32,953 nt of DNA from a virus, in IMG/VR virus record IMGVR_UViG_3300046660_000391, positions 1 to 32,953 of that record; one strand, given 5' to 3'. A program made the position numbers and the translations under genes. Under the pieces are notes generated by a model, which was given only the letters and a program-made list of their open reading frames with translations, had not been told where the DNA came from and searched no databases. This document shows, one piece after another, positions 1 through 32,953 of the stretch; within the stretch, counting starts at the first letter, position 1; every line of letters starts with the position of its first letter.

Positions 1-4
1 GTCC

Positions 5-463
5 TTAGCTCGAAGGTTTGACTTTCGACCCCTCCCCCTGGGGGGTGTCGGGTCGAGGGTCGCGGCCTTGGCGGGCGAGGTCGGCGAGGTGTGCGGCGAG
101 GGTGGGGAGGCCGAGGCGCTGGGCCAGGTCATCCAGGGCCATCAGGCCTTGGCGTTCGAGACGTTGCTTCCACTGGTCGTGGCAGGTCTTGCAGCTGCTG
201 ACCCAGAACAGCTTGAGCCAGAACAGCCATTGCTGGCCTTGGTGCGGATAGAGGTGGTCGGTCAGGGTGGCGGGGACGGTGTCGCCCGCGAGGTCGCAGT
301 AGCGGCAGCATGGGTCGTTGCGGATGTGGCCGGCGGACGCCTTGTCCCAGGCCGTGGTGTATCCGCGCTGCCGGGCCGATCCGCGCCGCAGGTCCGCCGC
401 TCTGTTGGTCTCGCGCCTTGTCGGCGCGGACGGCGGCCGATAGTTGGGCGGCATGTCAGGCAT
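5..463 (-). CDS. HNH endonuclease (terminase-associated type)
   Basis: A 152-residue HNH nuclease. The visible zinc/HNH signature is C53xxC56, then a DHLYPH block (residues 69-74) holding the metal-binding D/H pair, then CKTCHD (91-96) with the final CxxCH. Size and order match the small phage HNH proteins encoded just upstream of terminase small subunit in HK97-like phages, where they help terminase cleave concatemers during packaging. That role is known for the family and inferred here. The gene is separated from nusG by a terminator (481-511) and preceded by a GGAG ribosome site, so it probably heads the late operon. The stop codon lies only five bases from the window edge, and terminase would be expected to the left. 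M1 or M4 could be the start. Confidence 0.85.
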   Translation of the reverse strand: MPDMPPNYRPPSAPTRRETNRAADLRRGSARQRGYTTAWDKASAGHIRNDPCCRYCDLAGDTVPATLTDHLYPHQGQQWLFWLKLFWVSSCKTCHDQWKQRLERQGLMALDDLAQRLGLPTLAAHLADLARQGRDPRPDTPQGEGSKVKPSS

Positions 464-480
464 GGGCCGCTCCGATGGGC

Positions 481-511
481 AAAGCCCGCCACGTCAGACG
501 CGGCGGGCTTT
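481..511 (-). terminator. Intrinsic terminator-like hairpin after nusG
   Basis: A perfect 10-bp inverted repeat (AAAGCCCGCC / GGCGGGCTTT) with an 11-base loop lies in the 95-base gap between the nusG stop and the HNH start. Read on the minus strand it is a GC-rich stem ending in CTTTG, a weak U-tract. It would separate the early-left operon from the HNH/packaging genes. Its position directly behind a gene for an antitermination-family protein suggests a regulated terminator. Confidence 0.65.
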
Positions 512-558
512 GGGATGTCAGATGATGGTGGGGTCTAGAACGGCTACCGCACTCCTGC

Positions 559-1134
559 TCACCTCAGTAGGAGCGGAGTGACAACCTGACGGGACATGCG
601 CCCGAGAAGCTCTACGAATATCACCGCTCGATTCTCGTCAAGCAATTCCTCGAACACGGCGTCGATGTCGCACGACGTTCCGACCAGCCGCACGGCCTGG
701 CCTTGCTTCCAGGTCGCCTTGACCGAGGCCCGCGAGGCGAGGCGGATCATACCCGCTTCCTCCCGATCCATGATGATCTGCACTTGGCGGTCAGGCACCG
801 AAGCGGGCTTGTCGCCCACCATCATCACTGCGCTCACCCCGACCGTTGAACTGATCGACCGCCATTGGTCGATCGTCGGCTCGAAGCGCACGAACACGAT
901 GCCGGGGATGAACGCCCGGATCATCCGCCGCTTGGGGCGGCGCTGCGTCGCCTCTTCCTCGCTCAACGCCATGGGCAGATAGACCTCGAAGCCTTGCTGA
1001 ATGAGGTTCTGCTTGGCCACCCGTTCGGCGTGCGGCTTGGTCTGCACAACGCGCCAGCGCCGCACCGGAGGCGGGTCGGTCGCGACTTCCTCGCCAGGCC
1101 ACACCACCACCTCGGTCTTCAACATCGCGCCCAT
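559..1134 (-). CDS. NusG/RfaH-family transcription antiterminator
   Basis: A 191-residue NusG paralogue. Residues about 26-128 form the NGN domain (starting with the typical W-x-V-V-x-T-K-P-x-x-E pattern and containing F-I-P-G-I-V-F-V), which binds the RNA polymerase clamp in known family members. Residues about 143-188 form a KOW-like domain (KQGQAVRL, then an ELLGR stretch). It starts by a TGATG overlap with the upstream replication gene. It is the last gene of the early-left operon and is followed at once by a terminator and then the HNH gene. By analogy with specialised NusG paralogues (RfaH, phage Q/N function) it probably lets polymerase read through into the late genes. This regulatory role is an inference. 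A general NusG role is unlikely because the host has its own. Confidence 0.85.
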   Translation of the reverse strand: MGAMLKTEVVVWPGEEVATDPPPVRRWRVVQTKPHAERVAKQNLIQQGFEVYLPMALSEEEATQRRPKRRMIRAFIPGIVFVRFEPTIDQWRSISSTVGVSAVMMVGDKPASVPDRQVQIIMDREEAGMIRLASRASVKATWKQGQAVRLVGTSCDIDAVFEELLDENRAVIFVELLGRMSRQVVTPLLLR

Positions 1135-2183
1135 CAGCCTTGCCCTTCCACTCGCACGCCCAAAGTCTTCAACACGTCGCCCGCCTCGGTCCGCAGCTTC
1201 TTGCCGCGCTCCTTGAGTCGGGGATCAATCACCCTCGCCACCTCATCGAACCCGCACGGGTCGAGCCAGCTGACCACCCAGGCCTCGCCCTTGGCGGCCA
1301 CCACGGCGGCGCGGACCTTGGCGCAGGCGAACGCCGTTCGCGCCCTCGCCGAGCCCTTAGCGACGCTGGCCTTGCCCACGAAGGTTTCCCAGCGACCGGA
1401 GCTGATCAGCTTGTGCGGAGCCATGGCGTCGCCGCTCGCGCCCCAAGCCTTGGGCGTGGCGACATAGGCGGCCCAGGCCGGCGCGATGGCGGTCAGGTCA
1501 GCGCCGCGCTTCACCTCGCTACGGATCGCGGCCTCGATCTCGCGAACACTGGTGCGGACCAGCAGCCCGGTCGGGCAAGCCGCCAGCACTGCCTTCGCCT
1601 CGCCTTCAGGCGATCGCGCGCCCAGAGGGTGAGCGTTAGCGAACCCTGTCCTCGTATGGCTCTCATTGGGGGTGCAAGCAGTTGCACCCATACGGGTGCA
1701 ACTCGCGTCATCGGCCTCGCCGCTATGGGTGCAAACAGTTGCACCCATAGACCGGGCCTTTTTTGGGGGGCGAGCCGCCACTTCAGCTCGCAGTCGGCGG
1801 CCGTCCTTGCGACGTTCCAGCACCTTCGCCACTACGGCGTAATCGACCATCAATTCATATATCGGCACGTCCCGCGTCCCACGTCGGTAAGTCCGCTCGG
1901 TCAAGCGCAGGTAGACAGCCGGCGCGGGCTTGCCGGCCGCCTCGCGGGCCTTGCGCTCCTGATCGGTCTCGATCCCGCGCAAGGCCAGAAGACGCGTCTG
2001 CACCGTGCGCTCGCTGCATTTCACGCGCTTGGCCAGGTCAGGCACGGTCATCCAGGCGCAGTCGTCATCGTCGGAGATCGCGGCCAGCTTGGCCAAGATC
2101 GAGCCAGACGTTGGGTCGAGCCTTTTGGGCGCGTCCGGAATCGGCCACTCCTCGTCGGCCCAGATGCAGGCTGACTCACTCAT
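1134..2183 (-). CDS. Replication-initiator-like protein with N-terminal winged helix
   Basis: A 349-residue protein. Residues about 25-70 form a helix-turn-helix (LAKRVKCSERTVQTRLLAL), like the start of phage O-type and plasmid initiators. A variable, Cys/Thr-rich middle (about 146-172) is encoded by palindromic repeats. The C-terminal part (about 190-349) is alanine-rich and unrecognised. The start at 2183 is chosen because it overlaps the stop of the methyltransferase gene by eight bases (ATGAGTGA); an upstream in-frame ATG at 2312 would lie deep inside that gene. The arrangement of HTH domain, repeats and C-terminal domain is that of lambda O, where the origin lies inside the initiator gene. 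I see no helicase or primase in the window, so the host machinery would be recruited. The replication role is inferred, and a transcription regulator is the alternative. Confidence 0.6.
   Translation of the reverse strand: MSESACIWADEEWPIPDAPKRLDPTSGSILAKLAAISDDDDCAWMTVPDLAKRVKCSERTVQTRLLALRGIETDQERKAREAAGKPAPAVYLRLTERTYRRGTRDVPIYELMVDYAVVAKVLERRKDGRRLRAEVAARPPKKARSMGATVCTHSGEADDASCTRMGATACTPNESHTRTGFANAHPLGARSPEGEAKAVLAACPTGLLVRTSVREIEAAIRSEVKRGADLTAIAPAWAAYVATPKAWGASGDAMAPHKLISSGRWETFVGKASVAKGSARARTAFACAKVRAAVVAAKGEAWVVSWLDPCGFDEVARVIDPRLKERGKKLRTEAGDVLKTLGVRVEGQG
1327..1341. repeat. GCGAACGSCGTTCGC palindrome, copy 1
   Basis: GCGAACGCCGTTCGC in the C-terminal coding part of the replication gene. 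It is one of about eight dispersed copies of a 15-bp near-perfect palindrome in this window. Confidence 0.75.
1668..1748. repeat. Iteron-like palindromic repeats inside the initiator gene (candidate origin)
   Basis: Five copies of the 8-mer GGGTGCAA occur within 77 bp: plus orientation at 1670-1677, 1694-1701 and 1727-1734, minus orientation at 1682-1689 and 1739-1746. Adjacent copies start exactly 12 bp apart within each group. Positions 1725-1748 form a 24-bp palindrome with perfect 10-bp arms (ATGGGTGCAA / TTGCACCCAT) around a 4-base centre. A C-rich/T-rich run (1757-1770) follows. Regular spacing and location within a putative initiator gene fit initiator-binding iterons. Confidence 0.6.
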
Positions 2184-2886
2184 CGCCGCCACCGCTGAAC
2201 AGATGCGTTTGAACGGCAGGGGGGGGGGCTGGCGCGACAAATAGGTCAGGCTCGCGCAGGGCCGCCTCGATCCGCCGGCAAGCCGTCGCGAAGTGCTTGG
2301 CCGACTTCTCAATCCCGATGAATGGCAGGCCGGCCTTTACAGCGGCAACTCCAGTCGTCCCCGAACCCATGTAAGGGTCCAGAACCACCCCGCCGCGAAG
2401 GTCCGGCAGGTGGGTTAGGCACCACTGCATCACCTGCAGCGGCTTCTGCGTCAGGTGGAACCGCTCTTCGCCGCCCTTCCGGATCATACCATTCCACATC
2501 CACCGTTTCAGGCGAACGGCCTTGGGCAGGTTCGTCCAGGCCAGCTCCGCATCCGCAAAATCGCCGGTGTTTTCCTTGTCCCAAACGAGCCAGCATGACG
2601 TAGGCGGAAGATCGAAGTAATTGCCGCCAAAGATGATCTGCCATCTGGCATTGGCGCACAGCCACGCGATCACTGCCGGGTCGGCCGGTACGCGATCCCA
2701 ATCATCATCGCCGTAATCTGTGGCTTTCGCGCTGGAGTCGCGCGTTCGGTTCTTCGCGGCGGACTCGCCGATACCATAAGGCGGGTCGGTCACCGCCGCC
2801 GCGACTGGAGGCAGCTTGGCGAGCAACTCGCCGCAGTCGCCATGCCAGAGCGTCACCCCTGGAAACCTTTCGCAACGCGCGCTCAT
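2176..2886 (-). CDS. DNA methyltransferase, DPPY type (beta-class order)
   Basis: A 236-residue amino-methyltransferase. Catalytic motif IV is DPPYGIG (residues 34-40). The SAM-binding motif I is DPYMGSGTTG (170-179) and comes after motif IV, the order of beta-class N6-adenine/N4-cytosine enzymes. HLTQKP (144-149) precedes motif I as usual in this class. It methylates DNA with SAM as donor, and the target sequence cannot be read from the protein. No partner restriction enzyme is nearby, so it is an orphan enzyme, probably protecting phage DNA or timing replication. It begins by an ATGA overlap with the gene upstream and overlaps the replication gene by eight bases at its end, so translation is probably coupled. 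Confidence 0.9.
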   Translation of the reverse strand: MSARCERFPGVTLWHGDCGELLAKLPPVAAAVTDPPYGIGESAAKNRTRDSSAKATDYGDDDWDRVPADPAVIAWLCANARWQIIFGGNYFDLPPTSCWLVWDKENTGDFADAELAWTNLPKAVRLKRWMWNGMIRKGGEERFHLTQKPLQVMQWCLTHLPDLRGGVVLDPYMGSGTTGVAAVKAGLPFIGIEKSAKHFATACRRIEAALREPDLFVAPAPPPAVQTHLFSGGGDE

Positions 2887-3581
2887 GCCGGCACCGCCCA
2901 GCGCACGTCATCGGCGCGCTCGAACCGCGCCCGAGTACCCGGCGGGAAGGACCGCCACAGGGGGGCGTTGGGGAACCGCTCGGCGAGCGGCGGCAGGCAC
3001 CAGACGAACAGCGAGTACGACATGGCCGTGCTGGCCTTGGGCCGGTACTCGCCCAGCACCATCGGAACGCGCTCGGCGAAGACCACCTTCATGGTCGCCG
3101 GTTGCAGGCCATGGAACAGGCCGTGGCGGCCGATGGTCTCTTCGAAAGCCGACCGGCACAGCATCGCCACCCCGCGTCGCGCCCTGGTCAGGGCCAGGCG
3201 TGCGAAGGCTTCGGCCGTGCCGTACTCGCCATCGAACGGCGGATTGGTGACGATCCAGTCCGCGCCCCTGATCAGGTCGCCGCCGGCGCCCAGGAAGTCG
3301 ACCACCTCGCCATAGCCGTGCGGGTGAATGTCGGTGGCGTAGACGTTGCTGAACGCCTCGCCCAGGGCGTGGGCCATGTGCCCCTTGCCGCACGCCGGCT
3401 CCCAGCAGCTGCGCGCAGCGGGGTCCAGTTCGAGCAAGCGATGGCCGATGGCCCGCGCCGCCCAAGGCGGCGTCGGGTAGTATTCCAGGCGGCGATGGAG
3501 CGCCTTGACGGGGTCGTCGTCGTACACGTCACGCGGGGCGCGCTGGGCATAGGTCGCACTCGGTACACTGGTCGCGTTCAT
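2883..3581 (-). CDS. SAM-dependent methyltransferase, NPPF type
   Basis: A 232-residue class I methyltransferase. A YYPTPPW segment (35-40) precedes motif I WEPACGKGHMA (60-70, SAM binding), an acidic residue in ATDIHPHG (82-89) and catalytic NPPF (113-116). The NPPF signature indicates N6-adenine (or related) DNA methylation, and such small proteins are common in alphaproteobacterial phages. The start at 3581 is set by an ATGA overlap with the upstream gene; the open frame continues upstream to 3842 but is the shadow of that gene. The C-terminal third (AFEETIGRHG onward) is unrecognised and could hold target recognition. With the next gene it forms a methyltransferase pair, suggesting two different DNA marks. 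Confidence 0.8.
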   Translation of the reverse strand: MNATSVPSATYAQRAPRDVYDDDPVKALHRRLEYYPTPPWAARAIGHRLLELDPAARSCWEPACGKGHMAHALGEAFSNVYATDIHPHGYGEVVDFLGAGGDLIRGADWIVTNPPFDGEYGTAEAFARLALTRARRGVAMLCRSAFEETIGRHGLFHGLQPATMKVVFAERVPMVLGEYRPKASTAMSYSLFVWCLPPLAERFPNAPLWRSFPPGTRARFERADDVRWAVPA

Positions 3582-3835
3582 GGCCGGCGGCGGGCCTCGA
3601 ACAGGTCCAGGCTCGCGCCGAGGTCGGCGCATCGCTGCAGGCTCACAGCCAGCTTCGCGTCGGTGCGCGCCAAACGCTCGCGAAACTCGGTCAGGGCAAA
3701 CGGCGCCCACCAGCACGGCCCGCGCCGAACCGCGAATCCGAACGCCGCGCGGCGGATCGCAACGCCCAGGTTCGGGCAGGCGGGGGGCCACATCAGCTCG
3801 GCGTCCGCGTCCACAATCTCGACGGACGGCCTCAC
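3578..3835 (-). CDS. Hypothetical protein, 85 aa
   Basis: A short gene beginning with GTG inside a GTGA overlap with the upstream stop and ending in an ATGA overlap with the methyltransferase start. The protein has a hydrophobic/aromatic middle (a CWWAPF segment) and an amphipathic C-terminal helix. I do not recognise the family. The perfect junctions on both sides are the main reason to accept it as a gene. Its place beside two methyltransferases suggests an accessory DNA-metabolism role, but nothing in the sequence proves one. Confidence 0.6.
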   Translation of the reverse strand: MRPSVEIVDADAELMWPPACPNLGVAIRRAAFGFAVRRGPCWWAPFALTEFRERLARTDAKLAVSLQRCADLGASLDLFEARRRP

Positions 3836-4572
3836 GCCGCACCTCGCGCCGCGATCTTCGCCCGCAGGCTGGCGACCTCCAGGCTCAGCGACTCGGCGCG
3901 TTCGGCCAGGGCCATGCCATCGGCGATGACGGACTTGGCGCGCGCTTCCAGGGCTTCGAGCCGCGCCGCCAACTCGCCGTCCGCCTCGCAGGCGTCGGGA
4001 CCATAGGCCCGGTCGCGTTCCTCGGCGACCCAGGCGCGCGGCACGCCCAGGCGTTCGGCCAGGGCCTTGTCGCTGCCGCTCTTGGCGTAGCAGGCCCGGT
4101 CGACCAGATAGGCCACGTCCAGCGCTTCCATGATGCGCCGGCGGTCCTCGCGGGTCGCGGTGCGCGGCGGATCGGCAGCGGGGACGCGCACAAGGGTGAC
4201 GGGAGACTTGGTGGCGGCGGGCATGGCGGCCTCTTGGGGCTGGACGATGGGGATAGGCACGACCGGCGCGGCGGGCTGAACGCCCGCGATCCGGCAATAG
4301 GCGGCCCGCTTTTGAGCCGGGCTCAGCGCGGGTTTGGGCCTGGGGGCCGCGCACCGTGGGCACAGGTCGCCGCTGGGTCGCGGCGCGATATGCCAGCCCT
4401 TCAGGCGGAACTTGCCGGCCATGACGCTGACCGCCGTGGGCCGATGCGCGGCGTCATGGACGGCGCAGGTGTGCGGGCACTTGCTGCACGCGGCGATCTG
4501 CACGCGCTGGTGACGACCGGACCCGGCGTCCCAGACGGTGGTGATTTTGAAATGGTCGACGCCCCCGCGCAT
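3832..4572 (-). CDS. Hypothetical zinc-ribbon and coiled-coil protein, 246 aa
   Basis: The N-terminal region has two cysteine clusters, CSKCPHTC (29-36, followed by H39) and CPRC (71-74), consistent with one or two zinc sites. A proline/alanine-rich linker follows. Next comes a helical segment with KALAERLGVPRAWV (about 165-180), which resembles a helix-turn-helix, and then a C-terminal coiled coil of about 40 residues (ARLEALEARAKSV...). The start at 4572 is four bases after the preceding stop and avoids a long overlap. A DNA-binding role is plausible from the zinc cluster and HTH-like helix, but no known family is recognised. Confidence 0.6.
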   Translation of the reverse strand: MRGGVDHFKITTVWDAGSGRHQRVQIAACSKCPHTCAVHDAAHRPTAVSVMAGKFRLKGWHIAPRPSGDLCPRCAAPRPKPALSPAQKRAAYCRIAGVQPAAPVVPIPIVQPQEAAMPAATKSPVTLVRVPAADPPRTATREDRRRIMEALDVAYLVDRACYAKSGSDKALAERLGVPRAWVAEERDRAYGPDACEADGELAARLEALEARAKSVIADGMALAERAESLSLEVASLRAKIAARGAA

Positions 4573-4576
4573 GGTC

Positions 4577-4990
4577 TCAGGCGTCTCCGCCGGGCCGGCC
4601 GCGCCAGGCCTTGGCGTCCAGGGTCTGCTGGTCGTCAATCAGCGCTTCCAGCGCGTCGACCACGCCCTTGAGCGCGATGGCGATGGCCACCCGGCGGCGC
4701 GGCATGCTGGCGTCGACCAGGGCCGCGAACAGGTCGCGCAGCACCGTGGCCACCACCTGGGCCGTCGCGCCCTCGACCGGGAATCCTTCGGCCCCGACCG
4801 TCGCCAGGTCATGGCGCAGGTCCAGCGGCACCGGCGAGCGCTCGCCGTCTCGGATGACGATCAGGTCCAGCGTCTCGACCACGCGCGCCAAGGTCGCCCG
4901 CCAGCGATTGCGGCAGTCAGCGCTCTCTCGCGTGGCGCGGGCTCCCCAGGCCCGGCTGGGGGTGTAGGGGCGCGCGGCGCGATCAATCAC
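4577..4990 (-). CDS. Hypothetical protein, 137 aa
   Basis: The proposed start is GTG at 4990, which overlaps the upstream stop by eight bases (GTGATTGA), the same junction geometry as at the replication gene; an ATG at 5038 would overlap further. The protein is mostly helical with hydrophobic heptads (RVVETLDLIVI, TAQVVATVLRDLFAALVD, GVVDALEALIDD). It has no signal peptide and no catalytic motif I can name. It is part of the early-left operon. Function unknown. Confidence 0.6.
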   Translation of the reverse strand: MIDRAARPYTPSRAWGARATRESADCRNRWRATLARVVETLDLIVIRDGERSPVPLDLRHDLATVGAEGFPVEGATAQVVATVLRDLFAALVDASMPRRRVAIAIALKGVVDALEALIDDQQTLDAKAWRGRPGGDA

Positions 4991-5201
4991 GACCGCCGCC
5001 GCTGCGATGCATGGGATAGCGGATGCCGTCGCGGTCATGCACCCGCCGCAGGGCCTCGGCCCGCTCCAGCCGATCGGGGCGCGGATCGCCCAGCAACAGG
5101 CCGGTCAGCACCCGGCGCGGCGGCTTGCGATCCTGGTCGGTGCGGCGCATCGAGAAGGCGACGCCGCCACCTTCGAAATTGGGCAGGGTTCCGCCTCTCA
5201 T
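4983..5201 (-). CDS. Hypothetical small basic protein, 72 aa
   Basis: The start at 5201 is fixed by an ATGA overlap with the CII-like gene; an ATG at 5219 is also in frame. The protein is rich in Arg/Gly/Asp, with a central RKPPRRVLTGLLLGDPRPDRLERAEALRRV region that could form a helix. No recognised domain. The tight coupling to its neighbours supports it as a real gene. Function unknown. Confidence 0.5.
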   Translation of the reverse strand: MRGGTLPNFEGGGVAFSMRRTDQDRKPPRRVLTGLLLGDPRPDRLERAEALRRVHDRDGIRYPMHRSGGGRD

Positions 5202-5626
5202 TGGCCGGCGGCCTCGCAACCACGGTCCAGCACCAGGCCAACGTCGCGCAGTTCCTCGGTCGCCTGGGCATGCCGGCGTTTCAGCCGCTCGCGTTCCGTC
5301 GCGGTGATCACGCCATCCTTGGCGGCCAGTCGGATTTCGCGCTGCAGGTCGCTGCCGCTCTCGGCGGCCTCGCAGGCCTCGACCAGCAAGTCACGCGCCT
5401 CGACCGTCTCGGGCCGCGCCTCGAACAGGGCGCGGCTATAGATCGGCTTGCCGCAACCGGCTTCCAGATCGGCGATGACGTCGGCCGGCATGAAGTGCTG
5501 GCCATTGGCGCTCTGGTAGTCCGACAGCATCGGCACGCCGACGCGGCAGAACTTGGCGGCCTCTTCCAGGCTGTCGAACACGTCGAGCAGCTGGCGGGCA
5601 AGGAAGGCGTGACGACGACGGTTCAT
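5198..5626 (-). CDS. CII-like phage regulatory protein (tentative)
   Basis: A 142-residue helical protein. Its N-terminal half (LLDVFDSLEEAAKFC, then VPMLSDYQS, then MPADVIADLE) resembles the helix-turn-helix arrangement of the phage regulatory CII/Cox-type proteins found in proteobacterial phages. The C-terminal half is charged and helical. It is the third gene after the left early promoter, a position similar to cII in lambdoid phages. It could activate repressor synthesis or act at the operators. The family call rests on pattern memory and position, so it is only moderately secure. Both ends are ATGA overlaps. Confidence 0.5.
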   Translation of the reverse strand: MNRRRHAFLARQLLDVFDSLEEAAKFCRVGVPMLSDYQSANGQHFMPADVIADLEAGCGKPIYSRALFEARPETVEARDLLVEACEAAESGSDLQREIRLAAKDGVITATERERLKRRHAQATEELRDVGLVLDRGCEAAGQ

Positions 5627-5811
5627 CGGTCGCTCCGAATATCGGGGGTGGTTTTCTGGGTGACGGCTCTCGGCGCCTGCCGCAGAACGGCTCGGCCCGA
5701 TTCGGGGCGGGGCGAGGCGGCATGCGAAACGCGATCGGCACGACGGTGATGCTCGGGACGGCGCTGGCCAGCGGCGGCGTCAGGTTCGAGCGCGGGGAGA
5801 ACGACCTGCAT
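5623..5811 (-). CDS. Hypothetical small protein, 62 aa
   Basis: Lies between the Cro-like and CII-like genes. It starts by a TGATG overlap with the stop of the Cro-like gene and ends by an ATGA overlap with the next gene. The composition is Arg/Pro/Ala-rich with no recognised motif. The exact junctions are the only strong evidence, and the composition is close to that of a non-coding shadow in a GC-rich genome. Confidence 0.45.
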   Translation of the reverse strand: MQVVLPALEPDAAAGQRRPEHHRRADRVSHAASPRPESGRAVLRQAPRAVTQKTTPDIRSDR

Positions 5812-6068
5812 CAGGCGGCCTCGCAGACGGGCGCCGAATGCTGGCGAGGCACGCCGGCCGGCCATTGCGCATTCGCCGGCCAGTTGGCGGCGAACCACGC
5901 CATGATCGAGTCGTACTTCCGGGCGGTGAAGGACGCGCCGCCGTCCAGGCGCTCGAAGAAGCGCCAATCTCCGGTCGCGAGGCGCGACACGGTGACGGAC
6001 TTCATGCCCCGCGCCCGCCCAAACTCATCGGCGCAGGAAATCAGGTGATGTTTGAGGTCGGCTTCCAT
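5811..6068 (-). CDS. Cro-like DNA-binding protein
   Basis: A small (85 aa) first gene of the early-left operon, transcribed divergently from the repressor gene. Residues about 5-40 can form a helix-turn-helix (a FGRARGMKSVTVSRLATGDW segment). The following region (ARKYDSIMAWFAANWP) resembles the C-terminal helix of small phage Cro/XRE-like proteins. It would compete with the repressor for the shared operators. The start ATG at 6068 lies only seven bases from the predicted -10 element, so the mRNA is probably leaderless or nearly so. The Cro role is inferred from size, position and HTH. Confidence 0.6.
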   Translation of the reverse strand: MEADLKHHLISCADEFGRARGMKSVTVSRLATGDWRFFERLDGGASFTARKYDSIMAWFAANWPANAQWPAGVPRQHSAPVCEAA

Positions 6069-6075
6069 AAGTCGG

Positions 6076-6105
6076 AAAATAGTCGGAGATTTCCGATTGG
6101 GTCAA
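6076..6105 (-). promoter_or_regulatory. Left early promoter for the Cro-like operon
   Basis: On the minus strand, -35 TTGACC (6105-6100), an 18-bp spacer and -10 TATTTT (6081-6076). The spacer is filled by the operator at 6082-6097, so bound repressor would exclude polymerase. The -10 box ends seven bases before the ATG at 6068, predicting a leaderless transcript. Confidence 0.6.
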
Positions 6106-6143
6106 TCGGGAATTTCCGTCTCGCGCCGTCCGACGTTCAATCG

Positions 6144-6149
6144 GATAAT
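6144..6149 (+). promoter_or_regulatory. Putative -10 element of the repressor gene
   Basis: GATAAT lies six bases before the repressor ATG (6156), inside the operator 6140-6155. No good -35 box and no Shine-Dalgarno are visible. This fits a weak maintenance promoter with a leaderless mRNA, as in lambda PRM. Confidence 0.4.
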
Positions 6150-6155
6150 TCCGAC

Positions 6156-6989
6156 ATGCCCGACGCCACCCCCCGCCCCGATGCGACCGACGAACTGCGC
6201 CACCGCATCCGCGTCGAAATGGCGCGAGCGGGGCTTGATCCGGTGCCGCTAGCGACCAGCCTTGGGAAAGGCCGCGACTTCCTGACCGACTTCCTCAACG
6301 GCCGGAAGAAGAAGCTGGACACCGATTTCCTCGGGCAATTGGCCCAGCAGCTCGGCTTTCCGAGCGCTGACCACTTCAAGCGCGGCGTCCGGTTTGACGA
6401 GCCGAACCAAGCCGCCGCGAGCCTCGCCGCGATGCGTGAGGCGAACGTCGTTCGTCTCGGTTCGGCGGCGCCGCTACCCCCTATGTCCGCCGCTGTCGTA
6501 CCCGCCATGCGTGATGTCGCCCGACGCATCCCGGTTGTTGGGGATGTCGAGGCTGGTGTGTGGCGGGAAACGGTGGCGAGGGACGGACACGATATCGACG
6601 ACTATCTGGCGCTCGACGTCCAAGGCTACGAACAGGCCGAGCTGAAGGCGTACAAGGTCAGCGGTCCATCCATGAACCAAGTGTACGCCCACGGGCGCTT
6701 CGTCGTCGTTGCCCACCCTTCCCAGGCCGGCCTTCGCAGCGGCGACCATGTCGTTGTGGAGCGGCGCAGGGGCAGCATGACGGAAGTCACACTGAAGGAA
6801 TTCGTGCAGGAAGCGGACGGGCGCATAGCCCTGTGGCCCCGCAGCGATCACCCCGATTTCCAGACGCCGTTCTACCTCAAGGCCCAGGACGAGGCCGACC
6901 AGGACGGGCTCGAAATCATTGGCGTGGTGGTCGCCGATTACGGCCGCCGCGACCGCCCAACAATCCCGTACCTCACACCCGGACGCTGA
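6156..6989 (+). CDS. S24-family (LexA/CI-like) prophage repressor
   Basis: A 277-residue repressor. An XRE-type HTH (about 13-68) is followed by a linker (about 85-125) and a C-terminal S24 peptidase/dimerisation domain. The autocleavage dyad is visible as Ser172 (SGPSM) and Lys214 (TLKEF), with an Ala133-Gly134 scissile pair in VEAGVW. It would bind the GTCGGA-N4-TCCGAC operators on both sides, hold both early promoters off in the lysogen, and self-cleave on RecA activation. The linker carries a degenerate copy of the dispersed palindrome, encoding EANVVR. The start at 6156 directly follows an operator and lacks a ribosome site, so leaderless translation is likely. No in-frame alternative precedes the HTH better. 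Confidence 0.9.
   Translation: MPDATPRPDATDELRHRIRVEMARAGLDPVPLATSLGKGRDFLTDFLNGRKKKLDTDFLGQLAQQLGFPSADHFKRGVRFDEPNQAAASLAAMREANVVRLGSAAPLPPMSAAVVPAMRDVARRIPVVGDVEAGVWRETVARDGHDIDDYLALDVQGYEQAELKAYKVSGPSMNQVYAHGRFVVVAHPSQAGLRSGDHVVVERRRGSMTEVTLKEFVQEADGRIALWPRSDHPDFQTPFYLKAQDEADQDGLEIIGVVVADYGRRDRPTIPYLTPGR
6441..6455. repeat. GCGAACGSCGTTCGC palindrome, degenerate copy 2
   Basis: GCGAACGTCGTTCGT (two differences from the consensus) in the linker between the HTH and S24 domains of the repressor, encoding part of REANVVRL. Confidence 0.5.
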
Positions 6990-6990
6990 C

Positions 6991-7383
6991 ATGAAACGCG
7001 CCCCAGCCCTTGCGCTCGCCCTTTCGGTCGCTTTGGCGGGGTGCAGCCCAGGTGGCTTGGACCATGTCCGCGCGCCATCGGATCGCCTGGTGAAGGCCAT
7101 GGGCGCGCGGGCCGAATTCCTGTCGCGCATCGGGCGAAAGCCCACGGCGATTTACGGCCAGGTCAAGGGCGTCCAGACGGCATCGGTGACGCTCAGCTGG
7201 TCCGAGCCCGCTCCTCATTCGCTCCCCGCCGCAATGCTGCTCGATAGCGCATACGTCCAGTTCGGCGATCGGCACGGCGTTGAAGCCCTAGCGGCCTGGT
7301 GCAGGTCAGTCGACGGCGACCAAACGCCCGTTCTTTGCATGCGAGCCAGTGAAACGGCGGGCCAGGGCCTGCTAAATCCGTAA
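6991..7383 (+). CDS. Small lipoprotein next to the repressor (candidate lysogenic-conversion gene)
   Basis: A 130-residue protein with a typical lipoprotein signal: a KR start, a hydrophobic run (ALALALSVALAGC) and a lipobox with Cys18. It should therefore be lipid-anchored in the envelope. The mature part has two cysteines (in WCRS and LCMR) and no family I recognise. The start at 6991 is one base after the repressor stop, so it is probably cotranscribed with the repressor and expressed in the lysogen. That position is typical of superinfection-exclusion or host-modifying genes. This role is inference. Confidence 0.7.
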   Translation: MKRAPALALALSVALAGCSPGGLDHVRAPSDRLVKAMGARAEFLSRIGRKPTAIYGQVKGVQTASVTLSWSEPAPHSLPAAMLLDSAYVQFGDRHGVEALAAWCRSVDGDQTPVLCMRASETAGQGLLNP

Positions 7384-7410
7384 GACCCTATCCGACCCGC
7401 GAATCGCGTG

Positions 7411-7467
7411 GTCGGAATTAACGTCGGAAATTTCCGCTACTTGGCTTGACGGTCGGAAATCTCCGAC
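7411..7467. promoter_or_regulatory. Right operator cluster
   Basis: Two sites matching the left operators: 7423-7438 (GTCGGAAATTTCCGCT) and 7452-7467 (GTCGGAAATCTCCGAC, a perfect 6+6 palindrome with a 4-base centre). A GTCGGA half-site is at 7411-7416 and a TCCGAC half-site at 7391-7396. These would be the second control point of the repressor. Confidence 0.8.
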
Positions 7468-7474
7468 TTAGGTT
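7446..7474 (+). promoter_or_regulatory. Right early promoter
   Basis: -35 TTGACG (7446-7451), a 17-bp spacer and -10 TAGGTT (7469-7474). The spacer is occupied almost exactly by the perfect operator 7452-7467. Transcription would start near 7481 and run into the gene at 7502, which has a GGAG site at 7492-7495. Confidence 0.75.
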
Positions 7475-7501
7475 CGCTTCGTCACCACGACGGAGCCGGC
7501 C

Positions 7502-7630
7502 ATGCGCCCCCACCCTACGCAATCCCCCAAGGCGAACGGCGTTCGCGTCCCCCATCTCGACGCCGGCTGGGTGTTGGTGGTGGTCGGCCTCGTCGTGGTG
7601 ACGCTGGCCATCGGCGGGGCGACCCTGTGA
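7502..7630 (+). CDS. Small membrane protein, 42 aa
   Basis: First gene of the early-right operon. An ATG at 7502 is preceded by GGAG six bases upstream. After a polar N-terminus, residues about 22-41 form one strongly hydrophobic helix rich in Val/Leu, so this is a single-pass membrane peptide. It ends in a GTGA overlap with the next gene. Codons 10-15 are made by a copy of the dispersed palindrome (KANGVR). Function unknown. Confidence 0.6.
   Translation: MRPHPTQSPKANGVRVPHLDAGWVLVVVGLVVVTLAIGGATL
7532..7546. repeat. GCGAACGSCGTTCGC palindrome, copy 3
   Basis: GCGAACGGCGTTCGC near the start of the 42-aa membrane protein gene, in frame and encoding the ANGVR part of the peptide. Confidence 0.75.
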
Positions 7631-8010
7631 GCGCCCGCCAAGCCTCCCTCTTCGCCCAGCCCTCCGCCCGCGACCGCCAGCCGCTGGCGGCGCCGCACGC
7701 CACGGCCGAGGACCTGGCCCGCAAGCGCGACGTCTTCCTGCTGCTGGTGCAACCGCACGCCGCCCAGGCGGGCAGCGTCCTGCGCTGCAACACCCGCCCG
7801 TTCGACGCCATGGACGCGTTCCTGCCGCGCATCGGCCGCAGCGCGTCGGCGTTGCAGGCGGTGCAGGGCGCCAACCCCGAGGACATCGAAATTCGTCTCA
7901 CGCCCAAGGCGGCCGCCGACGGCCCGCTGCACCTGCTGGCGATCCTCGAAGGCCTGACCCTCGACGAAGCCCGCAAGGCGCTGACGACCCTGCGGGAGCG
8001 CGGCCTGTGA
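7627..8010 (+). CDS. Hypothetical protein, 127 aa
   Basis: Starts with GTG in a GTGA overlap and ends in another GTGA overlap. The N-terminus is polar and disordered-looking. The rest is a mixed fold with FLLLVQPHAAQAGSVLRCN and a C-terminal helix (GLTLDEARKALTTLRERGL). No family recognised. It belongs to the early-right operon, and its position between two tiny membrane-protein genes gives no clear functional clue. Confidence 0.6.
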   Translation: MSARQASLFAQPSARDRQPLAAPHATAEDLARKRDVFLLLVQPHAAQAGSVLRCNTRPFDAMDAFLPRIGRSASALQAVQGANPEDIEIRLTPKAAADGPLHLLAILEGLTLDEARKALTTLRERGL

Positions 8011-8129
8011 ACCGCCGCACCCGCCGGGGTGGCCCGCTGCTGACCGACTTCGCCCGCGATGTGCTGTGCGCGCTCGCCACATCGATCGCCCTGGGCCTGG
8101 CCCTGGTCGCCGCCTTCTACCTCAGCTGA
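8007..8129 (+). CDS. Small membrane protein, 40 aa
   Basis: Starts with GTG in a GTGA overlap with the upstream stop. It has a basic N-terminus (NRRTRRGG) followed by a hydrophobic helix (about residues 19-39), a typical single-pass inner-membrane peptide with N-in orientation by the positive-inside rule. Function unknown. Confidence 0.55.
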   Translation: MNRRTRRGGPLLTDFARDVLCALATSIALGLALVAAFYLS

Positions 8130-8144
8130 AAGGACCACCCGCTT

Positions 8145-8492
8145 ATGTCCGTACCGTTCACCGACGTTCTGCGCCTGACCAACAACGGCAAGATCGTCGA
8201 AGCCATCACCGAAGCTCTCGCCGAGGTGAACGCCGCCGCCATCGCGTCGCGCAAGCCGGGTGAATTGACCCTGAAGGTCAAGGTGATCCCCGACTCCACC
8301 GGCGGCCGCCAGACCACGCTGGAATTCGACGTCACCACCAAGACGCCCCGCCCCAAGCTGCCCAAGGGCGTCTTCTGGATGTCCGACAACTTCGACCTGC
8401 TGCGGGCCGACCCCGACCAGCGGGAAATGCAGTTCACCGACGTCAGCGCCGAGAGCCGCCCTTACACGCCGCCGCGTGAGGTCAACGGCTAA
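8145..8492 (+). CDS. Conserved-type phage hypothetical protein, 115 aa
   Basis: An ATG at 8145 is preceded by AAAGGA (8129-8134). A helical N-terminus (TDVLRLTNNGKIVEAITEALAEV) is followed by a beta-rich part (ELTLKVKVIPDS, TTLEFDVTTKTP) and an acidic tail. No enzyme motif is seen. It lies directly before the DUF2303-like gene in the early-right operon, a pairing I recall from alphaproteobacterial phages; the function of the pair is unknown. Confidence 0.65.
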   Translation: MSVPFTDVLRLTNNGKIVEAITEALAEVNAAAIASRKPGELTLKVKVIPDSTGGRQTTLEFDVTTKTPRPKLPKGVFWMSDNFDLLRADPDQREMQFTDVSAESRPYTPPREVNG

Positions 8493-8536
8493 CCGCCCCG
8501 CGCCATCCCCCTTCACCACCCAAGAGAGCCTCGACC

Positions 8537-9373
8537 ATGAAAATCAACGAAGACACCGAAACCGGCCAAATCGCCGCGCTCGCCCTTGACGGCGCCAAGA
8601 CCCCGCAAGTCATCAGCACGCCCTCAGGGGCGACCTTCATCGCCCACCCCGCCGACGTCCAACTCAAGGACGTCACGCCGCCGAACACGGTCAAGACGGT
8701 CAAGCCCGACGTCATCCGGCAGTCGGTCACCCTGCAGACCGCCGAGTCGCTGATTGACTATGTCGGCCGCTTCAAGACCGGCAATACGGTTCTGTTCGCC
8801 GACATCGACAGCGACACCATCGTCGCCGCCATCGACTATCACGGCCAGACGGACGCCGATCACGTCGCCCACAAGGCGGTGCTGAAACTGCCGCGTTCGC
8901 TGGAATGGCAGCTGTGGGACGACATCGACGGCAAGCTTCAGTCGCAACTGGATTTCGCCCGGTTCATCGAAGAGAATCGCGGTCACTTCGTTCGCCCCGA
9001 CCCCGCCAATCTGCTTGAGCTGGTCAACGGCATCCATGCCATCGAGACGGTCGATTTCCGCGCCAAGGTCCGCACCAACAGCGAGAACGTCGATTTCGAC
9101 ATCAAGGCTTCGACTGAAGCCTTTGGCGCGGTGAACGGCGAAAAGCTGACCCTGCCCACGCTCTTCACCATCAGCATCCCGATCTATTTCGGCGAGGAAC
9201 CGCGCGACCTCGAAGCGCGCCTGCGTTGGAAGAAGTCGCAAAGCGAGGGCCTGACCCTGGGCATCATGCTGCTGCGCAAGGAGCAGGAACGCCAGGCCGA
9301 GTTCAAGGCCGTCGTCGGTCGCATCACGACCGCCGTCCAGCTGACCAGCATCTACGGCCGCCTCGGCTCGTAA
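8537..9373 (+). CDS. DUF2303 (YfdQ-like) protein
   Basis: A 278-residue protein with the features of the DUF2303/YfdQ family: an N-terminal segment with FIAHP, then SLIDYVGRFK with an acidic LFADIDSD stretch and AAIDYHG, a central WQLWDDIDGKLQSQLDFARFIEEN block, and a beta-rich end (ISIPIYFGEE, LRWKKSQ). The family occurs in phage early regions and has no established biochemical role. It is preceded by an AAGAGAG-type ribosome site. The family assignment is from motif memory and is fairly secure. Confidence 0.75.
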   Translation: MKINEDTETGQIAALALDGAKTPQVISTPSGATFIAHPADVQLKDVTPPNTVKTVKPDVIRQSVTLQTAESLIDYVGRFKTGNTVLFADIDSDTIVAAIDYHGQTDADHVAHKAVLKLPRSLEWQLWDDIDGKLQSQLDFARFIEENRGHFVRPDPANLLELVNGIHAIETVDFRAKVRTNSENVDFDIKASTEAFGAVNGEKLTLPTLFTISIPIYFGEEPRDLEARLRWKKSQSEGLTLGIMLLRKEQERQAEFKAVVGRITTAVQLTSIYGRLGS

Positions 9374-9463
9374 CCCTACCCCTACCCCCGGCCCTGGTGG
9401 CCGCGCCCGGCAGGCATGGGGCCGCCGGGCGCAACCCCCTCACAATTTCAGGATACCGAGTCG

Positions 9464-11206
9464 ATGAACGCCCTGACTCCGCTTGCACTTCAGAACGTCA
9501 TCGTTCTGCGCACCATCCAAGAATGGTCGGTCGCGCCGTCGACCAAGGCCGCCATGGCCAAGGCCCTCAACCGCGACAAGGGAAATTTCGGCAAGACCCT
9601 GGAGAAGCTGACCGCCGAGGGCCTGGTGGCCTGGCCGTCGCTGACCGAGGCCGGCAAGGCGGTCCTGGCCGAGGTCGAGCGCGCCCCGCACCCGGCCGAA
9701 GCGAACGCCGTTCGCGCGCCCGAGGGGCACGCCTACCTGTTCCACCGTCAAATCCGCATCGGCGGCTTCAACCCGCGCAAGAAGTTCGACAAGGCCGCCC
9801 TGGAAGAGCTGTCGGCTGACATCGCGGAGCGAGGCCTGAAGACCAACCTCGAAGTGCGCGAGCCCGACGCCGAGCCCGACGCCGAGGGGCTGGCCATCCA
9901 CCAGCTGGTGGCCGGCGAACGTCGCTGGCGCGCCATCGGCCTGGCCATCGAGCGCGGCGACCTGGACCGCGACTTCCCCATCCTGGCCAAGGTCGAGGCC
10001 ATCGACGACGCCGCCCACGAAATCGGCGCGCTGCTGGAGAACCTGCAACGCGAGGACCTGACCCCGCTCGAAGAGGCCGAGGCCTTCGAGCGCATCATGC
10101 AGCGCAACGGCTGGAACACCGCCCAGATGGCCGACAAGGCCAAGCGCAAGTCGCGCGAATTCGTCCAGCAGCGCCTGCGCTTGCTCAAGCTGACCGACGC
10201 CGAGAAAAAGCAGATGGAAGGCGGCCAGCTGACCGTGCATGAGGCGCTCAAGCGCATCGCCGCCCGGCCGAAGCCGCTGGAGCTGACCGCCGTCGAGGCG
10301 TTGATGCTGGGCGAGGTCGTCGCCTGGGTCGCGGGCGACCACGCGAGCGGCCTGCCGATCAGCTACTGGCAGTCGCGCGACTGCGGCTCAACAGTCGTCG
10401 ACGACGCCCTGGCCGCCGATCTGATCAAGCGCGGCCTGCTGCACGTCGCCCAGCCCACGGCCTGGGAATTCCACCACCAGGTAAAGTTGGGCTCCCACGA
10501 GGCGCTGGCGCAGCTCACGGCGCTGCTGCCCGACCTCATGAAGCCGGCCACGCACGCCTCGGCGCTGCTAGCCCTGCGGGCCGCCGCTGCCGGCGCGGAC
10601 CTCGCCGAACAGGCCGACACCGAAGGCCGCTACCTCACCCCGTGGCTCAACGGCCCGTTCGAGCTGACCCCCGAGGGCAAGGCCTTCGCCGACGCCAAGG
10701 CGGCCCAGGACGCGGTCGAACAGGCCCAGGCCGACGCCCAGCGCGAGCTGCGCGAGCGCCAGGACGCCGACCGTCGCGCCAAGGCCGAAGAGGCCGCGGC
10801 CAAGGGCCAGGCCTTCCTGGCGGCCGTCCGCAACTTCGAATTCCGCGCCAATGTCGCCCTCGCCGACGGCCTGGCCTTCAACTTCTCCGCCGAGCTGGCG
10901 ACGATCCTGGAGGCCTTCGGTTTCAAGGGGCCGTTCAAGGTCGGCCTCGACGGCGACGCCCTCATCCTCAACGACGCCGAAGGCAAGCTGCTGGCCTGGG
11001 CGCCCGGCCCCGGCTTCGAAGCCCTGCGCCGCGTCCAGGCCCTCGCCCTCAATCACGCCCTCGGCGCGCCGCTGTTCACCGGTCCCGACCTCAAGGCCAT
11101 CAACGACCCGGCCGAAGCGATGCCCGACGACCTGGATGACGGCGAAGGCCTCGAAGACGAGGCCGAAGACGACCCCGAGGCCGACGACGAAGACGACGAG
11201 TCCTGA
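9464..11206 (+). CDS. ParB/Spo0J-family protein with N-terminal winged helix
   Basis: A 580-residue protein. Residues about 10-70 form a MarR-like winged helix (STKAAMAKALNRDKGNFGKTL...). After a linker come the ParB boxes: GFNPRKKFD with EELSADIAERG (101-124), GERRWRA (151-157, the CTP/phosphate-binding motif of ParB CTPases) and ENLQREDLTPLEEAEAF (192-208), followed by the HTH (WNTAQMADKA...). The long C-terminal half contains a coiled coil (about 425-450) and an acidic tail. No ParA partner is in the window. The start at 9464 has CAGGA upstream. It could sit on phage DNA as a clamp for regulation or segregation. The role is inferred, and partition proper would need an ATPase from the host. 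Confidence 0.85.
   Translation: MNALTPLALQNVIVLRTIQEWSVAPSTKAAMAKALNRDKGNFGKTLEKLTAEGLVAWPSLTEAGKAVLAEVERAPHPAEANAVRAPEGHAYLFHRQIRIGGFNPRKKFDKAALEELSADIAERGLKTNLEVREPDAEPDAEGLAIHQLVAGERRWRAIGLAIERGDLDRDFPILAKVEAIDDAAHEIGALLENLQREDLTPLEEAEAFERIMQRNGWNTAQMADKAKRKSREFVQQRLRLLKLTDAEKKQMEGGQLTVHEALKRIAARPKPLELTAVEALMLGEVVAWVAGDHASGLPISYWQSRDCGSTVVDDALAADLIKRGLLHVAQPTAWEFHHQVKLGSHEALAQLTALLPDLMKPATHASALLALRAAAAGADLAEQADTEGRYLTPWLNGPFELTPEGKAFADAKAAQDAVEQAQADAQRELRERQDADRRAKAEEAAAKGQAFLAAVRNFEFRANVALADGLAFNFSAELATILEAFGFKGPFKVGLDGDALILNDAEGKLLAWAPGPGFEALRRVQALALNHALGAPLFTGPDLKAINDPAEAMPDDLDDGEGLEDEAEDDPEADDEDDES
9701..9715. repeat. GCGAACGSCGTTCGC palindrome, copy 4
   Basis: GCGAACGCCGTTCGC inside the parB-like gene, encoding EANAVR exactly in the linker between the winged helix and the ParB domain. 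Confidence 0.75.
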
Positions 11207-11628
11207 TGCCGCGCCCCACCCCCAACCCCTGGGCGCCCAGCGCCCAGGACCTCGCCCGCCACGGCCCGTTCGTGGCCCACGCCATCGCCCATTTCCGGAG
11301 ACCCCGCATGTCAATCACCGCCCGCTTCGCCCTCGCCCGCAAGCCCACCAACCCGCACGACAAGCCGGTGCTGCTGGCCAGCCTCGCCGACCTCGTCGCC
11401 ACCATCCATCGCGACCGCAAGGGCGCGGGCCTGCAAGCCTTCGACGCCGAAATCCACGTGTTCGGCGAGGACCAACCCCGCCAGGGCGTGTCGCTGTTCG
11501 CCATCGACGACGGCGAGCAATCGCGATTCCTGGGCTGGGCCTACCTCGAAGGCCGGGGCGTCAACGCCCTGCGCAGCGCCCTCGACGCCGCCCGGCCTGA
11601 CGCGCCGGTCATCGGCCGGGCGGCCTGA
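11206..11628 (+). CDS. Hypothetical protein, 140 aa (or 106 aa)
   Basis: Two starts are possible. ATG at 11206 is translationally coupled to parB by TGATG. ATG at 11308 has a strong CCGGAG site eight bases upstream and removes a 34-residue Pro/His-rich N-terminus. The core (about 106 aa) has a helix, a beta-strand/acidic region (VSLFAIDDGEQSRFLGWAYL) and a C-terminal helix. No recognised family. It is an early-right operon gene of unknown role. Confidence 0.6.
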   Translation: MPRPTPNPWAPSAQDLARHGPFVAHAIAHFRRPRMSITARFALARKPTNPHDKPVLLASLADLVATIHRDRKGAGLQAFDAEIHVFGEDQPRQGVSLFAIDDGEQSRFLGWAYLEGRGVNALRSALDAARPDAPVIGRAA

Positions 11629-11630
11629 TC

Positions 11631-11825
11631 ATGGCCGACGCCGTCACCATCATCGGCGCCGGCGTCGGCGCGCTCTGGGTCGCGTCGATGGCCTGGGTTC
11701 ACCACGTCGCCCGCCGCAACGCCCCCGGCCACAGGCTCGATTGGTTCGACTGGTCGCTGATCGCCTTCGGGCCGATCAGCGCCGTCACCCTCATCATTTC
11801 CATGCTCACGGACGCCAGCGAATGA
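11631..11825 (+). CDS. Small two-helix membrane protein, 64 aa
   Basis: Starts two bases after the previous stop and ends in an ATGA overlap. There are two hydrophobic segments (about residues 5-24 and 42-59), separated by a basic loop (HHVARRNAPGHRLDW). By the positive-inside rule the loop is probably cytoplasmic. No family recognised. It is one of three tiny membrane proteins in the early-right operon. Confidence 0.6.
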   Translation: MADAVTIIGAGVGALWVASMAWVHHVARRNAPGHRLDWFDWSLIAFGPISAVTLIISMLTDASE

Positions 11826-12319
11826 CCGCCCAAGTTCAACTGCAGGACATGCTCGAATCCGACGCCCTGACGGCTGTCGCGTCGTGGCTGGAAGCCTGCG
11901 CCCAGCACCAGGACATGGACCGCTATGGCCTGCCGCAACCCACCTTCGCCTTCGAACAGGCCTGGCCCCTGGTGCTCGCCATCGCCCAGCCCGCGCGCCT
12001 GTACGCCCACCACATGAATATCCCGCAGGCGGGCCTGCACCCCGCCACCCTGGAACTGGTCGCCAGCTTCGCCCGCGCTCTGGCCGGCAAACTTCGGGCG
12101 GCCGAGGTCAAGTACGGCTGGAACCTGGAATGGAAGACGCGGGAGTGGGAGGCGGAGTGCCGGCGCGAGCTGTCGGCCCACGTCGCCAAGGGCGACCCGC
12201 TCGACGTCGCGGCCTATGCGGCGTTCTGCTGGGCGCGGGGCTGGTCGACGGCCCTACCGCCGGAACCCGAGATCAAGGCCGCAAGCCCGGTGCTCGCCCG
12301 TCACAACGAGGCCGAGTGA
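11822..12319 (+). CDS. Hypothetical helical protein, 165 aa
   Basis: The start at 11822 is fixed by an ATGA overlap. The protein is alpha-helical and rich in Ala/Trp, with LQDMLESDALTAVASWLEAC at the front and a charged amphipathic stretch (YGWNLEWKTREWEAECRREL) in the middle. No signal or catalytic motif is visible. It ends in a TGATG overlap with the next gene. Function unknown. Confidence 0.6.
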   Translation: MTAQVQLQDMLESDALTAVASWLEACAQHQDMDRYGLPQPTFAFEQAWPLVLAIAQPARLYAHHMNIPQAGLHPATLELVASFARALAGKLRAAEVKYGWNLEWKTREWEAECRRELSAHVAKGDPLDVAAYAAFCWARGWSTALPPEPEIKAASPVLARHNEAE

Positions 12320-12759
12320 TGGATGACCTCGCCAAACTGCTAGCCGACCTAACCAAGGCACGCAAAGGTGACAACGCCCTTGATTGCCGCATGTCGGTCG
12401 CCTTCTTCAAGCCGACCCGCCATGTGATCGGCAAGCGTCTGAACGACGCGCAGACGAAGGTGATCTACACGTATCGAAACGCGGACGGATCGACGGCCGA
12501 GGCGACCGGTTGGGCGGGCGATCTTACCACCCGCGTTGATTTCGCCTTGGAGCTATTCGCGCAAGTCCTCCCTGGCCACCGCGCTGCGCTGTTCACCAAC
12601 GCCGATGGCCACGGCCCGGCCGCCGGCATCATGCGCGGCGATCAAACCATCAGCACCGCCAGCGCCCGCAGCCTGCCGCTCGCGCTGTGTGCCGCGATCG
12701 TGCAGGCCAAGCTGACAGGCACCCTTCGCCCTGCCCCTCAAGGGGAGGCAGGGTCGTGA
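12319..12759 (+). CDS. Hypothetical protein, 146 aa
   Basis: Starts by a TGATG overlap and ends by a GTGA overlap. An N-terminal helix (MDDLAKLLADLTKARKGDN) is followed by an alpha/beta region with KVIYTYRNADGSTAEATGWAGD and a middle segment VDFALELFAQVLPGH. No family recognised. Codon use near 12360-12540 is slightly less GC-rich than in its neighbours, a possible sign of separate origin. Confidence 0.6.
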   Translation: MDDLAKLLADLTKARKGDNALDCRMSVAFFKPTRHVIGKRLNDAQTKVIYTYRNADGSTAEATGWAGDLTTRVDFALELFAQVLPGHRAALFTNADGHGPAAGIMRGDQTISTASARSLPLALCAAIVQAKLTGTLRPAPQGEAGS

Positions 12760-13190
12760 CCAAAGCTGACTACGTCCGCGCCCAGGGCCAGAACCGCGAC
12801 CATCATTGCCACTGGACCGGCTGCACCAAGCAGGTCCCGCCGGCCATGTGGGGATGCAAGGCGCACTGGTTTAAGCTGCCGCCCGATCTGCGGCGGCGCA
12901 TCTGGCGGTGCTACGCGCCCGGCCAGGAGATCACCGGCCGCCCCAGCGCCGAATACGTCGCGGTGGCCCGAGAGGCGCAGGCCTGGATTGCGAGCCAACC
13001 CAAGGAACACGCGGCGCCCGGCCTGTTCGATAGGCCGAGCCTCGACGCCGTAGCCCGCGAGCATCTGATGTCGACGCGCGAATCCGTCCGCGAGGAATCC
13101 GAGTTCCGCCGCCTACACCTCAATCTGACGCCATGGCCGCCCGAGGACGAGACCAGCCCGTGGACCCACGGCGACGGCAGGGACGACTGA
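12756..13190 (+). CDS. Zinc-knuckle phage protein, 144 aa
   Basis: Begins with GTG in a GTGA overlap. Near the N-terminus, C18-x4-C23-x10-C34-x2-H37 forms a likely single zinc site within the pattern CHWTGCTKQVPPAMWGC, followed by FKLPPDLRRRIW. This layout is typical of a short zinc-binding protein family found in many phages of Gram-negative bacteria. Its biochemical role is not established. The rest (YVAVAREAQAWI...) is helical. It may bind nucleic acid. It sits directly before an HNH-like gene. Confidence 0.7.
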   Translation: MTKADYVRAQGQNRDHHCHWTGCTKQVPPAMWGCKAHWFKLPPDLRRRIWRCYAPGQEITGRPSAEYVAVAREAQAWIASQPKEHAAPGLFDRPSLDAVAREHLMSTRESVREESEFRRLHLNLTPWPPEDETSPWTHGDGRDD

Positions 13191-13191
13191 C

Positions 13192-13611
13192 ATGCCGATT
13201 CGCCCCGAAAACCGCGCCCGCTATCCGGCCGATTGGAAGGCGATCAGCCTTGAGGTGCGCGAGCGCGCCGGCTGGCGCTGCGAGGGCTCGCCCGCCTATC
13301 CGGCCTGCCGCGAGATCAACGGCGAGGAACACACCGACACCGGTTCGAAAGTGGTGCTGACCGTCGCCCACCTCGACCACCAGCCCGAGAACGTCGGCGT
13401 TCCCGGCGACCGGCCCAATCTCAAGGCCTGGTGCCAGCGTTGCCACCTGACCTATGACGCCCCCCACCACGCCCGCACGGCCGCCGAGACGCGCCGCAAG
13501 GCGGCGGCTGGGCCGACGATCGACCTGTTCGAGATCCAGGAAACCGACCCCGTCAAACCGGACTACCGGACGGGCGACGAGGTGGTGCTGTTCGCGGCGG
13601 TCGCGGCATGA
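13192..13611 (+). CDS. HNH endonuclease-like protein
   Basis: A 139-residue HNH-type protein. C30 and C39 form the first half of a zinc site. VVLTVAHLDHQPEN (54-67) holds the H60/H63 pair in the 'AHLDH' pattern, N76 (NLKAW) is the central Asn, and CQRCH (81-85) gives the second CxxC plus the final His. All catalytic positions are present. It is located in the early operon before xis/int, unlike the packaging HNH at 5-463, so it may act as a homing-type or early nuclease. That role is inference. The C-terminus ends in an ATGA overlap with the HTH gene. Confidence 0.75.
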   Translation: MPIRPENRARYPADWKAISLEVRERAGWRCEGSPAYPACREINGEEHTDTGSKVVLTVAHLDHQPENVGVPGDRPNLKAWCQRCHLTYDAPHHARTAAETRRKAAAGPTIDLFEIQETDPVKPDYRTGDEVVLFAAVAA

Positions 13612-14000
13612 CCGACCTTGGCCCCATCACCGAAGCCCGCTTCGCCGAGGTCTTCGCCAAGGGCGCGTTGGCGACAAGTTCGGACGCCGCGTCGCTGCTG
13701 GGACTTGACGTCCGCACCCTTCGGTCTCTCAGTGACGCCCTGATCATCCGGGCGGCCCTGGTGGGCTCGACGCGACGCTATCGCGAGGCCGACCTCCGCC
13801 ACTACCTGACCGAAGGACCCTCGGGCGCATGTCAGTCTACAAGCCCGCGAAAAGCCGTTTCTATGCCTACGACTTCCAGTTCAAAGGTCGTCGCTTTCAC
13901 GGCTCTACCGGGATGGAAACCCTCCGCAAAGCCGAGGCCTTCGAACGCAAGGAGCGCGAGAGGGTCGCGCTCGGGCTCCCCGAAACCCGCGACGGCCTGA
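13608..14000 (+). CDS. Excisionase-like helix-turn-helix protein, overlapping integrase
   Basis: Starts with an ATGA overlap. Residues about 15-68 resemble a MerR/excisionase-type winged HTH (ATSSDAASLLGLDVRTLRSL, then STRRYREADLRHYL). The domain ends near 13827, just before the integrase ATG at 13829. The frame nevertheless stays open to 14000, adding about 57 Ser/Pro/Arg-rich residues read across the integrase gene in another frame. The true protein may simply have this tail, or the region may once have been fused or frameshifted. Position directly before int supports a recombination-directionality factor that would promote excision. Confidence 0.65.
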   Translation: MTDLGPITEARFAEVFAKGALATSSDAASLLGLDVRTLRSLSDALIIRAALVGSTRRYREADLRHYLTEGPSGACQSTSPRKAVSMPTTSSSKVVAFTALPGWKPSAKPRPSNARSARGSRSGSPKPATA

Positions 14001-14995
14001 CGCTCGACGTCGCCGCCGGCCGCTGGTGGACCGAGGTAGGCCAGCACCTGGCCTCGTCGCGCGTCATTTATCACCGCCTCAAGGTCATGGTGCGGCTGCT
14101 CAAGCCCCAGACTCTGCTCACCGACATCACGACCGAGACGATCGCCGCCGCCATCGAACGCCGCCGGGGTGAGACCTATGCGCGCGGCTTTGACGTGCCG
14201 GCCCAGGGCGCCAAGCCCGGCCAGAAGGCCAAGCGCTACACCCTGTCGAATGACACGGTGAACAGCGACATCATCAAACGCATCCGCCCCATTCTGAACC
14301 GTGCCGCCTCGCCGGTCTGGGGCAGCATGAAGGGCCTGCACCAGATCGATTGGAAGGCCCTGGCCCTGCCCGAGGCCGTCACCGATATCCGCCACTTCGC
14401 CGACCCCTACCAACAGGCCTGGGTCGACGCCTGCGGACCCACCGAGGGCTTCGCGCTGGAGCTGCTGCTGGCCTATGGCTGGCGGTTCGGAGAGCTGTTC
14501 TTCCACCCTGGCGCCTATCTGCCAGACACGCCGCTTGGCGCGTCGGTGGCCATCAACAAGCGCAAGGGCGGCAAGCCCATGCTGGTGCCGCTACGCCCGG
14601 TCGACGCGCGGCAGATCGCGGCGCGGGTCGGCATCGCCCAGGCCGCCGGCCTCGACAGCATCTGGATTGAGCGCGATGAAAAGGGCGAGCTAGTCACGGT
14701 CTCTTACGCCGCGATGCAAAGCCGCCTGCGCAAGGCCGCCGAGCGCGCGGGCGCCGATCACAGCCGCCTCATCCACAGCATCCGCCATCACGTCGCCACC
14801 GATTTCCTGCTGGAGACCGGCGACCTGGCCAAGACCAAGGACCTGCTAGGCCACGCCGATATCAAGTCGACGCTGATCTACGCCCACGCCCTGAATTCGG
14901 GCCTGCGCGAAGCCATAAACTCCCGGAATAGTCCCGGAGCCCCGGACCCCGAAGCCGAGTTTTCCCCGCCAAAACAACGCTGTAAGAAGGGCTAA
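13829..14995 (+). CDS. int: Tyrosine-family phage integrase
   Basis: A 388-residue tyrosine recombinase with all catalytic residues visible: Arg219 (GWRFGEL), Lys249 (KGGK), His316 and Arg319 (HSIRHH), His342 (LGHADIKST) and nucleophile Tyr351 (IYAHA). The N-terminal about 50 residues (YKPAKSRFYAYDFQFKGRRF) match the arm-binding type domain, and about 60-160 is the core-binding region. It catalyses integration and, with an excisionase, excision between attP and the host tRNA-Arg(CCG). The stop at 14995 is four bases before the tRNA-like core. The left-arm repeats (14921-14946) lie inside its last codons. Confidence 0.93.
   Translation: MSVYKPAKSRFYAYDFQFKGRRFHGSTGMETLRKAEAFERKERERVALGLPETRDGLTLDVAAGRWWTEVGQHLASSRVIYHRLKVMVRLLKPQTLLTDITTETIAAAIERRRGETYARGFDVPAQGAKPGQKAKRYTLSNDTVNSDIIKRIRPILNRAASPVWGSMKGLHQIDWKALALPEAVTDIRHFADPYQQAWVDACGPTEGFALELLLAYGWRFGELFFHPGAYLPDTPLGASVAINKRKGGKPMLVPLRPVDARQIAARVGIAQAAGLDSIWIERDEKGELVTVSYAAMQSRLRKAAERAGADHSRLIHSIRHHVATDFLLETGDLAKTKDLLGHADIKSTLIYAHALNSGLREAINSRNSPGAPDPEAEFSPPKQRCKKG
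14921..14946. repeat. Integrase arm-type sites, P arm
   Basis: TCCCGGA at 14921-14927 and 14932-14938 (11 bp apart, joined by ATAG), plus a variant CCCCGGA at 14940-14946. The 18-base block TCCCGGAATAGTCCCGGA recurs at 15152-15169 on the other side of the core. This is typical of arm-binding repeats. Confidence 0.65.
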
Positions 14996-14999
14996 CGAC

Positions 15000-15047
15000 G
15001 CCCTCCGAAGGCAAAGGTCACACGTTCGAATCGTGTCGGGTGCGCCA
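15000..15047 (+). other. attP: attP core: 3' half of tRNA-Arg(CCG)
   Basis: Bases 15000-15047 read as the anticodon arm to the end of a tRNA: stem part GCC, loop CTCCGAA (anticodon CCG), GGC, then T-arm ACACG-TTCGAAT-CGTGT, acceptor CGGGTGC, discriminator G and CCA. The sequence before 15000 is the integrase stop, not a D-arm, so no complete tRNA is present. This is the usual form of an attP core for a tRNA-targeting integrase; integration would restore the host gene. Confidence 0.85.
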
Positions 15048-15137
15048 AAATCTCCATAGAAAATCAATCACTTAGGCCGGTTCTGATCGGCCGCGGCCGA
15101 TCCCGAGAATGGGAACGGCGAGCGAACAGAATCATTC

Positions 15138-15169
15138 TCCGGGACTCGAAGTCCCGGAATAGTCCCGGA
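15138..15169. repeat. Integrase arm-type sites, P' arm
   Basis: TCCCGGA at 15152-15158 and 15163-15169 in the same 11-bp-spaced arrangement as the P arm, plus an inverted copy (TCCGGGA) at 15138-15144. The inverted copy and 15152-15158 also form a hairpin (TCCGGGACTCGAAGTCCCGGA with one mismatch-free stem). Confidence 0.65.
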
Positions 15170-15199
15170 TAATGTTCCACCCTTGTTCACGGTAGCGAC

Positions 15200-15214
15200 G
15201 CGAACGCCGTTCGC
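15200..15214. repeat. GCGAACGSCGTTCGC palindrome, copy 5
   Basis: GCGAACGCCGTTCGC between the P' arm and the start of the 78-aa gene. The 244-base gap 14996-15239 otherwise holds only the attP site and the leader of that gene. Confidence 0.75.
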
Positions 15215-15239
15215 GTCAGCCCAGAGAGTGGAGCGAACG

Positions 15240-15476
15240 ATGGTTCACCGAACCTACACGACGACGATGCAAGACCCCGTCGCGTTCTTCGAGGGGCTTA
15301 GGCCCTTCCGCGCCCAGGTCATGGCCCAGCAAAACCGGTTCCGGCCGTTCGGGCCGCACTACTGCATGTTGGCGGTGATCATTTCCGGCCTCGACGCCGC
15401 CGCCGAGTTTTTCACCAAGAACCGCGCATTCTATTCCATCGGCGACAGCGCCGGGGTCGGCAGGCGAGCGCCCTAG
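15240..15476 (+). CDS. Hypothetical protein, 78 aa
   Basis: An ATG at 15240 follows a GAGTGGAG ribosome site; an upstream in-frame ATG at 15183 would add 19 residues made partly by the palindrome. The sequence has an aromatic/basic core (FFEGLRPFRAQVMAQQNRFRPFG) and a C-terminal helix (GLDAAAEFFTKN). No recognised domain. It is an isolated plus-strand gene facing the late operon, next to attP, a common site for accessory genes expressed from the prophage. Confidence 0.6.
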   Translation: MVHRTYTTTMQDPVAFFEGLRPFRAQVMAQQNRFRPFGPHYCMLAVIISGLDAAAEFFTKNRAFYSIGDSAGVGRRAP

Positions 15477-15485
15477 AACGCAAAA

Positions 15486-15517
15486 GGCCCGCCGCCCCGG
15501 TGAAGGGACGGCGGGCC
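15486..15517 (-). terminator. Terminator of the leftward late operon
   Basis: A 9-bp stem (GGCCCGCCG / CGGCGGGCC) with a 14-base loop, lying between two convergent genes. On the minus strand it is followed by TTTTG, as in an intrinsic terminator, so it mainly serves the late operon ending at 15549. It may also stop plus-strand transcripts. Confidence 0.8.
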
Positions 15518-15548
15518 ATGTTGTGCGGCTCTGCTGATCAGCGGCCGG

Positions 15549-16145
15549 TCAGGGCGACGCGGGGGCCGTCCTGATGTTCTTGCTCCAAAGGTCGGCCTGC
15601 TCGCGCGCCCAGGCGCGGCAGGCTAGCGCGGCTTCTCGGTATTGCTGGGCGGTCCCGTAGTTGTCGACGACGGTGTCGGCGACGGCAGAGAGCGCAACGC
15701 CGGAAGGGGCGTCGAGAATGAGGCCGGCAGGTCGGGGAACCTGGGGCACGCCAGCAGCGGCTTGGTCGTGCAGGCTGACAAAGCCAGCAGACACGTCGCA
15801 GCGGCGATCAGCTTCAACGGTGACATAGACGGGAACCTCCTCTTTTAGGATTTTGGTGTCGGCACGGATTTCGGCCTGGCGCTGCGCCGCCTGCTGATCG
15901 GTCGCGGCGGTGATCGACCGACCGCCAGCCTCGACTCTGGCGATGGCGGGGCGGGCATTGCGCAAGCGCTCCGCTTCGGCCGCTTTCTCGCGATCGACAC
16001 CGACCGCGATCCAGTGCGCGCGAGCCAGCAGCCCGCCGCCAACGATCACGACGACGGCCGCCACGCCGCCCAGAATGCGGCGGCCCGCCGTCGACCGCGC
16101 GAAATCCGCCAGGGCGCCGAAAACGGCGGACGCTGCGGCGATCAT
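15549..16145 (-). CDS. Inner-membrane spanin subunit (Rz-like)
   Basis: A 198-residue protein with an N-terminal membrane anchor (about residues 24-41, rich in Val/Gly) followed by a long periplasmic, charged helical region (DREKAAEAERLRN...). This is the type II N-in/C-out topology of Rz i-spanins, which fuse inner and outer membranes at the last step of lysis. The strongest support is the nested Rz1-like lipoprotein in another frame (15623-15826). The start at 16145 is an ATGA overlap with the upstream L,D-transpeptidase-like gene. It is the last gene of the late operon, followed by the terminator. Confidence 0.75.
   Translation of the reverse strand: MIAAASAVFGALADFARSTAGRRILGGVAAVVVIVGGGLLARAHWIAVGVDREKAAEAERLRNARPAIARVEAGGRSITAATDQQAAQRQAEIRADTKILKEEVPVYVTVEADRRCDVSAGFVSLHDQAAAGVPQVPRPAGLILDAPSGVALSAVADTVVDNYGTAQQYREAALACRAWAREQADLWSKNIRTAPASP
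15623..15826 (-). CDS. Outer-membrane spanin lipoprotein (Rz1-like), nested in Rz
   Basis: A 67-residue ORF entirely inside the Rz-like gene in a different frame. It has a lipoprotein signal (MSPLKLIAAATCLLALSAC) with lipobox LSAC and lipidated Cys19. A short proline-rich mature part follows (repeated P with S/T). This is the diagnostic Rz1 layout: an outer-membrane lipoprotein, proline-rich, encoded within Rz. It would bind the Rz C-terminus across the periplasm. Confidence 0.8.
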   Translation of the reverse strand: MSPLKLIAAATCLLALSACTTKPLLACPRFPDLPASFSTPLPALRSLPSPTPSSTTTGPPSNTEKPR

Positions 16146-16504
16146 GCGATCACCACCAGGTCGCGGTCGCCGCTCTTCCAGATCAGTTCTCGCACCGCAC
16201 GCGGCAGGATGATGCAGCCATGCGAGGCGGCGCCGGGATTGGCGACGGAATCGCCGTGGATACGGAAGGCCGAGCGCCCGAGGGCGGCATGGTCGACCGG
16301 CTCCAGTTTCAGGGCGTAGGGTCCGACATTGGCGCTGTCGTAGCGCTCGACGATCGTCCAGCGGCCGGCCGGGATCGGGCCAACCCCGACCGCCGCCTGC
16401 ATGGACGGATTGTTCTTGCCGCGCCCGAAGCCGGAATAGCCTCGGGACACGACCTTGCCCGCGCGCGAAAGCTCGCCCGCGCTCTGGTCCCATTGCCAGG
16501 TCAT
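16142..16504 (-). CDS. L,D-transpeptidase/DUF2778 (Tlde1-like) enzyme, candidate endolysin
   Basis: A 120-residue enzyme with the catalytic pattern RIHGD (His83) and SHGC (94-97, nucleophile Cys97), spaced as in YkuD/L,D-transpeptidase-like folds. The N-terminal half (W-x-W-x-Q..GELSR, YSG.G..KN, GPIPAGRW) matches the DUF2778/Tlde1 family, whose known members cut or exchange peptidoglycan stem peptides. No signal peptide is present. It lies between the holin candidate and the spanins, the slot of the endolysin, and no lysozyme, amidase or other endolysin is visible in the window. An endolysin role is therefore inferred. Active-site residues are intact. Confidence 0.75.
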   Translation of the reverse strand: MTWQWDQSAGELSRAGKVVSRGYSGFGRGKNNPSMQAAVGVGPIPAGRWTIVERYDSANVGPYALKLEPVDHAALGRSAFRIHGDSVANPGAASHGCIILPRAVRELIWKSGDRDLVVIA

Positions 16505-16545
16505 GGTGTTCTCCAGTTACGAAGGATTGCGAGCAGACCCGCCCG

Positions 16546-16842
16546 CTAGTTCGCCGTGCCGCGCGTGGCGGCGTGCGCGATGTCGAGCGCCTTGCCGGCT
16601 TGCTCGCGCGCCTCCGCCGTGGCCTTGCTGGACGTGTAGAGGAACCCCAGCACGCCGTTGAGGAAGCCGGTCACGACGACGGCGCTGGCCAGCGTCTTGA
16701 AGAACTCGGACGGCTCCGCGCCATTGAGGGGCCGGGCGAGCCACAGGACCCACCCGCTCATGGCGTACATGCCCATGGCCATCCAGCCACGCTGGTCGGG
16801 CCAGCCGGGGCCTTTGACCTTGCTGACGTCGATCCTGATCAC
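16546..16842 (-). CDS. Holin candidate
   Basis: A 98-residue membrane protein with two hydrophobic segments (about 20-36 and 50-69) and a charged C-terminal tail (KATAEAREQAGKALDIA). Size, topology and placement directly upstream of the muralytic enzyme fit a class II holin, which makes the inner-membrane lesion that starts lysis. There is no sequence-family recognition beyond this. It starts with GTG in a GTGA overlap with the coiled-coil gene upstream. Confidence 0.65.
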   Translation of the reverse strand: MIRIDVSKVKGPGWPDQRGWMAMGMYAMSGWVLWLARPLNGAEPSEFFKTLASAVVVTGFLNGVLGFLYTSSKATAEAREQAGKALDIAHAATRGTAN

Positions 16843-17345
16843 GGGAGGTCCTTTCTCGGTCGCCGACGACGGCGCACCGGCTTTTCGTGGGTGGGCATAA
16901 GCACCGTCGCCTTGCCGCCTGACAGTTCGATCAGGCCGGTGGCCTTGGCGCTGGCGTGGATGGGGACGCCGAGCCGCCGCAGCTCCGATTCCAGGGAGTG
17001 GTATCGCTGGTCGGCCTGGCGGTTTTCGCCGAGACAGTCCTCGTGAGCGCGCTTCAGGGCCTCGATCACGCCGTCCTGTTCTCGAATCTTGGAGTCCTGC
17101 TCATCGACCTTGGCCTCAAGGGCGGCGACCTTCTCTTCAAGGTGGGTGCGATCGGCCTGAAGGATGCGGATAAAGCCCTCGGCCTGGGTGTTGAGGGCCG
17201 CCGCGAATGCCGCCTGTGACGCGGCGATGCTGGCGGGGGCCCTGGCTCGCGTGCGTTCATTGAGCCAGTCGAATAGCGACTTGAGCCCGACGCCCAGCAC
17301 GGCGCTGCCGGCCGATACGAGGCCGACCACGATAGCCTCCCCCAT
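16839..17345 (-). CDS. Coiled-coil membrane-anchored protein of the lysis cassette
   Basis: A 168-residue protein. The first about 20 residues are hydrophobic (AIVVGLVSAGSAVLGVGL) and may be an anchor. Residues about 60-125 form a strong coiled coil (HLEEKVAALEAKVDEQDSKI...). The C-terminus is very basic (RRRRRPRK). A GGGGAGG ribosome site precedes the ATG. It is coupled to the holin gene by GTGA. It may modulate lysis (antiholin-like), but this is only positional inference; a tail-associated role is the alternative. Confidence 0.6.
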   Translation of the reverse strand: MGEAIVVGLVSAGSAVLGVGLKSLFDWLNERTRARAPASIAASQAAFAAALNTQAEGFIRILQADRTHLEEKVAALEAKVDEQDSKIREQDGVIEALKRAHEDCLGENRQADQRYHSLESELRRLGVPIHASAKATGLIELSGGKATVLMPTHEKPVRRRRRPRKDLP

Positions 17346-17370
17346 GGGCGGCCTCCCCTATGAAGGATGG

Positions 17371-17396
17371 CCAGGCGCGGCAAAGGCCGCGCCTGG
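17371..17396 (-). other. Perfect hairpin between the tail and lysis genes
   Basis: A 10-bp perfect inverted repeat (CCAGGCGCGG / CCGCGCCTGG) with a 6-base loop, in the 59-base gap between the exported beta-helix gene and the lysis cassette. There is no T-tract, so it may be a processing or attenuation element, not a full terminator. Confidence 0.5.
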
Positions 17397-17404
17397 ATAC
17401 GCTG

Positions 17405-18892
17405 CTAGTTCGTGAAGCTGGTGGCGGTGCCCCCGCCGCTCTCGGTGCCCGAGAGCGTGCGGTGATTGCGCTTGTAGATGATCGTCCCGCTGCCGGGGTT
17501 CACCGAAATGCCGGTGCCGGCGGCGGTCGTTTCGTCCAGCCACATCCAGGTATTATCGCCGGCCATGAACTCGCCCTTGATCGAGCCGTCACCCTGGTCG
17601 TCGTGGCAAGCCGTGCGCCAGAACCAGACGCGCGAGAAGTTGATGTACCGGCAGGTGCCGCCATGGCCCCAGGAGCCGTCGCTGGCGAGGATGGCCGAGA
17701 CGGTGTTCTCGTGACCGGTGAAGGCGTTGGCCGAGGTCTGACCCGCGCCGCCAGTCCACCAGCTGATACAGCGCAGGCAGAACATATAGGAGGGACTGCC
17801 GCCGTCGGTCTTGTGGATGTTCAGGCCGTCGACCCAGGAAGACGTCGCCTTCCAATCCACGAAGGCCGCGACCCCGACATTGTAATCGACGGCAACCGAG
17901 TTGGCCGCGCGACCTACGCCGCCGGCATAGCCCGCCGATCCGTTGACGAAGACGAGGTTCCGGGTCGTCGCCGCGACCTGGGCGGCGATGGCCCCGGCCG
18001 CGCCGCCCTCGAAATCGACGCCTTGGACGTAGACGTCTTTGCTCGTGCCATCGAGGCGGAAGCCGGCGGCGTCGCGATAGACTCGGGTGTTGGCGTTCGT
18101 CGGCGCAACACCGTCGCCCCGGTGGACATAGACCTTGCCGCCGGTCAGGACCCAGCAATAGGTGGTGGCCGAAACCGCGTTGCAGGTCGCCGGGTCCGCC
18201 GACAGCGTGAACTCCGGCATCCGCGTGATGGTCAGGCCGGTCGGGCCGGTGAACGACACCGGGTGGATGCGGTCGACCACCTTCAATGCGTTCGAGAGGG
18301 TCGCCGAGTAGAGGTTGGTATAGGTCCCGTCGACTGCCCAGGTGAGGTCGTCGAACGGCCCCATGGTGCAGTTCGTGCCGCCCAGGCAGAACACGCCCAG
18401 GTGCTTGGTCGGGACGATGGTCCCGGCTAGGCCTGAGAACGAGTTGGTGCGGGCGTAATAGTTGTTGTTGCGCAGCAGCACCTGATAGGCGTCAGGGCAA
18501 TTAGCGTCGGCGTTGCCGAGTTGGAGCGCCTTGCCGGCGCTCTTGACGGCCGCCGACCAATCCCCGTCGTAGGTTCCCAGGCCCGTACCCGTGGTGTCGG
18601 AGCCGTTGACCGGGTCGACATGGTAGTGGCAGGTCGCGCGCGGAGCCGTCCAGATCGTCGGCGAGACCCAGCTGCGGACATTGACCCGCACCGACGCCTT
18701 GCCGCTCACGCTGGCCACGTCGAACGGCCACGCCCCATAGTCCCAGCCCAGGCCGGCCGGCGGCGTGACCGAGGACGGCGGCAAGGCCGGCGGGACCGTT
18801 GCCGCCGAGGCATAGAGCGGCGAGAGACCGGCGGTCAGGACGGCGAGGGCGAAGACCAGCCGCGCCCAAACACTCATGAGGTGGCGCTTCAT
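17405..18892 (-). CDS. Exported beta-helix-like protein, 495 aa
   Basis: It begins with a clear Sec signal peptide (KRH, a hydrophobic run about residues 10-22, then a YASAA-type cleavage site near residue 30). The mature protein has an N-terminal domain, then a repetitive beta-rich region with many Asn/Gly and short strands (KDVYVQGVDFEGG, TRNLVFVNGS, NSVAVDYNVG), typical of right-handed parallel beta-helices as found in pectate lyases and tailspikes. It has about a dozen cysteines, consistent with disulfides formed outside the cytoplasm. An export signal is very unusual for a tail component. It may be a secreted polysaccharide-active or surface protein. No catalytic site is identified. Confidence 0.7.
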   Translation of the reverse strand: MKRHLMSVWARLVFALAVLTAGLSPLYASAATVPPALPPSSVTPPAGLGWDYGAWPFDVASVSGKASVRVNVRSWVSPTIWTAPRATCHYHVDPVNGSDTTGTGLGTYDGDWSAAVKSAGKALQLGNADANCPDAYQVLLRNNNYYARTNSFSGLAGTIVPTKHLGVFCLGGTNCTMGPFDDLTWAVDGTYTNLYSATLSNALKVVDRIHPVSFTGPTGLTITRMPEFTLSADPATCNAVSATTYCWVLTGGKVYVHRGDGVAPTNANTRVYRDAAGFRLDGTSKDVYVQGVDFEGGAAGAIAAQVAATTRNLVFVNGSAGYAGGVGRAANSVAVDYNVGVAAFVDWKATSSWVDGLNIHKTDGGSPSYMFCLRCISWWTGGAGQTSANAFTGHENTVSAILASDGSWGHGGTCRYINFSRVWFWRTACHDDQGDGSIKGEFMAGDNTWMWLDETTAAGTGISVNPGSGTIIYKRNHRTLSGTESGGGTATSFTN

Positions 18893-18895
18893 GAC

Positions 18896-19375
18896 TTAGC
18901 TCCCCACCCGCACGATCGCCACCTGGCCGGTGGCGGATTTCAGATAGACGTCGCCGATCGGCAGGCCGCCCGGGAACGTTTCGCCATAGCCCACGGGCGC
19001 GCCGTAGAGGTCGGTCGGAGCCGCCGCCCCCGCCGTCACCGACGTCCATTCGATGTCGAAGGCCGTGGCGCTGGGCGTCGGCGCGATCAACAGGCCGCGC
19101 GTGTCGGCGGTCGTCGTCGCGACCTTGACCCAGGCGCTGGTCAGGGTGAACGGCGAGCCGGCCGCCGAGGCGTAGGCGAGCGGCGCGGCGGGCGTCGGCG
19201 CAACGGCTTGGGCGCAAAGCTTCTGCAGGATTTCGAATTGCGCATTGGCCAGCGTGCCGGCGACGTTCGGCGTGGTCGCCGTGGTGCAGTCGACGGCTGC
19301 TAGGGCGGGGCCGCCGATCGCGCACGCAAAGAGCGCGAGCAGCCCAAAGGCCGCCCGCGTGAGCGGGGTCTTCAT
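18896..19375 (-). CDS. Exported small protein, 159 aa
   Basis: It has a Sec signal peptide (MKTPLTR, a hydrophobic stretch AAFGLLALFACAIGGP, and a likely cleavage after ALA at residues 25-27). The mature part is rich in Ala/Thr/Gly and probably beta-structured, and its second half (WVKVATTTADTRGLLIAPT, GEVYLKSATGQV-like) resembles a small jelly-roll or carbohydrate-binding module of tail-fibre type. The family is not recognised. Its stop is three bases before the next gene start, so the two exported proteins are made together and may form a complex. Confidence 0.65.
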   Translation of the reverse strand: MKTPLTRAAFGLLALFACAIGGPALAAVDCTTATTPNVAGTLANAQFEILQKLCAQAVAPTPAAPLAYASAAGSPFTLTSAWVKVATTTADTRGLLIAPTPSATAFDIEWTSVTAGAAAPTDLYGAPVGYGETFPGGLPIGDVYLKSATGQVAIVRVGS

Positions 19376-19406
19376 GTCAGGTCTCCAGGGGTGAAGGGGG
19401 TAGGAG

Positions 19407-19421
19407 GCGAACCGCGTTCGC
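19407..19421. repeat. GCGAACGSCGTTCGC-like palindrome, variant copy 6
   Basis: GCGAACCGCGTTCGC in the 57-base gap between the tailspike stop and the start of the 159-aa exported gene. It keeps both GCGAAC / GTTCGC arms and differs only in the centre. Confidence 0.6.
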
Positions 19422-19432
19422 CTCGGCGCGGC

Positions 19433-22400
19433 CTAGGCGGCGACAGTCCCGCCGATCACCCACGCGGCCGAGGCCCCGTCAGCGTTGGCGACACATTCGA
19501 GGTAGCAGGTGGTCCCGGCGCCGCCGGTGCGGGTGAAGGGCGGCGCGGACACGAAGTCCGCCGGGGAGACGACGGTGGCCACGGCGCCGTTGATGAACTG
19601 CCAAGCGCCCGCGCCCAGGTTCTCAAAATAGATCCTGTCGCCCACCTTGGCGGTGGCGTGCGGCGTGATGGTCTTGGCCGTGCCGCTGTTGAGCAACTGA
19701 AGCCCGCCGACTTGGCCGCTGCCGGTCGTGTAGCTGCCCGTCCGCACCGTCGCGAGGCGGAAGGGCCACGACCAGGTGCGCGAGATCACGGCCATGGCCC
19801 CGTTGGAGCGGAATTGCAGGACTGCGGTGTTGTTCGGCGGGATGGTCAGCCCGTTCAGGGCCACCGCCCCGACCGAAGAGTTGATGATCACCACCTCCGC
19901 CCCGCGCGGCAGCCGGGTGTAATCGAGGTCGATCAGGGTGACGCCTGCATAGATGGTCGAGCTGGTGATCCGGAAGACGATCCGCCGGTCCAAGCGCTTG
20001 CAGACCAACAGGTCGACGCTCGCGGTCGGCCCGGTCTCGATATAGTCGGAACGGATCGTCACCCCGGCGATGCGCTTGACCAGGCTCCAGCCCAGGTTCG
20101 GCCAGCGGTGGGCATAGATGCCTGCCGGGTTAAGCGTGGACGCGCCATCGAGGTCGACATCCGCCTCGACATAGGTGTCGGGGAACTCATGGGCATTGGT
20201 GAACGGGGTGTCAGCGCCGTCCACCCCGCCATTCCAGATCGCCGAAATCTTGGTCGAGCCCGCCTTGATCCGCACGCCCCGGCCGGGATCGAAGCGGATC
20301 AGGCTGTCGTCATAGTTCTGCTGACGGAAGATGCTGATCCCGGTCGGCGCGCCGCCCGGAACCACCTTGCTGACGTCGATGTTCGGGCCGTGGCCGGTGA
20401 TCTGGGCACGGGCGAAATCGACGACACGCTGGCTGTCGATCGTGCTTTCGACAGCCAGGTCGACGCCCTCGCCGAAGTCCAGATAGGCGGTCTTGAAAGC
20501 GCAGTTGAACGTCGCCCCCGCGCCCGTGCCGCCGGTCACGGCTGCGGGATTGGCGGGTAAGGTGTTGTAGAAGCCCGGATCGTCGACGCGCACCGAAGTG
20601 ATCGCCCCGGACCCGTCGACGGTGCGCACCAGCAGTTGGGCCGCCGAGACGTAGTCGCCGCCGACCAGCGTGATGATGTCGTTGACCGAATAACCGGCGC
20701 CACGATCCACAATGACGGCGCTCGCGGTCGGCCGCAGCAGCAGGGCCGAGGCCGAGGTTGTGTCGGGGTGAAGGTGGAAGCTTGAATGCTCGACCTTGAC
20801 GCGGGTGTCCTGCGGCTCGGTCGACGTCCCGCCGGTGATCGCCAAGCCATAGAGGCGGGCGTTGCGGCTGCGGTGGCCGCTGACATGACCGCCCTCGATC
20901 GTGCTCATCGTCAAACCGGAGCGGCAGTTGTCGTCGCTGTTGCCGAACATGCGGACGTGCCTGCCGCGCATGGCGTAGGCCGCGCCGCCCGACGCCGCGC
21001 CCTGATAGAAGTTGGCGGCGTGATTGCCGATGAACAGCGCCCCGATGACCTCGTCGTGGGTGCTGTAGCCGTTCTGACAGGCGATGGCGGTGCAGTTGGC
21101 CACGACCATGTCGCGGGTCGGGCCGTACTTCCAGATCGCGGCGTCGCCGGCCAGGCAACTCGTCGTGGCGGTGTCTACCGGGTGGCGCAACCAGCTGAAT
21201 TGCGAATTGGCCAGGACCGGGCCCTCGCAGCTGGCGAAGACCACGCCGTAACCGAATTGCCCCGCCCCCGGGATGTTCTGGTGGCCGTGTAGATCGAGGT
21301 CATAGCCCATCGGCTGAAAGCAGCCGGCGAACTCGATGCCGGTCGCCAGCGCGCGCTTGGACCGGTCGGTAAAGACGCGAGGGCCGACCATGCCCATGAG
21401 GCGGATGGCGCGGGAGAAGGTCAGTCCCGTGCCGATCAAGGCGGGGTCCGCGTCCAGCGTGTAGCCGACGATCGACAGGGCGCTGTCGGGGATAAGAGCC
21501 ACGCGGACGGTGTCGGTATAGGTGCCGCGCAACGGCGCGGTCAGGGTGATCTTGGTGGTGTCGGCGGCGTTCGACAGCGCGACGATCGCGAACTCGCCCT
21601 CGCGCCGATCCCCGGCGCTGTCGCTCTTGGACCCAGGGATGATGTCGTTGGCCACCACCTTGACGCGGTCGCCTGGCGAAACCGCGTGCGCCACCGCCAA
21701 CGTCAGCACGTCCACCGTGTTGCTGGTGACGATGGCCGGGTCTTGCGACAGGTTCACGCCCGTCTGGCGGGTGATCGCCGAGACGGCCGACACCCACACC
21801 GGCGGCGACTCGCATTGCAGGATCGGCGTGCGATCCGTTGCCTTCAGGACCGATCCAGGCAGGCCGCGCAACAGCTTGCGGGCATTGGTCGGCAGCGTGC
21901 CGCTCCAGTGCGGCGACCATTCGCCCAGGTCGGTTTCGATCACCGCCACCTCGGCGTCGGCCATCAGGGCGTCCAGGGTGGCGCGGTGGCCCGCCTGGGT
22001 ATCGGGATAGCCGTGCTTGAGTCGGTAGCGCGTGAAGTTGACCACGCCCTGCACCGCCCCGGCCGCCAGGTCGGCGATGGCCGCCGGGCAGAGCACCAGG
22101 ACGCCGTTGCCTTGGCCGTCGCTCAGGTAGTACCGGCCATCGCCCTCGGGACCGCCGCCGACAACGCCCGCCATCCAGGCGCGGAAGTTGCTGGTCGCCG
22201 TGGCGTAGTTGCCCCAATGCAGGCTCTGCACCTGCATCAGCTGGGGAAGCGACAGCGCCGCCAGGGCCGCCAGCGGCTGGACGAAGGTCAGAATCTTGAT
22301 CGACGGCGCGGCGCCATAGGTCTGCACCAGCAGGCGGAAGTAGCGATACCGCGTCTCGTTGAAGTCCGAGTACAGCGGCACGATCTGCTGGCCGACGATG

Positions 22401-22675
22401 GTCGGCGAGAAGGTCGCCAGGGTCTGCACCGCGCCGCTGAAGTCGGCGGTATTCGAGCCCTGGACGCTCAGCGCATAGACCTCGTCGCCGCCGGCCGTGG
22501 CCAGGGCCTGGACGTCGAACGCGACCAGGCCATCCCAGCGCGTGAGACCGGCCAGGCTGTCCCAGACGCGCAGCACGCCGTCGACATGGCCATAGGCCGT
22601 GCCGCCACCAGCCGGCGCGTAGGTGGTCGCGCCGTCGTCCAGGAAGAACGACGGATCAGGTACGGAAATGGTCAT
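19433..22675 (-). CDS. Tailspike/tail fibre with beta-helix domain
   Basis: A 1080-residue receptor-binding protein. The N-terminal part (to about residue 180) is a beta-rich attachment domain with a discoidin-like flavour (VWDSLAGLTRWDGLVAFDVQ, YRYFRLLVQTYG). The middle (about 440-850) is a right-handed beta-helix: repeated short strands with Asn/Gly turns such as ALFIGNHAANFYQG, RHVRMFGNSDDNCRSGLTMS and ARLYGLAITGG. The C-terminus is beta-rich and probably trimerising. Such spikes bind or degrade capsule or O-polysaccharide; the specific activity cannot be read. It follows the tail-assembly-type gene by four bases and lies downstream of the tail tip, the usual late order. Confidence 0.8.
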   Translation of the reverse strand: MTISVPDPSFFLDDGATTYAPAGGGTAYGHVDGVLRVWDSLAGLTRWDGLVAFDVQALATAGGDEVYALSVQGSNTADFSGAVQTLATFSPTIVGQQIVPLYSDFNETRYRYFRLLVQTYGAAPSIKILTFVQPLAALAALSLPQLMQVQSLHWGNYATATSNFRAWMAGVVGGGPEGDGRYYLSDGQGNGVLVLCPAAIADLAAGAVQGVVNFTRYRLKHGYPDTQAGHRATLDALMADAEVAVIETDLGEWSPHWSGTLPTNARKLLRGLPGSVLKATDRTPILQCESPPVWVSAVSAITRQTGVNLSQDPAIVTSNTVDVLTLAVAHAVSPGDRVKVVANDIIPGSKSDSAGDRREGEFAIVALSNAADTTKITLTAPLRGTYTDTVRVALIPDSALSIVGYTLDADPALIGTGLTFSRAIRLMGMVGPRVFTDRSKRALATGIEFAGCFQPMGYDLDLHGHQNIPGAGQFGYGVVFASCEGPVLANSQFSWLRHPVDTATTSCLAGDAAIWKYGPTRDMVVANCTAIACQNGYSTHDEVIGALFIGNHAANFYQGAASGGAAYAMRGRHVRMFGNSDDNCRSGLTMSTIEGGHVSGHRSRNARLYGLAITGGTSTEPQDTRVKVEHSSFHLHPDTTSASALLLRPTASAVIVDRGAGYSVNDIITLVGGDYVSAAQLLVRTVDGSGAITSVRVDDPGFYNTLPANPAAVTGGTGAGATFNCAFKTAYLDFGEGVDLAVESTIDSQRVVDFARAQITGHGPNIDVSKVVPGGAPTGISIFRQQNYDDSLIRFDPGRGVRIKAGSTKISAIWNGGVDGADTPFTNAHEFPDTYVEADVDLDGASTLNPAGIYAHRWPNLGWSLVKRIAGVTIRSDYIETGPTASVDLLVCKRLDRRIVFRITSSTIYAGVTLIDLDYTRLPRGAEVVIINSSVGAVALNGLTIPPNNTAVLQFRSNGAMAVISRTWSWPFRLATVRTGSYTTGSGQVGGLQLLNSGTAKTITPHATAKVGDRIYFENLGAGAWQFINGAVATVVSPADFVSAPPFTRTGGAGTTCYLECVANADGASAAWVIGGTVAA

Positions 22676-22679
22676 CAGG

Positions 22680-23111
22680 TCAGCCCAGGAAGCTCGGAAC
22701 CGGCGGCGGCGTCGGGTTCAGCAGGTCGGTTTCGGTCGCCGGCCAATCGAGCAGCGCTTGGCGATAGGCCTCGACCTCGGCCTTCTCGCCGGCCGACAAC
22801 GCCTCCCAGCGCATCGGATTAATGCTGTCGATCTTGTCGGCCAGCAGAGCGTTGCGGGTACGGCGAAGCGCCCGGCGAGCCCAGGCGTCAGCCTCGGCCG
22901 CTAGGGTTTCCGCGCTCTTGGGCGCAGGAACGTCGTCGACTATCGTCCACGCCGTACACCAGTCGTCGCGATCCTCGGTCACCTCGACAAAGGCGTACTT
23001 GGTGCGCTCGACCCGCGACCTCAGGCCGCGCAGAACGCCGGTGACCGGCCCCGTTCGCGTGCCCGGTGCAGGGGCGAACAGCAGTGCGATCATGCGATCG
23101 GGGCCGGTCAT
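22680..23111 (-). CDS. Small tail-fibre-associated protein, 143 aa
   Basis: Start at 23111 (ATGA overlap with the tail-tip gene). The N-terminal half is beta-rich and contains WCTAWTIVDD. The C-terminal half (DKIDSINPMRWEALSAGEKAEVEAYRQALLDWP...) ends in a proline-rich NPTPPPVP tail; this WEALSxxEKxxxxxYRQALLDxP pattern is seen in tail-fibre assembly proteins and phage tail chaperones. It is probably an adaptor or chaperone for the adjacent spike. Moderately secure. Confidence 0.6.
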   Translation of the reverse strand: MTGPDRMIALLFAPAPGTRTGPVTGVLRGLRSRVERTKYAFVEVTEDRDDWCTAWTIVDDVPAPKSAETLAAEADAWARRALRRTRNALLADKIDSINPMRWEALSAGEKAEVEAYRQALLDWPATETDLLNPTPPPVPSFLG

Positions 23112-25975
23112 TTGTAGATCCAATCCACATAGGCGTTGCGGCGGTCATAGTGATCGTCCGGCTTGGTGCGGACCTCGACCAGGACCGTGGTCGTGCCGTC
23201 CGGAACGTCGACCCAGCCGGCGACCGGAAGCATGGTCGTGGCCGTCACCCCGGCGGTCTCGTACTTGTTCAAGACCGTGCCGTTGATCGTGATCCGCACG
23301 CCGCTGTCGTGGTAGGAAGGCCCGTTGCCGCCGCCGTCGACGAAGTTGCAGTCGGCCGACACCTTGATCCGAGCCGGGAACTCGAAATCGATCTCGTCCT
23401 CGAACATCGTGACGTAGGAGCCCGTCCCCGCCACGGTGTCGGCCGCGTTGAAGAACAGGCCATCCGAGATCGAACCATCGGCGTACTTGGCCGTCGTCAG
23501 GCTGCCGCCGACCACCAGGTCGCCTTCGACATCGAGATTGATGATCTTGAACCGTCCGCCCGAGTAGGCGAACACGACGGTGGCGGACTCCCCCGTCGTG
23601 TCGCCCGGATCGAGCAGCCGCAGGTTAGGCGTGACCAAGTCGACGTACGGATGCGTACCGAGAATGCCGAGGTCCAGGCCGACAACCTGGGTCCCGTTGC
23701 GGACGGCGAAGGCGATGCGCCCAGCCTGACCGTCGATCGCTTCCATGATCTGGCTGACGGTGATCGTGCCATCGCCGAGCGTGCTGGCGACGATGCTGGC
23801 CAGCGTGCCGATGGTGTGGTCGCTGTCGGCGATGGCCGTGGCGGCGTTGAGGATCATGCTCAACCCGTCAGGCGCAACGGCCGCCAGCAGCGCCATGCGC
23901 TGAATAGCGGTCGCCGCCTTGGCGATGGCGTCGAGCGCGACCAGCTTGGTGGACTTGCCGTCGCCGTCGTAGTTCAGCGCTTCCTGATACGAGACGAAGT
24001 TCTGCAGGAGCAGTTCCTGGCGAGCCCACTCCTCAAAGCTGGTGATCAGGTCATCGACCACTTCTTGGGCCGGCTTGCCCGCGACGAACCCCGCATCTAC
24101 ACCGCCCACCACGACCTCGCCGAGGTCGGTGTTGGCGTCGGGGTTCTCGACCCCCTTGGCGGTGATGTAGCGGATGCGGACCTGATACCGCGCGCCGGCC
24201 TCGACGCCGTCGACCACCAGAGTCGTCGCCGAGGCGGGGAATGACTTGGACTTCCACTCGCCCACGGGCTCGGGCAGCACCCGGCGATAGTCGACGACGA
24301 TCGTCACAGCGTCGTAAAGGTCGGCCTCGCCGTGCAGCACGATGGCCGGTAGCGAACCGCCAGGCCCCGCCACCTGACCGTCGATGATCGCGAAGGCGTC
24401 GCCGGCCGGCAGCGGCACGATGCTCGCGTCAATGCCGGTTAGGGCCGGGGTGTCGGGCGGAGTCGCCGTCTGGCCCAGGGCGAAGGCGTGTTTGCCGTCC
24501 GTTTCCGTGCGGCAGATGAAGGTGACCTTCATCGTCGCCGGGTCGCGCTTGCGCTGCATGATCAGCAGCTTCTGACCGTTCAGCCCCCACTCGGGTTCGT
24601 TGGCCGTGATGCAGTCGCCGGGCCGCAGCCACATGGTCCACGGCTTGGCCGGGATCACGATCGGCGTCAGCTCTCGGCTGTCTTCGATCCGGTAGCGGGC
24701 CAGTTGCGCCATCTGCACCGGGCTTTGCACCAGGGGCAGGGACATCTCGGTCGACCGCACGCCCTTGTCGGGGGCGAGGTAGGCGGCGACCTGCACCGGA
24801 GTGTCGAACGGGACCACGGTCCAGTTCTGGGTTTCCTCGGTGTAGGACGGCCAGATGGTGTTGAGGCGGTCTTCGATCGCCACCGCGCCGGCCACGCTGA
24901 CGTCGCCGATCGCGTCGGCCTTGGTCAGGGTGGCCAGGCTCACCTTGGGCGCATTGACCATGCAGGCCAGTTTGTGGCCTAGCAGGATCGGCTCGCCGCC
25001 GCCGGCTTCCAGGAATTGCTTCAGCACCTCCCACTTGTCGTCAGTGCTCTTGACCACGCCGCCCAGGGTCCAGGCGTTGGCCTGGGCGACGTTCGCGCCC
25101 TCGACGAAGCTGGCCACGTCGATCACCGACAGCGGCGCGCCCAGGCCGTGGGTCTTGACCAGCGGCATGGCCGGATAGGCCGGATCGCCCGTCCAGCGGC
25201 CCAGCGCCCACATCAGGCCATGCAGGTAGGGGTTGGCCGACCATTCCCAGGTCGCCATCGCCGCCAGATAGGCGGCCTTGTCAGTCGGCTCCGCATAGCG
25301 GTGCGGCCCGGCGCCGCCGGGATAGGTGCTGTCCTTGCGCGGGTCATAGACCTTGACCCAGCTGCCGACCATCTTGGGCGCAGGCACGCCGCCGGCATAG
25401 CGCGTGGTGTCCCATTCCAGGCCCCACAGACTGGCGGCGTAGCCCGACAAGCGGTGATCAGCCGACCACTCGGCAGGCATGCCGCCATGGTCGGCCGGGG
25501 TGTCCTTCGAACCCGTGGCGGTCCAGTGCAGGTACGGCGAGTTGGCCGTCCCCAGCTGGGTCTTCAGCCACATCCGGTTCAGATAATAGCCGCTCGCGCC
25601 CTCGCCGCCGTCCGCCGTGAACGGTGTCAGCACGTCGTTGGCGTAAAACCCCTCCAGCGCCTGCATGGGGCCACCAGCGCCGTAGACGGTCACATAGTTG
25701 CGGTACTTGTTGCCGCTGCTCGCCGGGGCGGAGCGCATGAACACCTGGTTGCCGGCGGTGGCGCAGCGCCCGACCGGATAGGGGATGCCGTCGCGCGGAT
25801 TGGCGCTCCACTTGGTTTCCTGCCCGGCCGACGTGACCTTCTGCTTGGGCGTGGCAGCGTCGACGATCAGCGCCGTATCCATGGCGATAGCGGCGCGGAT
25901 CAAGTTCGGGTCGAGCGTGACGACAGCCGCCACCGTCACGACGACGGCGGCGATCAGCTTGGCGGCTTTGGACAC
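23108..25975 (-). CDS. Tail tip / host-specificity protein (gpJ-like)
   Basis: A 955-residue protein, the large tail-tip gene between the NlpC/P60-like gene and the fibre module, which is the lambda gpJ / GTA gp15 position. It starts with GTG in a TAGTG overlap. A hydrophobic segment (about 6-30) at the N-terminus is also common in this family's relatives in alphaproteobacterial phages. The middle contains fibronectin-like beta domains (VTIVVDYRRVLPEP..., ARYQVRIRYITAKG). The end (GGSLTTAKYADGSIS, then a beta-rich terminus) resembles the central-fibre part of gpJ-type proteins. It would form the baseplate hub and trigger DNA entry. Confidence 0.8.
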   Translation of the reverse strand: MSKAAKLIAAVVVTVAAVVTLDPNLIRAAIAMDTALIVDAATPKQKVTSAGQETKWSANPRDGIPYPVGRCATAGNQVFMRSAPASSGNKYRNYVTVYGAGGPMQALEGFYANDVLTPFTADGGEGASGYYLNRMWLKTQLGTANSPYLHWTATGSKDTPADHGGMPAEWSADHRLSGYAASLWGLEWDTTRYAGGVPAPKMVGSWVKVYDPRKDSTYPGGAGPHRYAEPTDKAAYLAAMATWEWSANPYLHGLMWALGRWTGDPAYPAMPLVKTHGLGAPLSVIDVASFVEGANVAQANAWTLGGVVKSTDDKWEVLKQFLEAGGGEPILLGHKLACMVNAPKVSLATLTKADAIGDVSVAGAVAIEDRLNTIWPSYTEETQNWTVVPFDTPVQVAAYLAPDKGVRSTEMSLPLVQSPVQMAQLARYRIEDSRELTPIVIPAKPWTMWLRPGDCITANEPEWGLNGQKLLIMQRKRDPATMKVTFICRTETDGKHAFALGQTATPPDTPALTGIDASIVPLPAGDAFAIIDGQVAGPGGSLPAIVLHGEADLYDAVTIVVDYRRVLPEPVGEWKSKSFPASATTLVVDGVEAGARYQVRIRYITAKGVENPDANTDLGEVVVGGVDAGFVAGKPAQEVVDDLITSFEEWARQELLLQNFVSYQEALNYDGDGKSTKLVALDAIAKAATAIQRMALLAAVAPDGLSMILNAATAIADSDHTIGTLASIVASTLGDGTITVSQIMEAIDGQAGRIAFAVRNGTQVVGLDLGILGTHPYVDLVTPNLRLLDPGDTTGESATVVFAYSGGRFKIINLDVEGDLVVGGSLTTAKYADGSISDGLFFNAADTVAGTGSYVTMFEDEIDFEFPARIKVSADCNFVDGGGNGPSYHDSGVRITINGTVLNKYETAGVTATTMLPVAGWVDVPDGTTTVLVEVRTKPDDHYDRRNAYVDWIYK

Positions 25976-26400
25976 TAGATCGCCCTCCAAGCCTGTTCGA
26001 AGGCGGTCGGCTTCAGCAGCTCGGCGCGGTCACTGTCTTCGAGAAAACCAAGGTAGCGGCCATCGCCCACATAGATCACCGGGGCCGACAGCAGATCGTT
26101 GCTCTGCAGGGTCAGGACATCGCCCACCAGGGCTTCGGCCGGCGCGATGCGCAGCAAGCCCAGGCTGTCGAGATAGGCTTCCAGGCTGTCGCAACCGCGT
26201 TGCTTCAACCACTTCAGCGCGCCGGCATAGGTGGAATAGGCGCCGATCTTCGGGACCTCGACCTTGCGGCCCATCTTGCGCAGGTGCAGGCCCAGCATCC
26301 GCCCGCAATCGACGGTCGACAGCTTGTAGGTCTTGCCCAGAAAGCGGTCGAGGGTGGCCTGGGTCGCGCGCACGCGACGAACGGCGTTCGCCTCTCTCAT
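25975..26400 (-). CDS. NlpC/P60-like tail protein (DUF6950-like)
   Basis: A 141-residue protein. It begins MREANAVRR, in which the palindrome copy supplies codons 3 to 7, and continues with FLGKTYKLSTVDCGRMLGLHLRKMG. The Cys in VDCGRM fits the NlpC/P60-type nucleophile position, and GDVLTLQ with VIYVGDGRYLGF follow. The second active-site His is not obvious, so activity is uncertain. Position between the hub genes and gpJ is that of lambda gpK, a tail-tip peptidoglycan hydrolase/assembly factor. The start is set by an ATGA overlap. Confidence 0.65.
   Translation of the reverse strand: MREANAVRRVRATQATLDRFLGKTYKLSTVDCGRMLGLHLRKMGRKVEVPKIGAYSTYAGALKWLKQRGCDSLEAYLDSLGLLRIAPAEALVGDVLTLQSNDLLSAPVIYVGDGRYLGFLEDSDRAELLKPTAFEQAWRAI
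26378..26390. repeat. GCGAACGSCGTTCGC palindrome, copy 7
   Basis: CGAACGGCGTTCG core at the very start of the tail gene, in codons encoding EANAVRR immediately after the initiator Met-Arg. Confidence 0.7.
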
Positions 26401-27041
26401 CGCAAATTCTCCGGCAGGCGGGTGCTGACCGGCGGCGCATAGGTCACGGCCGACTTCGGCGCGTCCGAGCCCCACACGTCGATCATCTCGATGCTGTTGA
26501 TGTGCTGCAGGCCGCGCTCATCGGGCCAGGCCTGGCGGTGGAAGCCGTCGTTCAGCCGCGCGCCCTCGTCAGGTTCCAGGAACTTGCTCAGCGCCGAATT
26601 GATGGTCAGCGGCAGCACCCGCGTGCCCTTGCCGACGTTCTGGGTCGGCACATTGCTGTCGCCGTCGTACCACTGGTCGACGGCCGTCACCTGGCCGGTC
26701 GCGCGGTTGACGCTGCCGACCCAGATTCGAACGCGCGAGCGCTGGGCGGCGGGGGCCGAGAACGCGGCCAAGGCGGCGTTGGTCTTCGGGAACAAGTTCA
26801 GCGAGACGGTCGGGGCCTCGGTCGCCACGCCGTCGACGATCTCGGTGACGCCGCCCATAACGCCGTAGGTGGCGTTGCGGCCGGTGAAGGTGGCGGCCTC
26901 GCCGTCGACCGTGAAGGTGACGAAGCCCGCGCCGTCCGTCAGCGTGCGCAGCGGGCCGTCCGGAAGGTCAATCTGCGTGGCGCAGAACATCACGACCGAC
27001 GCCCTTTGCAGGTCGTCGGCCAAAGCCGTTGGCAATGGCAT
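26397..27041 (-). CDS. Tail-tip proximal protein (minor tail protein)
   Basis: A 214-residue beta-rich protein. It contains TFTVDGEAATFTGRNATYGVMGGV, a middle with SRVRIWVGSVNRATGQVTAVDQWYDGDSN, and a charged end with ARLNDGFHRQAWPDERGLQHI. The order tape measure, this pair of about 200-aa genes, NlpC-like, gpJ-like is conserved in siphoviruses and GTAs, where these proteins form the distal tail/hub ring. The exact family is not recognised. The end overlaps the next gene by ATGA. Confidence 0.6.
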   Translation of the reverse strand: MPLPTALADDLQRASVVMFCATQIDLPDGPLRTLTDGAGFVTFTVDGEAATFTGRNATYGVMGGVTEIVDGVATEAPTVSLNLFPKTNAALAAFSAPAAQRSRVRIWVGSVNRATGQVTAVDQWYDGDSNVPTQNVGKGTRVLPLTINSALSKFLEPDEGARLNDGFHRQAWPDERGLQHINSIEMIDVWGSDAPKSAVTYAPPVSTRLPENLR

Positions 27042-27046
27042 GGGGT

Positions 27047-27640
27047 CTACTCGATTTCTCGAACGGTGAATGAAAGGCCGACATGGGCCGCCACGTCGAT
27101 CGACCAGGGCAGGCCGTCGCCTTGGACGAAGCCCTCGATCATCGGCACGGCCAATTCGACCACGGCGTTGTCGCTGGGCGAGACGCGCAGCATGGGCTCG
27201 ATATTGAGGACGATAGCGCCGCCGCCGTCCGCGACAGCGTCGGCCGCGACCTGGTGGACGTAGCGCCGGCCGCCGGTGAGGATCGAGAAGAACCAGCCTT
27301 CCTTCACCGCCTTGGCGGCGGGCAGACCGTCGATGGCCAGCACCGTTCCGGCCTGCCCCGCGCCGTTGACGCGCGGCGCGCCCTCGGCGCCGACCGTGAC
27401 CCCGGCCTGCGGAAACGGCATCAGCAGCGACGACTTCTTGGCCTGGGTCAGGCGCGAGATGAACACCCGCGCCACCTCGGCTTCCATGGTCGGCATCTGC
27501 ACCGCCACCTCATATCGGTCGCCCAGGCGGCCGACATATTGGCTTGGCCCGCCCAGGCCCGGCTCCAGCACCGCGCCGAAGTCCAGCAGGGTCGGATTGG
27601 CCGAGGCCCAGCTGGGCGTGTCAGGAAGGGTGATAGCCAT
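27047..27640 (-). CDS. Distal tail-like protein
   Basis: A 197-residue protein directly after the tape measure gene (TGATG overlap). The start has LDFGAVLEPGLGGPSQYVGRLGDRYEVAVQMP, a pattern seen in phage distal-tail proteins where a rim domain is followed by a beta-sandwich. The second half carries IDGLPAAKAVKEGWFFSI and LTGGRRYVHQV. By position it is the Dit/GTA gp12 equivalent, connecting the tube to the tip. Family assignment is positional. Confidence 0.6.
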   Translation of the reverse strand: MAITLPDTPSWASANPTLLDFGAVLEPGLGGPSQYVGRLGDRYEVAVQMPTMEAEVARVFISRLTQAKKSSLLMPFPQAGVTVGAEGAPRVNGAGQAGTVLAIDGLPAAKAVKEGWFFSILTGGRRYVHQVAADAVADGGGAIVLNIEPMLRVSPSDNAVVELAVPMIEGFVQGDGLPWSIDVAAHVGLSFTVREIE

Positions 27641-29478
27641 CAGCGGCGACCCGAGCCCAGGGTGGTGCGGCGACGCGTGGCCATGTTGGTCTCCGCCAAG
27701 GTGGCCCCGCCCTCGGCGGCGGCGAGGCTGTATTGCTCGACCATCGGCTGGGCCGCGCTCTGCACCGCCACGTCGAAATAGCGCGACGGGCTGACCGAGA
27801 GTTGGACCTTGGCTTGGCCCGAACCCAGGCCGCTAAGCGCATGGGCGGGCGTGATCTGCGAACCGCGCGGCACGTTCAGCAGCTCGGCGCCGCGCTCGCC
27901 CACTAAGGTCAACCCGCCCCGCCAGTTGGTGGTGCCGTTGGCGTTCTGGCCGATGCCGAACACGCTGGCGGCGGCCGATGCGATGGACGACAGCCAACCG
28001 CCTTTTCCGCTGCTGCCGGCGTCGGCCAGGATGTTCGACAGGGCCTTGCTGATACCGTCGACAAAGCTGTGCTCGAACTGCGCAGCCAGCCACTGCATCA
28101 GCCCCCTGCCGCCGCCGTGAATGGCCGCGTACAGGCCATCGCCCAGGGCGTAGCGGAAGCCCTCGCGCAATTGGTCCTTGGCGCGCGTCAGCGCATCCAG
28201 GTGTCCGGCCAGGCCGCCATCGGACACGGACTCAGTGACCCCGGCCTTGATCTCTTTCAACGGCAGCAGGTCCTCGACGCTGACCGTCTTGTCGTTCAGC
28301 TCGCTCGTCCAGTCGTCGGTGCCCCACATCTCCTCCGGACTCGGGCCAGCAACGCGGCCCTCGGCGCGGGCGCGGGCGGCGGCCAGGTCGGAAGCTGAAG
28401 GCGAGCGGTCGCGGGATGAGCCGCCACTACCGCCACCGCCATAGTCGCCGACAACCCCGGCGGGCGGGGCCGCCGCCTTCTCGGCGGCCTTTCGGCGCAT
28501 CGCGGCGCGGTTGTTGTTGCGCATCGCTTCTTCGAGTTGGGAAATCTCATTGCGCAGATAGTCGGCCATGCCGCTGTCGCCGGCGCCGTGGATAACCTGC
28601 TGCCGAAGCTTTTCGCGCTTCTCGCTGATCTGCTTTTCCAGAGTCGCCGCAGACCGGTCGCCCAGCTTGTTGAAGCGGTCGATCATCTGGTCGAGCCACT
28701 TGATGCCCTCGACCGCCGCCTCTTTCATCGCGACCAGGGCCGGCGTGAAGCTCGCGCCCAGGCCACGCCCGGCGGCGCGGGCCTGCTCATCGGCGACACG
28801 AAGGCGCTCGCTCATGTCAGCAAGGCGAGCGATCGTGCCGTTTTCGAGCACCAGGCCCAGCTGCTGGGCGTTGCCCATCAGGCCCTTGATGCCTTCCGAG
28901 CCCTGCTTGAGCAGCGGCAACAGCGCCTCGATACCGAACTTCTTGGCGAACTGCAGTTGCTCGGTGACGGTGCCCAGCTGACTGATCTTATCCGCCAGGA
29001 CGGGCAAGGCGTCTTCGGCGGATCGGAAGCTTTGAATCTGCTCCTGCGATACGCCCAGGGCCTCCATGGCCTTGCGGATCTTCCCGTCGCCGACCCGCGT
29101 TTGCAGGGCGCCGATCGCCGCCGACAGGCCAAGCAAGGCCTCACCGGCGGCCTCGACCGGGACGTCCGAAGCCTCGGCGGCATAGTTGAACTTTTGCAAA
29201 TATTCGGCCGAGACGCCTAGCTTGTAGGACTGAGCGGCGATGTCGTCGGCATACTGCGCCGCGTCAGCCGCCAGCTTCATGCCGGTGCTGAACGCCGCAA
29301 CCGCCGCCGTGCCCACGGCCGCCCCGCTCGCAAACAGCGCGAACTTGGAAGAGAACCCGCTGAGCGCGCCGTGCAGACCCGAGGCGGCCTTCCGCCCCTT
29401 CTCGGCGCCCGCTTCGAACTGGGCGGTATCCATGCCCAGGACGACGCGCAGCGCGCCGATGACCGCGCTCATTCCCAT
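27640..29478 (-). CDS. Tape measure protein
   Basis: A 612-residue protein. N-terminal: MSAVIGALRVVLGMDTAQFEAGAEKG, a typical tape-measure beginning. Then hydrophobic helices (about 40-66), a long helical region and a coiled coil (about 280-340). The C-terminus contains GLTLVGERGAELLNVPRGSQITPAHA, a motif common in tape-measure C-termini. It sets tail length during assembly; at about 0.15 nm per residue it would give a tail of about 90 nm, an estimate from the general rule. ATG at 29478 or 29472. It is preceded by the tail-chaperone genes, as usual. Confidence 0.88.
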   Translation of the reverse strand: MGMSAVIGALRVVLGMDTAQFEAGAEKGRKAASGLHGALSGFSSKFALFASGAAVGTAAVAAFSTGMKLAADAAQYADDIAAQSYKLGVSAEYLQKFNYAAEASDVPVEAAGEALLGLSAAIGALQTRVGDGKIRKAMEALGVSQEQIQSFRSAEDALPVLADKISQLGTVTEQLQFAKKFGIEALLPLLKQGSEGIKGLMGNAQQLGLVLENGTIARLADMSERLRVADEQARAAGRGLGASFTPALVAMKEAAVEGIKWLDQMIDRFNKLGDRSAATLEKQISEKREKLRQQVIHGAGDSGMADYLRNEISQLEEAMRNNNRAAMRRKAAEKAAAPPAGVVGDYGGGGSGGSSRDRSPSASDLAAARARAEGRVAGPSPEEMWGTDDWTSELNDKTVSVEDLLPLKEIKAGVTESVSDGGLAGHLDALTRAKDQLREGFRYALGDGLYAAIHGGGRGLMQWLAAQFEHSFVDGISKALSNILADAGSSGKGGWLSSIASAAASVFGIGQNANGTTNWRGGLTLVGERGAELLNVPRGSQITPAHALSGLGSGQAKVQLSVSPSRYFDVAVQSAAQPMVEQYSLAAAEGGATLAETNMATRRRTTLGSGRR

Positions 29479-29493
29479 GGGGACTCCTGAGAT

Positions 29494-29796
29494 TTAGGGC
29501 TGGGCTTGAATGGCCGCCGTCCAGGCCATCGCGATCGAGATTTGCTCTTCGATCGTCTGGACCCTGGGGCCGGCGGCCTTTGACATCAGGTCCGCCAGTT
29601 CAGGCACGGGCTTCATGTATGGGATGCAGGCCGTGGTCCACGCCTGCCAGGCGCGGGCGTCATGCTCTCGGTCGCGGCGGCGGCCGGTGGCTGTAAACGC
29701 GATTTCCAGGCGACGCGGAGTCTGACGCCAGAAGCTGTCGGGATCAAAACCCGCCTCGACCCATTGGCCGAACAGGGCGTCCCAATCCCAGCCTAG
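29494..29796 (-). CDS. Tail chaperone T-domain ORF without start codon (probable frameshift product)
   Basis: About 100 codons between the tail-chaperone gene and the tape measure. Reading from 29796 the frame gives GLGWDWDALFGQWVEAGFDP, DSFWRQTPRRLEI, and ends KPVPELADLM...AAIQAQP. The WDWDALF..WVEAGFDPDSFW pattern matches tail-assembly chaperone C-domains of GTA/alphaphage type. The frame is open from 29943 to 29497 but contains no ATG, GTG or TTG until an internal Met near 29613. It therefore seems to be reached by a -1 ribosomal shift from the upstream gene near its stop (29793-29795), giving a 223-residue fusion like lambda gpG-T. A run of four G (29797-29800 on the minus strand) precedes that stop. 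Confidence 0.65.
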   Translation of the reverse strand, partial: LGWDWDALFGQWVEAGFDPDSFWRQTPRRLEIAFTATGRRRDREHDARAWQAWTTACIPYMKPVPELADLMSKAAGPRVQTIEEQISIAMAWTAAIQAQP

Positions 29797-30164
29797 CCCC
29801 TCTTCCGCGCCGCCTTCGGAGGGCGGGCAGGGTCGGCCGCTGGAAAGGCGATCATCAGGGCTTGGGCCAGCTTGGAGCCGGCGGCCGACAGGCCGATGTG
29901 GTCGAGCAGCAGGCCCGCGTCGGTCTGGGTCAAGTCCGGGTGGTTATCCCGCAGGAAGGCGCAGAACCCGGCGCGGATGGTGGTGATGTTGGCTTGCCCG
30001 CCCGACATTAGCAGGGCGACCTGTTCGGGGTCGGGCACCAGGGCTTCCAACTCGCACAACGCGTTGACCGAGGCGCACAGCCGCCAGGTCTGTCCATCGG
30101 CCTCGAACGTCAGCACGCCGTTGGCGGGCGTGCTGACGCGGGCCGGTCTTGTGACCGCATCCAT
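29793..30164 (-). CDS. Tail assembly chaperone (GTA gp10 / Phage_TAC-like)
   Basis: A 123-residue protein with the pattern GVLTFEADGQTWRLCASVNALCELEALVPD... and a helical second half (AGFCAFLRDNHPDL, GLLLDHIGLS). This resembles GTA-gp10/Phage_TAC tail chaperones, located between the tail tube and tape measure genes. It is the likely G-type partner of the start-less frame downstream: together they would coat the tape measure before tube polymerisation. Its C-terminal end is basic (PPKAARKRG). Confidence 0.75.
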   Translation of the reverse strand: MDAVTRPARVSTPANGVLTFEADGQTWRLCASVNALCELEALVPDPEQVALLMSGGQANITTIRAGFCAFLRDNHPDLTQTDAGLLLDHIGLSAAGSKLAQALMIAFPAADPARPPKAARKRG

Positions 30165-30165
30165 G

Positions 30166-30861
30166 CTAGGCGATCACGTTGGCGGTGGCGGCGCTGGTCG
30201 CCGTCGCCGCGCCGGCCGCATTGGTGGCGGTGACGGCCACGGTGATCGCCGCGCCGACATCGCCGCCCACCGGGACGTAGGTTTCGGCGGTGGCGCCGGC
30301 GATGTTCACGCCGCCCTTCTTCCATTGGAAGGTGAAGACGGCCGGGCCGCTCCAGACGCCGACCAGAGCGCGCAAGGTCTGGGCGACCTGGGCCACGCCG
30401 CTGACGGCCGGCAGGACCGAGTTGGCCACCACGGCCGCCGGAACGGTGACATAGGCGCCGGTCGCCTTGAAGGTGACTTCGGCGGTCATCTTGTCTTCGG
30501 TCGGGGCGGTCGGGGCGTAGCCGGTCAGGATGCCTTCGAAGGTCCAGGCCACGCCATTGGGCCAGGTGATACGGCAGCTGACCTTCTTGCGGGCCGCGCG
30601 AACCGCCTGAATCTTGGCGTCGCCGGGGCCACCGGGAATGAAGTTGATGTTGAACTTGCAGTCGCCGGGGTCATTGAGCCCGATGATGTATTCCTTGGTG
30701 CCGTTCGGGCTCTTCATATGGGTGGCATCGACGATGGCGATGCTGTCGGACGGCGGGCTGAGGTTGGTGACCTCCGCCACCTCGACATAGCCGCCCGAGG
30801 TCGGGATATCGTCGATCGCGAACGTGGTGTTGTAGCCGATGGTTACGGCGGTAGCGGCCAT
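30166..30861 (-). CDS. Major tail tube protein with C-terminal Ig-like domain
   Basis: A 231-residue protein. The N-terminal about 145 residues form the tube domain (YNTTFAIDDIPTSGGYVEVAEVTNLSPP, KFNINFIPGGPG, EVTFKATGAYVTV), as in phage/GTA tail tube proteins. The C-terminal about 80 residues (VFTFQWKKGGVNIAGATAETY, then ITVAVTATNAAGAATAT) form an Ig-like domain of the kind that decorates lambda-like tails. A GGAG site precedes the ATG at 30861. Its stop is one base from the chaperone start. Ig decorations may bind cell-surface carbohydrate; this function is inferred. Confidence 0.82.
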   Translation of the reverse strand: MAATAVTIGYNTTFAIDDIPTSGGYVEVAEVTNLSPPSDSIAIVDATHMKSPNGTKEYIIGLNDPGDCKFNINFIPGGPGDAKIQAVRAARKKVSCRITWPNGVAWTFEGILTGYAPTAPTEDKMTAEVTFKATGAYVTVPAAVVANSVLPAVSGVAQVAQTLRALVGVWSGPAVFTFQWKKGGVNIAGATAETYVPVGGDVGAAITVAVTATNAAGAATATSAATANVIA

Positions 30862-30884
30862 GGTGGTTCTCCGGTGCTGAGGGG

Positions 30885-31277
30885 TTAGGCCGCGTTGGCC
30901 CAGACGATGAAGTCGCGGACGTCGCCGTGGATTTTCTCGGGCGCGTCGTGGGTGAAGGTGTCGCGGGCGTTCTGCTGAAACACGCCTTGGATGTGCCAGC
31001 CGCCGGTCGTCACCCGCAGGCCCGAGATGCGGTCGCGCATGGCGCGGGCCAGGGCCTTGGCGCTGGCGTAGGTGTCGCCATAGGCGGCCAGTTGGATGCG
31101 GGCCTGCACCGTTCCGGACGGCCCGGAGTTGGTGTAATCGGGCAAGTCGCTGATGACGTTGAACACACCCGCCGGCAGCGGCGCGCCCTGGGTGCGAACC
31201 CCCGGCGTCAGGCGGTCGCCCAGCAGCGCCGCCACGGCGGGACCCGCCAGCAGGTAGGCGATAAGCGCCTCTTCCAT
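30885..31277 (-). CDS. Tail completion/terminator protein (DUF3168)
   Basis: A 130-residue DUF3168-type protein: N-terminal helix MEEALIAYLLAGPAVAALLGDRL, then P-x-x-VFNVISDLPDYTNSG and ARIQLAAYGDTYASAKALARAM. Members of this family cap the tail tube at the head-proximal end. It lies between the HK97 gp10-like gene and the tail tube gene, exactly as in HK97-like phages and GTAs. It follows its upstream gene by three bases. Confidence 0.8.
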   Translation of the reverse strand: MEEALIAYLLAGPAVAALLGDRLTPGVRTQGAPLPAGVFNVISDLPDYTNSGPSGTVQARIQLAAYGDTYASAKALARAMRDRISGLRVTTGGWHIQGVFQQNARDTFTHDAPEKIHGDVRDFIVWANAA

Positions 31278-31280
31278 CGA

Positions 31281-31760
31281 CTACCCCTTGAGCTTGGCGG
31301 CCTCCCGCGCCGCCTTGCGGGCGATGCGGGTGACGGCCTTTTCGATCTGGGCCGCCAGCGCGACGCGCACCCGCTCCAGCAGGTCGCGCCATCCCGCGTC
31401 CCAGGTCTGGCGGAGCGTCGGGCGCGGGGCCTGGTGCTCGTTGCCGAATTCATCTTGGGTGGCCTGGGCCAGCGGACCGGGACCCATGAAGGCCTCGACG
31501 TAGGACTTGCCCTCGGCCTTGCGGTTGAGGCTGGCCTGCCGTCCCGACAGCTTGGTCCCGGCCATGCTGCTGTCGCGCAGCGCCCCGCTCAGCACGGCGC
31601 CGACCGCCGTCAGCCTGTCGGCGTATTCCTGGGCCATGGGCTTGAGCGCTTCGACGGCCGATCGCCGCATCGTGTTCTTGGCGGTCGCCTTGGGCAGTTC
31701 GCCCAGAGCGTTGTCGAGATCGCGGAAGCCCTGGGCCTCGACCTTGAAAGTGGGCTTCAT
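31281..31760 (-). CDS. HK97 gp10-like neck protein
   Basis: A 159-residue protein with the HK97-gp10 signature near the front (FRDLDNALGELPKATAKNTMRRSAVEALKPMAQ), then a basic helical tail (IEKAVTRIARKAAREAAKLKG). Family members are head-tail neck/tail-completion proteins. The start at 31760 is set by an ATGA overlap; an upstream ATG at 31901 would invade the previous gene. It stands in the expected place, third among the connectors. Confidence 0.8.
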   Translation of the reverse strand: MKPTFKVEAQGFRDLDNALGELPKATAKNTMRRSAVEALKPMAQEYADRLTAVGAVLSGALRDSSMAGTKLSGRQASLNRKAEGKSYVEAFMGPGPLAQATQDEFGNEHQAPRPTLRQTWDAGWRDLLERVRVALAAQIEKAVTRIARKAAREAAKLKG

Positions 31761-32095
31761 GCCGCCCGCTCCGCGCGCGCCGTGGCGCTGATCTCCAGCC
31801 CCTCGCGGCGGCCGATTTCCTTGACGGCCACGATGTCGAAGGAGCGGCCGTCGAAGGCCAGACGCCAAGTCGGATCGAGCGCGACCAGAGCGGTCGACCA
31901 TCGCACCTGAAACCGGGCGGTGATCGAGGCCGCCACTTCAGCAGCCCGAACGCGCTCAGCATCCTTGACCGGCTCATAGCTGGCCCAGACTTTCAGGCCC
32001 GGTTCCGGCCAGGTCTCAACGACCTCGTTGAAGCCGTTCTTGGTCTCCACACGCGCCAGCAGGGTGACGCGGCGGTCGAGGTCACCAGCCTTCAT
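31757..32095 (-). CDS. Head closure / head-tail adaptor protein
   Basis: A 112-residue protein with the layout of Phage_H_T_join family adaptors: AGDLDRRVTLLARVETKNGFNEVVETWPE, then KVWASYEPVKDAER and a C-terminal GRSFDIVAVKEIGRREGLEISATA. It closes the capsid portal channel after DNA packaging, between the connector and the neck. It ends in an ATGA overlap with the gp10-like gene. Confidence 0.85.
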   Translation of the reverse strand: MKAGDLDRRVTLLARVETKNGFNEVVETWPEPGLKVWASYEPVKDAERVRAAEVAASITARFQVRWSTALVALDPTWRLAFDGRSFDIVAVKEIGRREGLEISATARAERAA

Positions 32096-32119
32096 GTTCG
32101 GCCCTCCGGACAGTGGAGA

Positions 32120-32134
32120 CGAACGCCGTTCGCC
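32120..32134. repeat. GCGAACGSCGTTCGC-like palindrome, copy 8
   Basis: CGAACGCCGTTCG with flanking C, located in the gap before the connector gene stop; its last base overlaps the stop codon at 32134-32136. Confidence 0.7.
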
Positions 32135-32703
32135 TAGATCGTCCCGACCGCGTACTTGGCGATCAGATTGTCGATGGCGTCAGGCATGGCCTGGCCCTCG
32201 CGGTACTCGAAGAAGTGGCCGACCAGCAGGCGCATGGCCCTGGTCAGGGCGCCGGGGACGTCGGACGCAGCGTCGCCGAACCCGGCCTTGAAGGTGACGA
32301 TCACGGCGCCGGGACCAGATCGGCCGCTCGGGAAGGTCGCGCCCCAAGCCGGATAGACGGCCGCCGGGCTGGCGACGACATCGGCGACATAGGCCGCCGG
32401 GTCGAGGGTCTGGGTTACCCCATCGCCGTCTTGGTACTCGATCGACTCGACTGACTGGACGGGCCAGATCGGCAGAATGATCGGGCCAGTGTCGAAGCCC
32501 ATCAGCGACAGCTTCCAGGTCTGGGTGGTCAGGGCCAAGCCCTTGCCGTTCGGACCTTCGATGTAGCTGGCGGCGTCGTTCACCGCCGCCAGCACATCGG
32601 CGTCGCTATCGTTGCCGTCGATGCGCAGATGCACCTTGGCGTCCGCCACGCTCAGCGCCAGGACGTTGGGCTTGGCTTCCAGAACGAGGCGGGTCCAGGT
32701 CAT
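32134..32703 (-). CDS. Head-tail connector (HK97 gp6-like)
   Basis: A 189-residue protein matching gp6-like connectors: LSVADAKVHLRIDGNDSDADVLAAVNDAASYIEG at the N-terminus (the helical HK97 gp6/SPP1 gp15 motif), a beta-rich middle, then the C-terminal helix GALTRAMRLLVGHFFEYREG. It forms a 12/13-mer ring under the portal in family members. It starts in an ATGA overlap with the small gene upstream. Confidence 0.87.
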   Translation of the reverse strand: MTWTRLVLEAKPNVLALSVADAKVHLRIDGNDSDADVLAAVNDAASYIEGPNGKGLALTTQTWKLSLMGFDTGPIILPIWPVQSVESIEYQDGDGVTQTLDPAAYVADVVASPAAVYPAWGATFPSGRSGPGAVIVTFKAGFGDAASDVPGALTRAMRLLVGHFFEYREGQAMPDAIDNLIAKYAVGTI

Positions 32704-32921
32704 CGCGTTTCGCCGCCCAGGCCTTCGGTGGTCTCGGTCGCTTCGGCGATAGCCTTGTCGCTGTGGCCGAAGACGGCGGTTTCCTTGGCCTTGTCCGACA
32801 GCGCACGGGCAAAGCCAGCGGCGACCAGGCGCTGGCCCTCGTCGTCGTCCACCGAGACTACATCGCCCGGATTCACGGCGAACCGGTCGCCCGCGAGGCT
32901 GACAAGCACTTTGATTTTCAT
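32700..32921 (-). CDS. Small capsid-region protein, 73 aa
   Basis: The protein has a beta-rich N-terminus (MKIKVLVSLAGDRFAVNPGDVVSVDDDEGQRLVAAGFARAL), similar to small proteins commonly encoded between the major capsid and gp6-like genes in phages, which often show a KOW/SH3-like strand pattern. The acidic C-terminus is disordered. The function is not known. It lies at the window edge, and its leader is a G/C homopolymer tract with no proper ribosome site visible. Confidence 0.55.
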   Translation of the reverse strand: MKIKVLVSLAGDRFAVNPGDVVSVDDDEGQRLVAAGFARALSDKAKETAVFGHSDKAIAEATETTEGLGGETR

Positions 32922-32953
32922 GAAGGTGTCGGGGGGGGGCGGGGGCGCCCCCC
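32922..32953. other. G/C homopolymer end of window
   Basis: After the ATG of the last gene the sequence becomes runs of G and C (nine G, C, five G, then GCGCCCCCC-type ends). No coding signal continues into it. It looks like a contig end with poor base calls, and the major capsid gene expected here is missing. Confidence 0.5.

Follow-up and report, generated by a model that had tools for sequence, protein, structure and literature searches.

The DNA analysed here, hereafter the window, comprises the whole of an IMG/VR record (32,953 bases, classed as linear), and its positions 14921-15188 are very probably the intact attP of a temperate alphaproteobacterial siphovirus, built like the attP of phage lambda and captured in a joined, unintegrated genome. 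Both phage arms stand around one partial tRNA core, whereas relatives have them split with one arm at each end, and phage genes lie on both sides of the core in an order that is circularly permuted relative to the prophage. Within the alphaproteobacteria, the phage belongs probably to the Caulobacterales.

Layout of the two-armed site

The 18-mer TCCCGGAATAGTCCCGGA occurs at 14921-14938 and 15152-15169 in direct orientation, with no third copy on either strand of the window, and the 3' part of a tRNA-Arg(CCG) sits between the two copies. The parts of the site and the two genes beside it are as follows.

13608-14000, plus strand: candidate excisionase/RDF (recombination directionality factor), HTH_17, MerR-like winged helix, overlapping the int start
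13829-14995, plus strand: tyrosine integrase (Pfam PF00589, PHROG integrase) with an N-terminal arm-binding-type domain at residues 1-47
14921-14938, plus strand: P-arm site, two direct half-sites TCCCGGA 11 bp apart, within the int 3' coding end, peptide SRNSPG
15000-15047, plus strand: attP core, tRNA-Arg(CCG) 3' part, anticodon at 15005-15007, crossover probably in the anticodon loop
15062-15074, plus strand: exact match to the IHF consensus WATCAANNNNTTR, between core and P' arm
15111-15116, plus strand: conserved GGGAAC box of the P' arm, a possible RDF or Int site
15138-15146, minus strand: inverted arm half-site TCCGGGACT, reading TCCGGGA at 15138-15144
15152-15169, plus strand: P'-arm site, two direct half-sites TCCCGGA, 146 bp past the anticodon centre
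15174-15188, plus strand: GTTC-N7-GTTC pair, just outside the P' arm

The likeness of the two 18-mer copies extends to 20 of 21 bases, and the window has no other exact direct repeat of 18 bases with its copies within 300 bp of each other; 30 mononucleotide shuffles of the window yielded no more than five 14-mers in all. A chance origin of the pair is ruled out by these shuffles together with the reversed-pattern control described below. The first 47 bases of the core are identical in the intact tRNA genes of three viral contigs (L010, L012 and L016), and ARAGORN detected no complete tRNA in the window, which is what an attP should show. Since int ends at 14995, the left 18-mer falls inside its last codons and is read as SRNSPG. 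The sequence-only reading had described the tRNA-Arg(CCG) 3' half as flanked by the same 18-base block on both sides, plus extra copies; the flanking blocks are borne out, while the extra copies come down to the single inverted half-site at 15138-15144, there being no further full 18-mer.

In the mechanism proposed, the N-terminal domain of Int would dock on the half-sites (A)AGTCCCGGA that stand in tandem on each arm; the P side has two of them, and the P' side has two and a further one in inverted orientation. The catalytic part of Int would exchange strands at the anticodon loop of tRNA-Arg(CCG), the arms and the core being brought together by DNA bending. Integration would then send one arm to each prophage end and rebuild the tRNA, with the int-side arm written within the last int codons.

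The joined form against prophage ends and tandem junctions

The split of the arms is seen most directly in Brevundimonas intermedia, in which contig C9 carries an intact tRNA-Arg(CCG) followed 103 bp on by TCCCGGAATAGTCCCGGC at 141185 (attL), and, 39 kb off at the other prophage end (attR), int, TCCCGGAATAGTCCCGGA at 180113 and a tRNA fragment, so that each end holds a single arm copy. The window proteins are co-linear with this prophage: the tail genes lie in its attL-side half in the same order and on the same strand, and int adjoins attR, which makes the window a circular permutation joined at att. A matching two-armed site is present in the Sphingopyxis phage VSN-002, a plaque-isolated phage with a circular genome (PMC9302152). 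The prophage arm split, the circular permutation and the VSN-002 site together support reading the window as a joined form (free, virion or replicating) with an intact attP. An intact two-armed attP in the middle of the phage had been proposed from the letters of the window and is upheld by these same three lines.

The gene content agrees with the arrangement that the sequence-only reading had expected, with Int to the left and lysis and late genes to the right. Left of the core stand HNH, antiterminator-like, replication, methyltransferase, repressor and ParB-like genes together with int, and right of it, on the minus strand, follow spanin-like, tail fibre, distal tail, tape measure, major tail, head closure and head-tail adaptor genes. 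Genes for terminase, portal and capsid were absent from the window ORFs scanned; these appear to fall between the right and left ends of the record, so that it represents part of a circular map, left open. Positions 1-24000 gave no megablast match to named phages. The ParB-like protein (9416-11206, 596 aa) has no obvious ParA beside it and probably does not belong to a plasmid partition system, and the last bases of the record (32930-32953) are a G-rich run followed by CGCCCCCC, resembling an assembly or low-quality end.

It is improbable, though worth weighing, that two prophages integrated one behind the other at tRNA-Arg(CCG), or else a concatemer, gave rise to the junction, and that the DNA was no free circle. 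A tandem junction would be identical to attP in sequence, and the record is an open fragment in which no end repeats were found; against this, the 33 kb contain no second int, no second core and no host tRNA 5' half, the gene order fits a single circularly permuted phage, and viral contigs often carry joined two-armed sites, with about a dozen met in this analysis, as does a plaque-isolated circular phage. Of the earlier suggestion of a free, excised or episomal phage, the joined form stands, and an episomal state would be one possible case of it; a tandem-prophage or concatemer junction would read alike. The integrated alternative, in which the right flank would be host DNA or an unrelated prophage and the site an attR, takes its cue from the relatives L004, L005 and L006 (integrases 71-80% identical), which share the int-side arm and core, lack the second arm and continue rightward into unrelated sequence; for the window it is ruled out, with hardly any probability left to it, by the second arm and by the spanin-like and tail genes, whose order follows the attL-side half of the prophage in B. 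intermedia. Host or unrelated DNA to the right of 15049 in related genomes had been named as a finding that would speak against an intact attP; the unrelated sequence in L005 and L006 comes without a second arm and is attR-like, and the intact attP is not refuted by it.

Integrase, arm DNA and spacing

The window Int has a recognisable catalytic domain (PF00589, 7e-10), with R219, K246, H316, R319, H342 and Y351 invariant across 26 relatives. Its AlphaFold model (pLDDT 85) has full-length lambda Int (1z1b) as best Foldseek match, and residues 1-47 are predicted to form a beta hairpin and a helix (pLDDT ~90), so modelled as a separate N-terminal arm-binding domain. Among 442 integrase pairs less than 35% identical outside the N-terminus, the first 30 residues have a median identity of 63% against 28% for the rest and are the more alike part in 442 of 442 pairs, the lowest identity of the rest being 21%. 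In a family-wide protein search, an arm lies near 16 of 21 integrases with an SVYKPxKSRFW-type N-terminus and near 0 of 6 with a KRGDxW-type one (hypergeometric p=0.0016 from these counts), and an arm near int was sought without success in the relatives L049, L054, L056 and L065. This co-occurrence with one N-terminal type suggests that the 18-mer is an integrase docking site.

The spacing of the parts, measured to the middle of the anticodon, is close to fixed. The int-side arm begins 84-88 bp off the anticodon in 40 of 42 loci and 107-108 bp off in the remaining two, even though 15 to 29 codons, arm included, are left before the int stop. The P' arm lies at 133-137 bp, mostly with reversed tRNAs, or at 144-148 bp, mostly with forward ones, with single cases at 124, 154-158 and 169; the window has 85 on the int side and 146 on the P' side. 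The P' distances step by ~11 bp, with best periods of 10.5-11.5 (Rayleigh p~1e-6 on 24 non-redundant values, to be taken as indicative because the values are related by descent).

Further conserved elements accompany the P' arm. An IHF-like site with at most one mismatch occurs between core and P' arm in 7 of 24 forward-tRNA loci, against 0.35 in shuffles, and in 0 of 19 reversed-tRNA loci, clear sites being confined to part of the forward-tRNA set; a role of IHF is putative. GGAAC at -55 to -20 accompanies 36 of 43 P' arms (3.3 in shuffles), the inverted half-site 22 of 43 (1.0 in shuffles), and the two members of the GTTC pair are found in 29 and 30 of 43 loci (2.6 and 4.0 in shuffles). At two loci, L145 (G600, 1898-2111) and L146 (G606, 2226-2292), at tRNA-Thr and tRNA-Arg(CCT), the P' arm is accompanied 6-15 bp away by a full inverted 18-mer, and the pair makes a near-perfect dyad.

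There is little likelihood that the 18-mers are bound by an RDF/excisionase or a phage repressor rather than by the Int N-terminal domain, although something must bind the conserved GGGAAC box and GTTC pair around the P' arm, and int has a conserved HTH_17 gene ahead of it. The ORF at 13608-14000 matches Pfam HTH_17 (2.7e-6) and, weakly, the PHROG excisionase profile (0.0016), and a related ORF lies shortly upstream of int in G005 and G552; it is a candidate excisionase. The presence of the 18-mer, however, tracks the N-terminal type of Int, and the spacing between arm and crossover is fixed on both sides and moves in helical steps, as in bridging by Int. Sites for RDFs usually lie on one arm, as those of lambda Xis do, which counts further against such a binder.

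The int coding end shows whether the repeat is kept as DNA or as peptide. In a set restricted to integrases found by protein similarity, 13 of which have SRNSP, its Asn codon is AAT in 13 of 13, against 17% of Asn codons elsewhere in the same genes, and its Ser codon is AGT in 13 of 13, against 1.1% of Ser codons elsewhere. In five phages (L004; L048/L136; L046/L148; L052/L141; L064/L139) int has been parted from the core by inserted sequence, and in each the coding copy has drifted or is absent while an arm with at most one mismatch is kept beside the core. L048 retains the peptide SRNSPG with three silent changes (TCCCGAAATAGTCCTGGT), its exact arm still lying by the core. That the arm DNA is kept only because the C-terminal peptide SRNSPG matters would explain why no integrase with an exact coding int-side arm lacks this peptide, but it is ruled out, with next to no chance of being right, by the non-coding second copy, the frozen synonymous sites and the drift in displaced int; the tail that bears SRNSPG is, moreover, predicted by AlphaFold to be disordered. 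The arrangement at L004, L136, L141, L148 and L139, where an insert lies between int and core and the arm, sometimes with a piece of the int 3' end, stays beside the core, suggests a cargo slot that preserves the arm.

One arm sequence across many targets

In all, ~90 prophage ends or phages have the 18-mer or a near copy flanking their integration cores. Nine tRNA genes are targeted (Arg-CCG, Arg-CCT, Met-CAT, Thr-TGT, Pro-TGG, Pro-GGG, Val-TAC, Leu-TAG and Leu-TAA), with the tRNA in either orientation, and the arm-carrying integrases are as little as 21% identical; on the integrase tree the target tRNA switches at least six times. In an exact scan of IMG/VR the 18-mer was present in 22 stretches and its SRNSPE variant TCCCGGAATAGTCCCGAA in 31. 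As these loci were picked by exact motif, their own motif identity is no evidence, and the argument rests instead on the spacing, the extra boxes and the integrase set found by protein similarity. Among 390 Caulobacteraceae genomes, scanned with the RA-ending motif and one mismatch permitted, 32 genomes contributed 49 arm matches, while the reversed pattern gave 2, and all 11 of 11 same-contig arm pairs 10-53 kb apart were in direct orientation. Among 385 genomes across the class, B. intermedia alone matched the 18-mer with at most one mismatch, so the motif is no general genomic word.

Several neighbours of this set deserve mention. The reversed tRNA is used by integrases at L017, L023, L031, L033, L036, L106-L121 and L159, so that the phage provides the 5' half, and the promoter side, of tRNA-Pro, -Val, -Leu or -Thr. 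In the "Synechococcus" phages Ssp-JY42 and Ssp-JY40 the near copies are separated by 253 and 223 bp; two records with that host label (L175 and L177; PP438432.1 and PP438430.1) hold this attP type with alphaproteobacteria-like tRNA-Arg(CCT) and tRNA-Val cores, and they may in fact have grown on an alphaproteobacterium present in the culture. Another 11-bp motif in tandem, AGGAAGCANATAGGAAGC, lies beside tRNA cores in L180 (8504 and 8748, the copies 244 bp apart), L010 (176, beside tRNA-Arg(CCG)), L016 and L181 (3052), and is apparently another arm-site family at the same tRNA.

Arm-type sites, tRNA cores and crossover near the anticodon are a known principle; lambda and HK022 have a shared arm specificity with different cores, and IntS of ICEMlSym-R7A has a tRNA as its target, a likeness to the window. 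The lambda att site comprises 240 bp with five arm-type sites, IHF and Xis sites and a heterobivalent Int (PMC4880445). The window resembles lambda attP in having the core between arms, a similar size, an IHF-like site between core and P' arm, two plus three half-sites and arm-type repeats, here probably bound by a small Int N-terminal domain; it differs in the arm sequence itself, in a P arm inside the int coding end, in a core formed by a tRNA anticodon loop, and in that its arm sequence is common to integrases for nine tRNA genes. In the portion available of the account of ICEMlSym-R7A from Mesorhizobium, attP measures 283 bp with five arm sites of consensus TGKTGGTATC, and the alphaproteobacterial heterobivalent integrase, five arm sites and winged-helix RDF (a candidate here) are alike, whereas the arm sequence is unrelated and that portion does not describe arm sharing across targets (PMC11963761).

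In cluster K mycobacteriophages, predicted paired 11-bp arm repeats flank the core, likewise read from sequence, and arms were matched with integrase N-termini; there, related integrases share one core with differing arms, while here divergent integrases with different cores share one arm sequence (PMC3203893). VSN-002 (MZ127829.1; PMC9302152) has, like the window, two exact 18-mers around a tRNA core, 222 bp apart, the left one inside int, but its tRNA-Pro is reversed, its att site is undescribed and its integrase (L176, 1501-2619) is annotated "telomere resolvase"; this gene and the small HTH gene before it, annotated "pyocin activator", resemble int and a candidate xis. Crossover near the anticodon is documented in Islander, with 2083 anticodon-centred islands and 159 with a 5' fragment (PMC4383910). 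Among the papers searched, none contained TCCCGGAATAGTCCCG or gave an account of the 18-mer arm motif, and searches on arm sites in alphaproteobacteria returned nothing.

On balance it is rather likely that a broad set of alphaproteobacterial phage integrases has a single arm-site code in common, in spite of divergence in the core target and in most of the protein. In the reading proposed, the code would be locked by its second role within the int coding end and by a helically phased frame. Arm recognition that stays near constant across at least six target changes would be the reverse of the mycobacteriophage pattern; co-resident prophages would share arm specificity, and a change of target would be possible by swapping the core and the catalytic part alone. 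With the 18-mer as a simple query, attL, attR and attP can be placed to the base in many alphaproteobacterial prophages, annotations such as the int named "telomere resolvase" can be corrected, and natural att sites become available for integration vectors to be used in bacteria like Caulobacter and Sphingomonas. Two questions also become testable: how an integrase can switch target with its arms retained, and whether the att sites of one prophage are acted on by another in the same cell.
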